Below, piece by piece: positions 1 through 64,000 of a DNA stretch of 64,000 nt. The position numbers and the translations under genes were made by a program. The notes beneath the pieces were generated by a model, which saw only the letters and a list, made by a program, of their open reading frames with translations, was not told where the DNA came from and made no database searches. The first letter of the stretch is position 1. The number at the start of each line of letters is the position of its first letter. The DNA comes from Pontibacter diazotrophicus (GTDB taxonomy: Bacteria; Bacteroidota; Bacteroidia; Cytophagales; Hymenobacteraceae). The stretch spans positions 248,001 through 312,000 of the forward strand of contig NZ_QRGR01000001.1 of the NCBI RefSeq assembly GCF_003367245.1, written 5' to 3'.

Positions 1-206
1 ACATTGTGCCCGGCAGGTATGCGGCTGAGTTCCGGAAGCTGTTCCGGGAACTGGCGCTGAAGGAGAATGTTTCCTTTATTCCCTTCTTGCTGGAGGGCGT
101 GGTAGGCAACCGTTACCTGAACCTGCCGGATGGGGTACACCCGAACGCAGAGGGACAGAAGGTGCTGGCACAGCATACCTGGAAGGTGCTGAAAGATCTG
201 CTTTAA
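1..206 (+). CDS. SGNH/GDSL esterase, arylesterase TesA-like (C-terminal part)
   Basis: Only the last ~68 codons lie in the window; the frame is open to the left edge. The tail carries the family's block V, LPDGVHPNAEGQ, in which the Asp and His complete the Ser-Asp-His triad, followed by a short C-terminal helix. The preceding VPFLLEGV-like stretch (FIPFLLEGVVG) also matches TesA-type arylesterase / acyl-CoA thioesterase I / lysophospholipase L1. The Ser and oxyanion blocks lie outside the window. Such enzymes are usually periplasmic. It ends in a convergent hairpin shared with the next gene. The family call is firm, the substrate is unknown. Confidence 0.85.
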   Translation, partial: IVPGRYAAEFRKLFRELALKENVSFIPFLLEGVVGNRYLNLPDGVHPNAEGQKVLAQHTWKVLKDLL

Positions 207-215
207 CATGTATTT

Positions 216-259
216 TAAGAACAGCAATGGCGAGACTACGCTCGCCATTGCTGTTCTTA
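216..259. terminator. bidirectional terminator hairpin between convergent genes
   Basis: A perfect 19-bp inverted repeat (216-234 and 241-259) with a 6-base loop (actacg) begins 10 bases after the esterase stop. A/T tracts flank both arms, so it can end transcription from the esterase (+) and the DUF4142 gene (-). Confidence 0.85.
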
Positions 260-271
260 TTATGGTTTCTG

Positions 272-907
272 TTAGTTACCAATTCGAGCCCCGGAGCCCT
301 CTTCCTCTCTGTCTCTGACACCGGTCGGTGTGTCGTAGCCCTGCATAAAATCCTGAGATTTTGCCTGTTCCATTTGTGCCTGAAGTTCTTTGCGGGTATC
401 GCGCGCCCAGATGCTGAACGCCGTTGCATCTGATTCTTCGACATCTTTCAGTGTATTGTCAAACTCATTTATCGCTTTCTGCTGCGCATCCGCCAGTTCT
501 TCCCAGTATTTTTCATCAAACTCAGTGACTGCAGTGTTCTGTAATTCCTCTACGTGTTCCGCCTGTTCGTCATTCAGTTCCAGCGGCAATGTAACATTAT
601 ACTGCTGCGCCATTTCCCGTAGCTGTGCCTGTTTGTCGCTGTACCAGTCCATCAGCCGTTGTCCGTACACCCGCACGCCTTCGGTGTTGCCATGCTCGGT
701 AGCCAGGCGGCCCAGTTCCATCTGTAGCATGTTGTTTCGGGCAGCATATACCATCAGTTCCTGTTTTTCTTCGGTTATCGCAGTGTCAGGGGCTACTACT
801 GGTGTTCCGGTGGCTGCGGTATTTTGCTGATCATTTGTTCCAGAGTCGCAGGAGGCGAAGGTGAGTACCCCTCCCAGAAAAGCGACGGCAAGTATCATCT
901 TTTTCAT
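272..907 (-). CDS. DUF4142-family lipoprotein
   Basis: 211 aa. A lipoprotein signal peptide ends in the lipobox FASC with Cys20, so the mature protein is probably membrane anchored in the periplasm or outer membrane. A Thr/Ala/Pro-poor linker follows, then a mostly helical domain (about residues 48-185) with the DUF4142 pattern: a conserved MLQMELG.LA segment, the VR.YGQ.LM.WYSDKQAQL helix and a second long helical pair. Members of this family are common in Bacteroidota and soil bacteria and resemble ferritin-like bundles, but no function is established. The acidic C-terminal tail (REEEGSGARIGN) falls outside the domain. It is monocistronic, facing the esterase. Confidence 0.85.
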   Translation of the reverse strand: MKKMILAVAFLGGVLTFASCDSGTNDQQNTAATGTPVVAPDTAITEEKQELMVYAARNNMLQMELGRLATEHGNTEGVRVYGQRLMDWYSDKQAQLREMAQQYNVTLPLELNDEQAEHVEELQNTAVTEFDEKYWEELADAQQKAINEFDNTLKDVEESDATAFSIWARDTRKELQAQMEQAKSQDFMQGYDTPTGVRDREEEGSGARIGN

Positions 908-1300
908 AGTGTATCGTTTCTTTAAGTAGAATTACATGTATATACCTTTTGCATACGAAACTACCGAAATTTGTTTTCTGCATAGCAACATAGCATGAAA
1001 GAGGGCAGGTGCCTTGAATGGGCGCAAAGGAAAACTTTTACATAAAATATCCCCTTACATATACATAAGGAAGCAAAGTCATGCATTTTCTTATGTTAGG
1101 GCTATAAGTTCTACAGTAAACCGAAAATTGATGTAGTAACTATTCGTATGTCTTAATGCTGTGCCTCTTTTTTTGGCCGCTTGTTCTAGATTGCATTATG
1201 CCTGCCAGATAGTTGGATGATCGAAGATTGTATTTAGGGCTGTAACCCAAAGACTTTTAGCAGTTAAATTACAATGCGTTCGGTGGCGCAGGTTTATAAA
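908..1300. other. intergenic region, no gene seen
   Basis: About 390 bases upstream of the DUF4142 gene and downstream of the stress-protein gene. I see no supportable ORF, tRNA or repeat. A GGGTTACA on the minus strand near 1244-1251 lacks the partner element found in the sigma-regulon promoters at 5.5-6.3 kb. Confidence 0.6.
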
Positions 1301-1330
1301 AAAAGCCTGCCCTTCTACAGGCAGGCTTTT
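1301..1330 (-). terminator. terminator of the stress-protein gene
   Basis: An 11-bp perfect stem (1301-1311 / 1320-1330) with an 8-base loop is followed, reading the minus strand, by a run of Ts. It lies 20 bases past the stop of the gene at 1350-1883. Confidence 0.85.
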
Positions 1331-1349
1331 CTTTCATTTATTTTATCTA

Positions 1350-1883
1350 CTAATAATAGATGTGTTCACCTCTGTTTTTCTGGAAGTGTGTCTCGAAGTA
1401 ACGTGCATCTTCAGCGTTGTGAGGTCTGAAACCAAGCACGATGTTACCTTCTTTAACACCCGATTCGTACACTTTAGCACGCTCTTCAGGTATACCAGCA
1501 CCTACTAAGGCACCAATCAAGCCACCTGTAAGACCACCCGCACCCGCACCGGCAAGACCTGCTGCCAGCGGGCCAGCAACTACCAGTCCTAAGCCTGGAA
1601 TTGCCACAGAAGTACCAATAGCGGCCACGGCTCCTACGATAGCACCTAATGTACCACCAATTGCTGAACCAGCACCCGTACCTTCAAGAGACTTGTTGCC
1701 AAGCTCTGTGGTATCTTCTCTGTCTTCGTCACTGAAATGGCGCTTACGAGCGTCATCCGACATCACTACATTTATATCATCTTTATCATACCCACGTGCT
1801 CTCAATTCTTCATAGGCAGTTTCCGCGCTTGCTCTGTCAGGAAACATTGCGGTCATCATACCTGCATCATCTGTTCTGTTCAT
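1350..1883 (-). CDS. general stress protein 17M-like (YflT-type) with Gly-rich hydrophobic core
   Basis: 177 aa. Residues 10-50 match the heat-induced/general-stress 17M-like domain: a Phe-x-Asp-Arg start, an AE.AYEELRARGY helix and the strand DINVVMSD. Residues ~68-130 are a Gly/Ala-rich hydrophobic stretch with small-residue repeats, likely membrane inserting, followed by a short domain with an EG.IVLGFRPH-like strand typical of the family's repeat. No signal peptide is visible. Homologues are stress-induced in Bacillus and common in desiccation-tolerant bacteria; the molecular role is unknown. Its fasciclin and DUF4142 neighbours suggest an envelope/stress neighbourhood. It has its own terminator. 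Confidence 0.8.
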   Translation of the reverse strand: MNRTDDAGMMTAMFPDRASAETAYEELRARGYDKDDINVVMSDDARKRHFSDEDREDTTELGNKSLEGTGAGSAIGGTLGAIVGAVAAIGTSVAIPGLGLVVAGPLAAGLAGAGAGGLTGGLIGALVGAGIPEERAKVYESGVKEGNIVLGFRPHNAEDARYFETHFQKNRGEHIYY

Positions 1884-2009
1884 AGTCTTTTTCTTTATAG
1901 TTCATTTAATAGTTCGTAAGGCAGCAAAGGCTTATTTATAAGTTTTCCCTGCCCCTAGTCTTAACGGTGCCAGACAACTATGGGTTACATTCTGGAGTTT
2001 AGCCTTGCG

Positions 2010-2657
2010 CTAGTCGTTGCTGTTCTGAGGTGGAATAAGCACTCTGTCCACCACGTGCACGATTCCGTTGGAAGCCTGTACATCGGGAGTGATCACTTTC
2101 GCACCGCCCACCGTTATAGCAGAGCCATTTTTGGTTACAACCACTTCATCACCTTGTGCTGTTACCATAGGCATGTTATCCTGCATCTCTGCTGAGCTTA
2201 TCCTGTTGGGGAGCACGTGTGCCTGTATTATCCGCGTTAACTCCATCTTACTGGCAGGGTCTTTCAAGCTTTCGATAGTACCTGCCGGAAGAGCGTCAAA
2301 AGCCTCATTTGTCGGTGCAAAAACAGTATAAGGGGCAGGGCTTTCTAAGATTGTAACTAAGTCGGAGGCACGTATCAGCTCCAGAAAAGTAGATAGATTG
2401 GGGTTTTGCTGCACCAGCGCCACAATGTTCATATTGCGGCCAATCGTGTTATCAGCCGACACAGTATTGTTACCCGTGCGCTCCGCCGACATGTCTGTAT
2501 CCGGATCCATTGGGTCCTGCGAGCCAGACGCGTCTTCTGTGACCTGGGTTTCTACTGCTGTGCCTGTGATGGTTGTGCCAGTTTCTGAGCCGGCACAACC
2601 ATAGCTAAAGACAGCTGTTGCAGCTATCAATATTGAATGTTGGACTGTTATTTTCAT
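2010..2657 (-). CDS. fasciclin-domain lipoprotein (copy 1)
   Basis: 215 aa. A signal peptide with lipobox SYGC (Cys21) is followed by a ~50-residue Ser/Thr/Asp-rich linker and one fasciclin (FAS1, beta-Ig-H3) domain at ~75-211. Diagnostic motifs are TVFAPTNEAF (H1-like), the AHVLPN.ISS segment and the closing NGIVHVVDRVL.P (H2-like). FAS1 proteins are cell-surface or secreted and often take part in adhesion. The next gene downstream in coding orientation (2916-3656) is a paralogue with the same architecture. No terminator hairpin stands out after its stop. Confidence 0.9.
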   Translation of the reverse strand: MKITVQHSILIAATAVFSYGCAGSETGTTITGTAVETQVTEDASGSQDPMDPDTDMSAERTGNNTVSADNTIGRNMNIVALVQQNPNLSTFLELIRASDLVTILESPAPYTVFAPTNEAFDALPAGTIESLKDPASKMELTRIIQAHVLPNRISSAEMQDNMPMVTAQGDEVVVTKNGSAITVGGAKVITPDVQASNGIVHVVDRVLIPPQNSND

Positions 2658-2847
2658 AGAGCTTGTTGTATTGTGGTTTTATAAAATGACCAAACATATC
2701 TGTCTTCATTCCGTTTCTGCCGCTGGATTTAGTGCTGTGAAGAGGGAGCTGCAAAAGGAATATGTACAAGTTATATGTGGCTTGTAAAAGGCTTTCTCAC
2801 GGTTACAGTTTCGCTTCGTCTCCGGAATCAAAACACATAGAGGGTAA

Positions 2848-2887
2848 AAAAGAAAAGCTCTTCCTGTGTAGGAAGAGCTTTTCTTTT
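2848..2887 (-). terminator. terminator of fasciclin gene copy 2
   Basis: A 17-bp inverted repeat (2848-2864 / 2871-2887) with a 6-base loop (tgtgta) is flanked by A and T tracts. It sits 29 bases past the stop of the gene at 2916-3656. Confidence 0.85.
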
Positions 2888-2915
2888 TAGTCTGTCAATT
2901 TCAATTTGTTAAGGA

Positions 2916-3656
2916 TTAGTATCCCATACGAGTGTCTTCAACAGCAACCTGGTCTGGTAAAATAACACTATCCACTACATGGATATAACCGTTAGAGGCT
3001 TCTATATTGTTTTTTACAATGTTAGCACCACCAATAGCAACGTTAGTACCATTCATGGTCACGTCTATCGGGATATAACGGTCTTCAGTAAACTGAATTC
3101 GCTGCGTAGTGTTAAACTGCGCTGAACTCACTTTGCTTGGCAGCACATGTGCCTGTAATACCCGCATTAAATTGGCTCTGTTATCAGGACCTATCAGCAT
3201 TTCCAACTGTTGTCTGTCCATGTTGGCAAAGGCTTCATTTGTAGGCGCAAAAAGGGTTGCTTGATCCAGACGCTCTATATCCTGTACCATACCAGCTTGC
3301 TCAATCAGTGTTACAAAAGTAGTAAGGTTAGGGCTTCTTCTGGCTAAGTCCATAAGCTGATACTGCTCAGTATCGTCGATGTCATCAAACATGTCGCCAA
3401 CCGAAACAGGGTTTTCTAAAGGGAGAGTGGCAACTTCTATTGTCGCGACCGGAGCTACTATTTCTCTTTCTATCACCAGAGAGCGCATAGCGTTTTCTTC
3501 TGTGTCAGCAGCGGTTCCTGCCATAGACTGCGTTTCGCTCATGGTTGCTGATGTGTCCATAGCGGTGGTATCATCCATAGTAGTCGTGTCAGAACCAGCG
3601 CAACCGAACATCATTACTGCGGCAAATGCCATAGGTATTATCGTTTTCTTTTTCAT
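2916..3656 (-). CDS. fasciclin-domain lipoprotein (copy 2)
   Basis: 246 aa from the ATG at 3656. An upstream in-frame ATG at 3689 would put 11 polar residues before a perfect signal peptide, so the inner start is preferred. The lipobox is MFGC (Cys19). A long Thr/Met/Asp/Ala-rich linker (~20-100) leads to one FAS1 domain with LTTFVTLIEQAGM, TLFAPTNEAFA, AHVLPSKVSS and NGYIHVVDSVILP. It is clearly paralogous to the protein at 2010-2657, with a longer linker. Probable surface or periplasmic adhesion or matrix role, inferred from the family. It has its own terminator. Confidence 0.9.
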   Translation of the reverse strand: MKKKTIIPMAFAAVMMFGCAGSDTTTMDDTTAMDTSATMSETQSMAGTAADTEENAMRSLVIEREIVAPVATIEVATLPLENPVSVGDMFDDIDDTEQYQLMDLARRSPNLTTFVTLIEQAGMVQDIERLDQATLFAPTNEAFANMDRQQLEMLIGPDNRANLMRVLQAHVLPSKVSSAQFNTTQRIQFTEDRYIPIDVTMNGTNVAIGGANIVKNNIEASNGYIHVVDSVILPDQVAVEDTRMGY

Positions 3657-3827
3657 AGTTATCAGGTTTTTAAGTTCAGAGATATACAATCTTCATTGAT
3701 CGTTCATCTATATTAACTTATTATTATAACTGATTTTAAAAGAAAATGTTAAGCCTTGGGGGTTGAATTTAGTCACCTGTAGCACCTTGTTTTTGAGTTA
3801 TGCTAAAGGGTTACAGGGTTTTACGAA

Positions 3828-4919
3828 TTAATTATACACCTTCACTACAAAAACGTAGTCTTTAAGCTTTTTAAGTTGCTGTGGTCTGTTCTGGCCTGAA
3901 AGTGCATTTTTTTGTGGTAGAGTTAATGCGATAGCCGCCGAGGTATCTGTTTGCGGTAACTCATTGATCATCTGCAGTAGATAAGCTGATTTAATGGCGA
4001 AGGCAGCCCCTTCCTGCCCGGCTTGCTTGCCACTGATAACGCCTATCAGGTTGCCCTTGTCGTCGAGCAAAGGTCCTCCGCTATTGCCCGGGTTAAGCGG
4101 TATAGATATCTGGTAAGCCGTTGTATCGCCCTCAAAACCGCTGGCGGAGCTTAACGAACCTTCTCCAAACACGATGTCTTCGCGTGGGTAACCTAAGGTA
4201 TATACTTTCTCTCCTAAGTCAGATTCTGCTGTTTTAAAAGTGTAAGGCAGCTTACCAAAGGTTGTGAACGCAGGGTCAGAAACTTTCAGGATGGAAAGGT
4301 CGTGAATCTGGTCGCGGTACACTTCTACTACTTTATACTTCTGCCCGGCCTCGTTCTCGATCAGCACAGAATCAGCACCTTCTACTACGTGAGAGCTGGT
4401 AACGAGATACCCGTCCGCGTTAATGGCAAAGCCTGTGCCGCTGAAGGCAGCAGGACGCGGGGCCGGTTTCGTGGCATCGTTGATGCCGTTGATGATGGCC
4501 GTTTGTGTTTTCTTCAGGAGCTCTACTTCGCGGCGAAGTTCTACGTAATGGGCGGTTTGCTGCCGCACCGGGGCTTTCAGTTGTTGTACACTCCAGAGCG
4601 TGCCGAACACAGAAAGCAAAGATACGCTGGCGGCAACAGCAACTGTTTGCACATGGCGGTTCCAGAAGACTTTCCATGGAGCCGGCGTGGCCACAGCGGT
4701 TTCGTCTTCCATTTCTGAATGAATGAGGTTCAGTTGCTGCTTTAGTGACTGGCGCTGGCCAAAGCTGCGCATGGTGTGCAGCAGTTTCCTGTGCTCACGC
4801 ACCTGCTCTGCCAGGCGCGGATCCGTACGCAGCAGCACTTCAAAAGCTGCCCTTTCATCGGCAGCCATCTCATTGTTCAGGTAGCTCTCAATTTGCTCGT
4901 AAGCGCGGTACTCTAACAT
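3828..4919 (-). CDS. membrane-anchored trypsin-like (S1C) serine protease with anti-sigma-like N-terminus
   Basis: 363 aa. Residues 1-50 (ESYLNNEMAADERAAFE..L..DP.LAEQV) match the helical N-terminus of Bacteroidota anti-sigma factors. A single transmembrane segment lies at ~91-113, then a short coiled coil (~118-142), then a trypsin-like domain (~158-320) with the full triad His177 (SSHVV), Asp207 (HDLSIL) and Ser280 (GNSGGP). No PDZ domain follows. The topology puts the N-terminus in the cytoplasm and the protease in the periplasm. The gene starts 47 bases after the sigma-factor stop, on the same strand, so the two are probably co-transcribed. Inference: an anti-sigma/sensor protease for that sigma factor. 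Alternatively it is a DegS-like protease whose N-terminus only resembles anti-sigma proteins. Confidence 0.8.
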   Translation of the reverse strand: MLEYRAYEQIESYLNNEMAADERAAFEVLLRTDPRLAEQVREHRKLLHTMRSFGQRQSLKQQLNLIHSEMEDETAVATPAPWKVFWNRHVQTVAVAASVSLLSVFGTLWSVQQLKAPVRQQTAHYVELRREVELLKKTQTAIINGINDATKPAPRPAAFSGTGFAINADGYLVTSSHVVEGADSVLIENEAGQKYKVVEVYRDQIHDLSILKVSDPAFTTFGKLPYTFKTAESDLGEKVYTLGYPREDIVFGEGSLSSASGFEGDTTAYQISIPLNPGNSGGPLLDDKGNLIGVISGKQAGQEGAAFAIKSAYLLQMINELPQTDTSAAIALTLPQKNALSGQNRPQQLKKLKDYVFVVKVYN

Positions 4920-4966
4920 TGTTGTTTTTTCTGTGGCCTTGTGCAGGCCTTTTAAAGCTAACCCTT

Positions 4967-5548
4967 TTATACCTCGGGTTTATAGGTGGCAAAAAATAGT
5001 TTCTTCAGGCGTTGCAGGCATTTATACTTCTGGTTTTTGGCTGTATCGGAGTTGGTATAGCCAAACTTCTCCGTAATCACCTGCATGTTCTGCATCCTGA
5101 TGTAATAGTCCTCCAGTAAAGAGCGGCAGGGTTCTCCCAGTTGCTCAAGAGACTCACCCATGATGCCAAACTGCCTTTCCTGCTCTTCGTGGTGTTGCGT
5201 GTCTTCCTCTACAGGTAAAAAAGACTCCGAATCCTCCATCTTTACGGCGTATCGTCCTTTTTCTGCCAGCCGTTTCAGCCATAGCCTGCGACATACCGAG
5301 TACAGGTAAGTTTTTATCTGGCAGCTCAACTCCAGTGTATTCCCCTTTATTTTCTCATAGAACACGATGACGCCTTCCTGGTAAATGTCTTTCGCCTCGT
5401 CGTCAGTTCCGCTGTTACTCAGAATAAAATGGGAAATCATCGGGAAATAAAGTTTGTATAGGTAAGCCAACGCTCTTTCGTCGTCGCGCCGAATGCCCTC
5501 CAGAATCGCCTCATCCGTCTCATACAAACTCTTCTTCATTCCAATCAA
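4967..5548 (-). CDS. ECF-type RNA polymerase sigma factor
   Basis: 193 aa. The sigma-70 region 2 lies at ~25-95 (ALAYLYKLYFPMI, the EAKDIYQEGVIVFYEKI helix, and the YLYSVCRRLW segment of regions 2.3-2.4). Region 4 lies at ~125-190 (LEQLGEPCRSLLEDYYI, then a helix-turn-helix with ITEKFGYTNSDTAKNQKYKCLQRLKK). No extra domain. The start may be 5548 or the second Met at 5539. It heads an apparent two-gene operon with the anti-sigma-like protease and is divergent from the small lipoprotein genes. Its own upstream region carries the same two-part motif as theirs, which suggests autoregulation. Confidence 0.9.
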   Translation of the reverse strand: MIGMKKSLYETDEAILEGIRRDDERALAYLYKLYFPMISHFILSNSGTDDEAKDIYQEGVIVFYEKIKGNTLELSCQIKTYLYSVCRRLWLKRLAEKGRYAVKMEDSESFLPVEEDTQHHEEQERQFGIMGESLEQLGEPCRSLLEDYYIRMQNMQVITEKFGYTNSDTAKNQKYKCLQRLKKLFFATYKPEV

Positions 5549-5550
5549 TT

Positions 5551-5579
5551 TTAATACGTTTAGGGGCGCAATGTAACCC
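5551..5579 (-). promoter_or_regulatory. putative ECF promoter of the sigma-factor operon
   Basis: Reading the minus strand, GGGTTACA (5579-5572), 15 bases, then TATTAA (5556-5551). Spacing and both elements match the promoters of the two divergent lipoprotein genes. The -10-like element is only a few bases from the ATG at 5548, so the transcript would be almost leaderless or start at the inner ATG at 5539. Confidence 0.6.
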
Positions 5580-5614
5580 TCTGAAAAAATATTTTTTAAT
5601 TTTTTTAAAAAGGC

Positions 5615-5644
5615 GGGTTACCTGTGGCCTGTTTCGGTATGAAG
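5615..5644 (+). promoter_or_regulatory. putative ECF promoter of lipoprotein gene 1
   Basis: GGGTTACC (5615-5622), 15 bases, TATGAAG (5638-5644), about 39 bases before the ATG. It is the same architecture as at 6273-6302 and 5579-5551. An A/T-rich stretch (5584-5610) precedes it, as an UP-like element would. Confidence 0.65.
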
Positions 5645-5682
5645 TTAAAATCGAAACCAAAACACTTAATCACAAACACAAA

Positions 5683-5898
5683 ATGAAAAATCTATTTAAA
5701 TTCGCTTTCGTAGCTCTTGCCCTTACTGCTTTCACTGCTTGCAACGAAGAAGCTGCAACAACTGAAACTGAAGCTGTAGAAACTGAAGTTGTTACAGAAG
5801 AAGAAGTAGCTCCAGTTACTGAAGAAACTGTAGTTGAAGATACTACTGCTACTGTAGTTGAAGAAACTCCAGCTACTGAGACTCCAGCTGCTCAGTAA
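5683..5898 (+). CDS. small acidic lipoprotein (tandem copy 1)
   Basis: 71 aa. A clear lipoprotein signal peptide with lipobox FTAC (Cys20) is followed by a 51-residue low-complexity tail of Glu, Thr, Val, Ala and Pro, with no aromatic or basic residue. The tail is expected to be disordered and strongly negative. I recognise no family. The first ~80 coding bases differ from copy 2 (6343-6579) at only two silent positions, so duplication or gene conversion was recent. It has its own promoter and terminator. Its position next to a sigma/anti-sigma pair and its shared promoter motif make it a likely regulon member, perhaps an abundant envelope-stress lipoprotein. Function unknown. Confidence 0.8.
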   Translation: MKNLFKFAFVALALTAFTACNEEAATTETEAVETEVVTEEEVAPVTEETVVEDTTATVVEETPATETPAAQ

Positions 5899-5940
5899 TC
5901 TAAGCAAGAACTACAGCGTATAGCTTATAGTTCTAAAGCA

Positions 5941-5980
5941 TACAGAGAGGCCCCATGCAACAGCGTGGGGCCTCTCTGTA
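5941..5980 (+). terminator. terminator of lipoprotein gene 1
   Basis: A 15-bp perfect stem (5941-5955 / 5966-5980), loop tgcaacagcg, then TTTT. The loop is identical to that of the terminator at 6625-6662, while two stem base pairs differ by compensating changes. Confidence 0.9.
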
Positions 5981-6272
5981 TTTTCTCCCCTTGCTGAAGT
6001 GCCTCCTTTCTGCCTCCATACGTTCTCCTTCTACAACTTTATCGCAAGGAACTGCATGGCTTCAGAAGCCTTACTTAACTGCCGTATTAACAGCTGCATA
6101 AAATAAGGGAAGGCTAAGGTTAAAAACAAAGTAACCCCTGTTGCAGTAAGTATTTTTACCTCCCGCGATAATTTATTTATTGCTATAACCAATTGGTTTA
6201 TTGAGTTTTATGTATGGCCATGATTCTGTATCTGGCCCTTTATAAAATATTTTTAATTTTTTTCTAAAAGCC

Positions 6273-6302
6273 GGGTTACCTAAATCCAGTTTCAGTATGA
6301 AG
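6273..6302 (+). promoter_or_regulatory. putative ECF promoter of lipoprotein gene 2
   Basis: GGGTTACC (6273-6280), 15 bases, TATGAAG (6296-6302), about 40 bases before the ATG. The 15-base spacer differs from copy 1 in most of its first half, while both boxes are conserved. An A/T-rich tract precedes it. The region between 5981 and 6272 holds no gene that I can support. Confidence 0.65.
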
Positions 6303-6342
6303 TTAAAATCGAAGCCAAAATCACTTAATCACAAACACAAAA

Positions 6343-6579
6343 ATGAAAAATTTATTCAAATTCGCTTTCGTAGCTCTTGCCCTTACTGCTTTCACTGCTT
6401 GCAACGAAGAAGCTGCAACAACTGAGTCTGAAGCTGTTGAGACTGAAGTAGTAACAGAGGAAGAAGTAGTTACTGAAGAAGTAGCTCCAGCTACTGAAGA
6501 AGTTGTAGTTGACTCAACTGTTGTTGAAGAGGCTCCTGCTACTGATGTTCCAGCTACTGAAGCTCCAGCTGCTCACTAA
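6343..6579 (+). CDS. small acidic lipoprotein (tandem copy 2)
   Basis: 78 aa, a paralogue of the protein at 5683-5898: the signal peptide and lipobox (Cys20) are the same, and the tail is longer, with an extra Val-Thr-Glu-Glu unit and repeated Ala-Pro-Ala-Thr-Glu motifs. The tail diverges by in-frame gain and loss of short Glu/Val/Thr units, as expected of a repeat-prone disordered segment. It has its own promoter and hairpin terminator, so each copy is an independent transcription unit. Function unknown; probably the same as copy 1. Confidence 0.8.
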   Translation: MKNLFKFAFVALALTAFTACNEEAATTESEAVETEVVTEEEVVTEEVAPATEEVVVDSTVVEEAPATDVPATEAPAAH

Positions 6580-6624
6580 TTTAAGCAGGAACTACAGCGC
6601 GATTAGCATATAGTTCTAAAACAC

Positions 6625-6662
6625 ACAGAAGGGCCCCATGCAACAGCGTGGGGCCCTTCTGT
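6625..6662 (+). terminator. terminator of lipoprotein gene 2
   Basis: A 14-bp perfect stem (6625-6638 / 6649-6662), loop tgcaacagcg, followed by TTT. It is homologous to 5941-5980 with two compensatory base-pair swaps. Confidence 0.9.
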
Positions 6663-6757
6663 TTTATCTGAATATCTGCAAGCGCCTTTTATACCCTTAG
6701 TTTCAAAAAGGATGGTAACACATTACCCACCTCTTTCTGAAACTATAGCTAATCATC

Positions 6758-7954
6758 TTAATGCTGCTTCGCTAGTTTGCGGCGTTCCATTTCTTTTCTG
6801 ATGAGGTTAAACTCGCGGCTGCTCTGCCCGGCTATGGCGGTGTTTTCGTTCGCCCGGCGTAGCAGGTAAGGCATCACGGCTTCCACAGGTCCGTAGGGAA
6901 CATACTTTGCTACATTGTAGCCTGCTTTGGCCAGGTTATAAGAGAGGTTATCGCTCATACCATACAGCTGTGAAAAGTATACACGCTCATCATCCGGCGC
7001 GATGCCGTGTGCCGCCATCAACTCCATCAAAAGGTAAGAACTCTGTTCGTTGTGCGTACCGGCACAGAAGTAGATTCTGTCAATATGTTCTATGCAGAAG
7101 TGCAGGGCATCATCAAACAGTTTGTCAGAGGCTTCTTTTGTCGGGTTAATCGGGTCCGGGTAGCCTGCTGCCTGTGCACGCCTGCGCTCCTTCTCCATGT
7201 ATGCCCCACGCACAAGCTTCGCGCCTAGGTAATAGCCCTCCTTCACGGCATTGGCATAATCCCGCTGTATTACACCCAGCCGGTCGTGGCGGTACATTTG
7301 ATAGGTATTGTACACAATAGCCCGCTCTTTATTGTAAAGGGTCATCATCTCATAGGTCAGGTTATCAATGGTTTCCTGGATCCAGCTTTCCTCAGCATCC
7401 ACAAACACTGGTACATTTGCTTCGTAACAGCGCTGGCAGATATCATTCATACGGTCGCGGCCACGTTCGAAGGCGGCACGTTCCTCTGCCGTAAGTTCCT
7501 GCCTGGCCTGCACTTTTTCCAACAGCCTAATGTCTACCAGCCCCGTTACTTTAAAAACAGAAAAAGGAATGAGTTTATGGCCCCGCGCTTTCTCCACGGT
7601 GCGCAGCAATTCATCGCGTGTCGCGTTAAAGCTTTTCTCGTCACCTTCGCCCTCTACAGAATAGTCGAGAATGGTGCCGATATTGTACTGGCTAAGCTCC
7701 TGGATAGCACGCTCCGACTCTTGAATGGTTTCACCGCCGCAGAAGTGATTGAAGACAGTCTTTTTCACAATAAACTTTACAGGAAGATGGAGGTTTAAGG
7801 CTGTGTTTAATAGACTGCCTCCTGTCTTCACAAGAAAATTGCTATTCATCATTTTAAACAGCAGGTATAACTTGTATAGCTCTGCGTCTGATTTTGATGA
7901 AAACGCAACGGCTGTGTCGTCAAACGACACTTTGGTACTAGGGTTCATGTACAT
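6758..7954 (-). CDS. proline dehydrogenase (monofunctional, FAD)
   Basis: 398 aa, cytoplasmic. It oxidises L-proline to pyrroline-5-carboxylate and feeds electrons to quinone. The (beta/alpha)8 PRODH barrel shows DYSVEGEG, VPVFVDAEESW, GAKLVRGAYMEKER, FCAGTHNEQS and, near the C-terminus (~363-372), the family signature YLLRRANEN whose two Arg and Glu bind proline. There is no P5C dehydrogenase domain, so this is the stand-alone type usual in Bacteroidota. Two ATGs (7954, 7948) are possible starts. Single gene; no proC or putA partner nearby. Confidence 0.93.
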   Translation of the reverse strand: MYMNPSTKVSFDDTAVAFSSKSDAELYKLYLLFKMMNSNFLVKTGGSLLNTALNLHLPVKFIVKKTVFNHFCGGETIQESERAIQELSQYNIGTILDYSVEGEGDEKSFNATRDELLRTVEKARGHKLIPFSVFKVTGLVDIRLLEKVQARQELTAEERAAFERGRDRMNDICQRCYEANVPVFVDAEESWIQETIDNLTYEMMTLYNKERAIVYNTYQMYRHDRLGVIQRDYANAVKEGYYLGAKLVRGAYMEKERRRAQAAGYPDPINPTKEASDKLFDDALHFCIEHIDRIYFCAGTHNEQSSYLLMELMAAHGIAPDDERVYFSQLYGMSDNLSYNLAKAGYNVAKYVPYGPVEAVMPYLLRRANENTAIAGQSSREFNLIRKEMERRKLAKQH

Positions 7955-8264
7955 AGTATTAGTGCTGCAAAGATAGCGGTTCAGCTATACAAACAATCAT
8001 TTCAAGCGGTAGTTGACAATCAAAAAATATGCCGCCAGTCTGCCTTCAGCCTCCAAACGGTGGCTTATGACATTGCGTTATGATCATAGTGTTTCAAACC
8101 ATTCTGCCATTTGCTGAAAAGGTTATGAGAAGTGATGGTATAGAAGAGAGAAGCACACTGCCTAAGCGAATCAGTAACACTCTGCCAGGCTTGTTTCTGG
8201 TACTTATTCTGTTGTTTCGGACTGAAAGTTCGGGCTTAGCTACTATATTGCGGTTGCAGCCCGT
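7955..8264. other. divergent intergenic region, no gene seen
   Basis: 310 bases between the divergent proline dehydrogenase and aroB genes; promoters of both must lie here. I see no confident promoter pair, hairpin or small ORF. Confidence 0.5.
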
Positions 8265-9374
8265 TTGATTGGGGAAAGATGTACTGAGAAAGGCAGGCTG
8301 CTTTTGAATGTTGTATACACAAAGCACAATTATACTGTGACAGAAACGATTCACATCGGGAATAATGCGCTGGAGGAGCTTACAAAGTTGCTTCAGAACC
8401 GCGCTTTCAACAAAGTGGTGGTATTGGTAGATGAGCATACCTTAGCGCACTGCTATCCGCAGCTGAAACCGCACCTGCCTGCGCATGAGCTTATCCAGAT
8501 ACAGAGTGGGGAAGAGCACAAGACCCTGCAAACCTGCGAGATTATTTGGCAGCGCATGACGGAGCTGCACCTGGACCGCTGGTCGGTGCTGGTTAACTTG
8601 GGCGGTGGCGTGATAGGGGATATGGGCGGTTTCTGTGCGGCTGTGTTCAAGCGCGGAATATACTTTGTGCAGGTGCCTACTACACTGCTGGCACAGGTAG
8701 ATGCCAGTGTAGGCGGCAAAACAGGCATCGACTTTCATGGCTTGAAGAACCACATTGGCGTGTACCAGGAGCCGCAGGCTGTCTTCATTGATCCTGCTTT
8801 TCTGCAGACCCTGCCGCAGCGTCAGTTGAAGTCCGGTTATGCCGAAATCATCAAGCACTGGCTGATTGCGGATAAGGAAAAGTTCGAGGAACAGCGGCTT
8901 ATCGGTATGATGATGGATAACTGGGAGGAGCTGATCCGCCATTCTGTTGCCATCAAATCCAAAGTAGTAGAATCTGACCCGCTAGAAGGCGGATTGAGGA
9001 AAATATTAAATTTTGGCCACACCGTGGGCCATGCCGTGGAAACGTACCTGATGAGCCAGCCAAACCGGGCAATATTGCACGGAGAGGCCATTGCCGTTGG
9101 CATGGTATGCGAAGCTTTCCTGTCGGTGAAGAAGGAACTGCTGTCGGAAGAAGACCTGGGTAAGATAGAGCTATTCCTGGAGATGGTGTATGAGAAGGTG
9201 GTATTGAAAAGGGAAGACATAGAGCAGATAGCGGTACTGGCGCTTCAGGATAAAAAGAATTCCGGCTTCTCCATCAATTGCACCTTGTTGCGGGGCATTG
9301 GCCATGCCGTATACAACCAGCCTATTACGCTGCACGACATCGAGGAATCATTACGCTATTACGAATCATTATGA
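8265..9374 (+). CDS. aroB: 3-dehydroquinate synthase
   Basis: Up to 369 aa. Converts DAHP to 3-dehydroquinate, second step of the shikimate pathway; needs NAD+ and a divalent metal. Visible motifs: VVVLVDEHT, the NAD-binding LGGGVIGD (112-119), VPTTLLAQVDASVGGKTG (137-154), and likely metal ligands Glu194 (GYAEIIKH), His256 (FGHTVGHA) and His272 (LHGEA). The ATG at 8265 adds a non-conserved ~14-residue extension; an in-frame TTG at 8304 may be the real start. It overlaps aroA by ATGA, so translation is probably coupled. Confidence 0.95.
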   Translation: MIGERCTEKGRLLLNVVYTKHNYTVTETIHIGNNALEELTKLLQNRAFNKVVVLVDEHTLAHCYPQLKPHLPAHELIQIQSGEEHKTLQTCEIIWQRMTELHLDRWSVLVNLGGGVIGDMGGFCAAVFKRGIYFVQVPTTLLAQVDASVGGKTGIDFHGLKNHIGVYQEPQAVFIDPAFLQTLPQRQLKSGYAEIIKHWLIADKEKFEEQRLIGMMMDNWEELIRHSVAIKSKVVESDPLEGGLRKILNFGHTVGHAVETYLMSQPNRAILHGEAIAVGMVCEAFLSVKKELLSEEDLGKIELFLEMVYEKVVLKREDIEQIAVLALQDKKNSGFSINCTLLRGIGHAVYNQPITLHDIEESLRYYESL

Positions 9375-10615
9375 TATCATCAAAGAACTTAACTTCTGTT
9401 ATGCTGTCTCACCCAACGGGCACGCTTAAAGGAAGTATAAAACTGCCTGCGTCAAAGAGCGAGGCAAACCGTGCCCTAATCATTGCGGCCCTGTCAGGCC
9501 AGGAGTCGGAACTGCACAACCTCTCAGAAGCAAATGACACCCAATTGCTGCAGCGCCTGCTGAGAAGCGACGCTGAAATAATTGATGCGGAAGATGCAGG
9601 CACGGTCATGCGCTTCCTGACAGCTTACTATGCTGTTACTGGTCAGCAGAAGATATTAACCGGTACCGAACGTATGTGCCAGCGCCCCATCAAAGTGCTG
9701 GTAGAGGCGCTGAAAGAATTAGGTGCCAGCATCGAGTATATGGGGGAGGAAGGATATCCGCCTTTAAAAATGAACGGCTTTAGCGGGAATGGCAAGCGCA
9801 ATTTAAAGGTGCGCAGCGATATCAGCAGTCAGTATATATCAGCGCTGCTGATGGTGGGGCCACTCCTGCCGGATGGGTTGGAACTGGAATTGGAGGGCAA
9901 GATTGGTTCCCGGCCCTACATTGAAATGACGCTCTCGCTGATGCAGCATTTTGGTGTGTCCGCTACGTTTGAAGAGAACACGATTACAGTGCCGCACCAG
10001 CAGTATAAAGCGGCTACTTTTCATGTAGAGTCAGACTGGTCAGCGGCTAGTTATTGGTATAGCTTGGTGGCATTGGCCAGGGAGGCAGACATTACGCTGC
10101 TCGGCCTGAGAGAAAAGTCCTTTCAGGGCGACCGTGCCATTGTGGATATTATGGATCGGCTGGGAGTTTATACTGCTTTCGTGGAGGAAGGGGTAAAGCT
10201 GTCCAAAAAGAATCCTGAACGCCAGGTGTCTTATGATTTCTCCGACTGCCCGGATTTGGCGCAGACAGTTGTGGCACTTTGCGCAGGCCTGGGTGTGACT
10301 GTGGAGATGACTGGGCTGGAGAGTCTCCGGATAAAGGAAACAGACCGTATTCAGGCGCTGCAGATTGAGGTGCTAAGTATGAACTCTTCGCTGCAGGAAA
10401 TATCGCCGGGTGTTTTCCGCCTGGAGCCAGGCATTATTACCAAAGACGAACTCAGTTTCCGCACCTACCAGGACCACCGCATGGCCATGGCCTTCGCACC
10501 GCTGGCACTTCTGGAGCCTGTGCAGATACAGGAGCCAAGCGTGGTCCGCAAGTCGTACCCTCGTTTCTGGGAAGACCTGGAGAAGGTAGGCTTTACGATA
10601 GCGCATGAAGAATAG
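9371..10615 (+). CDS. aroA: 3-phosphoshikimate 1-carboxyvinyltransferase (EPSP synthase)
   Basis: 414 aa from the ATG at 9371, which overlaps the aroB stop (ATGA). An open frame reaches further upstream inside aroB but the overlapping start fits both length and operon design. It transfers the enolpyruvyl group of PEP to shikimate-3-phosphate. Motifs: LPASKSEANRALI near the N-terminus (Lys, Ser and Arg bind substrate), AGTVMRFLTAY, LKVRSDISSQY.SALLM, ESDWSAASYW, LRIKETDRI and DHRMAMAFAPLAL. The glyphosate-loop region reads EDAGTVMRFL, lacking the typical NAGTAMRPL, a variant seen in Bacteroidota enzymes. Confidence 0.95.
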   Translation: MISSKNLTSVMLSHPTGTLKGSIKLPASKSEANRALIIAALSGQESELHNLSEANDTQLLQRLLRSDAEIIDAEDAGTVMRFLTAYYAVTGQQKILTGTERMCQRPIKVLVEALKELGASIEYMGEEGYPPLKMNGFSGNGKRNLKVRSDISSQYISALLMVGPLLPDGLELELEGKIGSRPYIEMTLSLMQHFGVSATFEENTITVPHQQYKAATFHVESDWSAASYWYSLVALAREADITLLGLREKSFQGDRAIVDIMDRLGVYTAFVEEGVKLSKKNPERQVSYDFSDCPDLAQTVVALCAGLGVTVEMTGLESLRIKETDRIQALQIEVLSMNSSLQEISPGVFRLEPGIITKDELSFRTYQDHRMAMAFAPLALLEPVQIQEPSVVRKSYPRFWEDLEKVGFTIAHEE

Positions 10616-11132
10616 CAGGCGCTTATATGGAGATGCAAGGCTGATTGAAGAGCAGCTCAGCCAGATGCAGCTAATGGAAGAAGCTGCCGGTGGTTGGGCT
10701 GCCGTTTACAAGCACAAAGACTCCGGCGCCTTCTGGATGAAGTGCTATGCTACTGCCGCCGCAGAGGGTGGGGGCTACCTTATTTTGATAAAACTACCCT
10801 TGCCCACCACGGCCGAGCTTATAAAGTTAGCTGTGCATTCGCCCTACGAAGATGAGGCTGTAGCTGCTGTGTTCCGGTTGCTGGACGAGGAGAAGATTGA
10901 GAAGAAAGATTTCAGGCTGCAGTTGGTGGAAACTTTGGAACGGCTGCCTTTGCCAGACCTTATCTTAGAGCAGCAGAAATGCATCGAGCGGGTCATTACA
11001 CTGTCTGGTTTAAATGAGCCGGATAACAAGCGGGAAGTGCTGCATAAAAGTGCCGCCGAAGTGCAGCAGGATGCAGCTTATTTTAAGGATATTGCAGAGA
11101 GAGCACAGCGGCTGTTAGCGCAGTTGCAGTAG
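10605..11132 (+). CDS. unknown protein overlapping aroA
   Basis: 175 aa, soluble, no signal peptide, mostly helical by eye with a beta-rich centre (GWAAVYKHKDSGAFWMKCY, then YLILIKLPLP). The C-terminal half is charged and helical (AAEVQQDAAYFKDIAERAQRLL). I do not recognise the family. Its ATG lies 11 bases before the aroA stop, and codon use looks like the neighbours, so it is a true third cistron of the aroB-aroA operon. Placement hints at a role tied to that operon or simple co-expression. Confidence 0.75.
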   Translation: MKNSRRLYGDARLIEEQLSQMQLMEEAAGGWAAVYKHKDSGAFWMKCYATAAAEGGGYLILIKLPLPTTAELIKLAVHSPYEDEAVAAVFRLLDEEKIEKKDFRLQLVETLERLPLPDLILEQQKCIERVITLSGLNEPDNKREVLHKSAAEVQQDAAYFKDIAERAQRLLAQLQ

Positions 11133-11646
11133 GCTAGAGTAAAAGGCTGTCGCAGGTTTGGCATAGCGCAATTACATTTCTCTTGAAGCTCCTGCTGCAA
11201 CGTATACCTATCATGGAGTTTGTCCAAGCTACCATAGCAACAGCTTATCCAGCGACTCATTGATAACTCTTTTCATAGATACTGCCTGTGCTCTCTAGGC
11301 CGAGCGGCCTCGTCTTCGGGCATCGCGCTGTGCATTTGAAGCTGCCCTCGCTCCGCTGCGGGCTGCCTCGCTATCGCTCAGCACCGCATCAAATACAAGG
11401 CGCTCAACCCAAAGACTGGAAACATATTTACTTCGTGCTGACTGGATTTGCTTTCAAGAATTACAATAAAAAAAGGTCTAAAGCGAACTGAAGAAGCAGA
11501 CTCCCATCCTTGGACAAGGAGGGGTAGGGGTGGTTTGACCCGGTACATCAGAAAAAATGAAGGTACTAAACTAGGTTTGATGTAATTCGGTACAAGTTGC
11601 ATTTAAGCTGCGCTAAACTTGCGACAGGAAGAGAAAGGAAGAGCTC
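11133..11646. repeat. gene-free interval with structured GC-rich repeat-like element
   Basis: No convincing gene in 514 bases. At 11325-11403 a GC-rich segment has an imperfect outer inverted repeat (11325-11339 / 11389-11403) enclosing smaller ones, such as aggcc/ggcct at 11297-11310 and the TGCCC/GGGC pair near 11343-11363. A C/T- and G-rich stretch at 11500-11540 holds the partial palindrome TCCTTGGACAAGGA. These look like decayed dispersed intergenic repeats; only one copy lies in the window. Confidence 0.45.
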
Positions 11647-12438
11647 TTATGGCTCCTGCTTTACTTCTTCAATTACCTGCCGCAGATAGGCAGACGCATG
11701 CAACAACCTGCTGCCGTACCAGCTGAACATTTCCCCGTCTACAATCTTTATCATTGCCTGTGGGCAAATCTCCTGAAACTCCGCTACATGCTTTTTCTTG
11801 AACGGGTATGGTTCTGAGGATAACAGTATCAACTGCGGGTTGGCCTGTTGCAGTTGTTCTTGTGTAATTTCCGGGTAACGCGCCAAATCAGCGAAAGCAT
11901 TTTGGAAGCCGCAGCGCTGCAGCATGTGGTCTATAATGTTGTGGCTGCCTACGGTCATATAGGGTTTACGCCAGATGAAGTAGGCGGTGGTGATAGGGGG
12001 CTGAGCAGGCTGCAGGCTTTTGAAGCCTGTGCTTATTCCTTGCGTTAGTTCCCTGGCTTTGGCCTCTGTGCCTGTTAACTGCCCAACCTGCTGCATCATC
12101 TGCAGAGCATCATCCAGGGTATAAATGTCGCTCATCCAAACCGGATACTTCTGCTGTAGTTGCTCGATGCCTTCTTTATAGTTCTCTTCTTTGTTGCCGA
12201 TAATCAGGTCTGGCTTCAGCTCATCAATAGCATCGAACCGAAAGTTTTTGGTGCCGCCAATAATGGCTTTCTGCTTTACCTGTGGCTTTGGATGGGCACA
12301 GAACTTTGTAAGGCCAACGATGCGGTCTTCTAAGCCTAAATCGAATAGTAGTTCTGTCTGGGAAGGGACCATCGAAATAATCCGCTGCGGTAAGTCCGGC
12401 AGCGAAATCACGTGGCCCATCTGGTCATTAAAAATCAC
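11647..12438 (-). CDS. helical-backbone metal receptor / BtuF-like binding protein
   Basis: 263 aa, GTG start at 12438 (no earlier ATG; the upstream in-frame stop is at 12460-12462). It matches the periplasmic-binding family TroA/BtuF-like fold: opening DQMGHVISLPDLPQRIISMVPSQTELLFDLG, then KPDLIIGNKEEN and YPVWMSDIYTLDDAL. BtuF-type proteins bind cobalamin or iron chelates for ABC import. This one has no signal peptide, as in many Bacteroidota cytoplasmic homologues, and no ABC transporter genes lie nearby, so transport is doubtful. Substrate unknown. Confidence 0.8.
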   Translation of the reverse strand: MIFNDQMGHVISLPDLPQRIISMVPSQTELLFDLGLEDRIVGLTKFCAHPKPQVKQKAIIGGTKNFRFDAIDELKPDLIIGNKEENYKEGIEQLQQKYPVWMSDIYTLDDALQMMQQVGQLTGTEAKARELTQGISTGFKSLQPAQPPITTAYFIWRKPYMTVGSHNIIDHMLQRCGFQNAFADLARYPEITQEQLQQANPQLILLSSEPYPFKKKHVAEFQEICPQAMIKIVDGEMFSWYGSRLLHASAYLRQVIEEVKQEP

Positions 12439-12546
12439 CTGGTAAATGTGAATTATGGATTATGAATGTAGGCGAATTCTGAAATTATATAGAGAACCTA
12501 TTCCGAAGTATATCAGAGGAACTATGAACGTTTGAATACTATAAGG

Positions 12547-12792
12547 CTACACTTCCTGAAAGTACAGGCGTTTGTATTCCTTTGTACCCCATAGAGGTAC
12601 AAAGGCCTTGAATGTTTCGCTTACCGACATGCCAACAGACTTTCGACGGATATTGATCACGATGCCCAGGTGTATGACCAGCGATACAAGTATAAAGGCT
12701 GTAACGCGAGGGTCATCTTTTGGCCTGCTCAGGTAGATGGCAAGCACGATCCACGGCAGAATCATCAAAGTCCAAAACATGTATCGGTGCAT
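12547..12792 (-). CDS. small two-helix membrane protein, unknown
   Basis: 81 aa. Two hydrophobic helices (~5-21 and ~31-47) are joined by a short basic loop (SRPKDDPR); the C-terminal tail is charged. I recognise no family. It is followed 47 bases later by a terminator that belongs to the M42 peptidase gene. Real coding is supported by the clean two-helix pattern and by the codon use; the start could be the Met at 12780. Confidence 0.55.
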   Translation of the reverse strand: MHRYMFWTLMILPWIVLAIYLSRPKDDPRVTAFILVSLVIHLGIVINIRRKSVGMSVSETFKAFVPLWGTKEYKRLYFQEV

Positions 12793-12838
12793 ATAGTCTA
12801 ATTACATTCGCTGCAAAAAGTCAGTTTTACTACATATA

Positions 12839-12872
12839 AAAACCTCCGGACTTTTAAGGCTCCGGAGGTTTT
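12839..12872 (-). terminator. terminator of the M42 peptidase gene
   Basis: 12-bp perfect stem (12839-12850 / 12861-12872), 10-base loop, A/T tracts on both sides; 18 bases after the stop at 12890. Confidence 0.85.
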
Positions 12873-12889
12873 GAATATATCTATAAGGC

Positions 12890-13960
12890 TTAACTCAGGT
12901 AGCGGAAATCCTGCTTATCCTGAATTTTTAGTACCGTCTCATAAATCATTTTGATTACGTTGTCCACATCATCTTTATGCACGGTTTCTACGGTGGTGTG
13001 CATGTACTTCAGCGGAAGTGAGATAAGTGCCGAGGCCACCCCTGCGTTAGAGTAGGCAAAGGCATCCGTATCGGTGCCGGTGGCACGTGAAACAGCTGAA
13101 CGCTGGAACGGAATATCCTTCTCTTTGGCTGTGTTAATAATCAGGTCACGCACGTTGTTCTGCACGGCTGGCCCGTAGGCAATCACCGGGCCCTTACCGC
13201 AATGAATGTCGCCGCTGGTTTTCTTTTCGTACATCGGCGATTGCGTGTCGTGCGTTACGTCAGTGATGATGGCTACATCCGGCTTAATGCGGTGTGCAAT
13301 CATTTCAGCGCCACGTAAACCGATTTCTTCCTGCACCGCATTCACAACGTACAAACCAAACGGCAGTTGGTTGTTATTTTCCTTCAGCATGCGCGCTACC
13401 TCTGCAATCATAAAGCCACCGATGCGGTTATCCAGGGCGCGGCCCACGTAGTAGCGGTCATTCATTACCATGAACTCATCCTCGAAGGTGGCAACGCAGC
13501 CCACATGAATGCCCATCTCTTCTACTTCCTCACGGTTTTTAGCGCCACAGTCCAGGAACACCGTTTCAAGGGTTGGGGCTTTATCGTTTTCCACCTTGCG
13601 CACATGAATAGCGGGCCAACCAAAAACTGCTTTTACAATTCCTTTGGAGGTATAGATGTTCACGCGTTTCGATGGCGCTATCAGAGCATCAGAGCCACCG
13701 TTACGCTTCAGGTAAATATAGCCCTCTGCCGTAATGTAGTTCACGAACCAGGAAATCTCATCGGCATGCGCCTCGATAACAACTTTGTATTCCGCCTCCG
13801 GATTAATGACGCCCACCACAGTGCCGTAGGTGTCTGTAAAGTAACTGTCGATGTATGGTTTTACATACTCCAGCCACAGTTTCTGCCCCTCCGCCTCAAA
13901 GCCGGTAGGAGAGGAGTTGTTCAGGTACTTCTCTAAAAAGTCGAATGATTCTTGTCGCAT
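12890..13960 (-). CDS. M42-family metalloaminopeptidase
   Basis: 356 aa, cytoplasmic. M42 enzymes (glutamyl aminopeptidase / TET / FrvX group) trim N-terminal residues from peptides with two Zn or Co ions and form dodecamers. Metal and catalytic motifs in order: IEAHADEISW (His, with the catalytic Asp two residues on), GRALDNRIGG (bridging Asp), NAVQEEIGLRG (general base Glu and ligand Glu), ITDVTHD (Asp) and YMHTTVETV (His). The dimerisation-domain insertion lies between the first and second motifs. It stands as a single gene with its own terminator. Confidence 0.92.
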   Translation of the reverse strand: MRQESFDFLEKYLNNSSPTGFEAEGQKLWLEYVKPYIDSYFTDTYGTVVGVINPEAEYKVVIEAHADEISWFVNYITAEGYIYLKRNGGSDALIAPSKRVNIYTSKGIVKAVFGWPAIHVRKVENDKAPTLETVFLDCGAKNREEVEEMGIHVGCVATFEDEFMVMNDRYYVGRALDNRIGGFMIAEVARMLKENNNQLPFGLYVVNAVQEEIGLRGAEMIAHRIKPDVAIITDVTHDTQSPMYEKKTSGDIHCGKGPVIAYGPAVQNNVRDLIINTAKEKDIPFQRSAVSRATGTDTDAFAYSNAGVASALISLPLKYMHTTVETVHKDDVDNVIKMIYETVLKIQDKQDFRYLS

Positions 13961-14052
13961 AGGTGTCGGTTAGCAGTTTAGGTTGTCAGTAAACAGAAAA
14001 ATAAACATATATGTACGTACATTTTCTGATTTTTCCTGTAAAATCAGGAATT

Positions 14053-15612
14053 TTAAAGCGGAATGTTACCGTGCTTCTTTCTAGGCAGGGTAACTGCTTT
14101 GTTCTCGAGCATTTTGAAAGCCTTAATTAACTTAGTGCGCGTATCTGCAGGCATGATCACTTCATCTATAAAGCCACGGTGGGCGGCACGATAAGGCGTT
14201 GCGAACTTCTCTTTATACTCCTCTACTTTCTCAGCCAGCTTTGCCTTCGGGTCTTCGGCTGCGGCAATCTCGCGTTTAAAAATAATCTCGGCTGCACCCT
14301 GTGCACCCATCACGGCAATCTCAGCCGTTGGCCAGGCAAAGTTCATATCGGCGCCAATGTGCTTCGAGTTCATTACATCATAAGCACCGCCATAGGCTTT
14401 ACGCGTGATAACCGTGATGCGCGGAACAGTAGCCTCGCAGAAGGCATAAAGCAGCTTTGCTCCGTTGGTGATGATTCCGCGCCACTCCTGGTCCGTGCCC
14501 GGCAAAAAGCCTGGTACATCTTCCAGCACCAGCAGGGGTACATTAAAGCTATCGCAGAAGCGCACGAAGCGCGCTGCCTTGGTGCTGGCGTTTATGTCCA
14601 GCACGCCAGCCAACACGGCGGGTTGATTGCCCACAATACCAATGCTGCGGCCAGCTAAACGCGCAAAACCAACTACTATGTTCTCACCAAAGTTTTTGTG
14701 TACTTCAAAGAAAGTATCAGCATCAATAATGCCTTCTATTACTTCACGGATGTCGTACGGCTGGTTTGGGTTCTCCGGGATAATGGTATTGAGTATTTCT
14801 CTTGTCTCGTCGCCAGGCGATTCGTAAGGCAGGGAAGGCGGGAGGTCCTCGCAGTTTTGCGGAATATAGCTAAGCAACTTCTTGATATACTGAATACACT
14901 CTGCTTCGTTGGCACAGGAAAAATGCGTGACGCCACTCTTCGTGCTGTGGGTGCTGGCACCGCCAAGCTCCTCAGAAGTTACTTCTTCATGCGTTACCGT
15001 TTTCACCACATTCGGGCCGGTCACGAACATATACGACGTGTCCTGCACCATCATAATAAAGTCGGTGATGGCAGGAGAATAAACAGCACCACCCGCACAA
15101 GGCCCCATGATGGCAGATATTTGCGGAATTACGCCGGAAGCCAGCGTATTGCGGTAGAAGATGTCTGCATAACCACCCAGCGATACCACACCTTCCTGTA
15201 TACGGGCTCCGCCGGAGTCGTTCAGGCCGATAACAGGGGCGCCGTTGTTCATGGCAAGCTCCATGATTTTGACGATTTTCTCAGCGTGTGTCTCCGAGAG
15301 GGAGCCGCCCAGCACAGTGAAATCCTGGGAGAAAACATAAACCGGGCGACCATTGATGGTGCCATATCCTGTTACCACACCATCGCCAAGGTAGTACTGC
15401 TTATCCAGTCCAAAATCTTTGGAGCGGTGCATCACAAACTTGCCAATCTCTTCAAACGAGTTCTCGTCAAGGAGCAGGTGAATGCGCTCACGTGCTGTCA
15501 GTTTCCCTTTTTTATGCTGTGCATCTATTCGGTCTTGTCCGCCGCCAAGCTGTGCCTCGGCATTTTTGCGCTCCAGCGTCTCTATTTGACTTTGCCTGAT
15601 TTCTCCTGCCAT
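14053..15612 (-). CDS. pccB: acyl-CoA carboxylase carboxyltransferase (propionyl-CoA carboxylase beta)
   Basis: 519 aa, the usual length. It moves CO2 from carboxybiotin to propionyl-CoA, giving methylmalonyl-CoA. The two crotonase-like halves show [78 protein letters not shown], and in the C-terminal half [23 protein letters not shown] and [10 protein letters not shown]. The carboxylase alpha/biotin subunit is not adjacent, as is common in Bacteroidota. The substrate is inferred from similarity; acetyl-CoA or another short acyl-CoA is possible. Confidence 0.92.
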
Positions 15613-15749
15613 GTATGTGTGTTATAACTCGGATGTATTACTAAATCATTATCATTCAAATTTAAAAACTCTACGGCTAAATCCTGTACAGTTGTATCAT
15701 TTTTTAAATATATACTATTTTGAATATTAAGAATGTGTTAATGAAAAAA

Positions 15750-15779
15750 ATAAGGGCTGCCTATACAGGCAGCCCTTAT
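15750..15779 (-). terminator. terminator of clpC
   Basis: 13-bp perfect stem (15750-15762 / 15767-15779), loop atac; on the minus strand a T run follows. It lies 20 bases past the clpC stop. Confidence 0.9.
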
Positions 15780-15798
15780 CAAAGATATTTAAGTTGAA

Positions 15799-18408
15799 TT
15801 ACTCTTTGTCTTTTGTTTTATCTGAGTCAGAAGACTTGTTAGGCTCTGTTGGCTCAGTTTCCTCTTCCCCGTCATTAGCCATTTTGGCTTTTTTGCCGGT
15901 GCTCTTCTTTGAAACGAAGGTCAGCTTCTCTTCGCCTTCCTTGTGGTCTACCATGATAACATCGCCCTGGTTTACCTCAGCCTTCAGAATCTCTTCTGCA
16001 ATCGGATCTTCGATGTACTTCTGAATAGCGCGGTTCAATGGGCGGGCACCATACTTCGGATCATACCCTTTCTCGGCCACAAAGTCTTTTGCCTCCTGAG
16101 TCAGTTCAATGGTATACCCTAAGGCTTCCACACGGGTGAACAATTTGCTAAGCGACAGCTCAATGATTTTGTGCATATCCTGGCGGTTAAGCGAGTTAAA
16201 CACAATTACATCGTCCAGGCGGTTCAGGAACTCCGGAGAGAACGTTTTCTTCAATGCGCTGGCAATAGTGCTTTGCATGATGTCGTCCACGTTCTCCTGC
16301 TTGCTCTTGGACATGAAACCGATACCGGCACCAAAGTCCTGTAAGTCGCGGGCACCGATGTTCGATGTCATGATGATGATCGTGTTACGGAAGTCAACCT
16401 TACGGCCCAGTCCGTCTGTCAGAATACCATCGTCCAGTACCTGTAACAGCAGGTTGTACACATCCGGGTGCGCTTTCTCAATCTCATCCAGCAATACCAC
16501 AGAGTATGGCTTGCGGCGGATTTTCTCCGTCAGCTGACCACCTTCTTCGTAGCCCACATATCCCGGAGGTGCTCCCACTAAGCGAGATACACTGAATTTC
16601 TCCATGTACTCACTCATGTCGATACGCACCAGCGAATCTTCTTTATCGAACAGGTAAGTAGCCAGCACTTTGGCAAGTTCTGTTTTACCAACACCTGTCG
16701 GACCTAAGAATACAAAGGAACCGATTGGCTTCTTCGGATCTTTCAGACCCACACGCGTACGCTGGATGGCTTTCACCAACTGGCCAATCGCTTTGTCCTG
16801 GCCAATCACTTTGCCTTTCAGCTCTTCGCCCATGTTCAGAAGCTTGATGCCTTCTTTCTGCGCGATACGCTTCACAGGAATGCCTGTCATCATGGCAATA
16901 ACTTCTGCCACATTTTCCTCTTTTACTGTGTAGCGTCTTTTCTTAGTCTCTTCTTCCCAGCTTTTCTTTGCAGACTCCAGCTGGTCGATGAGCTTCTTCT
17001 CTTTATCACGTAGTTGGGCAGCCTCTTCATACTTCTGGCTCTTCACCACGCGGTTTTTCTCTACCTTGATGTTCTCAATCTGCTCTTCAAGCTTCAGGAT
17101 ATCATCCGGCACAATAATGTTGTTGATGTGCACGCGCGCACCAGCCTCATCCAGAATATCGATGGCCTTGTCCGGAAGGAAGCGGTCGCTCATATAGCGG
17201 TCACTCAGCTTCACACAAGCCTCAATTGCCTTATCTGTATAGTTAACGTGGTGGTGATCCTGGTACTTGTCCTTGATGTTGTTCAGGATCTCGATGGTTT
17301 CCTCTGGTGTGGTAGGGTCTACCATCACAATCTGGAAACGACGGGCCAAAGCGCCATCTTTCTCGATGTACTGGCGGTACTCATCCAGGGTAGTAGCACC
17401 GATGCATTGAATCTCGCCACGTGCAAGTGCAGGCTTGAACATGTTGGAGGCATCCAGCGAACCAGACGCACCACCGGCACCCACAATTGTATGCAGCTCA
17501 TCAATGAACAGGATAACGTCCGGAGACTTCTCCAACTCGTTCATTACCGCCTTCATACGCTCCTCAAACTGGCCACGGTATTTTGTGCCGGCAACAAGTG
17601 AGGCAAGGTCCAAAGTAACCACACGCTTGTTAAACAGCACGCGGCTTACCTTTTTCTGGATGATTCGCAGGGCCAGGCCTTCTGCAATAGCAGTTTTACC
17701 AACACCAGGCTCACCAATCAGGATCGGGTTATTTTTCTTGCGGCGGCTCAGTACCTGTGCCACGCGCTCAATTTCTTTTTCACGACCAACTATCGGGTCC
17801 AGCTTGTCATCCTCTGCCAGCTTAGTAAGGTCACGGCCAAAGTTGTCGAGCACAGGTGTGCGCGATTTTTCGCCGGCTTTCTTGCTTGTGCTGCCTGAGC
17901 GTGAAGACGAGCTGCCAAATAACTTGTCAGAATCATCAGAATCGTCAGTGTCTGACGACGCAAGCGGATTATTGCTATGATAATCCAGGGAATCTCTTAT
18001 CGCTTCGTAGTTCACGTTGAATTTCGCTAAAATTTGAGAAGATATATTGTCTTCATCCCGAAGGATGGATAATAAGAGGTGCTCTGTGCCAATAATATCA
18101 CTCTTGAAGATCTTCGCCTCCAGGTAAGTAATTTTAAGCACCTTCTCGGTCTGCTTTGTGAGCGGGATACTGCCGGTAATGTTGCTGCTCTGGGTTGCTG
18201 TATTTCGTGTAGCCTGCTCTAAAGCGTACTTTAATTCATCTATCGAAACGCCAAGCTTCTTAAGCAGGGCAATGGCAGTGCCTTCTCCTTCCCGAATCAT
18301 GCCCAATACCAGGTGTTCAGTCCCGATATAGTCATGACCGAGCCGAATCGCTTCCTCACGGCTGAGCGAGATGACCTCTTTTACTCGGTTTGAGAATTTT
18401 GCTTCCAT
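15799..18408 (-). CDS. clpC: ATP-dependent Clp protease ATP-binding subunit ClpC
   Basis: 869 aa Hsp100 unfoldase, a hexamer that feeds substrates into ClpP. Domains: two Clp-N repeats (1-145), a Ser-rich acidic linker (150-180), AAA1 (~200-440; Walker A 231-240 GEPGVGKTA, Walker B ILFIDE), a UVR motif within the middle domain (~446-480), AAA2 (~530-740; Walker A 569-577, Walker B VVLLDEIE) and the C-terminal domain. The IGF tripeptide in GAGIGFMSK is the ClpP-docking loop, so it should work with ClpP. The acidic Glu/Asp/Lys tail is longer than usual. No McsA/McsB or CtsR genes adjoin. Confidence 0.96.
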   Translation of the reverse strand: MEAKFSNRVKEVISLSREEAIRLGHDYIGTEHLVLGMIREGEGTAIALLKKLGVSIDELKYALEQATRNTATQSSNITGSIPLTKQTEKVLKITYLEAKIFKSDIIGTEHLLLSILRDEDNISSQILAKFNVNYEAIRDSLDYHSNNPLASSDTDDSDDSDKLFGSSSSRSGSTSKKAGEKSRTPVLDNFGRDLTKLAEDDKLDPIVGREKEIERVAQVLSRRKKNNPILIGEPGVGKTAIAEGLALRIIQKKVSRVLFNKRVVTLDLASLVAGTKYRGQFEERMKAVMNELEKSPDVILFIDELHTIVGAGGASGSLDASNMFKPALARGEIQCIGATTLDEYRQYIEKDGALARRFQIVMVDPTTPEETIEILNNIKDKYQDHHHVNYTDKAIEACVKLSDRYMSDRFLPDKAIDILDEAGARVHINNIIVPDDILKLEEQIENIKVEKNRVVKSQKYEEAAQLRDKEKKLIDQLESAKKSWEEETKKRRYTVKEENVAEVIAMMTGIPVKRIAQKEGIKLLNMGEELKGKVIGQDKAIGQLVKAIQRTRVGLKDPKKPIGSFVFLGPTGVGKTELAKVLATYLFDKEDSLVRIDMSEYMEKFSVSRLVGAPPGYVGYEEGGQLTEKIRRKPYSVVLLDEIEKAHPDVYNLLLQVLDDGILTDGLGRKVDFRNTIIIMTSNIGARDLQDFGAGIGFMSKSKQENVDDIMQSTIASALKKTFSPEFLNRLDDVIVFNSLNRQDMHKIIELSLSKLFTRVEALGYTIELTQEAKDFVAEKGYDPKYGARPLNRAIQKYIEDPIAEEILKAEVNQGDVIMVDHKEGEEKLTFVSKKSTGKKAKMANDGEEETEPTEPNKSSDSDKTKDKE

Positions 18409-18528
18409 GTATACTATACTCCGTGTAATCTTTAAAATCTGAATAATTGTAACTGATTGAGGCTAACAGGGAAAGCCTACTATTTCAAACAAGCCGTGCA
18501 ATGCAAATGTTCAGTTTGTTGGCCCCTT

Positions 18529-19134
18529 TTACTGTAGGTAAGTAAGAGACGTGGGCCCCTGTGTAAACAACAAGTCAATTATACTAAGCTCTGATGCAAA
18601 TTGTTTGCCAAATACTTGTGTATAGGGTTTTACGTGCAAATTGTCAGGATAGATTTTAGGATGTAGCCTATTTCTTAAATCCAATACGTTATTAGCGTGT
18701 TCCGCTTGGTAAGACTCCGTAAAAATTAGTGACTTGTTCAGTTTTAGTAATTTAAGATAAAGGCGCAACAAATCCACATTAAGCTGAAATAAATATTTTG
18801 GCTGCCGCTCATATACCTCTTTTAGATAATCGCTGTAGAATTCAAAATAAGGTGCCCGGCCATACGCCGCCTGTATGGTACGCCAATGCACGTTGTACCA
18901 TTTCTGGCTGTAGTCTATCTCAATGTCTGTTATCAGGGTTTTATCTTTGCTATTGCCCCGTAGCACAGGTATGCTCAGCGGCTGTACCCCTTGCGCCGTG
19001 AGCACATGGCAGCGGTTACGGTAACTTTGTTTTATATAATTTTCATGCCGCTCCACCATCAGGCTTTCTGCGCGAATGGCGTGCCAGAAATAGGACAACG
19101 GTGGGTTGTATTGTGCTTCAGTAAGGAGGACCAA
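18529..19134 (-). CDS. WbqC-like family protein
   Basis: 201 aa. The WbqC family is named after an O-antigen locus gene and is found widely in Bacteroidota with unknown enzymology. Motifs: EAQYNPPLSYFWHAI at the N-terminus, NRCHVLTAQGVQPLSIPV, a WRTIQAAYGRAPYFEFY segment and RLHPKIY. No signal peptide. It starts 394 bases from the divergent acyltransferase gene but shares no obvious operon. Function unknown. Confidence 0.8.
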   Translation of the reverse strand: MVLLTEAQYNPPLSYFWHAIRAESLMVERHENYIKQSYRNRCHVLTAQGVQPLSIPVLRGNSKDKTLITDIEIDYSQKWYNVHWRTIQAAYGRAPYFEFYSDYLKEVYERQPKYLFQLNVDLLRLYLKLLKLNKSLIFTESYQAEHANNVLDLRNRLHPKIYPDNLHVKPYTQVFGKQFASELSIIDLLFTQGPTSLTYLQ

Positions 19135-19136
19135 TT

Positions 19137-19262
19137 TGAGTTAGAAAGTTTGGGAGTTAGAAAGTTAAAGAGTTAGGCTTTTGCTGCTGAGGTACCTACA
19201 TAAACTGTTGTTCTTTTTGCTCATATCATGATACATGAATCGTGATACCTGATACGTAAGCC
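19137..19262 (+). repeat. low-complexity intergenic repeats
   Basis: Two repeat types lie side by side in the divergent spacer: 19137-19175 has GAGTTAGAAAGTTTGGGAG-type units, related to the arms at 20280-20437, and 19222-19262 has degenerate ATGATACATGAATCGTGATACC units. No gene. Both look like decayed short tandem repeats. Confidence 0.6.
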
Positions 19263-19361
19263 GTGCTACCTAAAGTGTGTTTGCTTTGCTGCTAAAGTAG
19301 CACTAAAAATGTAATTTCATAATCAGGAAGCAGGTTGTACCTTTATGGCGGCTTACTGGTT

Positions 19362-20270
19362 ATGAATAAAAAAATTAACATACCCCCGCAGTATTATCCG
19401 CTCTGGGTTTTGCTGAAGGGCCTGTCTTTGCTGCCCTTGTCTGTGCTGTACGTGCTGGCTGATTTTTTGTATTTCGTGGTATACTACCTTATCGGCTACC
19501 GTAAAAAGGTGGTACTTCAAAACCTGCGCAGTGCCTTTCCGGAGAAAGGCGAGCAAGAGATACAGCAGATTGCGAAGGACTTTTACAGGCAGTTTGCGGA
19601 TGTGGTGGTGGAGATTCTGAAACTAAGGTCGATGCGTGCGGAGGAGATGAGGCGGCGGATAACCTTCACAAACCAGCAGTTACTGGATGACTTTGTAAAG
19701 CAGGGAACACCCGTCATCACAATGGGATCTCACGCGGCTAACTGGGAGTGGGTGCTTCCGGCAGGCGCGGTGCAATTTAGTTTCCCTACCAACGGCATCT
19801 ACAAGTCGCTGAATAACCCTTTTTTTGAAGCGTATATGTTGCATACGCGTAGCCAGATGGGTGCTCGCCTGGTAGAGATGAAAGAGACCAGCCGCGATTT
19901 TGTCAGGAACAGGAAGGTACCCCGTGTCGTTGCCATGCTGTCGGACCAGACACCTATGATAAACGAGATCCAGTATTGGACGACTTTCCTGCACCAGGAC
20001 ACTCCTTTTTATGTGGGCGCAGAAAAACTCTCCAACATGTTCAGTTACCCCGTGCTTTACCTGGATGTGCAACGAACCAGCCGCGGCCACTATACCCTTA
20101 CTTTTGAAACCATAACGGATGGTACGCAGGCAAAACCAGCTGCGGAAGATCAATACCCAATAACTGAACTATTCGCAAAAAAGCTGGAAGCCACCATCCG
20201 CCGCAGCCCCGCCGACTACCTCTGGACCCACAAGCGTTGGAAACATAAGCGCCCGGAGGGCGCGAGGTAG
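19362..20270 (+). CDS. lysophospholipid acyltransferase, LpxL/LpxM (HtrB) family
   Basis: 302 aa from the ATG at 19362; nine residues upstream of it (ATG 19335) look unlike the family. One N-terminal membrane segment (~18-42) precedes the catalytic domain. The acyltransferase HX4-5E motif appears as GSHAANWEW. Further along come NGIYKSLNNPFFEAYM and MLSDQTP, then the C-terminal WTHKRWKHKRP typical of the family. It should add a late acyl chain to lipid A or a related lipid at the inner membrane. The intergenic hairpin at 20359-20403 terminates it. Confidence 0.88.
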   Translation: MNKKINIPPQYYPLWVLLKGLSLLPLSVLYVLADFLYFVVYYLIGYRKKVVLQNLRSAFPEKGEQEIQQIAKDFYRQFADVVVEILKLRSMRAEEMRRRITFTNQQLLDDFVKQGTPVITMGSHAANWEWVLPAGAVQFSFPTNGIYKSLNNPFFEAYMLHTRSQMGARLVEMKETSRDFVRNRKVPRVVAMLSDQTPMINEIQYWTTFLHQDTPFYVGAEKLSNMFSYPVLYLDVQRTSRGHYTLTFETITDGTQAKPAAEDQYPITELFAKKLEATIRRSPADYLWTHKRWKHKRPEGAR

Positions 20271-20279
20271 AGAGTTAGA

Positions 20280-20437
20280 GAGTTTGGGAGGTAGAGAGTT
20301 TGAGAGGTAGAAAGTTAAAAGGTTAAAGAGTTAGAAAGTGACGGTGCTGAATCGATGCGTTATTGCTATCGGCAGGATGCTATGTTCTGCCGATAGCAAT
20401 AACTCTCTAACTCCTAAACTCTCTACCTCCCAAACTC
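20280..20437. repeat. long-range inverted repeat around a terminator
   Basis: A 22-base perfect inverted repeat (20280-20301 / 20416-20437) of the low-complexity G/A-rich type GAGTTTGGGAGGTAGAGAG surrounds a gene junction. The right arm ends 2 bases into the stop codon of the Sua5-type gene. Left-side copies continue with diverged units to 20338. Similar arms flank 22455-22627 with another sequence. Confidence 0.7.
20359..20403. terminator. bidirectional terminator between convergent genes
   Basis: 17-bp perfect stem (20359-20375 / 20387-20403) with an 11-base loop, inside the inverted repeat described at 20280-20437. It lies between convergent genes ending at 20270 (+) and 20436 (-). Confidence 0.8.
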
Positions 20438-21059
20438 ATAAAAACTGTTCTATATCGCCTGCTCCTTCTCTCAGAACTTCGAAGTTATTAGTAACGTCCA
20501 CTACGGTAGAGGCCATGTTTTTGCCAGGGCCACCATCTATTACGGCATCTACTAAATTCTTATATTTCTCATAAATAAGCTCCGGATCAGTACTGTACTC
20601 GAGTACTTCATCGTCATCCCGGATAGAGGTGGAGAGAACGGGATTGCCTAGTTCCCTTACTAGCTGCAGCGCTATCTTATTGTCGGGCACCCGAATACCA
20701 ACCGTCTTCTTTGTGCCTGCATACTTTGGAACACGGCTGCTGGCATCTAACACAAACGTGAACGGCCCCGGTAAGGCTTTCTTCATTACCTTGTAGGTAG
20801 GCGTATCAATTTTGGCATAATCTGAAATATGTGTGAGGTCGGAGCAAATGAAGGAAAGATTTGCTTTATCCGGTTTTATGCCCTTTATCAGGCAGACACG
20901 CTCCACAGCACGGGCATTGTGTATGTCGCAGCCCAGGCCATAGATGGTATCCGTAGGATAAATGATAACCCCGCCGTTCCGAAGTATCTCAACAGCTTCT
21001 AAAACCTTGCGCTGCTGGGGCGTTTCGGGGTGTATCTGTAGGAAAGATGCGTTGCTCAT
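20436..21059 (-). CDS. L-threonylcarbamoyladenylate synthase (Sua5/YciO/YrdC family)
   Basis: 207 aa, cytoplasmic. The YrdC-like domain fills residues ~15-200: GGVIIYPTDTIYGLGCD, RVCLIKGIKPDKANLSFIC, KKALPGPFTFVLDAS, TVGIRVPDNKIALQLV and PVLSTSIRD. It makes the TC-AMP intermediate of t6A tRNA modification or is the YciO variant; the KGIKPDKANLSF segment, lacking the usual KGR.P..PL, fits YciO-type members. No Sua5 C-terminal domain. Expected single-gene transcription; the terminator is shared with the convergent acyltransferase. Confidence 0.88.
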   Translation of the reverse strand: MSNASFLQIHPETPQQRKVLEAVEILRNGGVIIYPTDTIYGLGCDIHNARAVERVCLIKGIKPDKANLSFICSDLTHISDYAKIDTPTYKVMKKALPGPFTFVLDASSRVPKYAGTKKTVGIRVPDNKIALQLVRELGNPVLSTSIRDDDEVLEYSTDPELIYEKYKNLVDAVIDGGPGKNMASTVVDVTNNFEVLREGAGDIEQFL

Positions 21060-21338
21060 AGTATGGTTGGTGAATTGTAGATGGATATTTCCTGTTGAGA
21101 AGTTTAACAGGTCTACTTAACATACTTATTTATTCCTGTCAGCGTTTCATGGTTTGCTGCTGAGGCGCCTGCAGATGGGTGGTAAGGAGCAACAGCCGGC
21201 ATGGCACATCACTTACTAAATCATTAGCCTAAAATTATCAGGTTAAGCAAGATTAGTAGTAATTTTGCCTTTGAATATGAACAGATGCGGAACCTTAACT
21301 TCTGTTTTAGGCCTTTTACCATAATTATAGGCCAGTAA

Positions 21339-21374
21339 ATGAATAAAACAATAGCAAGAAGAGACAAGAAGTGA
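21339..21374 (+). other. 11-codon upstream ORF, imperfect copy of the mltG start
   Basis: The 32 bases at 21339-21370 are an imperfect tandem copy of 21371-21402. Copy 1 opens with ATG and reads MNKTIARRDKK then TGA; copy 2 opens with GTG and reads MNKPIARRKKK onward into mltG. The TGA (21372-21374) overlaps the GTG start (21371-21373), so ribosomes leaving the short ORF could restart on mltG. Confidence 0.6.
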
Positions 21375-22435
21375 ATAAACCAATAGCAAGAAGAAAGAAA
21401 AAACAGAAGAGCATGCTGGTGCCCGGCCTGATTGTGCTGATCCTGTTCCTGTTCGTGAGCTTCTCATATTACGCTTACCAGATTGTGTACACCGCAAACG
21501 TAGACACGAAGAACCGGGAGGCCTATGTCCTCATCCCAACCGGAGCCACTTACGAGGAGGCAATGGACTCAATAGAGGCTACCGGCGTCATTATTGATAA
21601 GCTGTCGCTGCGCTTCATGTCGAAGCTCATGGATTATGATGAGCTGGTGAAGCCAGGCCGTTACGAGCTCGAGCATGGCTGGAGCAACCGCCAGTTGATT
21701 GGCGTTTTGCGCCTCGGTCAGCAGACACCGCTCAACCTGACTTTTGCCAACATCCGGCTGCGTAACCAGCTTGCTGAAAAGCTGGCCGCTAACGTGGAGG
21801 CAAGCGAGGAGGAGGTAGACAGCCTGCTGAACGATGAGGCATATCTTGCCTCGCTTGGCTTCGACACCACGAACATCGTCAGTATGTTTATTCCGAACAC
21901 TTACGAAGTATACTGGACCACCACAGCGCCCGCACTACTGGAGCGCATGAAAACAGAGTACGAAAAGTTCTGGACACCGGAGCGCAAGGCAAAAGCAGAA
22001 AAGCTGGGGCTGTCGCAGCAGGAGGTGTCTACATTGGCCTCTATCGTACAGGCTGAAACACTGAAGAGCGATGAAAAGCCACGAGTGGCGGGTGTTTACC
22101 TGAACCGCCTGGACAAGGGAATGCTGCTGCAAGCTGACCCAACCGTGGTGTTTGCCGTGCGTGACTTCACCATCCGCCGCGTGTTGAACGTGCACCTGGC
22201 CCACGACTCGCCCTACAACACCTATAAATACAAAGGTTTGCCGCCGGGGCCTATCAACGTGCCGAACATCTCCAGCATAGATGCAGTACTCAACCCGGAA
22301 CAGCATGATTACCTTTATTTCTGTGCAAAGGAGGATTTCTCCGGATACCACGCCTTCGCCACTACAGTGGCTGAGCATCAGGCCAATGCACGCCGTTTTC
22401 ACCGCGCCCTGAACGAGCGCAATATCCTGAAGTAA
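21371..22435 (+). CDS. mltG: endolytic murein transglycosylase MltG
   Basis: 354 aa, GTG start. MltG cleaves glycan strands as they emerge and ends peptidoglycan elongation. Lys/Arg-rich cytoplasmic N-terminus, one membrane helix (~16-38), then the periplasmic YceG-like domain with the LysM-like part YVLIPTGATYEEAM and the catalytic region STLASIVQAET (catalytic Glu in QAET) and VAGVYLNRLDKGMLLQADPTV, ending near HDSPYNTYKYKGLPPGPI. Length is normal (~340-355). A possible Bacteroidota -7 box (TAATTTTG, 21260-21267) lies ~100 bases upstream but has no clear -33. Confidence 0.93.
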   Translation: MNKPIARRKKKQKSMLVPGLIVLILFLFVSFSYYAYQIVYTANVDTKNREAYVLIPTGATYEEAMDSIEATGVIIDKLSLRFMSKLMDYDELVKPGRYELEHGWSNRQLIGVLRLGQQTPLNLTFANIRLRNQLAEKLAANVEASEEEVDSLLNDEAYLASLGFDTTNIVSMFIPNTYEVYWTTTAPALLERMKTEYEKFWTPERKAKAEKLGLSQQEVSTLASIVQAETLKSDEKPRVAGVYLNRLDKGMLLQADPTVVFAVRDFTIRRVLNVHLAHDSPYNTYKYKGLPPGPINVPNISSIDAVLNPEQHDYLYFCAKEDFSGYHAFATTVAEHQANARRFHRALNERNILK

Positions 22436-22454
22436 TTTTTTGACTTAATGGTTT

Positions 22455-22627
22455 AAATTGTTGAATAGTTAAATTGCTATACGTGTAGTACTTCTTTTGA
22501 TTTTGGTTTGGTTGCACTATACCGGGAAGATAAACGCCAACATGAAGCAGGTATACATCAAATAATTTATCTCAACTATTCAGGAATTGTAATTCAGCAG
22601 TCCAACAATTTAACCATTCAACAATTT
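22455..22627. repeat. inverted low-complexity repeat pair
   Basis: 22-base arms (22455-22476 and 22606-22627) of the type AAATTGTTGAATRGTTAAATTG differ at one position and enclose ~129 bases between mltG and the thioesterase gene. The design parallels 20280-20437, with a different sequence. No gene inside. Confidence 0.65.
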
Positions 22628-22634
22628 AAAAAGA

Positions 22635-23048
22635 ATGTTTGAATCAGAAGTGCAGATACGGGTGCGATATGCCGAAACCGACCAAATGGGCTATGTCTAC
22701 TATGGTAACTATGCCGCCTATTATGAGGTGGCGCGTACGGAGGTTTTCAGAAGGCTGGGCATTGAGTACAAGGAGATGGAAGCGACCGGCACGATGATGC
22801 CGGTGCTGGAGTTGAAGTGTAAGTACATTCGCCCGGCTAAGTATGATGATATGCTCACTATTAAGCTTCTGTTGAAGAATAAGCCCTCCGGGTCGCGTAT
22901 ACTTTTTGAGTATGAAGTGTATAATGAGGAGGGAGCCATGTTGAATGTGGGTGAAACCACTATGGTTTTCGTAGACATGAAAACTGGCAGGCCCACAGCG
23001 GTGCCTGACCTAATACACCAGAAAATGGACGTTTACTTTAGTGAATGA
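22635..23048 (+). CDS. YbgC-like acyl-CoA thioesterase (4HBT hotdog)
   Basis: 137 aa. A hotdog-fold thioesterase that frees CoA from short acyl-CoAs; YbgC homologues link to the Tol-Pal system and lipid turnover in other bacteria. N-terminal motif RYAETDQMGYVYYGNYAAYYE with catalytic Asp16, then the ..YIRPAKYDD strand and GETTMVFVD. It overlaps the downstream YihY gene by ATGA, so the two are translationally coupled. Confidence 0.9.
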   Translation: MFESEVQIRVRYAETDQMGYVYYGNYAAYYEVARTEVFRRLGIEYKEMEATGTMMPVLELKCKYIRPAKYDDMLTIKLLLKNKPSGSRILFEYEVYNEEGAMLNVGETTMVFVDMKTGRPTAVPDLIHQKMDVYFSE

Positions 23049-24013
23049 GGTTAAACCAGCAATATCTGAAGCGCCGCAGGGCGTACCGCAAGTTTATCGT
23101 TTTCCTGAAGCGCTGGCGTTTTAACAACGGCCGCTCTTCGGTGTATGACGTGGCAGACGTGCTCTTGGGAGAGCTTCGCCTGGATTCTATTACGAAGCGG
23201 GCGTCGTACATGGCGTTCAACTTTACGCTGGCCATCTTCCCGAGCATTATCTTCCTTTTCACGCTCATCCCTTATATCCCCAGCGTGCTGTCGCTAGACC
23301 TGAGCGAGAGCATCCTCAACTTTATTGGAGATTTAATGCCGGAGGAGATGTATGCCGTTGCCTACACCACCATCGAGGATATTGTTAACAAGCCACGCGG
23401 TGGCCTGCTCTCTTTTGGTTTCCTGTTTGCGCTGATACTCTCTACCAATGGCATCATGTCTTTGATGGACGCCTTCGATAAGAAGTACCATACTTTTTAT
23501 AAGCGCAGGTATATGAAGAAGCGGCTGATTGCTACAGCGCTGACAGTGGTGCTGGCTTTAATTCTTTTTCTGGCGGTAGCTACTATTTTCTTTGGACAAT
23601 GGATACTGGATGTGCTGGTTTTCTATGAGGTGGTGACAGAAAGCTACACCTATACGTTGCTGGTGATACTCAAGTACATTGCCATCGTGCTGCTTTTCCT
23701 GCTGGCAACCTCGCTTATTTACTATTTTGTGCCTGCTATTGAAGATAAGTGGCCTTTCTTCTCTGCTGGTGCGGTAGTGGCCACAGGGCTAATTTTCCTG
23801 GTCTCGATGATCTTCTCCTTTTACATCAGCGCCTTCGACAGCTACAATAAATTCTACGGCTCAATCGGGGCCCTTATCGGTTTGATGATCTGGCTCGATT
23901 TCGTGTCTATGATTCTCATACTTGGCTTTGAGATAAACGTGAGCATTGATACTGTTACAAAGCGCCTCGTCCGGAAAAGAACTACCTCCGTGGGCCATAC
24001 AGCTAAAGCCTGA
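23045..24013 (+). CDS. YihY/BrkB-family inner-membrane protein
   Basis: 322 aa. Six hydrophobic helices: ~55-85, 120-145, 160-190, 200-225, 235-265 and 270-300, with the family motifs RASYMAFNFTLAIFPSIIF, FGFLFALILSTNGIM and FYISAFDSYNKFYGSIGALIGLMIWLD. Formerly called RNase BN; now regarded as membrane proteins of unknown function. Coupled by ATGA to the thioesterase gene. Confidence 0.88.
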   Translation: MRLNQQYLKRRRAYRKFIVFLKRWRFNNGRSSVYDVADVLLGELRLDSITKRASYMAFNFTLAIFPSIIFLFTLIPYIPSVLSLDLSESILNFIGDLMPEEMYAVAYTTIEDIVNKPRGGLLSFGFLFALILSTNGIMSLMDAFDKKYHTFYKRRYMKKRLIATALTVVLALILFLAVATIFFGQWILDVLVFYEVVTESYTYTLLVILKYIAIVLLFLLATSLIYYFVPAIEDKWPFFSAGAVVATGLIFLVSMIFSFYISAFDSYNKFYGSIGALIGLMIWLDFVSMILILGFEINVSIDTVTKRLVRKRTTSVGHTAKA

Positions 24014-24150
24014 TTTAGCCATAGCTATCTTAGTCTTCTATTGTTGCAGCAGATGTGATATTTTGCCCCAAAGAGGCATGTGTTCCAGCTTTACAGTCAG
24101 GAGCTTACATTTTAAGTGCTGGAACTGCTGAAAAATTTCATCGTATAGTT

Positions 24151-24180
24151 TTGAAAATTCAGTGCAAGCCCCTACTTTTG
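24151..24180 (+). promoter_or_regulatory. Bacteroidota sigma-A type promoter of tRNA-Ser
   Basis: TTG (24151-24153), exactly 19 bases, then TACTTTTG (24173-24180), the known Bacteroidota -33/-7 consensus TTG-N19-TAnnTTTG. The expected transcription start falls ~8-10 bases before the tRNA. Confidence 0.8.
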
Positions 24181-24195
24181 TACACGAATTAAGAA

Positions 24196-24280
24196 AGAGA
24201 GTTGGCGGAGTGGTCGAACGCGGCGGTCTTGAAAACCGTTGACTGTAACAGGTCCGGGGGTTCGAATCCCTCACTCTCTG
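24196..24280 (+). tRNA. tRNA-Ser(TGA)
   Basis: Class II tRNA with long variable arm. Acceptor stem agagagt (24196-24202) pairs with actctct (24273-24279), discriminator G24280, anticodon TGA within the loop cttgaaa, and T-arm GGTTCGAATCC. CCA is not encoded (CCG follows). Its 3' end adjoins an integrase gene, so it is a candidate attachment site. Confidence 0.95.
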
Positions 24281-24303
24281 CCGGTAGCGATACCAAAAAG
24301 AGC

Positions 24304-24338
24304 AAAAAGCCCGTAAATCAACGATTTACGGGCTTTTT
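24304..24338 (+). terminator. terminator downstream of tRNA-Ser
   Basis: 16-bp perfect stem (24304-24319 / 24323-24338) with a 3-base loop (aac) whose 3' arm ends in TTTTT. Confidence 0.9.
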
Positions 24339-24390
24339 CGTTTCCGCACCCTAGCTAAATCATTCAGTTTTTCTCCATCCTTAGGGGTAC

Positions 24391-24482
24391 AATTCGGGTA
24401 CCCAAAGCCAGCTATGTCTCGGGTACCCGAATTTGCTGCAACTAATTGTTTTTCAATAAGATGTACAGGGTTTGTACATCTT
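24391..24482 (+). repeat. two inverted repeats upstream of the integrase gene
   Basis: A 13-base inverted repeat aattcgggtaccc (24391-24403 / 24421-24433), with a third GGGTAC-like word at 24385-24390, and a separate 10-base inverted repeat aagatgtaca/tgtacatctt (24458-24467 / 24473-24482) with a 5-base spacer. They lie between the tRNA terminator and the integrase start, where recombinase core or arm-type sites or an operator could be. Confidence 0.6.
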
Positions 24483-24532
24483 GTGGAGCCAGCAAATGAA
24501 TGTTAACTTAAACAGTAAAAGGAGGAAACGAA

Positions 24533-25747
24533 ATGGACACTAAAATCAGCATCCTGTTCTACGGCAAGAAAGCCAAGACCACCACCGATAACCTGCTGCC
24601 TATCTACCTGCGCGTCACCGTCAGCGGCAAGCGGTTCGAAGCAAGCACGCACCGCTATATCGCCCCGGGCAAGTGGTCCGTAGAGGCAGGCCGCGTGAAG
24701 GGCAATACTGAAGAGGCCAGGAGAGTAAACGCGTACCTGGACCTGCTCAGGTCTAAAGTATATGCTTACCAACAGGAGCTTCTGCAGGAGGGGAAGCCGA
24801 TAACCATGGAGGCAATCAAAGACAAGTGGCTGGGCGTGGAGGAGAAGCCTGTCATGCTCCTGGAGGTGTTCCGGAAGCACAATGAGCAGGTTGAGCAGCT
24901 GGTGGGGAAAGACTTTGCGCCGGGTACGCTGGAGCGCTACCGGACATCCCTTTTGCATACCTGCAATTTCATTAAGTGGAAGTACAAGGCAGAGGACATA
25001 GATGTTAAGAAGCTCGACTTCGGGTTTATCTCTGACTATGAGTTCTGGCTCAAGAGCGTCAGAGGCTGTGCCCACAACACCACCATGAAGTACCTGGGAA
25101 ACTTCAAGAAGGTAATCCACATCTGCCTGAAGAACGGCTGGCTGCAGCGCGACCCTTTCCTGGGCTTCAAGATGAGCAAAAAGGAGGTGGTGCGGAGCTT
25201 CCTCACGAAGGAAGAGCTGCAGAAAATGGCGGCAAGGGAATTTGAAATAGAGCGGCTGGACCAGGTGCGGGACATCTTCCTTTTCAGCTGCTTCACAGGT
25301 CTTGCCTATGCCGATGTACAGAAGCTGAAACGCTCTGAAATCGTTACCGGACCGGACGGGGGGAAGTGGATTTACACCAGCCGCCAGAAAACAGACACTG
25401 TCTCCAGGATTCCCCTGCTGCCTACGGCCCTGACCATCCTGGAGAGGTATAGCGAGCACCCGCAGTGCCTCAACCAGGATAGGGTGCTCCCGGTGCTGAG
25501 TAACCAGAAGATGAACGCTTACCTCAAGGAGATAGCCGATTTGTGCGGCATCAGCAAGCCGCTCACCTTCCACATTGCCAGGCATACTTTTGCTACTACG
25601 GTCACACTTTCAAATGGTGTGCCTATTGAGTCAGTGAGCCGGATGCTGGGCCACACCAACATCAAGACCACCCAGCACTACGCCAAAATCCTGGACCAGA
25701 AAGTGAGCGAGGACATGCAGTTGCTTAAAGACAAGTTCAAGATATAG
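24533..25747 (+). CDS. tyrosine recombinase (integrase), Bacteroidota type
   Basis: 404 aa, preceded by ggagg-like purines 10 bases before ATG. Layout: arm-binding N-terminal domain (~1-95), SAM-like core-binding domain (~100-200) and catalytic domain (~220-400). Catalytic residues seen: Lys286 (TSRQKTD), His347-x-x-Arg350 (FHIARHTF), His374 (LGHTN) and nucleophile Tyr383 (TTQHYAK). The first catalytic Arg position reads Ala258 (CFTGLAYADV), a change common in Bacteroidota integrases related to conjugative transposon enzymes. Located 250 bases after tRNA-Ser, so probably the integrase of an island using that tRNA. No excisionase seen beside it. Confidence 0.93.
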   Translation: MDTKISILFYGKKAKTTTDNLLPIYLRVTVSGKRFEASTHRYIAPGKWSVEAGRVKGNTEEARRVNAYLDLLRSKVYAYQQELLQEGKPITMEAIKDKWLGVEEKPVMLLEVFRKHNEQVEQLVGKDFAPGTLERYRTSLLHTCNFIKWKYKAEDIDVKKLDFGFISDYEFWLKSVRGCAHNTTMKYLGNFKKVIHICLKNGWLQRDPFLGFKMSKKEVVRSFLTKEELQKMAAREFEIERLDQVRDIFLFSCFTGLAYADVQKLKRSEIVTGPDGGKWIYTSRQKTDTVSRIPLLPTALTILERYSEHPQCLNQDRVLPVLSNQKMNAYLKEIADLCGISKPLTFHIARHTFATTVTLSNGVPIESVSRMLGHTNIKTTQHYAKILDQKVSEDMQLLKDKFKI

Positions 25748-26245
25748 CCAAAGGTGAGCAACAAGAAATTTATAAAAGTAGATCTATTAAGATATTCAAA
25801 CGGAGCTGCAGAAGTTGGATTTCTCCTTTCACGTCTTACTGGTGGACAAGCGCACCTACACTAGAAGTCGCTGCAGCTGCAACTGTAGGGCTTCTTGGGC
25901 GAAAGCCTCAATGGCTTCACCCAGGAGCTAGAATCAGCAGATACAGCCGATGCTCGATAGGCTAGGCCAGTGCTACCGTTTTCTGGAGCTGACAACTGGG
26001 GGAGAACCGAACATACTGGAGTAGCCGGAATTAGCAAATTAAAGGAAGTTGTTAGCAAAGCTTGCCTATAGGAAGTGTGTTCCGGAGAAAAACTTCTCCT
26101 TAGAGAAGCAAAATGAGGTAGAGGCAAAGGGTCTGCAGGGCATGGGGTTGTGCTGGGCTGCTGCAAAACAACATATGTAGTCATCAACTACATATGTTGT
26201 TTTGCGTTACTGTCACGAAAGCTGGTAGGGGAAGGGTGCAGGCTA
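25748..26245. other. decayed, gene-free DNA after the integrase
   Basis: 498 bases with stop-broken frames on both strands. Segments read like eroded coding sequence on the + strand, but I cannot name a family. Holds the hairpin at 26163-26205. A minus-strand open frame at 25861-26187 is low-complexity and unlikely to be real. Confidence 0.5.
26163..26205. repeat. 18-bp perfect hairpin
   Basis: Perfect inverted repeat (26163-26180 / 26188-26205) with loop tcatcaa, A-rich on the 5' arm and T-rich on the 3' arm. Could act as a terminator for either strand or be a relic of a mobile-element end. Confidence 0.7.
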
Positions 26246-26669
26246 TTACGCCACGCTCAAATCATACTCCTTATACTGCGCCTCGGCCTGCTCCATCACC
26301 TCATCCAGAATTTCCTGCAGCTCGGCTTTTACTTTAAAGCGAAGCACCTTTTTTACGGCCAGTTGCAGCTGGGCTTTGGTGTTATCTTTTTTTGTACAAG
26401 TCATTGGAGGTACTTTTCTTTACTTCCGCCAATAACTTTTTTACCAGCCCTTTTTTGGGTTCGAAGTCCTGCACGGCGTTGGGGTGCTTGGACAGTATTT
26501 CGTAGAAGGCTTCTTCCTCTTCGGTGAGGCCGATGGTTGCAGTTTCACTGCTTCCTGCGCCTGTCCAATGCCATTGCGCTGGTTTCGGTTGTGGCTTGGC
26601 AGTTACTTTGCCGCAAGCACCTGGCTTGTCAGCACCCGTAAGCGGCTGCCGAAGAAGTTTTGGAGCCAC
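26246..26669 (-). pseudogene. HsdR C-terminus remnant, frameshifted (copy 1)
   Basis: Residual C-terminal domain of a type I restriction endonuclease subunit (DUF3387 region). The first frame reads LTEEEEAFYEILSKHPNAVQDFEPK.GLVKKLLAEVKK; at ~26386-26392 a T7 run, against T6 in copy 2, shifts the frame. Beyond it the frame DDTKAQLQLAVKKVL-like sequence continues to a stop at 26246-26248. The start (~26560-26669) is unclear and no helicase or nuclease part remains. It is not functional as HsdR. A second copy lies at 28161-28436. Confidence 0.75.
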
Positions 26670-26962
26670 TGCAGGTGGAGGTTTTGCAAAAACAAGCGGG
26701 GCTAAGAGTTCCCACTCATAGGCAAGCGCTTATTGCTATAGCCTCCCTTGCAGGTTATGTTCCTTCTAAGAAACAACCTTTGCCCGGTGAAAAGACCATT
26801 TGGAAAGGATAGTTTGTTTTCGATAAGCTTTGTTAAGGGTATAAACTCGCTTTACAGAAAAATTATGAAACAGGAGAAGGCTGCAAGCTCGCACCAGCGG
26901 GGTACTGCTGGTGCTATAAATTCAGTCAGTTCATCTGAACCAGGTTGTAATCTATATTGAAA

Positions 26963-28000
26963 TTAATAGGGTGTCATGTTATTATCGAACAGGTGAATGT
27001 TTGCGACAACCTGCCCATGGTCCGAAACATGAAAAGGTTTTTTATCCATCGAAATGGTTTTGTCAATAATATGATCGTTGTACAGGCGTACATCCATAAT
27101 GCGGCCTGTTTTACTTTTGTTTAAATCAGCAAAGTGGTTGCTTACAAAGATGTTATCGAGACTTTCGTAGTGGCCGTTATGAATGTAGGTGTAATGATAA
27201 TTTTCGATGCTTTTTCTTGCTTGTATGTATTTACAATTATGAAATACATACTTCCACTTATCAAACCTGACGTCATCCGGTAGCCTATGGTATGGAGGCT
27301 CACCGGTAATAGCCTGGTTGGTAACGGCAGTATCGCTATCATTTAAATCACCAAGCACAAAAATGGGCCTGTCCTCATTCAGGCTGATGTCGTCGGAGAG
27401 CAGCTGCCTGACGCCGCACGCTTCAACCCCTCTGCGCAGCAGGGAGCGGATGCTCCCTTTGGCTATATCGGTATAGGTTGCCTCGTCGCGGTCGAGGTCT
27501 TCCGGAAGGATGGGGCGCTTTGATTTTAGGTGGAGGACATAAACCAGCACCGAAAGCGTATTACTCACTTGCAGTTCCGCTCTTAGTACACCCCTTGAAA
27601 ATCGTTTGATAGGAATAGGAATGCGCGTGCTCTCCAGCACCTGCTCTATTTTTTCTTCATCGAAAAACAGAAACTCAGAGGGGATTTCTTCCACTAACCG
27701 GGCATTCACAATCGGGAAGGTACTTAGGATAGCATTTACAGGTCTAATGCCGTTGGGCTTCGCTACAAAAATATGCGCGTTTTCATAGCGGGTCCCTGCA
27801 ATACAATCTAATAAAGCCTGCTCTTCAAATACTTCCTGAAAACCAATAACTTCAGCATCCATTTTTAATAACTGTTCCCTGACCCAGGCAACTTTTAAGG
27901 TATACTGTTCCTGCGTATAACGAGGCCTGGTATCCTTATAAATTGGTTTCTCTGCGGTAATGAGGTTTTCGACATTGAAGGTGGCGATAGAGAATTTCAT
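26963..28000 (-). CDS. endonuclease/exonuclease/phosphatase (EEP) family protein
   Basis: 345 aa, no signal peptide. EEP-superfamily metal-dependent phosphodiesterase fold: N-terminal ATFNVENL (Asn8), GFQEVFE (catalytic metal Glu), VYVLHLKSKR, VLGDLNDSD (Asp and Asn near ~227-230), ESLDNIFVS and closing VSDHGQVVA (the Asp-His pair). Members act on nucleic acids, nucleotides or phosphoinositides; the substrate is unknown. It lies on the same strand between two HsdR C-terminus relics in the integrase-linked region, which could mean cargo of a mobile or defence island. The gene looks intact. Confidence 0.85.
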   Translation of the reverse strand: MKFSIATFNVENLITAEKPIYKDTRPRYTQEQYTLKVAWVREQLLKMDAEVIGFQEVFEEQALLDCIAGTRYENAHIFVAKPNGIRPVNAILSTFPIVNARLVEEIPSEFLFFDEEKIEQVLESTRIPIPIKRFSRGVLRAELQVSNTLSVLVYVLHLKSKRPILPEDLDRDEATYTDIAKGSIRSLLRRGVEACGVRQLLSDDISLNEDRPIFVLGDLNDSDTAVTNQAITGEPPYHRLPDDVRFDKWKYVFHNCKYIQARKSIENYHYTYIHNGHYESLDNIFVSNHFADLNKSKTGRIMDVRLYNDHIIDKTISMDKKPFHVSDHGQVVANIHLFDNNMTPY

Positions 28001-28160
28001 AAGTTCGTCTTTTGAGCTGTTCTTAACAGGGCTTACGAGAAAGGAGAAGCTTAAGAGATAAATTTGTTGTTGTGAGGTAGTAGCACCAACAGCAAGTCAT
28101 TTGGAAAGGGCGACATGCTGGATACCGTTGAAATAAAGTGGCGATGGTGCTCTTAGCTGT

Positions 28161-28436
28161 TTACGCCACACTCATATTATAGTCTTTATACCTAGCCTCT
28201 GCCTGCTCCATTACCTCATCCAGGATTTCCTGCAGTTCAGCATTTACTTTGAAGCGCAGCACCTTTTTTACGGCCAGTTGCAGCTGAGCTTTGGTGTCGT
28301 CTTTTTTGTACCAGTCGGATTGGGAGGCGCTTTTCTTTACCTCTGCCAGAATCTTCTTTACCAGCTCTTTTACCAGTTCGAAGTCCTGCACGGCGTTGGA
28401 ATGATTGGCCAGTATCTTGTAAAAGCCTCCAGTCAA
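28161..28436 (-). pseudogene. HsdR C-terminus remnant (copy 2)
   Basis: 91-codon open frame matching the C-terminus of type I restriction subunit R: FYKILANHSNAVQDFELVKELVKKILAEVKKS, then DWYKKDDTKAQLQLAVKKVLRFKV and ELQEILDEVMEQAEARYKDYNMSVA, with an intact frame to TAA. Everything upstream is missing, so this is a 5'-truncated relic, unless expressed as a stand-alone small protein. It is a direct repeat of copy 1 at 26246-26669, 1.6 kb away. Confidence 0.75.
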
Positions 28437-28646
28437 AGGTAGTAAGTCCAGTGTACAGAAGCTTGAAAAAGAGGAGCAGTAATAGCTGTTGAATTATTGT
28501 ATTCCAATGGCGAAAAATCGCTTGCTGGTCTTCACACGGCAGGGGCAGTACAGAAGTTTTATTGAAATATTTAAATATAGCGTTTATTCATCTATTCTCC
28601 ATCTTCCCGGCAGATATTTGTCTTATAACTTAAACAATTGAATATT

Positions 28647-29429
28647 ATGAAAAGAAAACATCTTATTCCCCTTATGCTGGGTTGCCTTGTATGGTTTAGC
28701 GCCTGCGACAGTGAAAACACTGGTGAGGCTACAATGGAAGTGCGCATGACAGACTCGCCAGGTGACTACGAGGAAGTTAACGTAGATGTGCAGTCGGTGC
28801 AGGTGCACAAGGAGGCTGACGGAGACGAATCCGGATGGATTACACTGGACGAAATAAACCCGGGTATTTACAATCTTTTAGACTTTGCTAACGGCAAAGA
28901 CACACTTCTGGCCAGCTCCACGCTGCCTGCTAGCAGAATTTCCCAGATCAGGCTTATCCTTGGTCAGAACAACTCCTTAAAGCTGAAGGACGGTACTGTT
29001 ACGCCACTTGTAACACCGAGCGGACAGCAGTCTGGGGTGAAGCTGCAGATTAATGCTGATTTGGAAAGTGATGTGACCTATGTCCTGCTGCTGGATTTTG
29101 ACGCAGCCAAGTCCATCGTGCCAAGAGGAAATGGACAGTACAACCTGAAACCAGTGGTTCGCACCATTACGAATGCTGTGGCCGGAGGCATCAGGGGAAG
29201 TGTTGCACCAGCTGAGTATATGCCGGGTATCTATGTGATTTCTGCTGCGAACGACACTATTGGCGGTTTTGCCAATGAGAACGGCGATTTCCTGGTAAAA
29301 GGCGTACCAGCAGGCATCTACACTGTTAAGTTCTACACAGAGGGTGACGCACACAACAGGACTTTAGAAAACGTGAGCGTAACGCAGAACCAGATCAAGG
29401 ATGTAGGCACAGTAGAACTGCCTGAGTAA
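28647..29429 (+). CDS. DUF4382 lipoprotein with carboxypeptidase-regulatory-like domain
   Basis: 260 aa from the ATG at 28647; the TTG three codons earlier is unlikely. Lipobox FSAC (Cys20). Residues ~28-165 are DUF4382: EVRMTDSPGDYEEVNVDVQSVQVH and LLDFANGKDTLLASSTLPA and SQIRLILG motifs. Residues ~170-255 form a beta-sandwich of the carboxypeptidase-regulatory/Kre9-like kind (IRGSVAPAEYMPGIYV and ENGDFLVKGVPAGIYTVKF). Common surface lipoprotein of Bacteroidota; role unknown. Has a terminator at 29453-29487. Confidence 0.88.
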   Translation: MKRKHLIPLMLGCLVWFSACDSENTGEATMEVRMTDSPGDYEEVNVDVQSVQVHKEADGDESGWITLDEINPGIYNLLDFANGKDTLLASSTLPASRISQIRLILGQNNSLKLKDGTVTPLVTPSGQQSGVKLQINADLESDVTYVLLLDFDAAKSIVPRGNGQYNLKPVVRTITNAVAGGIRGSVAPAEYMPGIYVISAANDTIGGFANENGDFLVKGVPAGIYTVKFYTEGDAHNRTLENVSVTQNQIKDVGTVELPE

Positions 29430-29452
29430 CATTTCTCAGAACTCAGTCAACT

Positions 29453-29487
29453 AAGAAGGTGCTTCTCCGCACGGGAAGCGCCTTCTT
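29453..29487 (+). terminator. terminator of the DUF4382 gene
   Basis: 15-base stem with one G-T pair (29453-29467 / 29473-29487) and a 5-base loop, 24 bases after the stop, flanked by T-rich sequence. Confidence 0.7.
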
Positions 29488-29568
29488 GCTTCTAAACTCA
29501 TCAGTCAGTTCAAGCTTTCAACGACCTGATAAAGAGAAGTTTAATATGCCCCCGGTGTTTCAGGAACA

Positions 29569-31449
29569 TCACCAGCCTATCCCATAATCCTCCCCATGGT
29601 TACTCGAGCCACCCCAGAAGCTTCCGTGTTTCCAGTCAAAATAGATAGCGTTGATGGGACCGCTGGTACGGTCGTCGAAGCTCAACGTGTAGCCCATCTT
29701 TTTCAGTTCGTTGCGTACTTCTTCCGGTGTGCTTTCATGCAACAGGATGTGTCCTGGTTTGGGCTTGCGGTCATCTGTTTTGGTGCCGCCCAACGATAGC
29801 CAGAGTTGATTTGTGTTAAAGTTAGCAGCTTCAGAAGCCTGCTGCACCGTCATGCCAAATTCTACTACGTTCAGAAAGAACTGCAAAAGGTTTTGGTCCT
29901 GTGTGTCGCCGCCCTGCACGGCAAAGGATACAAACGGTTTGCCGTCCTTTAAAGCCATAGAGGGCGTAAGTGTTACCCGTGGTCTTTTGCCCGGTTCTAC
30001 CACATTATAAGGATTCAGTGCAGAGTCCAGAACAAAACTCTGCATGCGCTGGCTCATTCCCACACCAGTGTTGCCGGCAATGCAGGCAGGTATCCAGCCA
30101 CCACTCGGCGTGATGGACACCACCCAACCCTCTTTATCGGCTGCTTCAACAGTAGTAGTGCCCCTCCATAACCTGTCCTGATACTCTGCCATGGAAGAAC
30201 CATTGCGGATGTCATGGGTAGGAGCGAAGTTTCGTTTGGTTGTATCCAGTTCATACCCTCTTTCTTTCAGGAGGTTTAAGTAAGGGTTTTTCCTTCCTTC
30301 GAACGGATAAGGATTGCCAGGACCAATTGTGGGGTTGTTCTTTTGGTACTGAATAAGGCCAGCCCTTTGTTTCGCATACTCCTTGCTCAACAAACCTTTA
30401 ATGGGTTCATGCGGAGGAAAGTAGGGATCGCCATAGTAGAAATCACGATCTGCAAAAGTGAGGTTCATTGTCTGGTAAAGGGTATGAATATACTTTGTGC
30501 TGTTATAGCCCATGCTCTTCAGATCAAAGTTTTCCAGTATGTTCAGCGCCTGCAGCAAAACAGGACCCTGTGTCCACTGCTGCAATTTATAGACATCAAT
30601 CCCTTTGTAGTTCATCATTAGCGGCTCTTCCTCAAGAGGCTTCCATTTTGCCAGGTCCTGCATTGTGATGAGTCCTCCTTGCTCCTGGCTGCCGCGCACA
30701 AACTCCTTTGCAATATCACCTTTGTAAAAGCGGTCATAAGCAGCCATAATGGCATCTTTGCGACTTTTGCCTTTTTTCAAAGCAGCCTTTTCTGCTTCTA
30801 CCATTTTCGTGAGTGTTTGCAGTAGGTCTTTCTGCACAAAGATCTCTCCTGCTTCGGGTGCTTCTCTTTCCTGACCGGGATGGGTGAGAAATACTTTTTT
30901 GCTGTATGGCCACTGCTTTATGAGTTCTTTGTTCCGTTCTATGCTGTTGGCTGTTTGAGCCTCCATGGGGTATCCGGCAGCCATCTCCATAGCGGGTGCC
31001 AGCACCTGCTCCAGGCTCAGTGTGCCATAGTTGGCCAGCATGTAAAGCAGGCCGCCAGGTGTACCGGGGGTGGTGGCGGCCAAAGGGCCGTTTTCTGGCG
31101 GAAAGTCGTATCCTTTGCTTTTAAAGAAATCTACGGTGGCACCGGTTGGAGCCACGCCCAGGGCATTGATGGCGATTACTTTTTTAGTTTTTGGATTGTA
31201 GATGAGCGCCTGTGTTTCCCCTCCCCAACTCAGCACGTCCCACATGGTGCAGGTAGCTGCCAGCATAGCACAGGCCGCATCCACGGCATTCCCGCCTCTC
31301 TGAAATGTCATGGCACCGGCTGTAGCAGCCAATGGTTTCCCGGTAATGGCCATCCAGTTCTTGCCATGCAGCACAGGCTTTTGCGTCTGTTGTGCAGTGG
31401 CCGACAGGACGGATATTGTGAAGATGAACAACGTAAAAAAGAATCTCAT
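29569..31449 (-). CDS. secreted gamma-glutamyltransferase
   Basis: 626 aa from the ATG at 31449, which begins a signal peptide (MRFFFTLFIFTISVLSATAQ); 24 extra upstream codons are improbable. Ntn-hydrolase that hydrolyses or transfers gamma-glutamyl groups from glutathione and gamma-glutamyl peptides; it autocleaves before a Thr. Motifs: GGNAVDAACAMLA, GLLYMLANYGTLSLEQVLAPAMEMA, the cleavage region WRGTTTVEAADKEG with the TTT, and GNTGVGMSQRMQSFVLD and NVVEPGKRPR. Length normal. Reads from the same strand as the formamidase gene, 73 bases upstream. Confidence 0.92.
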   Translation of the reverse strand: MRFFFTLFIFTISVLSATAQQTQKPVLHGKNWMAITGKPLAATAGAMTFQRGGNAVDAACAMLAATCTMWDVLSWGGETQALIYNPKTKKVIAINALGVAPTGATVDFFKSKGYDFPPENGPLAATTPGTPGGLLYMLANYGTLSLEQVLAPAMEMAAGYPMEAQTANSIERNKELIKQWPYSKKVFLTHPGQEREAPEAGEIFVQKDLLQTLTKMVEAEKAALKKGKSRKDAIMAAYDRFYKGDIAKEFVRGSQEQGGLITMQDLAKWKPLEEEPLMMNYKGIDVYKLQQWTQGPVLLQALNILENFDLKSMGYNSTKYIHTLYQTMNLTFADRDFYYGDPYFPPHEPIKGLLSKEYAKQRAGLIQYQKNNPTIGPGNPYPFEGRKNPYLNLLKERGYELDTTKRNFAPTHDIRNGSSMAEYQDRLWRGTTTVEAADKEGWVVSITPSGGWIPACIAGNTGVGMSQRMQSFVLDSALNPYNVVEPGKRPRVTLTPSMALKDGKPFVSFAVQGGDTQDQNLLQFFLNVVEFGMTVQQASEAANFNTNQLWLSLGGTKTDDRKPKPGHILLHESTPEEVRNELKKMGYTLSFDDRTSGPINAIYFDWKHGSFWGGSSNHGEDYGIGW

Positions 31450-31522
31450 AGAACTACAATTATTGTGATGGTTAGATTTTGAGAAAGTGTATGCCAATAC
31501 GCGATGTCGTTTGTTTTCCACT

Positions 31523-32695
31523 TTAAGTCCAGTAGGGAAACTTCTTCTTGGTGAAGATAGACTTCGGTATCATGGCATGTACGCCTAGCGTTCTATCCAC
31601 TACCTGGCTGACTTCAAAATCAACTCCTGTACTTGCTATTGACAGCGCCTGGTTAAAGGTAAAACCCATCTCTTCTTTGATGAAGTTTACTGTTTCTGTC
31701 AGTGCATTTTGCATTGCTTTGTCCAGGTCAGGATCCAGGCCAACGGCAATAAAGTGCGTAGGCGTTTCGGCGCGTGGCTGCTTAATGGTTTTGCCTTTGT
31801 GCACAATGAACTTTGCAACCAAGGCAAGAGAAGCCTCTATGGCAACACCGCTTACTTCGCCATTACCCTGTGCTGAGTGGCAGTCTCCGGTAGTGAAAAG
31901 GCCTCCGGGCACCGAAACAGGCAAATAAAGCGTGGTGCCTTTTACCAAATGCTTTATGTCTAAATTGCCCCCGAAGAAGTCGGGCGGAATAGAAGAGACA
32001 CGGCCTACTTCAGGGGGAGGGGACAAGGCCATTACTCCCATAAAGGGTCTTAGTGGTATTTCTACTCCTTCTATGAAAGAGGCAGTTTTTTTCTTCTTAT
32101 CGTAGCGGTATACGAATGTCTCCCGTGTTTTAACAGCATCTGGTATACCTCCTCCTCCAGGCCATACGCTATTCACGCCATAGCTGCTGCGCAGGGGCAG
32201 GTCCAGGATGCGGATTTCAAGGCTATCTCCTGGTTCAGCGCCTTCTATATAAAGTGGCCCTGTGAGCATATGCCCCCTGATGCCGGACGGTTCTGGCTTT
32301 ACATTTTTCAGGATGTCAATAATCTCCTGTGCATGCTGATCGACAGGCAGGTTATTTTCTTTAAAGAAAGCTTCAGGTTCTTTGCTACTGATACCCGCCG
32401 TGCTCACGGTGTGAATCTCGACTACGTCTCCGTCCTTTACACGGGAGACAGGGGGAACATCAGCTCCAAAATATCCCCATACCATATTCACAGGCACCGA
32501 CCTGATGACATGGTCCGGTTTTATGCGTGGAGCGCCAACAGTTTGCGATTCTTCCTTAGCTGCTATACCAGCGAGGTTGGTGGCACCGGCGGCTACGCTG
32601 GTTAACGAAAGTGCAGCAAGCCCACCTTTGGCTGTTTTTTTCAGAAATCCGCGGCGCGAACTGCTCTTTTCTTCATGCTGAGGCGATTTGTTCAT
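31523..32695 (-). CDS. acetamidase/formamidase family protein, Tat-exported
   Basis: 390 aa. N-terminal Tat signal SSRRGFLKKTAKGG with hydrophobic stretch to ~45, so it is probably folded before export. The FmdA/AmdA domain includes VWGYFGADVPPVSRVKDGDVVEI, RGHMLTGPLYIEGAEPGDSLEI, MGVMALSPPPEVGRVSSIPP..FGGNLD and LFTTGDCHSAQGNGEVSG. Family members hydrolyse formamide, acetamide or related amides with a bound metal. Periplasmic location is unusual for the family's best-known members. Neighbours are GGT and a threonine-aldolase-like protein. Confidence 0.88.
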   Translation of the reverse strand: MNKSPQHEEKSSSRRGFLKKTAKGGLAALSLTSVAAGATNLAGIAAKEESQTVGAPRIKPDHVIRSVPVNMVWGYFGADVPPVSRVKDGDVVEIHTVSTAGISSKEPEAFFKENNLPVDQHAQEIIDILKNVKPEPSGIRGHMLTGPLYIEGAEPGDSLEIRILDLPLRSSYGVNSVWPGGGGIPDAVKTRETFVYRYDKKKKTASFIEGVEIPLRPFMGVMALSPPPEVGRVSSIPPDFFGGNLDIKHLVKGTTLYLPVSVPGGLFTTGDCHSAQGNGEVSGVAIEASLALVAKFIVHKGKTIKQPRAETPTHFIAVGLDPDLDKAMQNALTETVNFIKEEMGFTFNQALSIASTGVDFEVSQVVDRTLGVHAMIPKSIFTKKKFPYWT

Positions 32696-32749
32696 GAGGT
32701 GTGTTTATAAGGTACGGTTGAATCAAGAGTGTTCCTTTAAAGCTGCCAC

Positions 32750-33925
32750 TCAGGCAAGTGAAGAACTAATAGCTTTATTCAAAGCATTAACAATAGAGTC
32801 GTTGCTTCTTTTGAGAACTGTCTCGTTGATGAAGAACTTAATTATGCCCTGACTATCGGGCGTCCTTATCTGCATGCGCTCTTTGTCTTTCAGGTGAGCA
32901 ATCAGCTTCTCATAGTTTACAGGAGCGGAAACTTTGAGGTTAAAGACGTTGCTTCCGTTCGGTACCCTGCTGATTTCCATGTTCGGGGACTGGTTTATCA
33001 GGCTGATGAGCTGCTCTCCTTTTGTTTTCGCTTTATGGAGGGTATCTTCGATATGCGTGATTTTATCTAAGGCCATGGCGGCATAAGGCCAGTTCTGGTA
33101 CATATTCCCGCCATAAATCTTTATCAGGTGCGGCATCTGGTCAATTACTTTCGCATCACCTGATAACACAGCGCCTCCTTTACTTCCAAGGTATTTGTAG
33201 AGGGAGATGTATACCGTGTCGAAGTAAGAAGCATACTCTTGGATGGGTATACCAGTATAAGCGGAAGCAAGGTGCAGCCTTGCGCCATCAAGGTGCAGTT
33301 TAATGTTATGCTCTCTGCAATAAGAAGAAATTCTCCTGATTTCCTCTATCGGAAAAACCTGCCCGTCGGCTCTTCGAACGGGGTTCTCAATAGACACGGC
33401 GCCTATGCCACTCTTAAACACTTCCCCTTTATCAAGGTACGAAACCGCCTCTTTCAGCTCCTCAAAACTAAACGATGCCCTGCCTGGTGCGAGGGGGATT
33501 AGTCTTTTGCTGTGTACAGATTGTGCCGCATCTCCTTCATCCCGATACAGGTGACTCACTTCCTGCACAAAAATCTTTGTGTTCCCTTCGCTCAATACTT
33601 TTAATGCAAGGTTATTTGCCATAGTGCCTGAAGGCATATATATGGCCTTTTCCTTTCCCGTTATTTCTGCGAACTTTTGCTCCAGCTTTGTAACTGCGCC
33701 ACCCTTGGCATAAGTGTCCTGCGTGTCATTGTTCTTCTCAATGATTTCCTGAAGCTCTTTTACATACTCTAATGGGGAGGTCAAAGCACCATCCGTATAG
33801 AAGTTAATGTTTTCTTCTTTACCTGTATAATTGGCAAAAGCAGCAGGGGGCGTTAAGCCAACTGGTAGTAGCAAAGGAATGGTTGCCAGTCCTGAGCTTT
33901 TTAGAAATTCTCGTCTACCTTTCAT
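32750..33925 (-). CDS. threonine-aldolase-like PLP lyase with Tat signal
   Basis: 391 aa. Residues 1-32 form a Tat-type leader (GRREFLKSSGL, hydrophobic to AFA). The rest is a fold-type I PLP enzyme of the beta-eliminating lyase/threonine aldolase family: MPSGTMANNLALKVL, HLYRDEGDAAQS, ENPVRRADGQVFPIEEIRRI, LHLDGARLHLASA and the PLP-lysine segment SLYKYLGSKGGAVLSG. Low-specificity threonine aldolase makes glycine and acetaldehyde; the reaction here is inferred. Export of a PLP enzyme is odd. Gene order with the formamidase and GGT suggests one operon (spacings 54 and 73 bases). Confidence 0.85.
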   Translation of the reverse strand: MKGRREFLKSSGLATIPLLLPVGLTPPAAFANYTGKEENINFYTDGALTSPLEYVKELQEIIEKNNDTQDTYAKGGAVTKLEQKFAEITGKEKAIYMPSGTMANNLALKVLSEGNTKIFVQEVSHLYRDEGDAAQSVHSKRLIPLAPGRASFSFEELKEAVSYLDKGEVFKSGIGAVSIENPVRRADGQVFPIEEIRRISSYCREHNIKLHLDGARLHLASAYTGIPIQEYASYFDTVYISLYKYLGSKGGAVLSGDAKVIDQMPHLIKIYGGNMYQNWPYAAMALDKITHIEDTLHKAKTKGEQLISLINQSPNMEISRVPNGSNVFNLKVSAPVNYEKLIAHLKDKERMQIRTPDSQGIIKFFINETVLKRSNDSIVNALNKAISSSLA

Positions 33926-34368
33926 TTTCCTGGCTATAAACGGATCTATAAAAAAATGATGTTCTGTTTTTCTGCTTTGTACTATCGGGCATTCTACTCT
34001 TCTTTAATTGCGAGCCACTTATATTCTGTCTGCTTATCAGCAAGGTGGCTACCTGAGCATTCTCGCTGTCAATATAGTGGATATTGTTTTAATTCCCTTT
34101 TCTTGCTTATGGGGTATAGGTTGAACCCATTGGCCCTGACTTTAGACCAAAGAAGTGAATTATGGAACTCTATCAACATTGATTTAGTGGCCGTTAGTAA
34201 GTACTTTAGGTGGGAGAGGAGTGGTAAACCACTTTTCATCAGTAGTATTTGTTGCTTGGTTATTATAACAACTGTTATGGGAGAAACAGCTTCTATAGGC
34301 TTGAATTTAGATTAGGAAAAGAGGTGTCGCTTCATTTTGTATTACTGTATTCCAGCATAATTTAATAG
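33926..34368. other. intergenic region, no gene seen
   Basis: 443 bases between two minus-strand genes. An open frame at 33956-34315 (+) has hydrophobic, unlike-protein composition and I do not accept it. No hairpin, repeat or promoter pair stands out. Confidence 0.55.
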
Positions 34369-35586
34369 CTACTCATTTTTGACCTTGTATTTGCCTTTAA
34401 CATTCTCCATGTACTTCTGCCCCGATCCCGTGTTGAGCAGCAGCACCTGCTCTTCCGGGAGAATGTAGCCAGAGGCCAGCAACTTACGTGCGGCCATCCA
34501 AAGAGCCGCTCCCTCCGGGGCAACAAACAGTCCCTCTGACCTGCCCAACTCCTGCATGCCGAGCACCATTTCCTCCTCCGTCACACTAGTGGCTGTTCCC
34601 CCTGACTCGGAGAGTGTCTTCAGCATGAGCTTCTCACCCAGTGGCCGGGGTACGGCAAGCCCGTTGGCGATGGTGGGCTTGCCCACGTAGTGCCGTGCGT
34701 TTTGCTGCCTCCCAAAGAAAGTCTCAACTAAGGGCATGCAGTTCTCCGCCTGCACCGCAACCATCCTCGGGAGCCTGACCTCCGGTGGGAGCCAGCCAAT
34801 GGCCTTCAATTCATGGAAGGCTTTCCATATACCGATAAGGCCCGTGCCGCCGCCTGCAGGGTAAAGGATAACATCGGGCAGCTGCCAGTCAAGCTGCTCC
34901 GCAATTTCGTAGCCCATGGTTTTCTTGCCCTCCAGCCTGTAAGGCTCCTTTAGCGTGGACACGTCCAGCAAAGAGCCGTCAGCGTTAAGCTCTCCTGCTT
35001 TGGCGGCACAATCGTTTATCAACCCGTCTACTAAGTGTACTTCGGCACCGTACCAGTAACACTCCTCCCGGAAGGCCTCCGGCGTGTGCCGTGGCATCAC
35101 GACCACTGCCCTCATTCCTGCCCGCGCGCAGTAGGCTGCCAGTGCCACGCCCGCGTTACCGGCAGTGGGAATGATGCAACCCTCCACCCCAAATTCCCTA
35201 GCCTTGGAAATAGCCATGCTCAGACCACGCGCCTTGAAGGAGCCTGTGGGGTTCTGGCCTTCGTCCTTTAAGAGCACCTCCTTAAAATTGTACCTGCCGG
35301 CGAGTGCATGGAGTGAGAGAATAGGGGTGAACCCCTCGCCCAAGCTCACGATGTTTTCTTTCTGCAGCACAGGCAGCAGTTCCCGGTAGCGCCACATCGT
35401 GCCAGGGCGATTATGCAGTATTTCTTTGTTGAGTGACTCTCCAAGGTCATAGCCGGCCAGCAGTGGCATCTGACAGCATGCAGATAGCCTCTGAAACTCA
35501 AAGGCAGTGTAGTGTTTGCCGCAGGAAGAGCATTCTAAAAAGCTGATTAGGCTCTTAGTAGTAGTACTATTGAGTGTGGTATTCAT
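34369..35586 (-). CDS. thrC: threonine synthase
   Basis: 405 aa. PLP-dependent conversion of O-phosphohomoserine to threonine. N-terminal zinc-ribbon-like Cys pattern (ECSSCGKHYT and SACCQMPL), then SLGEGFTPILSL, LKDEGQNPTGSFKARGLSMAI with the PLP Lys (in SFKARG), PTAGNAGVALAAYCARAG, YPAGGGTGLIGIWKAF and GLFVAPEGAALWMA. This is the bacterial/plant-like form with a zinc-ribbon lead-in. Its substrate can be threonine synthase or a related beta-lyase (cysteate synthase-like); the N-terminal ribbon and PLP motifs favour ThrC. Regulation by the LysR gene upstream is likely. Confidence 0.85.
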   Translation of the reverse strand: MNTTLNSTTTKSLISFLECSSCGKHYTAFEFQRLSACCQMPLLAGYDLGESLNKEILHNRPGTMWRYRELLPVLQKENIVSLGEGFTPILSLHALAGRYNFKEVLLKDEGQNPTGSFKARGLSMAISKAREFGVEGCIIPTAGNAGVALAAYCARAGMRAVVVMPRHTPEAFREECYWYGAEVHLVDGLINDCAAKAGELNADGSLLDVSTLKEPYRLEGKKTMGYEIAEQLDWQLPDVILYPAGGGTGLIGIWKAFHELKAIGWLPPEVRLPRMVAVQAENCMPLVETFFGRQQNARHYVGKPTIANGLAVPRPLGEKLMLKTLSESGGTATSVTEEEMVLGMQELGRSEGLFVAPEGAALWMAARKLLASGYILPEEQVLLLNTGSGQKYMENVKGKYKVKNE

Positions 35587-35660
35587 GTTTAGCAGATACG
35601 CTTTTGCCTTGGCAAGTAGTGCATTTGCTATGATGCAACAGCAGGGTAAAAAGGAATAGG

Positions 35661-36566
35661 CTATTCTTCTTTGGAATACCTGCGCTTCATGAACTGTATA
35701 AAGTCCCTATAGGGAGCATTGTTCTCGGTGCCCTTGCGCTGAATAAAGTTAAAGTTCCTCCTTACGGAGAGGCCCTCTATTGGCATCTCTACCAGCTCAC
35801 CTGACTGCAGCTCCTTTATAACAGCCTGCCGCGGTAGAAAGGCAAGGCAGGTGTCTACCCGCACAAAGTTCTTCAGCGCCTCGGTGCCGCCCAGCCTGAT
35901 TTTGACGGGCAGGTCAAGCAGTTTTATCTTTTTATTCTCGAGTGCCTCCGTGAGCACGGCCAGCGTGCCCGAGCCGGGTTCGCGCAGGGCAAGCGGAATA
36001 TTGTAAAGATCCTTCAGTTCCAGTTGTTGCTTTTTGAGTGGGTTTCTGGAGGAGCAGACTGCTATCACATCGTCTGTGAGGAAGGGCGTGTAGGTCACGT
36101 TGCTCAGCTTGTTTACGCCTTCTACAATGCCCAGGTCTATTTCATGGTCAAGAAGGGCTCTGAGGATGTTCTCGCTGTTTCGGTTTTTCAGGGTAAGCTG
36201 CGTGTTGGGGTTCTGCTGAAGGAAAGCAGACAAAACAGGGGGCAGGATGTAAAGGGAGATGGTAGTGCTCGCACCGATTACCATACTCACCTGTGGCGAG
36301 AATTGCTCATTGAGCTCGCTGAGTGCCTGATGGAGCTCTTGCTGCAGCTGTTTTGCCTCCAGCAGCTTTTGGTACAGCAGCTTCCCGGCCGCTGTCAGGC
36401 TGATGCTGTTGCCGCTCCGCTCAAAAAGGCCGATCTTGTAGAACTCCTCCAGGCCCTTTACCTGCTTGCTGATGGCCGACTGGCTAATGAAAAGCGTCTC
36501 ACTGGCCTTCGTGAAGCTTAGCACCCTGGCCACTTCCATGAATATCAAGTGCTTGTGTGAGAGCAT
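35661..36566 (-). CDS. LysR-family transcriptional regulator
   Basis: 301 aa from the ATG at 36566; 24 more codons upstream to 36638 lack the family start. Winged helix-turn-helix (residues 2-60): HLIFMEVARVLSFTKASETLFISQSAISKQVKGLEE, then the periplasmic-binding-like co-inducer domain (~85-295) with VMIGASTTISLYILPPVLSAF. CysB/CbbR-like signature. It lies 75 bases upstream of thrC on the same strand and may control it, or the exported enzyme cluster. Ligand unknown. Confidence 0.85.
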   Translation of the reverse strand: MLSHKHLIFMEVARVLSFTKASETLFISQSAISKQVKGLEEFYKIGLFERSGNSISLTAAGKLLYQKLLEAKQLQQELHQALSELNEQFSPQVSMVIGASTTISLYILPPVLSAFLQQNPNTQLTLKNRNSENILRALLDHEIDLGIVEGVNKLSNVTYTPFLTDDVIAVCSSRNPLKKQQLELKDLYNIPLALREPGSGTLAVLTEALENKKIKLLDLPVKIRLGGTEALKNFVRVDTCLAFLPRQAVIKELQSGELVEMPIEGLSVRRNFNFIQRKGTENNAPYRDFIQFMKRRYSKEE

Positions 36567-37062
36567 ATCTGTAGCAAGTTGTATGGTTCTCCTTTCCGGC
36601 TTTCCCGGCTTAGGTTCTGCAAAGATACAGCACTGCACCTTTAAGTGTGGAAGGTATTTCTTTTACTGAGAAGACATAAACAGGGGGCAGAATGTGATAA
36701 ATGGGTGGACTGGCAGCATTAGCACTGGAAATAAAGGATTGGAAGATGCCTGCTCCTAAAGATGCCCAACCGACACTTGACTGCTTTACATCCTATGTTT
36801 GTTCTCAGTGACTTAGCTATTCTTTTTCCCCTTTTGTAGACGTTATCTGAAACATAAGAAATGAGTATATAAGCTTTAGACAAAAAGACTGGGTAGGGAA
36901 TAAGATTCCTGCTTAACATGGGTTCTATAAGCCCGCGCTTTATGACAATCCCCCTACCCGGCTTCTTTACCTTGAACAGTTCATTAGGCCCGGAGCCTGC
37001 ATCAGGATGTTGAGCGCAAGAGAAGCTACCTTTCTGTCACATGAATAACCTCTAAACATTGT
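36567..37062. other. intergenic region, includes presumed IS110 left noncoding end
   Basis: About 500 bases with no accepted gene. The right ~90 bases upstream of the transposase, including AGGCCCGGAGCCTGCATCAG, probably belong to the IS110 element; noncoding IS110-family ends encode the bridge RNA. I cannot fix the element boundary. Confidence 0.45.
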
Positions 37063-38057
37063 ATGATGGAGCAAACTTACACCGGTATCGATGTGGCCAA
37101 AGACAGCTTTGTGGCCGCTACCAAGCTAGCAGGCAAGGTCACCACTTCCTTGCACAGCAACGACAGGAAAGGCATCAACAGCTTCCTCAAGAGCCTATCC
37201 AGCCATAGCTGGTGCATCATGGAAGCAACAGGAGTTTACAGCTTGCAGCTGGCCATCGCTCTGTATGAGAAGGGAATCAAGGTATCCGTGGTAAATCCCT
37301 TGCAGATCAAGCGCTTTGCCCAGACCAAGCTCAAGAGGACGAAAACAGATAAGGTGGATGCAGCGCTGATCGCTGAGTACGGGGAACGCATGCAACCCAA
37401 GCTCTACGAACCACCGGCCCCCTTCATGCGGAAGCTGCAGCAGCAGCGCATGTCCCTAAAGCTGCTGGTCAAGAGCAAGCGCTCCTTCCTGAACCAATTA
37501 CACGCCCTGGCGCTGATAAAGCCGCTGTGAAGGCCTGTAAAGCGGTCTTGGCAAGCATAGAAAAGCAACTTGAGAGACTAGAGGAGCAGATGCAGCAAAC
37601 GGCTGAGGAACACTGTCGGGACCTGTTTTCCCTGCTGCAAACTATACCCGGCATCAGCAGCAAATCAGCCATGGAGCTTATCATTGTCTCCGGCGGGTTC
37701 AAAAACTTTACCTCCGCCAAACAGTTCAGCGCTTTTATCGGGATCTGCCCCTGCATCAATGAGTCAGGAACATCAATCCGAGGTTACAGGGGGATTAGCC
37801 GGATAGGTGACAAAAATATAAGAGCCACGCTCTACATGTGTTCCATGGCAGCAAAGGTTTACAATAGAGGTTGCCGAGAGCTATATGAGCGGATGGTCGC
37901 GGCAGGGAAAGCAAAAAAAGTGGCTTTGGTAGCGGTGATAAATAAACTACTTAAGCAGGTGTTTGGTATCGTAAATTCAGGGGAGGTTTACTGTGCAAAT
38001 AGTTGAATGTAACTGCTAAAAAACAGACGAAAACACTTGTTTTTTGACACAGTTCAT
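36976..38057 (+). mobile_element. IS110-family insertion sequence (approximate limits)
   Basis: Bounded here by a 9-base direct repeat ACAGTTCAT (36976-36984 and 38049-38057) that surrounds the transposase. IS110 elements lack terminal inverted repeats and inserted copies are often flanked by a shared core sequence, so this repeat is only a candidate. The contained transposase is frameshifted. Confidence 0.5.
37063..38006 (+). pseudogene. IS110-family transposase, split by a frameshift
   Basis: Two open frames make one protein. Part 1 (37063-37530, 155 aa): DEDD/RuvC-like N-terminus with TGIDVAKDSFVA (first Asp), IMEATGVY, TDKVDAALIAEY. Part 2 (37527-38006, 159 aa): C-terminal Transposase_20 domain with LLQTIPGISSKSAMELI, FTSAKQFSAFIGICP and RGISRIGDKNIRATLYM. 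The frames change around 37513-37528, where the ideal path LHALA..ADKAAVKAC would need a shift; part 2 opens with a GTG overlapping the part 1 TGA. IS110 enzymes are normally one ORF, so I read this as inactive, unless programmed frameshifting occurs. Confidence 0.8.
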
Positions 38058-38080
38058 AAAGCGGCTTATCGGCCGCAAAC

Positions 38081-38113
38081 AGAGAAGGCTCCTCATCACG
38101 GGGAGCCTTCTCT
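38081..38113. terminator. hairpin, bidirectional terminator-like
   Basis: 12-bp stem (38081-38092 / 38102-38113), loop of ~9 bases, no long T run on the + side. No gene next to it is obviously served. Confidence 0.5.
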
Positions 38114-38313
38114 GTTCTATAATGCTTTTATGTTCAACAGAATATTTGGAAGACCGATTGCTTGAATTACATGCTGCTTTGCATAACGCTTATTATCAGC
38201 TGGTAAGCTAAATTTAACAGGAGTGACACCTTTGTTACTGTTAACATGCAAACTGCTCATCCTATGTTCTGTAGGAGTGGAAGATGAACAGGTGAAAGTT
38301 TCTCCTGCCTTAG

Positions 38314-38348
38314 CAGAAGGAGCGCCTCATAACAGGAAGCCCCTTCTG
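38314..38348 (+). terminator. orphan terminator-like hairpin
   Basis: CAGAAGG (38314-38320) pairs with CCTTCTG (38342-38348), followed by seven Ts. No intact gene precedes it, so it may have belonged to a gene lost next to the IS110 element. Confidence 0.5.
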
Positions 38349-38542
38349 TTTTTTTATACTCTAAAACCGAAGCAAAGCCCGAACATGTTTTTTAAACATG
38401 TGGAATGATGCTTTAACTCTTTGTATATATAAATAATCTAATAAATTTATTTTTAATCACCTAAAATAAAGCTGTTTGCTTTTTTTGTTTTATGTCTATA
38501 CATATATTCAGCCGTTGTTATATAGAAAACTTCAATCAATAT

Positions 38543-38874
38543 ATGAGCACGACTGCAAAAGCCAAACTTTATCACCCCATTTCGACCAGCAACAGAAATA
38601 AACAGCTGCCCGTGCTGGCTATCCTCTCCTGTTCAATGCTGTTTATAGCAAGCTATGTATTGTTCGTATTAGGAGCTTACCCCATTGATAAGATGGGCCC
38701 GATGGGTACCGGAATCCTGGTGTTTAAGACCCTTGTCGAGATACTCAGCGTCTTCTACGGGTTTGCCTTCCTCTTCTCTGGCTTTCTTTATCTGTTCATG
38801 CGGCCACAAGTCCCTGCCTCCAGCGTTAAGGTAGACTACACCCCGCCTGTCGGAGTGCTCTACCTTTGCTGTAA
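38543..38874 (+). pseudogene. glycosyltransferase family 2 N-terminal remnant cut by the IS3 element
   Basis: Start taken at the ATG 38543; an in-frame ATG at 38492 exists. Two membrane helices (residues ~22-47 and ~56-86 counted from the shorter start), then the start of a GT2 domain: PPVGVLYLCCNE, typical of N-terminal beta strand 1 of GT2 enzymes. The frame then enters the IS3 left end. The DNA beyond the IS right end does not continue the glycosyltransferase, so the 3' part is missing. Family assigned from a short stretch, hence moderate confidence. Confidence 0.55.
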
Positions 38875-38941
38875 TGAACTTGCTACATTTGACTGGAGGC
38901 TTTCGATAGGCAGATTTATAAAAGTATTAAATTTGACTATT

Positions 38942-39232
38942 ATGGAAAGACGAGTATTTGACGCCTCCTTCAAACGGATGGCCGTTGACCTCTCCTACGC
39001 GAGGGGATCAGTAAAAGAGGTGGCCGATGAGCTGGGCATAGATCCCAGCCGGTTGAGCAAATGGCGGCAGAAGGACAGCTCACCAGTCCGGCCCACGGAA
39101 GGGCTGACAGACGAGCAAAGGGAGATAAAGCGGCTGCAGAAGGAGCTGAAGGAGGCGCAGCTAGAGCGCGATATACTAAAAAAGGCGGTGAGCATCTTCT
39201 CCAGGGGAGACGGGCGGTATACGGATTCATAA
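38942..39232 (+). CDS. IS3 transposase OrfA
   Basis: 96 aa from ATG 38942. Helix-turn-helix domain (residues ~8-50): SFKRMAVDLSYARGSVKEVADELGIDPSRLSKWRQK; leucine-zipper-like charged helix (~65-90). Recognises IS ends. It also lies in the same open frame as the truncated glycosyltransferase starting at 38492, giving a 246-aa read-through fusion. The last ~16 codons overlap orfB in another frame. Confidence 0.88.
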   Translation: MERRVFDASFKRMAVDLSYARGSVKEVADELGIDPSRLSKWRQKDSSPVRPTEGLTDEQREIKRLQKELKEAQLERDILKKAVSIFSRGDGRYTDS

Positions 39233-40095
39233 AGGAGCACAGGAACCAATTCCCCGTCGAGAAGATGTGCAGTGTGCTCAAGGTGAGCGTCAGCGGGTAC
39301 TACTTTTGGCTCAAACACCCTATAAGCCTGCGGGAGAGGAAAGAGCAGGAGCTCGTGGTGCAGATTCAACAAGTCTATGAGCAGAGCAAGTGCCGCTATG
39401 GCTCCCCCAGGATTGCCATGGAAATCAAAGAACGGGGTATTAACGTGTCCCGTCCTCGTGTAGCCAGAGTGATGCAGAAACATCATATTCAGAGCATTGT
39501 ACGGAAGAAGCACCGGGTGCAGACCACTGACTCCAGCCATGCCTATACAGTGGCTGAGAACTACCTGAACAGGGACTTCCATGCGGCGGGACCGGCAGAG
39601 AAATGGGTGTCCGATTTAACCTATATCAGAACCGGTGAAGGGTGGCTGTACCTGACGGTGGTGCTGGACCTGGCCGACAGGAAAGTAGTGGGCTGGGCGC
39701 TGAGCGAGACTATGGAGGCGGAAGCGACCACCGTGGCGGCTTGGCAGATGGCCATCAAAAACAGGCCCCTGTTCCACTCCCTTTTGTTTCACTCTGACCG
39801 AGGCGTGCAGTACGCCTGCAGTGCCTTCCAGGAGCAATTGGAGGGGATGCCGGTGCAGCAGAGTATGAGCCGCAAGGGCAACTGTTGGGACAACGCGGTG
39901 GCGGAGAGCTTCTTTAAGACAATGAAGACCGAAATGGTCTACCACCACAAGTTTGCCACCAGACAGCAGGCCCGGCTGGCTGTCTTTGAATACATCGAGA
40001 GTTTCTACAACCTGAAAAGAAGGCATTCAGCCCTGGGTTACCTGACTCCTTGCCAATATGAAAACCAGTTGTACAGCCAAGCTGTGGCTGCCTGA
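39061..40095 (+). CDS. IS3 transposase OrfB (DDE integrase domain)
   Basis: Open frame from 39061; the meaningful part starts after the frameshift (~39184). HTH_21-like region KMCSVLKVSVSGYYFWLKH, then the retroviral-integrase-like core with catalytic residues: Asp in KWVSDLTYI, Asp in LLFHSDRGVQYA, and Glu in NAVAESFFKTMKTE (DDE). Ends with ESFYNLKRRHSALGYLTP. The core appears complete, so the IS may be active. An in-frame ATG for free OrfB was not identified. Confidence 0.9.
   Translation: MAAEGQLTSPAHGRADRRAKGDKAAAEGAEGGAARARYTKKGGEHLLQGRRAVYGFIKEHRNQFPVEKMCSVLKVSVSGYYFWLKHPISLRERKEQELVVQIQQVYEQSKCRYGSPRIAMEIKERGINVSRPRVARVMQKHHIQSIVRKKHRVQTTDSSHAYTVAENYLNRDFHAAGPAEKWVSDLTYIRTGEGWLYLTVVLDLADRKVVGWALSETMEAEATTVAAWQMAIKNRPLFHSLLFHSDRGVQYACSAFQEQLEGMPVQQSMSRKGNCWDNAVAESFFKTMKTEMVYHHKFATRQQARLAVFEYIESFYNLKRRHSALGYLTPCQYENQLYSQAVAA
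39178..39184 (+). promoter_or_regulatory. -1 ribosomal frameshift site for OrfAB
   Basis: Six As followed by G read in the orfA frame as CTA AAA AAG, the canonical A-AAA-AAG slippery heptamer. A -1 slip puts ribosomes into the orfB frame, which is how IS3 elements make the OrfAB transposase. Confidence 0.8.
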
Positions 40096-40126
40096 AAAAA
40101 GTCTCCAGTAAAACATTGCAATTCCA

Positions 40127-41029
40127 GGTTTTAGCTGCTCACCAAACATGTTGGGCAGACCTGTATGTGGTGCTGTTTCAGGGGGGATTCATTACGGCCC
40201 AGCCTGGCGTCTCCAAAAAAGGAAACGCAATGCTTTTCCCCCTGCACTGGCGAGGCCGGACTGGAGAGACGCTCGACACCCTAGGCTACACACGTTTCAA
40301 CGGCTGCTGGGCAAGCTCTTCTGGGATTTCCCTGCAGGGCGTCCCGATGGCACTGGTGCTATATACTGTTTAAAACTTCTTGCTCCTATACGGCTGTGTT
40401 CAATAAGTACATCCGCTGAGGGAGGGTAAGTGTCCAATCAATACTTTTAACCTTCACATAATACCCTCAGTCTCTATAAAGCTTTTTCGGCTGACCAACA
40501 TAGGATCCCTGGAGTGCCAATGCTTGCCACAGGGTCTCTTTCTGCTGGTCTAATAAAGGTTTGAATAGTGCAAAAAAATAGTATGTACTTACTCACCTGC
40601 TGTTTCAATTAAAAGGTGAGTTGTTTGCGAATATTTTATTATTAAAGCATTTATAATGATATTTATAAAAAATAATTGACAAATATTTGCGTTTGTTTCA
40701 ATTATAGAATATTATTGTTAAACGGATGGCGACTCTTTATTAACATATGAATGGACATCAGGCTGTGTGTGGCATCCAGTCATATGTATAGTTGTTTCTG
40801 TGCTCTATCACTCCTGTGCTTTTTTATATTTATATAATGCGATTGCATAAAAGGAATGGGACTTTTAATGTAATAAAACCCCTTATGGTTACCATTCATG
40901 CTGGCGCAAAAGCCAGCGATTTTTACGCTTAGTGCAGCGACTTTCTAAGTGCTTTCTGTAGATGTAGAGCTGATGATCAGCAGATAATAACCTTAATTGT
41001 TAATTTATATTCACCTTAAATGAAGTTTT
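40127..41029. other. 903-bp upstream region of susC, no gene accepted
   Basis: The left ~300 bp are GC-rich with an open frame (40148-40429) that I cannot assign and that may be an eroded gene. The rest is AT-rich. Short structures: GCTGGC/GCCAGC hairpin at 40900-40917 followed by TTTTT, a terminator-like or attenuator-like signal ~110 bases before susC; actcacct/aggtgagt at 40591-40621; and repeated tgtttcaatta at 40601 and 40694. The susC promoter is expected here but I could not place it. Confidence 0.4.
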
Positions 41030-44000
41030 ATGATAAGACTATTACTACTAAGTTTTGCTCTGATGTTTATTCTGACGCACGAGGTTGCGGCGCAGCGTAA
41101 GAGCGTATCTGGTACGGTAACAGATCGGGCAACTGGAGAAGGATTGCCGGGAGTATCGGTGATTGTAAAAGGAACTACAGTGGGTACGGCTACAGGAGCA
41201 GATGGCGCCTATACCGTTTCTGTTCCTGCTGATGGCCAAACCCTTGAGTTTCGCTTTATAGGTTATCAGGCTATGGAGCGCACTATTGGCAATGCAAGCA
41301 CTATCGATGTAGCGCTTGGCGTAGACCAGAGACAGCTGGAAGAAGTGGTGGTGGTAGCTTACGGTACAGCCGATAAAAGCTCCTTTACAGGTTCCGCCTC
41401 GCAAATAGGGAGTGAGGAGTTTGAGCAAAGGCCTGTCACTAACATCACCAATGCTATAGCTGGTAAAGCAGCAGGGGTTCAGACAACATCCGGAAGCGGC
41501 CAGCCAGGAGAAGGGCCTACCATCCGGATTCGTGGTGTTGGCTCTATTAACGGTAACAATGATCCGCTCTATGTTGTGGACGGTGTTCCTTATTCAGGCT
41601 CTATCGCAAACCTTAATGTTGATGATATTGAAAATATGTCGATACTGAAAGATGCTGCTTCAGCCTCTATGTATGGTGCACGTGCCGCGAATGGTGTGGT
41701 CATCATTACTACCAAGAAAGGTAAAAAAGGGCGTAATCAACTCAATGTCAAATTATCTCAGGGTGTATCTGAAAGAGCCATTCCGGAGTATGAGCGCCTG
41801 AATGCATTTGAGTACTACCCTCTTATGTGGGAAGCCTACAGAAACAGCTTAGCCTATCGTGCTTCTAATCCGTTATCGCTTGATCAGGCAAACCAAAGGG
41901 CTTCAGAAGGCATCAAGGGACTGCTTGGGTATAATCCTTTCAATGTTCCTGATAACCAGATTGTGTTGCCCGATGGCACTATCAATTCAGATGCGCAACT
42001 GCTTTACCCTGACGACCTGGATTGGGAAGCACCAATCACACGAACAGGCTCCCGCGCCGATTATAACATCAGTTACAGTGGCGGTTCTGAGAAGAGTGAT
42101 TATTATGTCTCCTTAGGATATCTGAATGACAAAGGATTTGCCATCAGAACAGACTATGAGCGGGTTACAGGCCGTGTAAATGTAAACACACAACCGCTGA
42201 ACTGGTTTAAAGGAGGGTTGAATATTGCAGGCACTGTCACCAACTCCAACCAGGTAGCCACTACCGGTAGTACAACATTTGTCAATCCTTTCTTCCTGAG
42301 CCGTACCATGGGGCCGATATACCCCGTGTATGCACATGATCCGCTTACAGGAGAATATATACTGGATGAAAACGGTCAGAGGATATACGACTTAGGTAGT
42401 ATGAGTGACTTAGGGTTGCCAACACGCGCCAACAGCCCGGGCAGGCATATTATAGCGGAGACAAACCTGAATGACTATGGGTTTAAGCGGAATGTGCTAA
42501 GCGCAAGAACGTATGGAGAGGTTTATTTTTTGAAAGACTTCAAGTTTACCACAAACCTGAGTGTAGACATAACCAACAACAACAATAAAACTTACCAAAA
42601 CACATTGGTAGGGGATGGTGCCCCTGCAGGTAGGGCGAGCCGTACCAGCACGAACACCACCAGCTATAACTTTAACCAGCTGCTCAATTACTCCAAGACC
42701 TTTGGGTTACATACCGTGGATGCCTTGTTAGGTCATGAAAACTATGACTGGACTTATGACTATTTTACAGGTTCCCGCCAGGGCATCATCTCGGAAGGCA
42801 ACAGTGAACTGATCAACTTCACGACTACAAACAACATAGAGTCACGCCAGGATTTGTACAGAACAGAGGGCTATTTCTCCAGAGTTAACTATAGCTTCGA
42901 TGATAAGTACTCGCTTTCCGCCTCCTACCGTCGCGATGGCACGTCCAGGTTTTATAGTGATGTGCGCTGGGGCGATTTTTGGTCTTTAGGTGCAGCCTGG
43001 CGTCTTGACCAGGAGTCCTTCATCAACTTGCCAGACTGGGTGAATATGTTGAAGGTAAGAGGCTCTTACGGAGAGGTTGGAAACGATGATGTCGGTGATT
43101 ATTACGCCTGGCAGGCGCTATATGAATTAGGTTATAACAATGCCTCTGAGCCTGGTTACCTCCAGAGCACGCTGGGCAACCGGGAGTTAGTTTGGGAGTC
43201 GAACAACAGCTTTGACGTAGGCATAGACTTTGACTTATTCGACAGGGCCAGAGGTAGCGTGGAGTTCTTTAACAGGCAGTCAGAAAACCTTCTTTTCGAA
43301 GTACCTCTCCCAATCTCCAGCGGGGTCTTGACCCGGTTTGAAAACGTAGGGGCCATGTATAACAGAGGGGTGGAGTTTCAGGTATCTGCTGATGTTATCA
43401 GGGGAACAGACTTTAACTGGAACGTAGACCTGAACTGGACAACATATAAAAACCAGATAACAAGGCTGCCACAGGATGAGATTATTGACGGCACTAAAAA
43501 GCTGATGGCAGGCCAGTCTATTTATGATTTCTGGTTGCGTGACTGGTATGGAGTTGATCCGGCAACCGGTGCAGCACTTTACCGCGCAGACACATACAAT
43601 GAGAGTAACAGCATGATCATTGGTAGCGACACTGTAACGACAAACATCAACAACGCAAGGTACCAGTATAGCGGTAGTGCCATTCCTGATTTTGCGGGAG
43701 GTATCACAAACACCTTCTCTTATAAGAACTTCTCTCTTTCTGCTTTGCTAACCTACCAGGTAGGGGGTAAAGTGTATGACGCCGCCTATGCGTCTTTGAT
43801 GAGTGCAGGCTCTTATGGTACAGCTTTGCATGTGGATGCACTAGGCCGCTGGCAAAATCCTGGTGATGTAACAGATGTGCCGAGAATGGACAATTCCCAA
43901 ACCACCAATTTTAACGCATCAAACTCAGACCGCTGGTTAGTAGATGCCTCCTATCTAAACTTCAGATCTGTTAACCTTTCCTATAGTCTTCCTGCGAGCA

Positions 44001-44170
44001 TTGCCTCAAAGCTGCAGATGCAGCATGCGCTCATATACATAACGGGAGAGAACCTTGCACTCATCAGTGCCCGCAAAGGCCTGAATGTTACACAGGCGTT
44101 TAGTGGTGTTACTTCTAATTACTACTCCGCTGCCCGTGTGCTTACACTAGGATTGAATGTTACTCTTTAA
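41030..44170 (+). CDS. SusC/RagA TonB-dependent outer-membrane transporter
   Basis: 1046 aa. Signal peptide 1-21 (VAAQ); carboxypeptidase-regulatory-like domain (~25-105: SVSGTVTDRATGEGLPGVSV, ADGAYTVSVP); SusC marker LEEVVVVAYG; plug (~115-225; RIRGVGSINGNNDPLYVVDGVP, ARAANGVVIITTKKGKKG); then a 22-strand beta barrel to the terminal aromatic-rich LTLGLNVTL. It imports a substrate with SusD and TonB. With five downstream peptidases, a peptide substrate is the likeliest. It follows a short, unoccupied AT-rich stretch after the IS element. Confidence 0.95.
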   Translation: MIRLLLLSFALMFILTHEVAAQRKSVSGTVTDRATGEGLPGVSVIVKGTTVGTATGADGAYTVSVPADGQTLEFRFIGYQAMERTIGNASTIDVALGVDQRQLEEVVVVAYGTADKSSFTGSASQIGSEEFEQRPVTNITNAIAGKAAGVQTTSGSGQPGEGPTIRIRGVGSINGNNDPLYVVDGVPYSGSIANLNVDDIENMSILKDAASASMYGARAANGVVIITTKKGKKGRNQLNVKLSQGVSERAIPEYERLNAFEYYPLMWEAYRNSLAYRASNPLSLDQANQRASEGIKGLLGYNPFNVPDNQIVLPDGTINSDAQLLYPDDLDWEAPITRTGSRADYNISYSGGSEKSDYYVSLGYLNDKGFAIRTDYERVTGRVNVNTQPLNWFKGGLNIAGTVTNSNQVATTGSTTFVNPFFLSRTMGPIYPVYAHDPLTGEYILDENGQRIYDLGSMSDLGLPTRANSPGRHIIAETNLNDYGFKRNVLSARTYGEVYFLKDFKFTTNLSVDITNNNNKTYQNTLVGDGAPAGRASRTSTNTTSYNFNQLLNYSKTFGLHTVDALLGHENYDWTYDYFTGSRQGIISEGNSELINFTTTNNIESRQDLYRTEGYFSRVNYSFDDKYSLSASYRRDGTSRFYSDVRWGDFWSLGAAWRLDQESFINLPDWVNMLKVRGSYGEVGNDDVGDYYAWQALYELGYNNASEPGYLQSTLGNRELVWESNNSFDVGIDFDLFDRARGSVEFFNRQSENLLFEVPLPISSGVLTRFENVGAMYNRGVEFQVSADVIRGTDFNWNVDLNWTTYKNQITRLPQDEIIDGTKKLMAGQSIYDFWLRDWYGVDPATGAALYRADTYNESNSMIIGSDTVTTNINNARYQYSGSAIPDFAGGITNTFSYKNFSLSALLTYQVGGKVYDAAYASLMSAGSYGTALHVDALGRWQNPGDVTDVPRMDNSQTTNFNASNSDRWLVDASYLNFRSVNLSYSLPASIASKLQMQHALIYITGENLALISARKGLNVTQAFSGVTSNYYSAARVLTLGLNVTL

Positions 44171-44181
44171 GCTTTAAGAAA

Positions 44182-45651
44182 ATGAAAAAAATCATATATA
44201 CTCCTCTTGTAGCCTTCCTGTTTGTCTTTTCATCCTGCGATAAGGATTACCTGGAGGTGCAGCCTACCGACTTCGTATCTGAGCAGGCTGTTTTTACCAC
44301 TACTACAAATGCCTGGGCCGCTTTAAACGGTATACACCGGAATATGCTGATCCGCCAGGACGATCAAAGCGAGTTTGGGGAGGGTGGCGTAAAAGTGAAC
44401 ATGGATATGCTGGGAGAAGACCTGGCTTTTGCCTCTGCGTCTAACAGCTGGCACCGGAATACCTACAGGTGGAACGATCACCGTAACACCAGCAGCAATG
44501 TTGCCCAGTATGTGTATGAGTTTTACTACAGGATGATTGGGAATGCCAACATGATCATCAACAACATTGATGCTGCGGATGGCCCTGAGGCAGATAAGCA
44601 AGCTATAAAAGGACAGGCGCTGGTTTACAGGGCTTGGGCGCATTACCAACTTGTGCAGGTATATGGCAAACGGTATGATGCAGGGGCGAACAACGAGCAG
44701 CTTGGGGTGCCTATCATGTTGAGCAATACTACAGACGGACAGCCTCGTGCAACGGTTGAAGAGGTTTACGCCCAGGTTAACGCAGATCTGGACGAGGCCA
44801 TGATGCTGTTGGAGGGGTATGAGAGAACATATAAATCCCATTTTGATGTAAATGTGGCAAAGGGGCTAAAGGCACGTGTTGCCTTAACAATGCACAATTG
44901 GGAGGCAGCCGCTCAGTATGCTTCTGAGGTGATAGAAGAGTCTGGGGCAACATTAATGAGTCGTGCGCAATACACGGAGGGGTTCAACAATGTTGATAAT
45001 CCTGAATGGATATGGGGAAGCAGGCAGATAGGTGACCAGCAAACTTATTTTGCTTCTTTTTTCGCCTACATGTCCGCTAACTTCAATTCTACAAACATCA
45101 GAGTTAACCCTAAACTTATCAACTCTGCGCTATACGACCGGATACCTGCCACTGATATCCGATCCGAAATGTGGGATCCAACAGGGGAGTCTGTTCCTGC
45201 GCCACCAAATGGAACCAAGGCACCGTACGCTTCCAAGAAATTCCTGTCCCAGAGCAGCGCCCTTAGTATAGGGGATGTTCCGCACATGCGGCTGGCAGAA
45301 ATGTATTTAATAAAGGCAGAGGCTTACGCACGTATGGAGCAGGATGATGCAGCCGCTGAGGCACTGTATACTCTGGCATCCAACAGAGACCCTGAATATG
45401 TAAAGTCTGCCAACACAGGGCAAGCGCTTGTGGATGAGATCCTCTTTCAGCGTCGCATTGAATTATGGGGCGAGGGCTTCCGGTTCCTGGATTTAAAGCG
45501 GACAAACAGTGGGCTCGACAGAACGGGGGCTAACCACAATCCGGCTTACGCGGTGACCATGACAGTAGAGCCAGGAGTAAATGACTGGGAGTTTTTAATA
45601 CCTCAAGGGGAAGTCAATTCCAACCCACAAATTGTGCAGAACCCGCTATAA
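44182..45651 (+). CDS. SusD/RagB surface substrate-binding lipoprotein
   Basis: 489 aa, 11 bases after the SusC stop. Lipobox FSSC (Cys19). SusD fold: opening DYLEVQPTDFVSEQAVFT, a TPR-like helical core (YEFYYRMIGNANMIINNI; KGQALVYRAWAHYQLVQVYGKRY), and closing EGFRFLDLKRTNSG. It forms a lid on SusC and captures the ligand at the outer surface. A peptide-type ligand is inferred from context. Confidence 0.94.
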   Translation: MKKIIYTPLVAFLFVFSSCDKDYLEVQPTDFVSEQAVFTTTTNAWAALNGIHRNMLIRQDDQSEFGEGGVKVNMDMLGEDLAFASASNSWHRNTYRWNDHRNTSSNVAQYVYEFYYRMIGNANMIINNIDAADGPEADKQAIKGQALVYRAWAHYQLVQVYGKRYDAGANNEQLGVPIMLSNTTDGQPRATVEEVYAQVNADLDEAMMLLEGYERTYKSHFDVNVAKGLKARVALTMHNWEAAAQYASEVIEESGATLMSRAQYTEGFNNVDNPEWIWGSRQIGDQQTYFASFFAYMSANFNSTNIRVNPKLINSALYDRIPATDIRSEMWDPTGESVPAPPNGTKAPYASKKFLSQSSALSIGDVPHMRLAEMYLIKAEAYARMEQDDAAAEALYTLASNRDPEYVKSANTGQALVDEILFQRRIELWGEGFRFLDLKRTNSGLDRTGANHNPAYAVTMTVEPGVNDWEFLIPQGEVNSNPQIVQNPL

Positions 45652-45690
45652 AAATAAACAGCATCGTTTACAGCCTATAAGAATAAATGA

Positions 45691-45720
45691 ACCACTACCT
45701 TAGAAACATGAGGTAGTGGT
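45691..45720 (+). terminator. terminator after susD
   Basis: 10-bp perfect stem (45691-45700 / 45711-45720) with a 10-base loop, then TTACTTCTT. Weak T tract, so it may be leaky and let downstream peptidase genes be read too. Confidence 0.65.
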
Positions 45721-46081
45721 TTACTTCTTAAGAAATAAAGTTTAAACATGCTCCTATAGCAGGGCACTACTTACACATTGAACAGCAGCGTAAGGCAAAT
45801 GTCTGAGACTGTCGCAGTGGTAGCATAGAATGAAATCCTGTAACGGCCTCCGGTATGCCTGGCCAAAGCTAAATCTCAATTTGAAAAGAGACAGATAAGT
45901 CTGCTGTCGAACTTTCCGAAGAAGCACCTGAGGAGGGTGAGGCATGTCGGGTGTAGCTAAATACGATTCTTTAATTTAACTCCAGGCACCAGCCGAAGGT
46001 CCTCCGAAATGGTACACAATCAATCCAGGGATAATTTCTGAATCCAAAGCCGCAACTACTATAACTTAAACCTTGAATCCG
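45721..46081. other. spacer before the peptidase genes, no gene seen
   Basis: 361 bases. A 63-codon minus-strand frame at 45754-45945 is not convincing. No promoter pair or repeat is clear. Confidence 0.5.
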
Positions 46082-48979
46082 ATGAGAACACTTTTACTAT
46101 CAATGGTGCTTTACGGAGCCTGCATGCAAGCGGGCTATGCCCAGCAGAGTACCAAAAAGTCTCTGACACATGAGGTGTATGACAGTTGGAAAGATGTGGA
46201 GGGTGACCGTATTTCAAACAATGGCAACTTTGTGTTGTATCAAATAAACCCGCAGGAAGGCGATGGTGAGCTCATTATCAGGAACTACGCTAACAACGCC
46301 TCTATGCGCTTTGCGCGTGCCACAAAAGCCGAATTTACCAACGATAGCCGCTTTGCAGTTTTCCAGATAAAGCCGGAGCATGCCAAAGTGCGGCAGCTGA
46401 AGCTCAAGAAAACCAAAGCGGATGATTTGCCCAAAGATTCACTGGCAATTGTTACGCTGGAGACGAATGTTGTGGTAAAAGTGCCACGTGTTAAATCATA
46501 CGCACTACCCAAAATAGGAAACGATTGGGTCGCGTATCAGCTTGAGAAGCCTCTGCCGGCTAAAAATGAAGGCTCTAAAAAAACAGGAGGAGAGCAAAAG
46601 GCTCCTGAAACGCCTGCTCCAAGCACACCCGTGCGGGCAGGCGGCAGATCTGGCGGTGCAGATCCGGTGGTCGGCGGTAAAAAAGAAGCGTCAGAATTGG
46701 TGTTGCGAAACCTGCAGTCGGGGAAGGAGCACCGCTTTGAGCGTGTAACAGACTACAGTTTTTCTGAGAAAGGAAACATGCTCTATTTTGTGCGGGAGAA
46801 ACAGGATTCCCTGCACAACGCCGGCGTTTTTGCCTTTAATACCACTTCTCTTACAGCAACTCCAATCGATACAGGCCGTGTTTCCTATCAGGGCCTGGGT
46901 GCCGACAAAGCAGGGGAGCAGCTGGCTTTTATGGCAACAGAAGATACCTTAGGAACAGAAATCCGCAATTTCAGCCTACACCTCTGGAACAGCAAAAGCA
47001 GTAAAACACAGTTGGTGGCAGATACTGTTTCCAAAGGGATGCCTGCTGCCTGGATGGTGAGCGAAAATGGTTCTTTGCGTTTCTCTGATGATGGGAAACG
47101 CCTGTTCTTTGGTACCGTGCCACGCCCGAAGCATTACGGAAAAGATACTACCAAACTGGAGGAGGACAAAGTAAGCCTCGATATCTGGACCTACAAGGAC
47201 CCTCTGATTCAACCGATGCAGCAAAAGCAGCAGAGCCGGGACCTGAGAAGGTCTTTTCTGGCGATGTATGACATCAAAGGAAAACGCATGCAGCAACTGG
47301 CAACGCTGGAAGTGCCGGATGTTTACCTGGATGCGTACGGGCAGGCGGATGTGGCTTTAGGCGTGAGCGACGAGGAATACAAGCAGTCGATTGGCTACGA
47401 TACACCAACCCGCAAAGATGCTTACCTCATTGATCTGAAAAGCGGCAAGTACAAACAAGTTTTAAAAGGCGCACGCGGGACACCAGGCCTCTCTCCGCTG
47501 GGCCGGTACCTGTATTGGTACGAACCTTCTGATAGCAGCTGGCACGCCATGTCTACAAAAGGCGGAGCAGATCTTAACCTGACCAGGGAAGTCGGTGTGC
47601 CGTTTTACAACGAAGACAACGACGTGCCCTCGCTGCCGCGCGATTACGGCTCAGCCGGCTGGGTAGAGAAAGACAGCTATCTGCTGGTGTACGACCGCTA
47701 CGATATCTGGCAACTGGACCCAACGGGCAAAAAAGCAGCCGTAAACCTGACGGATAGTTACGGGCGGGCGAATGACCTGCGTTTGCGTTACGATAAACTC
47801 GACGAGGAAGAGAAGTTCATCGGTGCCAATGCTACGCTGCATTTATCTGCTTTCAACCTGAAAGATAAATCCGGTGGTTACTTCCGCGACTATATGGGCA
47901 AAACAGTACAGCCCGAAAAGCTCGTGATGACACCACACAGCTACAACCGCCTGAGCAAAGCCAAGAACAGCGAACGCTATACCTTCCGGCGAGGCTCTTT
48001 CCAGGAGTACAATAATCTATACACAGCCACTGGCCTGGACTTCGCCAGCGCCGGGAAACTAAGTAATGCCAACCCGCAGATGGCAGAGTATTTATGGGGG
48101 ACAGTTGAGCTGGTAAACTGGAGCTCGTCAGACGGAATAGCGCTGCAGGGCTTGTTGTATAAGCCCGAAAATTTCGACCCGGGGAAGAAATACCCGATGT
48201 TGGTGTATTTCTACGAGCGTTCCTCTGACAGGATGCATAACCACCGTGTGCCTGCACCGAGCGCCTCGACCATCAATATCCCATACTTTGTCAGCAACGA
48301 TTACCTCGTGTTTGTACCGGATATTGTATACAAAGACGGCTACCCAGGCGAGAGTGCCATGGATTGTATTGTGCCGGGCGTGATGAGTTTAGTGGACAAA
48401 GGTTTTGTGGATGAGAAAAACATGGCGTTGCAGGGCCAGAGTTGGGGCGGCTATCAGATTGCGTACATGATTACGCGCACCAACCTGTTCAAGACTGCCA
48501 TGGCGGGAGCTCCTGTGTCTAACATGACGAGTGCCTATGGCGGTATCCGGTGGGGCACGGGCCTGAGCCGGCAATTCCAGTACGAGCGTACGCAGAGCCG
48601 GATTGGCGGTACGCTTTGGGAGAAACCACTGCAGTTTATTGAGAATTCTCCCCTGTTCTTTGCCGACAGAGTGGAAACGCCGCTCCTGATCATGCACAAC
48701 GACCAGGACGGTTCAGTGCCCTGGTACCAGGGAATCGAGTTCTTTATGGCGCTGCGTCGCCTCAACAAGCCTGTCTGGATGCTGGTTTACAATGGCGAGG
48801 ACCACAACCTGGTACAGCGCAAAAACCGCAAAGACCTATCGGTGCGCATGGCACAGTACTTCGACTACTACCTGAAAGGCGCACCGGCTCCAAAGTGGAT
48901 GGAGGGTGTTCCTTCTATCTTAAAAGGGAAAGAGTACGGCTTTGAGTTGATAGAGACAGCTGCTGAGGCTCAGGAATAA
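46082..48979 (+). CDS. secreted S9-family prolyl oligopeptidase-like peptidase (long form)
   Basis: 965 aa from ATG 46082 (the TTG at 46073 is not preferred). Signal peptide to ~GYAQQ. Long beta-propeller-like middle, then an alpha/beta hydrolase domain (~700-960): catalytic Ser in QGQSWGGYQIA, Asp in HNDQDGSVPW and His in NGEDHNLV. It has the S9 layout, with a larger N-terminal half than the two paralogues that follow, and a low-complexity insert after ~160 (Ala/Pro/Ser). Likely cleaves short peptides outside the inner membrane. Own terminator. Confidence 0.9.
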   Translation: MRTLLLSMVLYGACMQAGYAQQSTKKSLTHEVYDSWKDVEGDRISNNGNFVLYQINPQEGDGELIIRNYANNASMRFARATKAEFTNDSRFAVFQIKPEHAKVRQLKLKKTKADDLPKDSLAIVTLETNVVVKVPRVKSYALPKIGNDWVAYQLEKPLPAKNEGSKKTGGEQKAPETPAPSTPVRAGGRSGGADPVVGGKKEASELVLRNLQSGKEHRFERVTDYSFSEKGNMLYFVREKQDSLHNAGVFAFNTTSLTATPIDTGRVSYQGLGADKAGEQLAFMATEDTLGTEIRNFSLHLWNSKSSKTQLVADTVSKGMPAAWMVSENGSLRFSDDGKRLFFGTVPRPKHYGKDTTKLEEDKVSLDIWTYKDPLIQPMQQKQQSRDLRRSFLAMYDIKGKRMQQLATLEVPDVYLDAYGQADVALGVSDEEYKQSIGYDTPTRKDAYLIDLKSGKYKQVLKGARGTPGLSPLGRYLYWYEPSDSSWHAMSTKGGADLNLTREVGVPFYNEDNDVPSLPRDYGSAGWVEKDSYLLVYDRYDIWQLDPTGKKAAVNLTDSYGRANDLRLRYDKLDEEEKFIGANATLHLSAFNLKDKSGGYFRDYMGKTVQPEKLVMTPHSYNRLSKAKNSERYTFRRGSFQEYNNLYTATGLDFASAGKLSNANPQMAEYLWGTVELVNWSSSDGIALQGLLYKPENFDPGKKYPMLVYFYERSSDRMHNHRVPAPSASTINIPYFVSNDYLVFVPDIVYKDGYPGESAMDCIVPGVMSLVDKGFVDEKNMALQGQSWGGYQIAYMITRTNLFKTAMAGAPVSNMTSAYGGIRWGTGLSRQFQYERTQSRIGGTLWEKPLQFIENSPLFFADRVETPLLIMHNDQDGSVPWYQGIEFFMALRRLNKPVWMLVYNGEDHNLVQRKNRKDLSVRMAQYFDYYLKGAPAPKWMEGVPSILKGKEYGFELIETAAEAQE

Positions 48980-48983
48980 CCTT

Positions 48984-49025
48984 GCAGGAGAGGTGCTGAT
49001 GATTTACCATCAGCACCTCTCCTGC
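48984..49025 (+). terminator. terminator after the first S9 gene
   Basis: 18-bp perfect stem (48984-49001 / 49008-49025), loop atttac, then ATTTAA. Confidence 0.85.
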
Positions 49026-49162
49026 ATTTAAGCTGCTTGTGGTCTATCATAAGGATGAGGTGAGTTTGCTTCAGCGCTCAACCACATATTTCTTTTAGGA
49101 CGCTATGAATGATTTATACCTTAACAAGTAATGATATGACACTCAAATACCATTTACAGAAC

Positions 49163-51589
49163 ATGAAAAGATACTATCTGGGTCTGTTCCTTTTTGGAGG
49201 CCTTACCCTATCAGGGTATGCGCAAAGCAGTTTAACGTACCAGCTACCTCCGAAAAGTATTGTAGATCTGGTAGATGCCCCAAGTAGTCCGAAAGTTCAG
49301 TTTAGTAAGGATGGAAGTCTGATGTTGCTGCTGCAGGCACCAGGTTATGCTTCCATCGAGCAGGTCGCTCAACCTGTAATTGGAATTGCTGGCATCAAAG
49401 TGAATCCCGCCAATAATTCCACGGAATCTGAAGTTGCCGGCGTTTATAACACGTTGACAATTAAAGATGTTAAGACTGGAAAAGAACTTAAACTCACCGG
49501 TCTTCCTGAAAACCCAAGGATGACAAATATTGTCTGGAGCCCTGACGGCAGCTATTTCGCTTTTAGTAACAACACGTTTAGTGGTGTTGAATTATGGCTG
49601 GCAGATATAAAATCACTGAAAGCAGCGAAGCTATCGGACGGTTACCTGAACGATGCATTCGGCAAAACAATGCAATGGCACCCGGATGGGAAGCATATTC
49701 TGGCTCAGTTTGTGAACGCTGAACGCGGAAATAAACCGGCTGAGAATATTGTGCCTTCCGGACCGGTTGTACAGGAAAACCTCGGTGTGACCACGCCCTC
49801 CAGAACGTATCAGAATTTATTGCAGAACGCTTATGATGAGCAACTGATGGAGTACTACCTCACCTCACAACTACAGGTGATTTCAATTGATGGGCAATCA
49901 GTTAAAATCGGTTCTCCTGCTATTTATCGTAATGCAGCTTATTCGCCGGATGGTAACTACCTGATGGTTCAGACTGTTCAAAGGCCCTATTCTTATTTAG
50001 TTCCGGTATATTACTTTCCTTTCAATACCACCATCCTGGATACGAAGGGAGCAGTGGTAAAGGAGTTATATAAGGCTCCTTTAGCAGATAAACTCCCAAC
50101 AGGATTTGATGCGGTGCTAACCGGCCCGCGGGGTTATGAATGGCGTGACGATGCTCCGGCTACACTGGCATGGGCAGAGGCACAGGATAAGGGAGATCCG
50201 AATGTTGAAGCAACAGTACGCGATGCCGTATTTACTTTAAGCGCACCATTTAACGGTGCACCTAAAAAGTTGTTCTCTATGCCTTTAAGATACAGAGGAG
50301 TAGAGTGGGGAGATAAGGACTATGCCATTGTGGAAGAACGCTGGAGAAAGGACCGCAAAATGAAAATGACCTTGATAAACCCGGAGACCGGAAAGGTGAT
50401 AAAGCAGATAGCAGACAGGTCTTCAGAAGATACTTATACCGATCCGGGCAATTTTATTCATAGTAAAGACGAAACCCTGTTATTTGATAAGGCAGGTCAG
50501 CCAGTGGTGTTCACAGAAGGTGCAGGAGCTTCTCCAAAGGGCGATCGTCCGTTTATATTAAAATGGAACCTGCTTTCTGACAAGCAGGATACCTTGTTCA
50601 AATCCAGGGCTCCCTATTATGAAGAGCCGGTTTTCTTTAACAACACCGGAGAAGTATACATCTCCAGGGAATCGACAGATGAAACGCCGAATATCTTTGC
50701 CGTCAACCTCAGAAACAGAAAAGCAAAAGCCCTGACTAACTTTTCAGATCCGTATCCGGGGCTGAAGGGTGTGCAGAAAGCCTTACTGTCTTATCCAAGA
50801 AAAGACGGTATCCAGTTATCTGCCACGTTATACCTGCCAAAGGACTTTAAAAAGGGAGATGCACCCTTGCCGGTATTAATCTGGGCCTACCCAAGAGAAT
50901 TTAAAACACTTGCCGCAGCTGGCCAGGTGAAAGGATCTCCCTACCGCTTCACAAGGCTGGCTTTCCGCTCCCCGGTTTATTGGGTAACCAGAGGGTATGC
51001 GGTTCTCGATCAGGCAGACATGCCGGTTGTGGGCGAAGGAAAAGAAGAGCCTAATGATACTTTCTTGAAGCAAATTGAAGACAATGCCACTGCCTTGATT
51101 GACTATGTAGTGGAGATGGGCGTGGCAGACAGGGAGCGTATTGCGGTAGGAGGTCATTCTTATGGTGCGTTTATGACAGCGAACCTGTTAGCACATACTG
51201 ATTTATTTGCAGCCGGAATTGCAAGGAGCGGAGCGTATAACAGAACCTTAACCCCGTTCGGGTTCCAGGCGGAGGCGCGTACTTACTGGGAGGCGATGGA
51301 TGTGTATAACACAATGTCACCTTTCAACTACGCAGATAAAATCAAAACGCCATTGCTGATGACGCACGGCATTGATGATGATAACTCAGGCACTTTCCCT
51401 ATTCAGAGCGAGCGCTTATACAGTGCTATCAAAGGACATGGCGGAACAGTAAGACTGGTCATGCTGCCAAAAGAGTTTCATGGCTACAGAAGCCGTGAGT
51501 CTGTGCTGCATACTTTCTGGGAGCAGGATAGGTGGTTGGAGAAGTATGTGAAAAACAAAGGAACGATAACTTCCAGTAAGCAAGAATAA
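49163..51589 (+). CDS. secreted S9 peptidase, glutamyl-endopeptidase-like (tandem copy A)
   Basis: 808 aa from ATG 49163; earlier in-frame ATGs (49109, 49136) precede the signal peptide MKRYYLGLFLFGGLTLSGYAQ. N-terminal propeller with TIKDVKTGKELKLTGLPENPR and SPDGSYFAFSNN; C-terminal alpha/beta hydrolase with Ser in GGHSYGAFMTANLLA, Asp in HGIDDDNSGTFP and His in EFHGYRSRES. These motifs match plant chloroplast glutamyl endopeptidase and bacterial S9 relatives that cleave after Glu; specificity here is inferred. Close paralogue of 51793-54255. Confidence 0.9.
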   Translation: MKRYYLGLFLFGGLTLSGYAQSSLTYQLPPKSIVDLVDAPSSPKVQFSKDGSLMLLLQAPGYASIEQVAQPVIGIAGIKVNPANNSTESEVAGVYNTLTIKDVKTGKELKLTGLPENPRMTNIVWSPDGSYFAFSNNTFSGVELWLADIKSLKAAKLSDGYLNDAFGKTMQWHPDGKHILAQFVNAERGNKPAENIVPSGPVVQENLGVTTPSRTYQNLLQNAYDEQLMEYYLTSQLQVISIDGQSVKIGSPAIYRNAAYSPDGNYLMVQTVQRPYSYLVPVYYFPFNTTILDTKGAVVKELYKAPLADKLPTGFDAVLTGPRGYEWRDDAPATLAWAEAQDKGDPNVEATVRDAVFTLSAPFNGAPKKLFSMPLRYRGVEWGDKDYAIVEERWRKDRKMKMTLINPETGKVIKQIADRSSEDTYTDPGNFIHSKDETLLFDKAGQPVVFTEGAGASPKGDRPFILKWNLLSDKQDTLFKSRAPYYEEPVFFNNTGEVYISRESTDETPNIFAVNLRNRKAKALTNFSDPYPGLKGVQKALLSYPRKDGIQLSATLYLPKDFKKGDAPLPVLIWAYPREFKTLAAAGQVKGSPYRFTRLAFRSPVYWVTRGYAVLDQADMPVVGEGKEEPNDTFLKQIEDNATALIDYVVEMGVADRERIAVGGHSYGAFMTANLLAHTDLFAAGIARSGAYNRTLTPFGFQAEARTYWEAMDVYNTMSPFNYADKIKTPLLMTHGIDDDNSGTFPIQSERLYSAIKGHGGTVRLVMLPKEFHGYRSRESVLHTFWEQDRWLEKYVKNKGTITSSKQE

Positions 51590-51792
51590 ATACTGGCAGA
51601 CTTTTAATAACCTGGGAATCTAACATTGCTATTGGTTTTATTATGAAGCCTGCAAAACTCTAAGGCAAGTACAAGGAGCAGCTTCATTGTCATGAAAAGC
51701 ACCTGCAACGCATGGTTAAGCATTGAAAATGTCGCTGAAGGTTGAATTTGATACTTCGTGTTTTTAAATTGATTAAACTTTTCTAGCAAAAA

Positions 51793-54255
51793 ATGAGCAT
51801 TAACACTCAAATAAGCAAAAAACGACTGGCGTCATGGCTTCTGTGCCTGTCGCTACTGGGAGTTACGCCGGCAGCTTTTGCCCAGGGCGGGCAGGATACG
51901 AATTCGGGCTACCAACGCCCGCCAGAGACGATGGCAGCCATCATTGAGGCACCGGCCACGCCATCAGTGCGGATCAGCGCCAAAGGCGATTGGATGCTGT
52001 TGCTCGAGAGTCCCGGCTACCCGAGTATAGAAGAAGTGTCAGCACCTGAAAACCGTATTGCCGGTTTGCGCATCAACCCGGCTACCAACGGCCAGAGCCG
52101 AGGCAGCTACTATACAAACATAAAGCTAAAGCAGGTAAGTGGAGGGCAGGAATTTACACTCCAGGGGCTTCCGCAGCAAGCGCAGATAGCTAACGTCACC
52201 TGGTCACCGGACGAAAAGCACCTGGCCTTCACCAACACCAAAGCCAACGGCATTGAGTTGTGGCTGGTTGACCTGGCGACCAGGCAGGCCAGAAAATTTA
52301 CAGATGCTGTCCTGAATGATGCATACGCAGGTAGTCCGTTTGAATGGATGCCGGATAGCAAGAGCCTGGTGGTGAAGTTTGTGGATGAAAAACGCGGAGA
52401 AACACCAAAGGCGAATACTGTACCCGCCGGCCCAACGGTGCAGCAGAACATCGGCAAGGCCAACCCATCCCGCACTTATCAGGATTTACTTAAAAACCGA
52501 AACGACGAGCAGCTGTTCGACTACTACATGCAATCACAGCTGAAGCTTGTGACGCTGGAGGGCAAGCAGCAGAACCTTGGCCAGGCCGGCATAGTGAAGA
52601 GTGTGGAGGTATCACCGGACGGCCAGTACATGCTGGTGCAGACCATTCAGAAGCCTTACTCTTACCTGGTGCCCCACTACTATTTCCCTTATCAGGTGGA
52701 AGTGTGGAGCCGCGATGGCAAAGTGGTGAAGCAGCTGGCGCAGCTTCCACTGGCAGAGGACATTCCTATTGCCTTCGATGCCGTAGCAAAAGGCCCCCGC
52801 AGTTACAACTGGCGTCCTGACAAGCCTGCCACCCTCTACTGGGCTGAGGCGCAGGACGAAGGTGACCCGGGCAAAGAGGTAGCTTTCCGGGATGCGGTTT
52901 ATACCCTGGATGCCCCTTTCTCAGCCCAACCTTCCAAACTAGCCTCCACCAAATACCGCTATCGGGGCGTGCAGTGGGGCGAGAACGTAGCGCTCATGAA
53001 TGAGCGCTGGTGGAAAACCCGCACAGAGCGTGTGTCTGTGATAGAGCCTTCCAAGCCAGGCAAGGCGGCTACTGTGCTCATTGAGCGCTCCTACGAAGAC
53101 AATTACAACGACCCGGGCTCACCGGTAATGACTAAAAACAAGTATGGCCGCAGCGTGCTGCTCACTGATAAGAAAAACCAGCACATCTACATGATCAGCG
53201 AAGGCGGGTCACCGGAAGGCAACCGCCCGTTCCTGAGCGAGTTAAACCTGAAAACAAAGAAAGCTGATATCCTCTTCAGATCTGAAGCGCCTTATTATGA
53301 GCGCCCGGTGGATATTATTGACCTGGGCAGTAAGAAGATTATTACCCGGAGAGAGTCTGAAAACGACCCGCCAAACTACTTTGTGCGCGACCTGAACAAA
53401 AAGCAGCTGACGCAGGTAACCATGTTTCCGCACCCGGCACCACAGTTGGAGGGCGTGCAGAAGCAGATGTTGCAGTACCAGCGTAATGACGGTGTGAAAC
53501 TGACAGCCATCCTATACCTGCCGAAAGATTACAAGAAGGGAGACGTTCCGCTGCCGATGCTGCTGTGGGCTTACCCGCGGGAGTTTAAGAATGCCGATGC
53601 GGCCGGCCAGGTGAAAAGTTCTCCCTATGAGTTCACCCGCATCAGTTCAGGTTCCCCGCTGTTCTGGGTAACACAGGGCTATGCCGTGCTTGACAGAACG
53701 GACATTCCGATTGTAGGTGAGGGCGAAGCCCAGCCCAACGACTCGTATGTGGAGCAGCTCGTAAACAGTGCCAAATCCGCCATTGATGAGGTTGTAAAAA
53801 TGGGAGTGGCAGATCCGAAGCGGGTAGCGGTAGGTGGGCACTCTTACGGCGCTTTTATGACGGCCAACCTACTGGCGAACTCCGACCTTTTCGCCGCCGG
53901 CATTGCGCGCAGTGGGGCCTACAACCGCACACTCACGCCCTTTGGCTTCCAGCAGGAAGAGCGAACGTACTGGGAGGCCCCGGAGGTGTATTTCCGCATG
54001 TCACCGTTCTCTTACGCCCACAAAGTGAAGGCCCCGATCCTGCTCATCCACGGGGAGGCCGACAACAACTCGGGCACCTTCCCGATTCAGAGCGAGCGCT
54101 TCTACAACGCCTTGAAAGGGCATGGAGTCACAACCCGCCTGGTGTTCCTGCCAGCTGAAAGCCACGGCTACCGCGCCAAAGAATCTATCCTGCATATGCT
54201 TTGGGAGATGGACCAGTGGCTGAACACCTATGTTAAGAACCGCTCAGTGCAGTAG
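51793..54255 (+). CDS. secreted S9 peptidase, glutamyl-endopeptidase-like (tandem copy B)
   Basis: 820 aa with signal peptide to FAQ. Same architecture as copy A: propeller start MAAIIEAPATPSVRIS, hydrolase Ser in GGHSYGAFMTANLLA, Asp in HGEADNNSGTFP and His in AESHGYRAKES. It diverges from copy A in the propeller, where G/C and codon use differ visibly (B is richer in G/C at third positions), so the duplication is not recent or the copies came by different routes. Terminator at 54276-54318. Confidence 0.9.
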   Translation: MSINTQISKKRLASWLLCLSLLGVTPAAFAQGGQDTNSGYQRPPETMAAIIEAPATPSVRISAKGDWMLLLESPGYPSIEEVSAPENRIAGLRINPATNGQSRGSYYTNIKLKQVSGGQEFTLQGLPQQAQIANVTWSPDEKHLAFTNTKANGIELWLVDLATRQARKFTDAVLNDAYAGSPFEWMPDSKSLVVKFVDEKRGETPKANTVPAGPTVQQNIGKANPSRTYQDLLKNRNDEQLFDYYMQSQLKLVTLEGKQQNLGQAGIVKSVEVSPDGQYMLVQTIQKPYSYLVPHYYFPYQVEVWSRDGKVVKQLAQLPLAEDIPIAFDAVAKGPRSYNWRPDKPATLYWAEAQDEGDPGKEVAFRDAVYTLDAPFSAQPSKLASTKYRYRGVQWGENVALMNERWWKTRTERVSVIEPSKPGKAATVLIERSYEDNYNDPGSPVMTKNKYGRSVLLTDKKNQHIYMISEGGSPEGNRPFLSELNLKTKKADILFRSEAPYYERPVDIIDLGSKKIITRRESENDPPNYFVRDLNKKQLTQVTMFPHPAPQLEGVQKQMLQYQRNDGVKLTAILYLPKDYKKGDVPLPMLLWAYPREFKNADAAGQVKSSPYEFTRISSGSPLFWVTQGYAVLDRTDIPIVGEGEAQPNDSYVEQLVNSAKSAIDEVVKMGVADPKRVAVGGHSYGAFMTANLLANSDLFAAGIARSGAYNRTLTPFGFQQEERTYWEAPEVYFRMSPFSYAHKVKAPILLIHGEADNNSGTFPIQSERFYNALKGHGVTTRLVFLPAESHGYRAKESILHMLWEMDQWLNTYVKNRSVQ

Positions 54256-54275
54256 GCTTCAAAGTGACTTTTAAC

Positions 54276-54318
54276 TTAGAATCGCCCTTGGCTGCTGTTG
54301 TAGCAAGGGCGATTCTAA
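54276..54318 (+). terminator. terminator after S9 copy B
   Basis: 14-15-bp stem (54276-54289 / 54305-54318) with a ~15-base loop that can pair further, 20 bases after the stop. Confidence 0.8.
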
Positions 54319-54491
54319 TGAGTATTTATTACAAAATTGTTAGCAGCGCGATTGCGCGAAGGTAGTTCCACTAGGTTCTAAAAGCGCACATTTGCAAAAG
54401 GATAAAGTTTGTACATGCTCTAACTCCTTTTGCTAAAGTTTCTTTGTTACTTATCCATTTATGAAATAAAATACCCGATTTAATTTGATTC

Positions 54492-55850
54492 ATGACTAAA
54501 TCTACAAAACTAGTATTACTGGGTCTTCTGCCTGCAGCCTTTGCCTTTTACAGTTCATCACCGGCATTTGCCCAATCGGCAGCAGCTAAGGCACCCGAAG
54601 AAGAAAAAAAAGTTACCATTGACAAAAAGTACCAAAATGAAATAAAGGCCCTGGCAAAAAATCCGGCCGTGAAATCAGCCTTTAAGACCATCGTCGACCT
54701 GGAGCCGCAGACGCGTCAGGACCACATCCTGCTCACAGAAATCCCTGCGCCTCCTTTCAAGGAGGAAGTGCGCGGAAAGAAGTATGCGGAAATGCTGAAA
54801 GCAGCCGGTGCTGACTCTGTCTGGATTGATGAAGCAGGCAATGCCATCGGAAAACGAAAAGGAAGGTCCGGGAAGAAAACAGTTGTGCTGGAGGCGCACC
54901 TGGACACTGTATTTCCGGAAGGCACAGACGTGAAGGTGAAGCAAAAAGGAGACACACTTTTTGCCCCGGGTGTTGCAGACGACACTAGAGGGCTGGCTTT
55001 AGTGCTCACAGTATTAAAAGCAATGGAAAGTGCAGGCATAGAGACAGAGGCTGACGTGCTGTTCATCGGAACCGTTGGCGAAGAAGGGCAAGGCGACCTG
55101 CGCGGGGTAAAACAATTGTTCAGTGAAAACGGTCCTAAAATAGATTCTCACATCGCTGTGGATGGATGGGGTGTAAACGGAATCACGAACCGCGGCTTGG
55201 GCTCCCACCGCTACCGCATCACCTTCAAAGGCCCGGGCGGCCATTCCTCCGGTGCTTTTGGACTTGTGAACCCGCACAATGCCCTGGGAAGGGCCATCCA
55301 TTACTTTGCCGTTGATGCTGATGAATTCACGAAGGAAGGCATCCGTGCCACCTATAACGTGGGTGTCATCAGCGGCGGCACCTCGGTGAACTCTATACCC
55401 TTTGAATCCTGGATGGAGGTGGACATGCGATCCGAGAGCCCTGAAAGAGTAGAAGGCATTGACAAACTCTTACAGGCTGCTGTTCAGCGGGCCCTCAAAG
55501 AGGAAAACCAGATGAAACGAAGTGGACCAGACCTGGAAGTGGACGTGAAACTGATAGGTGACCGTCCCGCTGGTGGTATTGAGCCTACTACGGCTTTAGT
55601 GCAACGTGCCATGGCTGCCACTGGTTTTATGGGTACAGAGCCTACTTTAAGAGTAGGATCAACCAATTCTAACATTCCCTTTTCTAAAGGCATACCCGCT
55701 GTTACCATCGGAAGCGGTGGCACTGGTGGCGGGGCCCATGCGCTGGATGAGTGGTGGTATAACGACAAAGGCTATGTAGCCATACAAAGAGCACTGCTTC
55801 TGCTGCTGTCAGAAACCGGCGTAGCTAAAGGTAAGGTAGCCGCTCAATAA
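54492..55850 (+). CDS. secreted M20-family metallopeptidase
   Basis: 452 aa. Signal peptide to AFAQS, charged linker (EEEKKVTIDKKY), then the two-domain M20/ArgE/DapE/CPG2 fold. Zinc ligands and catalysis: EAHLDTVF (His), ADDTRGLAL (bridging Asp), GEEGQGD (Glu-Glu) and GTGGGAHALDEW (His). Dimerisation domain ~235-345 (GHSSGAFGLVNP and SVNSIPFESWMEVDMRSES). Probably a di/tripeptidase or carboxypeptidase in the periplasm. It follows the S9 genes on the same strand in the SusCD peptide locus. Confidence 0.9.
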   Translation: MTKSTKLVLLGLLPAAFAFYSSSPAFAQSAAAKAPEEEKKVTIDKKYQNEIKALAKNPAVKSAFKTIVDLEPQTRQDHILLTEIPAPPFKEEVRGKKYAEMLKAAGADSVWIDEAGNAIGKRKGRSGKKTVVLEAHLDTVFPEGTDVKVKQKGDTLFAPGVADDTRGLALVLTVLKAMESAGIETEADVLFIGTVGEEGQGDLRGVKQLFSENGPKIDSHIAVDGWGVNGITNRGLGSHRYRITFKGPGGHSSGAFGLVNPHNALGRAIHYFAVDADEFTKEGIRATYNVGVISGGTSVNSIPFESWMEVDMRSESPERVEGIDKLLQAAVQRALKEENQMKRSGPDLEVDVKLIGDRPAGGIEPTTALVQRAMAATGFMGTEPTLRVGSTNSNIPFSKGIPAVTIGSGGTGGGAHALDEWWYNDKGYVAIQRALLLLLSETGVAKGKVAAQ

Positions 55851-55937
55851 GGCGTTCCGGCAGTACAGGATAAGATGCAGAAAAAGAATTGCCTGTATAA
55901 AACCAAAGTATCTAATTGTAATGAAAAGTACCTGAAT

Positions 55938-58751
55938 ATGATAAGATCAAACAAATTCTACTGCTCGCTGGCCGTATTGTTATTGCTGCGTGTCTCGCTG
56001 AGTTGGGCGCAGGCGATTCCGTCACCAATAGAGCACTTCGGTTTTAACATTGGCGATGATTACCAGCTGGCTACCTATACCCAGACAGAAGCATACTTTA
56101 AGAAGCTGGCCGCTGCCTCCGACCGTGTGAGGATAGAAGACATTGGGCTTACAGAGGAAGGCCGCCACCAGTACATGCTGATAGTAACTTCTCCGGAAAA
56201 CATGCAGCGCCTTGACCGCTACAAGGAGATTTCACAGAAGCTAGCCCGCGCCGAAGACCTCACCGACGAGCAGGCGCAGGCGCTGGCCTCCGAGGGCAAA
56301 GCCGTTATCTGGATTGACGGGGGCCTGCATGCCACCGAGACAGTAGGCATCCATCAGCTGATAGAAACGGCGTGGCAGCTGACCAGCCGCCAGGACGCGG
56401 AGACAAAGCGCCTGCTGGACCAGACGGTTGTGCTGCTGACGCATGCTAACCCGGACGGGCAGGAGCTGGTGTCGAACTGGTACATGCGTACGCGCAAACC
56501 GGAGAAGCGCTCGCTGAGCCACCTGCCCCGGCTCTACCAGAAGTATGTTGGCCACGACAACAACCGCGACTTCTACATGACCAACATGAAGGAATCCCAG
56601 AACATAAGCCGCCAGCTTTTTGTAGAGTGGATTCCCCAGATTATGTACAATCACCACCAGCGGGGACCTGCCGGCTCCGTGCTTGCCGGGCCTCCCTACC
56701 GCGACCCGTTCAACTATGTATATGACCCCCTGCTGGTAACAAGTATAGATGCGGTGGGTGCCGCCATGAATAACCGCCTGAATGCGGAAGACAAGCCTGG
56801 TTACACGCAGCGCGCCGGTTCGCAGTTCTCCACCTGGTGGAACGGCGGCCTGCGCACTACACCTTATTTCCATAACATGGTGGGCCTGCTGACGGAAATC
56901 ATCGGCGGGCCAACGCCGGAGGACGTGCCGCTCGTGCCGCATCGACTCCTTCCGAATGGTGCTACTCCAAACCCCGTAGCACCGCAGAAGTGGCACTTCC
57001 GCCAGTCCATCGACTATTCTGTTTCGCTCAACTACGCCGTACTCAACTACGCCGCACGCCACAGCGACGAGCTGCTCTACAACATCTACCGCATGGGCAG
57101 GAACTCCATTGAGCGTGGCAGCAAAGACTACTGGGCACTTTCTCCTAAACACGTTGATGCCATCAACGCGGCGCATGAGAAGGACAAGGCAAAGGAAGCC
57201 AAATCCGGGGATGCGGAAAGCTCCGGCGGAGATTTCTCCTATGGCCGGGGCAGTGGCATTCCAGCCAAATATTTTGATGCTATACTGAAGGACCCAGCGC
57301 TGCGTGATCCGCGGGGCTATATCCTTCCGGCCGACCAGCCTGATTTTCCTACTGCTGTCACCTTTGTGAACGCGCTCATCAAATCAGGGGTGCTGGTGCA
57401 CAAGGCCACTTCCGATTTCACGGTGGCAGGTAAGAGTTATCCAGCCGGGTCTTACATTGTCCAAACAAACCAGGCCTTCCGCCCACACGTGATAGACATG
57501 TTCGAGCCGCAGGAGCACCCGAATGACTTTCAGTATGAGGGAGGCCCTCCTATTCGCCCGTATGACGCGGCCGGCTGGACGCTGGCTTACCAAATGGGAG
57601 TGCAGTTCGACCGCATGCTCGACGGCTTCGAAGGACCGTTCCAGCGCGTGCCATACGGAAAACTGCAATCTCCTGAAGGGCATTTAACCGCTTCCTCCCC
57701 GTCAACGGCAGGCTTTGTGCTGGACGCCCGTGCCAACAACTCCTTTATTGCCGTCAATGACCTGCTGCAGGCCGGGGCAGAGGTTTACCGCATGCCGCAG
57801 GCAGAAGCCGGACAAGGAGCCTTCTTTGTTCCCGCGACAGATAAATCAAAAACACTGGTCGCAAAAGCCGCCGCTGACTACGGTCTTGATATAACAGGCG
57901 TGGCACAGCAGCCTGCCGGCGCCACTACAAAGGTCTCTCCGATGCGCATCGCTCTCTGGGATACCTATGGCGGTTCTATGCCCTCCGGATGGGTGCGCTG
58001 GCTCATGGAGCAGTACCACTTTCCGGTTCAGGTCATTTATCCGCAGGACATTGACGCAGGCAACCTGCAGGAGAAGTATGATGTGATTCTGTTTGTCACC
58101 AGGGCTATTCCCCCTGTCAATGAGCAGGAAGGCGACAGAAACAGAGGGCGTGAGGTAAAAGAACTAAACCCGAATGAGGTTCCGGCCGAGTATCGGGCGC
58201 ACCTGGGCAAAATCACGGCCGATAAGTCTATCCCGCAGCTGAAGAGCTTCATGGAGGCGGGAGGCACTGTGGTTACAATAGGCTCGAGCACAAACCTGGC
58301 TTACCACCTTGGCCTGCCCGTGCAAAATGCACTCGTGGAGATGACCGGCACCGGCCAGGAACGGCCACTCCCAGCCACGAAATATTATATACCAGGCAGT
58401 ATACTGCGGTTAAATTATGACACTACTCATCCGGCAGCATGGGGTATGCCAGCGGAGGGAGACGTATACTTTGACAATAGCCCGGTGTTTAACATCAGCC
58501 CTGTTGCTATCTCGAACGGCAGCGTAAAGCCTTTGGCATGGTTTGCTACAAAAAAGCCGCTCCGTAGTGGCTGGGCATGGGGACAGGAGTATTTACAAAA
58601 TGGCGTCGCAGCCTTTGTGGCACCTGTTGGTGCCGGTAACCTCTTTGCCTTTGGCCCGGAGATTACATTCCGGGGGCAGGCACACGGTACCTTTAAGCTG
58701 CTCTTTAACCAGCTTTACTCCACCAGCGGCACATCTCAGACGATGAGGTAA
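55938..58751 (+). CDS. secreted M14-family zinc carboxypeptidase-like protein
   Basis: 937 aa from ATG 55938 (an earlier frame start at 55875 lacks signal features). Signal peptide to LSWAQ. Catalytic domain (~25-420): zinc ligands His and Glu in GGLHATETVG and His in YNHHQRGPAGS; a DGQE and MYNHHQ setting typical of M14 peptidases. The C-terminal half (~500-935) contains a class I glutamine-amidotransferase-like domain (VTFVNALI, WDTYGGSMPSGW) seen in Bacteroidota M14 homologues. Completes the peptide-degradation run. Confidence 0.88.
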   Translation: MIRSNKFYCSLAVLLLLRVSLSWAQAIPSPIEHFGFNIGDDYQLATYTQTEAYFKKLAAASDRVRIEDIGLTEEGRHQYMLIVTSPENMQRLDRYKEISQKLARAEDLTDEQAQALASEGKAVIWIDGGLHATETVGIHQLIETAWQLTSRQDAETKRLLDQTVVLLTHANPDGQELVSNWYMRTRKPEKRSLSHLPRLYQKYVGHDNNRDFYMTNMKESQNISRQLFVEWIPQIMYNHHQRGPAGSVLAGPPYRDPFNYVYDPLLVTSIDAVGAAMNNRLNAEDKPGYTQRAGSQFSTWWNGGLRTTPYFHNMVGLLTEIIGGPTPEDVPLVPHRLLPNGATPNPVAPQKWHFRQSIDYSVSLNYAVLNYAARHSDELLYNIYRMGRNSIERGSKDYWALSPKHVDAINAAHEKDKAKEAKSGDAESSGGDFSYGRGSGIPAKYFDAILKDPALRDPRGYILPADQPDFPTAVTFVNALIKSGVLVHKATSDFTVAGKSYPAGSYIVQTNQAFRPHVIDMFEPQEHPNDFQYEGGPPIRPYDAAGWTLAYQMGVQFDRMLDGFEGPFQRVPYGKLQSPEGHLTASSPSTAGFVLDARANNSFIAVNDLLQAGAEVYRMPQAEAGQGAFFVPATDKSKTLVAKAAADYGLDITGVAQQPAGATTKVSPMRIALWDTYGGSMPSGWVRWLMEQYHFPVQVIYPQDIDAGNLQEKYDVILFVTRAIPPVNEQEGDRNRGREVKELNPNEVPAEYRAHLGKITADKSIPQLKSFMEAGGTVVTIGSSTNLAYHLGLPVQNALVEMTGTGQERPLPATKYYIPGSILRLNYDTTHPAAWGMPAEGDVYFDNSPVFNISPVAISNGSVKPLAWFATKKPLRSGWAWGQEYLQNGVAAFVAPVGAGNLFAFGPEITFRGQAHGTFKLLFNQLYSTSGTSQTMR

Positions 58752-58780
58752 TGAGGTGCTTTTTAATCATCTGACCACAC

Positions 58781-58826
58781 ACTTAAACGACAAGGCACCG
58801 CTTTAGCGGTGCCTTGTCGTTTAAGT
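58781..58826. terminator. strong bidirectional terminator
   Basis: 22-bp perfect stem (58781-58802 / 58805-58826) with a 2-base centre, the most stable hairpin in the window. Serves the M14 gene on the +; the convergent acylase gene ends at 58978. Confidence 0.9.
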
Positions 58827-58859
58827 AATTCAGCCATTTTGAGAAAAAGTTTTGTTAAG

Positions 58860-58944
58860 GAAGCTGACAAGTGTCAAGCTAAAAGACGAGACGAGTTTAC
58901 TACTGGGCTAGCGATAGATTTTAACCATTTAAGCATGGCAGATG
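58860..58944 (+). pseudogene. relic of the eutC 3' end
   Basis: 58860-58944 aligns with 63766-63852. It still reads KLTSVKLKDETSLLLG and stop, against KLTGVKLKDGIGLLQG and stop in eutC, and similarity continues ~30 bases past the stop (AGATTTTAAC; GCAGATGCTG against GCGAGATGCTG). No earlier eutC sequence precedes it. It is a broken copy 4.9 kb from the intact gene. Confidence 0.8.
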
Positions 58945-58977
58945 CTGCTCCGTTTGAGATGCATTAATTATACATAA

Positions 58978-61413
58978 CTACTTTGACACTTTCTTTTTAT
59001 ATGGTTGCAGAATGGTCTCTTCTTTTGTGACTTTTTCAACTTTATCCTTCGAGTAGTAGGCAGGGAAGTATGAATCGTTGGCCCACAACTCAAACAGGTT
59101 CTTATAATAAGGGCTGTCAGGATTCCCGGACTGTCCCGGCGCATTCATCATAACCGCTTTGTCCCAATCCCCTACATCCACTATCATCCGGAAGCTGGCA
59201 CCGCTGGATTGATTATCGTAACCACCTGTAGAGTTGGGTGTGTGGCTGTTGCCTCCTCTGGGTAAGGGGCCGATGTCTACTTTTTCCTTCCATTGCGCAT
59301 TCACCAGGCCGGGCAGGCGGTTGACCAGGGTGACGTGTTTGTATTTCTCCTGTCCGTATTGCCAGTGCTCCACGGAATAACCCAACCTTTCTTTCAGCTC
59401 GTTTACAGCCATTTCAAACGTCTCCCTAAGGAAAGCATCTTTACCTGCCTCAGTGCCAAACTTTTGTTCAGGTTTTTCCAGCCAGCTTATTACCCGGGTC
59501 AGCTGCAAGCCAACCAATCCTTTCAATTCTTCAGGAATAAACCTGTTCCGGGCCTCCTGCATAATTTTGCGCTCCCACATGGCATATATGCCTGCCGCTG
59601 TAGACTGCTTATCTAATACAAAATTCCAGTTGGTCAGTTGCGCTTTGGCCTGCTGTGGCAACGCGGCATCAAATGCAACAGCATTCAGCATCGGAACCAA
59701 CGTTCTGGCGGGGATAGAAAAATAATCTGTCTGAAGCGCCATCATTTCTTTCATGGTTATCTTCTCATCTTTTTCCAGCACTTCGTTTATCCTGTTGCCA
59801 CGGAAGGGATCGGCCCAGGTATAGCCTACGGTATTCCAGCGCGTGTACGTGTCCGGGGTTACGTTTTGGTTGGCCGTTGCAAAGAATCCTTTCCCGGGGT
59901 TGAGCATATGCGGCCTTTCTTTGATGGGCAGATAACCGGACCATTCATACCTGCCATCACCGGGTACCGGAACCATACCGCTAAAATGTTTGCGAACAGG
60001 TATTATACCCACCACCTGCCAGCCAATATTGCCTTTCTTATCGGCCCATATCATGTTTTCGCCTGGTATATAGCTGTAGCTGCAGGCTTCCCTGAACTCC
60101 TCCCAGTTCTTCGCCTGGTTCATGCGCAGGGAGGCAAGATAGGGGGCGCCGCCCGGCTCCAGCCAGGCACCCTTTACGGCATAAGCCTTGTGGTTAACAG
60201 AATCGATAAAGGTAACCGGACCGTGGAGGGTGTACCGAAGCGTTACATCTACGGGTTCGGCATCTTTTACAGGAACAGCCTCGTGTAGCTCCGTCATAGT
60301 TTGCCATTTCCCATTGTGGCGGTACTGCTTCAGGTTGGCCGGGTTGAGATCATACACATACAGGTCTTCGCCGTCAGTCTCATAGATAGTAAGCCCCCAG
60401 GCGCCGTGCTCATTATGGCCAATGGATACTCCCGGAATCTCGGGTTCACCGCCACCAATCACGTTCCAACCGGGGGCCACCAGGTGCACCATGTAGCGTA
60501 AAGACGGAACCGCGATGCTACGGTGCGGGTCATTGGCAAGCATGGCATGTCCGCTGGCTGTTCTGCTGCCACTCACAATCCAGTTGTTGCTGCCTTCCAG
60601 GCCATGCTCAAAAGGTTGATTGTAAGGATTCTGCTGCAGCAGGTTCAGCCTGTTTAACATACCGGTAGTATCTTTAACCGATGCACTGATATCACCTGGC
60701 TCAAAGGTTATTCCTCTTCGGTAGGCATTATAGATTTCCAGAATATCCTTGGAGAGCAGGTCGCCCCGAATGGCGCTGTCAAGTTGTAACTGGGGTTCTT
60801 TCGGGTGAAACCACATCAACTCCTTTACCTTGTCTTCCCCGGCTTTGGCCACTGCCATTCCCAGGCTTAGTTCTTCATTTATATTGCCCAATAAGCCCTG
60901 ATGGCGTGAAATTACTACCTCGGGCGTCCAGTATGCAGGCTTTATTTGGAGAATCCTGAATTCCACCGGCAGTTTTTCCGGTTGCTGGAGCACTTCACCG
61001 ATGTAGGCATTCACACCCTCCACGTAAGCGTTTATGATGGCCTCTCCCTGCGGGTGATAGTGGTTCAGCTCTTTTTTTATGTTGCCCCTGAATTTAAACA
61101 GCCGGGCCCCGATGTCTCTTTTCAGTTCGTCTGGGCCCAGTATTTCGGCCACTGTTCCTGTCGCCTGCCTGCGCCACACCTCAAACTGAAACAGGCGGTC
61201 TTTTGCGGCAGCATAGCCTTGTGCAAAAAACAGGTCGTGCTGGTTGGCCGCATAAATATGGTTTACTCCCCATTGGTCGCGAAGTATTTCTACGGGTGCC
61301 TTTAGCCCTTTTACATCTAAATTACTTCTGGTTTGAGCCGTTGCGCTGCCGCAGGAAAGCACAGCTACAACTATTATTGCCCAGCTAGCAGCATGTTGGT
61401 ATAAGTCACGCAT
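58978..61413 (-). CDS. penicillin acylase family N-terminal-nucleophile amidase
   Basis: 811 aa. Signal peptide with a lipobox-like SCGSATAQ near residue 20. Alpha-subunit region: EILRDQWGVNHIYAANQHDLFFAQGY and KDRLFQFEVWRR; the maturation site GLEGSNNWIVSGS supplies the nucleophile Ser (beta-subunit N-terminus) after self-cleavage, then NDPHR.IAVPS. Members cleave penicillin G, acyl-homoserine lactones or other amides. Substrate unknown. Transcribed toward the peptidase genes and divergent from eutB. Confidence 0.93.
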   Translation of the reverse strand: MRDLYQHAASWAIIVVAVLSCGSATAQTRSNLDVKGLKAPVEILRDQWGVNHIYAANQHDLFFAQGYAAAKDRLFQFEVWRRQATGTVAEILGPDELKRDIGARLFKFRGNIKKELNHYHPQGEAIINAYVEGVNAYIGEVLQQPEKLPVEFRILQIKPAYWTPEVVISRHQGLLGNINEELSLGMAVAKAGEDKVKELMWFHPKEPQLQLDSAIRGDLLSKDILEIYNAYRRGITFEPGDISASVKDTTGMLNRLNLLQQNPYNQPFEHGLEGSNNWIVSGSRTASGHAMLANDPHRSIAVPSLRYMVHLVAPGWNVIGGGEPEIPGVSIGHNEHGAWGLTIYETDGEDLYVYDLNPANLKQYRHNGKWQTMTELHEAVPVKDAEPVDVTLRYTLHGPVTFIDSVNHKAYAVKGAWLEPGGAPYLASLRMNQAKNWEEFREACSYSYIPGENMIWADKKGNIGWQVVGIIPVRKHFSGMVPVPGDGRYEWSGYLPIKERPHMLNPGKGFFATANQNVTPDTYTRWNTVGYTWADPFRGNRINEVLEKDEKITMKEMMALQTDYFSIPARTLVPMLNAVAFDAALPQQAKAQLTNWNFVLDKQSTAAGIYAMWERKIMQEARNRFIPEELKGLVGLQLTRVISWLEKPEQKFGTEAGKDAFLRETFEMAVNELKERLGYSVEHWQYGQEKYKHVTLVNRLPGLVNAQWKEKVDIGPLPRGGNSHTPNSTGGYDNQSSGASFRMIVDVGDWDKAVMMNAPGQSGNPDSPYYKNLFELWANDSYFPAYYSKDKVEKVTKEETILQPYKKKVSK

Positions 61414-62013
61414 AAGAGGTGTTTCTGAAACTATGAAATAGTTTAGATATCCGATTTTGAGGTAGATAAGTGGGTGATAAAATAGTCATTATTTTGCTTC
61501 TGTTTTCTGCCGGAGAGTTTTGGTGTAGATCAATGGACTGTATACCGGGTCTTCCGCAGAAACTTATATGACTCAGGGAAGTGCTTGTTTAAATAGGTAT
61601 TGACTTAGTGACACAAATTTTCATTTTGTTACCGAGTTTAAAATGTAATCAAACATCGTCTAAATTAAACTAGCATTGACTCCCCGTTTAAGAGTAGGTA
61701 GAAGTACAGGCACTTCTTTAATTTTAAAATTAAGAAATCTTTATAATTAAAAAATTATTAATTTAATTTATATATTTTAAGTTAATTAACAAAAAATTAA
61801 TTAATTAGTATTGAATATTTTAATAAATATAGATTATTATTTTATATTTAGCAATATAATGAAATTTATCTAAACGGGAAATAGTTTAGATACGAACTCT
61901 CCTCTGGACTTGTACTTCTTTGTACACACGTCTCGCTCCTACATGTGTTTCTGAAAGGTGAAAATCATTGTTATAAGTAATTGAGATGCTCAAGACGAAA
62001 AAAGGAATCATTC
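61414..62013. other. divergent spacer with extreme AT-rich island
   Basis: 600 bases upstream of the acylase gene and of truncated eutB. 61734-61864 contains fewer than a dozen G/C bases and several ttaattaa-type palindromes. A 14-base direct repeat AAATAGTTTAGATA (61436-61449 and 61879-61892) brackets it, and GTGTTTCTGAAA occurs at 61419-61430 and 61945-61956. No N-terminal eutB sequence is found here. Confidence 0.6.
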
Positions 62014-62982
62014 GTGGCCCGTAAATGTGAAGTCGTGACGCAATTCCGGAACACTATCGGTTTAAGGGGACATCTTTCCACCAGGTTGCAACCGAACCAC
62101 CCGACAGATGACGCCCGTGGCGTAGCGGCCAGTATAGTAGATGGCTTGCTTTATGGGAGCGGCGATGCTGTTATCGGTATCAACCCGGCTACAGACAGTC
62201 CTGCGGTTGTAAGAGGTTTGCTGGAGATGCTGGAGGATGTGCGTGAAAAGTTCAGCATTCCCACGCAGTCCTGTGTGTTGTGCCACCTGACAACAACACT
62301 GGAATTACTGAACAAATCGGCTCCTGTCGATCTGACATTTCAGTCTATCGGAGGCACAGAGAAGACCAATACAAGTTTCGGGGTAAATTTAGCCTTACTG
62401 GAAGAGGCGTGGCAGGCCACCTTGTCTTTGAACCGGGGTACAGTAGGCAAGCATGTCATGTGTTTCGAGACAGGGCAGGGTAGTTCGCTGTCAGCCAATG
62501 CACACCATGGCGTGGATCAGCAAACCTGTGAGGCCCGGGCCTATGCCGTGGCGCGGAAGTATAAACCGCTGTTAGTGAATTCAGTGGTAGGCTTTATAGG
62601 CCCTGAGTACCTGTATGACGGAAAACAGATTATCAGGGCTGCCCTAGAGGACCACTTCTGCGGTAAGCTCCTGGGCTTGCCCATGGGAATGGATATTTGC
62701 TATACAAACCATGCCGAAGCTGATCAGGATGATATGGACAACCTCCTGACGCTGTTGGGAGTGGCTGGATGTAATTACATTATGGGAGTGCCCGGGGCCG
62801 ACGATATCATGCTTCATTACCAGTCTACCTCTTTTCATGATGCACTTTACATACGGAAAGTACTTGGGCTTCGCCCGGCGCCTGAATTTGAGCAGTGGCT
62901 AGTGGGGCAGGATATCATAGATAGACAGGGACAACTCCAGCCTGCTCAGAAGCAACACCTGCTCATGAAAATCATTAAGTAA
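62014..62982 (+). pseudogene. eutB: ethanolamine ammonia-lyase large subunit, 5'-truncated
   Basis: 322 codons from the GTG at 62014 (TTG at 61981 possible), against ~455-465 in full enzymes. Homology begins sharply at VARKCEVV, about residue 138 of complete EutB, so the N-terminal domain and first barrel parts are missing. Retained: TRLQPNHPTDD (substrate-binding Arg and Gln), GDAVIGINPATDS, CFETGQGSSLSAN, NSVVGFIGPEYLYDGKQIIRA, CYTNHAEADQDDMD, GVPGADDIMLHYQS. AdoCbl-dependent activity is doubtful. Upstream 11 codons after TTG are unrelated. Frame is otherwise intact and eutC follows. Confidence 0.8.
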
Positions 62983-63052
62983 TTGAACAGTAAATAAATG
63001 GCAATCTGGGGTATGTAATCCTGTGTCCTGATGCTATTGTTTGTTTAAACAG

Positions 63053-63817
63053 ATGGATAAACCTAAGAGAAGAAACACTGAAACTGATCCCTGGAGCGGT
63101 CTGAAAATGTATACGGCTGCGCGCATTGCGCTCGGCCGGACAGGAACCAGTGTGCCGCTAAAAGAATCCTTCGCTTTCAAGATGGCGCATGCCCATGCAC
63201 GCGACGCTGTTTATTCAAGCCTCAACTTGGAGGTGCTTTTGCAGGGTCTGCATGCATTTAACCTCCCGGTGCATGTGCTTCACAGCATGGCCAGTGACCG
63301 CATGGAGTATTTGCAGCGGCCAGATTTAGGGAGAATGTTAAACCAGGCTTCATCTGAACAGCTTAAGGAGGAGGGAAGCAGCAGTACTGAAATTGCCTTT
63401 GTTCTGGCTGATGGCCTGTCGGCGACTGCCGTTAACGAGCATGCTATTCCGTTGCTACAGTTGCTTGTGCCAGCCTTGCGGCAGGCAGGCTTCACGCTCG
63501 CTCCTCTTACGGTTGCGGAGCAGGCGCGTGTAGCCATTGCAGACGAAATTGGAGAATTGCTTCATGCGAAACTTTCTATTATCATGATCGGTGAACGCCC
63601 TGGGTTAAGTTCCCCAGACAGCTTAGGGGTGTATTTTACCTATGCTCCAAAACCAGGCCTGACCGATGAGGCACGAAACTGCATTTCCAATATTCGGCCC
63701 GAAGGACTTCCATATTCTTTGGCTGCAGAAAAGATACTCTACCTAATCCAGGAGGCCATGAGAAAGAAGCTGACAGGTGTAAAGCTAAAAGACGGGATAG
63801 GTTTACTACAGGGTTAG
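63053..63817 (+). CDS. eutC: ethanolamine ammonia-lyase small subunit
   Basis: 254 aa from ATG 63053 (a TTG at 63041 is possible). EutC pairs with EutB and binds adenosylcobalamin. Motifs: TAARIALGRTGTSVPLKESFAFKMAHAHARDAV, VHSMASDRMEYLQRPDLGR, ADGLSATAVNEHA, ADEIGELLHA, IMIGERPGLSSPDSLGVYFTY and NCISNIRPEGLPYSLAAEKI. Full length for the family. Its 3' end has a relic copy at 58860-58944. It still sits behind eutB, but no cobalamin or ethanolamine-transport genes adjoin. Confidence 0.92.
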   Translation: MDKPKRRNTETDPWSGLKMYTAARIALGRTGTSVPLKESFAFKMAHAHARDAVYSSLNLEVLLQGLHAFNLPVHVLHSMASDRMEYLQRPDLGRMLNQASSEQLKEEGSSSTEIAFVLADGLSATAVNEHAIPLLQLLVPALRQAGFTLAPLTVAEQARVAIADEIGELLHAKLSIIMIGERPGLSSPDSLGVYFTYAPKPGLTDEARNCISNIRPEGLPYSLAAEKILYLIQEAMRKKLTGVKLKDGIGLLQG

Positions 63818-63888
63818 CTACAGATTTTAACTGTGTATGCATGCGAGATGCTGGTAAACTCAGCATAACAAAAAGCGGTAAATAAACA

Positions 63889-64000
63889 TTACTGTTGCTG
63901 CTGTTGTTGCATTAACTCCAGGTTTCGGCGGTAGCTATTTCCTTGAAAATCGGCGGTAGGTTCAGGTTCTTTCTGCTGAACTACCGGTTTGGTTGTTTCG
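63889..64000 (-). CDS. C-terminal end of a protein with a polyglutamine tail, runs past the window
   Basis: 37 codons to the TAA at 63891-63889, open at the right edge. It reads ETTKPVVQQKEPEPT-type low-complexity, then DFQGNSYRRNLELM and six Gln at the end (CAA/CAG mixed). Too short to name a family. Convergent with eutC. Confidence 0.6.
   Translation of the reverse strand, partial: ETTKPVVQQKEPEPTADFQGNSYRRNLELMQQQQQQ

Follow-up and report, generated by a model that had tools for sequence, protein, structure and literature searches.

How might an ECF sigma factor be controlled when the partner gene of its operon encodes one protein that resembles an anti-sigma factor at its N-terminus and a trypsin-like protease in its periplasmic part? 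The question arises at a locus of Pontibacter diazotrophicus, which we analysed in a 64 000-nucleotide stretch of contig NZ_QRGR01000001.1 (the window; all coordinates refer to it). According to the available text of PMC7406223, a class I anti-sigma gene adjoins only 6% of the ECF genes of Bacteroidetes, versus 32% overall, and the mode of control of these factors is left open.

The sigma factor gene and its neighbour

4967..5539, minus strand: ECF sigma factor gene, 190 aa (TIGR02937, Pfam Sigma70_r2)
3828..4919, minus strand: anti-sigma/protease fusion protein, 363 aa (Trypsin_2, NF052375, AlphaFold2 model)

The sigma protein scores 57.4 bits with the ECF model TIGR02937 (cut-off 42.9, residues 26-183), which places it among ECF factors, and 26.3 bits with Sigma70_r2 (cut-off 24); no Pfam model for sigma region 4 matched it. 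The original prediction ran the gene from 4967 to 5548. That open reading frame, with a TTG at 5548 as its first codon, is correct, yet the start codon that is conserved is the ATG at 5539 (MKKSLYE...).

The layout is kept across a broad Bacteroidota branch that ranges from Pontibacter to Hymenobacter and Sphingobacteriaceae. We collected 104 distinct loci, and in every one the sigma gene adjoins the fusion gene, the neighbourhood by which a class I anti-sigma factor is recognised. Comparison of synteny thus bears out both the pairing and the sigma-gene site described below well beyond the window.

Promoter-like sites

5551..5579, minus strand: promoter-like site of the sigma operon, GGGTTAC-N16-TATTAA, last base 11 nt ahead of the ATG
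5580..5614, no strand: A/T-rich spacer separating the divergent sites of the sigma gene and lipoprotein 1
5615..5643, plus strand: promoter-like site of lipoprotein 1, GGGTTAC-N16-TATGAA (pattern scan)
6273..6301, plus strand: promoter-like site of lipoprotein 2, GGGTTAC-N16-TATGAA (pattern scan)

A reading of the sequence confirms three GGGTTAC sites with one spacer length, ahead of the sigma operon and of both lipoprotein genes. The minus-strand site had been placed correctly at 5579-5551; both plus-strand sites end one base earlier than predicted, at 5643 and 6301. The pattern matches three times in the window and never in 100 shuffles. A search of the whole 6.4-Mb genome with GGGTTAC-N16-TATNAA gave five matches, versus none in a reversed control. 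Of the two outside the window, one (L049) falls inside a leuD-like ORF and the other (L050) has no ORF of at least 80 aa beginning shortly downstream; neither recurs among the matches of sister genome G025 to an N15-17 pattern, and both were set aside as chance. That looser pattern gave eight matches versus none in the control for P. diazotrophicus, and three versus five in another genome (G020). Since it is non-selective in some genomes, chance is excluded by conservation at orthologous positions, not by raw counts.

This conservation is extensive. A script found the site ahead of the sigma gene in 103 of the 104 loci, and at the remaining one (L141) it could be seen by eye, preceding a frameshifted sigma gene. 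Outside Pontibacter alone the script count is 59 of 60, and shuffled upstream regions gave 20 matches in 10 300. Aligned loci reveal two blocks a fixed 16-17 nt apart with variable spacer letters, and A and T runs 5′ of the sigma site raise the adjacent upstream columns to ~0.6-1.2 bits. A chance motif is thereby ruled out. Because the two lipoprotein units arose by tandem duplication, their sites are not independent of each other, whereas the sigma site is; duplication explains the likeness of the lipoprotein copies and is ruled out as the source of the sigma site. The predicted shared promoter code and autoregulation are strongly supported by conservation over the 104 loci, with GGGTTAC-N16/17-TATNAA as the putative promoter.

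Small lipoproteins as putative targets

5683..5898, plus strand: small acidic lipoprotein 1, 71 aa (lipobox TAC; mature form 52 aa, 16 D/E, zero K/R)
5940..5981, plus strand: stem-loop that probably terminates lipoprotein 1 (RNAfold, 5925-5985: -38.7 kcal/mol)
6343..6579, plus strand: small acidic lipoprotein 2, 78 aa, tandem copy of lipoprotein 1
6625..6662, plus strand: stem-loop, likely terminator of lipoprotein 2 (17 pairs; RNAfold -36.0 kcal/mol for 6605-6672)

The first stem-loop is missing from the output of the terminator scan. The duplicated units (5586-5986 and 6244-6669) align with 351 identities, 39 mismatches and 47 gap letters, and this local duplication was found in the P. diazotrophicus genome and in G025. 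Tandem lipoprotein copies, each with its own site, are present in other genera too.

Divergent sites at the 104 loci precede low-complexity lipoproteins of 48-91 aa in 91 of 91 cases (89 scored by script, and two, truncated at locus ends, read separately), against a background of 96 in 17 586 window positions; 20 of the loci have no divergent site. In 14 further genomes that were searched, 17 of 21 sites not belonging to sigma genes precede lipoproteins of 62-102 aa and four do not. Pontibacter genomes carry a third such lipoprotein at a distal locus, which the site precedes in 30 of 48 genomes. A recognisable -35 block is lost there in six of the 48, and AATAAA replaces TATNAA in a further 12; a downstream stretch, AATAAGTACAAA, is retained even where the -35 block is gone.

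An envelope-stress regulon had been proposed. That term is too wide: the conserved putative targets detected are the sigma operon and small lipoproteins, and a broad stress regulon is not seen. A regulon so tiny and uniform is a new observation.

Anti-sigma/protease fusion protein

4692..4919, minus strand: anti-sigma-like cytoplasmic helical domain, residues 1-76 (model helices, NF052375)
4584..4646, minus strand: membrane helix, ~residues 92-112, VAASV at 95-99 (sequence reading and model helix 81-114)
4476..4550, minus strand: periplasmic stalk helix, residues 124-148 (model helix, low to middling pLDDT)
3945..4451, minus strand: periplasmic HtrA-type serine protease domain, residues 157-325 (triad H177, D207, S280)
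3831..3887, minus strand: conserved C-terminal helix and strand, residues 345-363 (...YVFVVKVYN; pLDDT ~90-96)

The fusion of an anti-sigma-like N-terminus to a protease holds: one open frame encodes both, the protease has the HtrA fold, and H177, D207 and S280 are unchanged in all 104 loci. Trypsin_2 matches residues 161-294 (8.5e-24). The AlphaFold2 model has a mean pLDDT of 84.7; an earlier model built from 13 sequences (pLDDT 53.9) was set aside. In fold searches, which cover mainly residues 150-325, the best Foldseek match is DegS without PDZ, and VIA-align gives Z 20.2 to HtrA1 (3tjn_B) and DegS (2qf0_F); the triad lies within an HtrA fold, as in the DegS/HtrA (S1C) group. The DegS equivalog model TIGR02038 gives 51.6 bits, far under its cut-off of 422.95. 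No PDZ model matched the window protein, whose chain stops 38 residues past the protease domain, nor did any other known sensor domain in Pfam.

The N-terminal domain is modelled as helices 2-14, 20-32 and 34-76. It matches anti-sigma factor NF052375 at 9e-6 (residues 11-126), but with 25.8 bits versus a cut-off of 100. Among 75 family members, NF052375 matches 51 at E <= 0.01 and leaves 24 without a match, and zf-HC2 matches just two of the 75 at E <= 0.1. Conservation extends to the membrane helix (A96 and A97 in 104 of 104 loci, V95 in 98, V99 in 96), to stalk residues L128, R130, K136 and Q139 (at least 90%), and to R345, Q348 and V361 (all 104 loci) near a C-terminal end that resembles the ends of unfused protease relatives.

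Comparison with known systems

A close parallel in design is the E. coli system of sigmaE, RseA, DegS and RseP, whose Pseudomonas counterpart is AlgU/MucA/AlgW. Both the Pontibacter and the E. coli system have an ECF sigma factor, a single-pass anti-sigma factor (a putative one in Pontibacter), a periplasmic trypsin-like protease with the fold of DegS and an RseP homologue (279.5 bits in the P. diazotrophicus genome). They differ in that the putative Pontibacter anti-sigma factor and the protease are one polypeptide, without PDZ, and in that tiny lipoproteins, not a broad envelope regulon, make up its conserved targets. In the membrane helix, VAASVSL is similar to VAACVSL of E. coli RseA, which RseP cleaves between A108 and C109 according to PMC10024687. 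Homology to RseA is not supported: the profile comparison (hhalign) gives a probability of 4.4% over 24 residues, so the likeness of the membrane helices may be generic.

Anti-sigma factors described in the same available text of PMC7406223 share an N-terminal sigma-binding-type domain and a group-specific periplasmic domain; no protease is named there among the latter, in contrast to the Pontibacter fusion. Dma (dual membrane-spanning anti-sigma) of Bacteroides is likewise a Bacteroidota membrane anti-sigma factor adjoining its own ECF sigma factor, and in the obtainable text of PMC13088901 'protease' and 'trypsin' are confined to methods and references and a small-lipoprotein regulon is not described.

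MarP-type membrane serine proteases (NF033740) are also membrane-anchored, periplasmic and trypsin-like. The fusion protein scores 77.8 bits with this model, under the cut-off of 250 and over residues 131-326 only, and MarP is not known to carry an anti-sigma part.

The window lipoproteins share small size and a low-complexity tail with the PG1828 family (NF050142), with which they score 29.6 and 30.3 bits, below the cut-off of 50. Two of ten regulon lipoproteins from other genomes pass it (Solitalea, 58.8 bits; a Sphingobacteriaceae MAG, 65.5 bits), while many matches elsewhere in the phylum lack both the circuit's sigma gene and the site within ~1.5 kb. For PG1827, the ECF factor SigH of Porphyromonas, and PG1828 we claim no link: their adjacency comes from locus numbers only, and the circuit's sigma gene stands at five of 30 NF050142 loci of the phylum, one of the five being in the P. 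diazotrophicus window.

The literature searched, with the main ECF classification outside it, holds no description of an anti-sigma/protease fusion circuit, and among the matches listed for GGGTTAC as a sigma target there were only unrelated papers.

Proposed mechanism and alternatives

The arrangement is probably a self-contained, positively autoregulated ECF circuit in which a site-1 protease and the anti-sigma factor that it cuts form one polypeptide and RseP completes release. The sigma factor would recognise GGGTTAC-N16/17-TATNAA and transcribe the operon that encodes it, together with one to several lipoprotein genes, whose products are predicted to be tiny, disordered and usually acidic. 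The operon's second product would bind the sigma factor as an anti-sigma factor and tether it to the inner membrane. An envelope cue would switch on the HtrA/DegS-like periplasmic part, which would cut at site 1, either within its own chain or between subunits, so that the sensor may remove itself as the original prediction had it. An RseP-type site-2 protease would then cleave within the membrane helix, and the released sigma factor would transcribe the lipoproteins and more of its own inhibitor. That fusion, triad and sigma neighbour are retained together in all 104 loci suggests that proteolysis is tied to sigma control.

The same co-retention speaks against a reading that we regard as rather unlikely, that the sigma circuit is the same but the fused protease is not the site-1 protease of its own anti-sigma domain and processes other periplasmic proteins, with release left to another protease or to a change of conformation relayed along stalk and membrane helix. 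This reading draws on the fact that the protease subfamily also exists without an anti-sigma part: three free-standing relatives in family f40 (L220-L222) are lipoproteins of 450-458 aa, with neither a sigma match nor the site in the 5 kb examined. It is further favoured by the separate HtrA-type proteases that the P. diazotrophicus genome encodes (G000:C87) and by linker 113-157, where no cleavage site is evident. Instead of simply inhibiting, the N-terminal domain might act as a pro-sigma factor or activator, a role reported in some FecR-type regulators; the accessible text of PMC7593790 describes an anti-sigma N-domain required for sigma activity in several cell-surface signalling pathways. 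We hold this to be quite improbable: the sole regulator family matched, weakly, is an anti-sigma family (NF052375), single members match other anti-sigma models, and a FecR model appears nowhere in the match lists of the fusion family.

Very improbable is a third possibility, that GGGTTAC-N16-TATNAA serves as an operator or as part of a housekeeping promoter and is not what this sigma factor recognises. The distal lipoprotein, where the downstream stretch outlasts the -35 block, hints that another promoter may act there. Two blocks at so constant a distance, ending a few nt from the sigma start codon, point the other way, and elsewhere the site is found mostly ahead of one type of gene.

To return to the self-cleaving circuit, one could extend it to a closed loop of lipoprotein homeostasis, in which the circuit's own tiny disordered lipoproteins, once stuck in the inner membrane, are the cue, and one polypeptide senses them, cuts itself and resets the loop. 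This extension we think unlikely.

Implications

Merging a site-1 protease with its substrate would make the RseA/DegS pathway one protein shorter. The sharp promoter code and dedicated regulon would link tiny lipoproteins to envelope signalling, and the module may offer one concrete, widely kept and testable answer to how ECF factors are controlled in Bacteroidetes.

Locus in the window

The four genes and three promoter-like sites lie where the original prediction placed them, after small coordinate corrections: the two plus-strand sites are present with their ends moved to 5643 and 6301, and the sigma gene has its conserved start codon at the ATG of 5539, correcting an earlier reading.

3828-4919, minus strand: fusion protein (363 aa), anti-sigma-like N-terminus, membrane helix and HtrA/DegS-like protease
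4967-5539, minus strand: ECF sigma gene
5615-5643, plus strand: site of lipoprotein 1
5683-5898, plus strand: lipoprotein 1
6273-6301, plus strand: site of lipoprotein 2
6343-6579, plus strand: lipoprotein 2

The sigma gene product passes its ECF model (57.4 bits, cut-off 42.9). The fusion protein matches Trypsin_2 at residues 161-294 (8.5e-24) and, weakly, the anti-sigma model NF052375 at residues 11-126 (9e-6, far under the model cut-off). The mature lipoproteins are about 50-60 residues long, contain no K or R and have a high content of D/E, T, V, A and P. Because the two lipoprotein units are tandem copies (351 identities, 39 mismatches), their sites are taken as one. Beside the circuit, at 272-3689, is an envelope-type gene run encoding a DUF4142 protein, a YflT-like protein and two fasciclin-domain proteins.

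Conservation and structure of the fusion protein

We collected 123 loci and counted conservation over the 104 with distinct fusion proteins. The catalytic triad (H177, D207, S280), the membrane-helix residues A96 and A97, and C-terminal R345, Q348 and V361 are invariant in all 104. AlphaFold2 gave a poor model with 13 sequences; with 75 sequences the mean pLDDT was 84.7. The top-ranked Foldseek match was DegS without its PDZ domain, and VIA-align gave Z 20.2 to DegS (2qf0_F) and HtrA1 (3tjn_B) over residues about 150-325. No PDZ model matched the window fusion protein, whereas DegS has a PDZ sensor.

Each of the 37 same-genus genomes searched (the own genome plus 36 more) has a full-length relative, as do 6 of 22 genomes that belong to other families in the order and 13 of 148 evenly sampled Bacteroidota genomes (own genome included). 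A scan of named species gave at least 556 relatives, of which the best 80 were retained, so that sample leans to close kin; among those 80 were relatives from Pontibacter, Botryobacter, Adhaeribacter, Rufibacter, Hymenobacter, Solirubrum, Rhodocytophaga, Solitalea, Pedobacter, Mucilaginibacter and several MAGs. Kinship with these relatives places the own genome in Pontibacter.

Five further genomes of the even sample gave a protease-only match; the 5 to 5.5 kb read around each contained neither a sigma hit nor a site. Four belong to family f40, and the proteases matched there (L220-L222, L224) lack the anti-sigma part; the three intact ones (L220-L222) are lipoproteins of 450-458 aa. The C-terminal strand of these four proteases is similar to that of the fusion protein.

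Promoter-like site of the sigma gene

The sigma gene adjoins the fusion gene in 104/104 loci, and GG(G)TTAC-N16/17-TATNAA precedes it in 103 (20 matches in 10,300 shuffled controls), including 59 of 60 loci outside Pontibacter by script. In the remaining locus, L141 from a MAG, the site was read by eye upstream of a frameshift-broken sigma gene. Among the 103, the spacer is 16 nt in 97 and 17 nt in six, and the -35 block is GGGTTAC in 100 and AGGTTAC in three. Across loci the spacer varies freely and the blocks do not, most block columns being demanded by the search pattern itself; three columns not wholly so demanded, namely the initial G, the G preceding TAT and the T in fourth place of the -10 block, are near 1.8-1.9 bits.

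In the window (5537-5556) the -10 element ends 11 nt upstream of the ATG, as it does similarly in many relatives, and in 57/103 loci the nearest in-frame start codon past the site is an ATG 10-17 nt away; in many others the script halted at a TTG or GTG that comes sooner in frame. These distances suggest that the sigma mRNA has a very short leader and may be nearly leaderless.

Probable lipoprotein targets

Sites pointing away from the sigma gene (divergent sites) occur in 84 of 104 loci, seven of which hold two within the counted stretch. All 91 such sites are followed by a small lipoprotein (48-91 aa); 89 were identified by script, and two at locus ends were read in the window and L273. Of 17,586 other window positions, 96 meet the same test.

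The motif was also searched for in 14 whole genomes, of which 12 lack a divergent site and two have one some way off. Of the 33 matches, 12 fall at the sigma gene. Among the other 21, 17 have lipoproteins of 62-102 aa downstream (three beside the sigma gene) and four do not (L154, L171, L174, L274). One genome, G079, had no match to the search pattern.

Outside the locus, 49 of 50 Pontibacter genomes carry a third small lipoprotein gene, situated near rnd-like and aspartase/fumarase-like genes.

G000:C42:1854-2072 (L065): third small acidic lipoprotein, own genome, with AGGTTACC-N15-TATAAA upstream

Where the start was readable (48 genomes), the strict site was found in 24, AGGTTAC in six (own genome among them), and GGGTTAC at the right spacing with AATAAA in 12; a recognisable -35 block is absent in six. 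Because site states vary in this way, control of the distal gene by the site would be common rather than universal.

Two Pontibacter-group genomes (L058, L059) have a GGGTTAC site before a different small protein of 96 aa, which we take to resemble a glycogen-binding/early-set domain. In other genomes, sites fell inside coding stretches. A perfect match in the own genome (L050, G000:C70:36935-36963) has no clear ORF downstream and a long perfect hairpin about 170 nt on; it is possibly a small RNA or chance. Four clustered Glu-rich mini-lipoproteins of 53-77 aa (L069, G000:C7:74448-77645), lacking a GGTTAC site, are a different small-lipoprotein set in the own genome.

Mechanism and novelty

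The triad, anti-sigma domain and sigma gene are linked without break, which argues for proteolysis coupled to sigma control; the linkage does not itself show cleavage, and self-cleavage is proposed by analogy with RseA, DegS and RseP (as outlined in parts of PMC7593790 and PMC8103513). In the simplest reading the fused protease would cut its own anti-sigma polypeptide and RseP would act after that cut. An RseP homologue is encoded in the own genome (279.5 bits). The conserved membrane-helix stretch VAASVSL is like VAACVSL of E. coli RseA, which RseP cuts between A108 and C109 according to a section of PMC10024687; comparing profiles showed no real relationship to RseA (4.4%), so this likeness is a lead only.

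No description of such a circuit was found in searches of open-licence literature; the 2021 ECF reclassification may list such a group. Portions of PMC7406223 describe fused domains as group-specific and class I anti-sigma genes as rare beside Bacteroidetes ECF genes, and in those portions no protease domain is named.

Conserved linkage and site placement support a small, putatively autoregulated ECF circuit with the lipoproteins as its probable main conserved output; these lipoproteins may act as a coat, a spacer or a sentinel.
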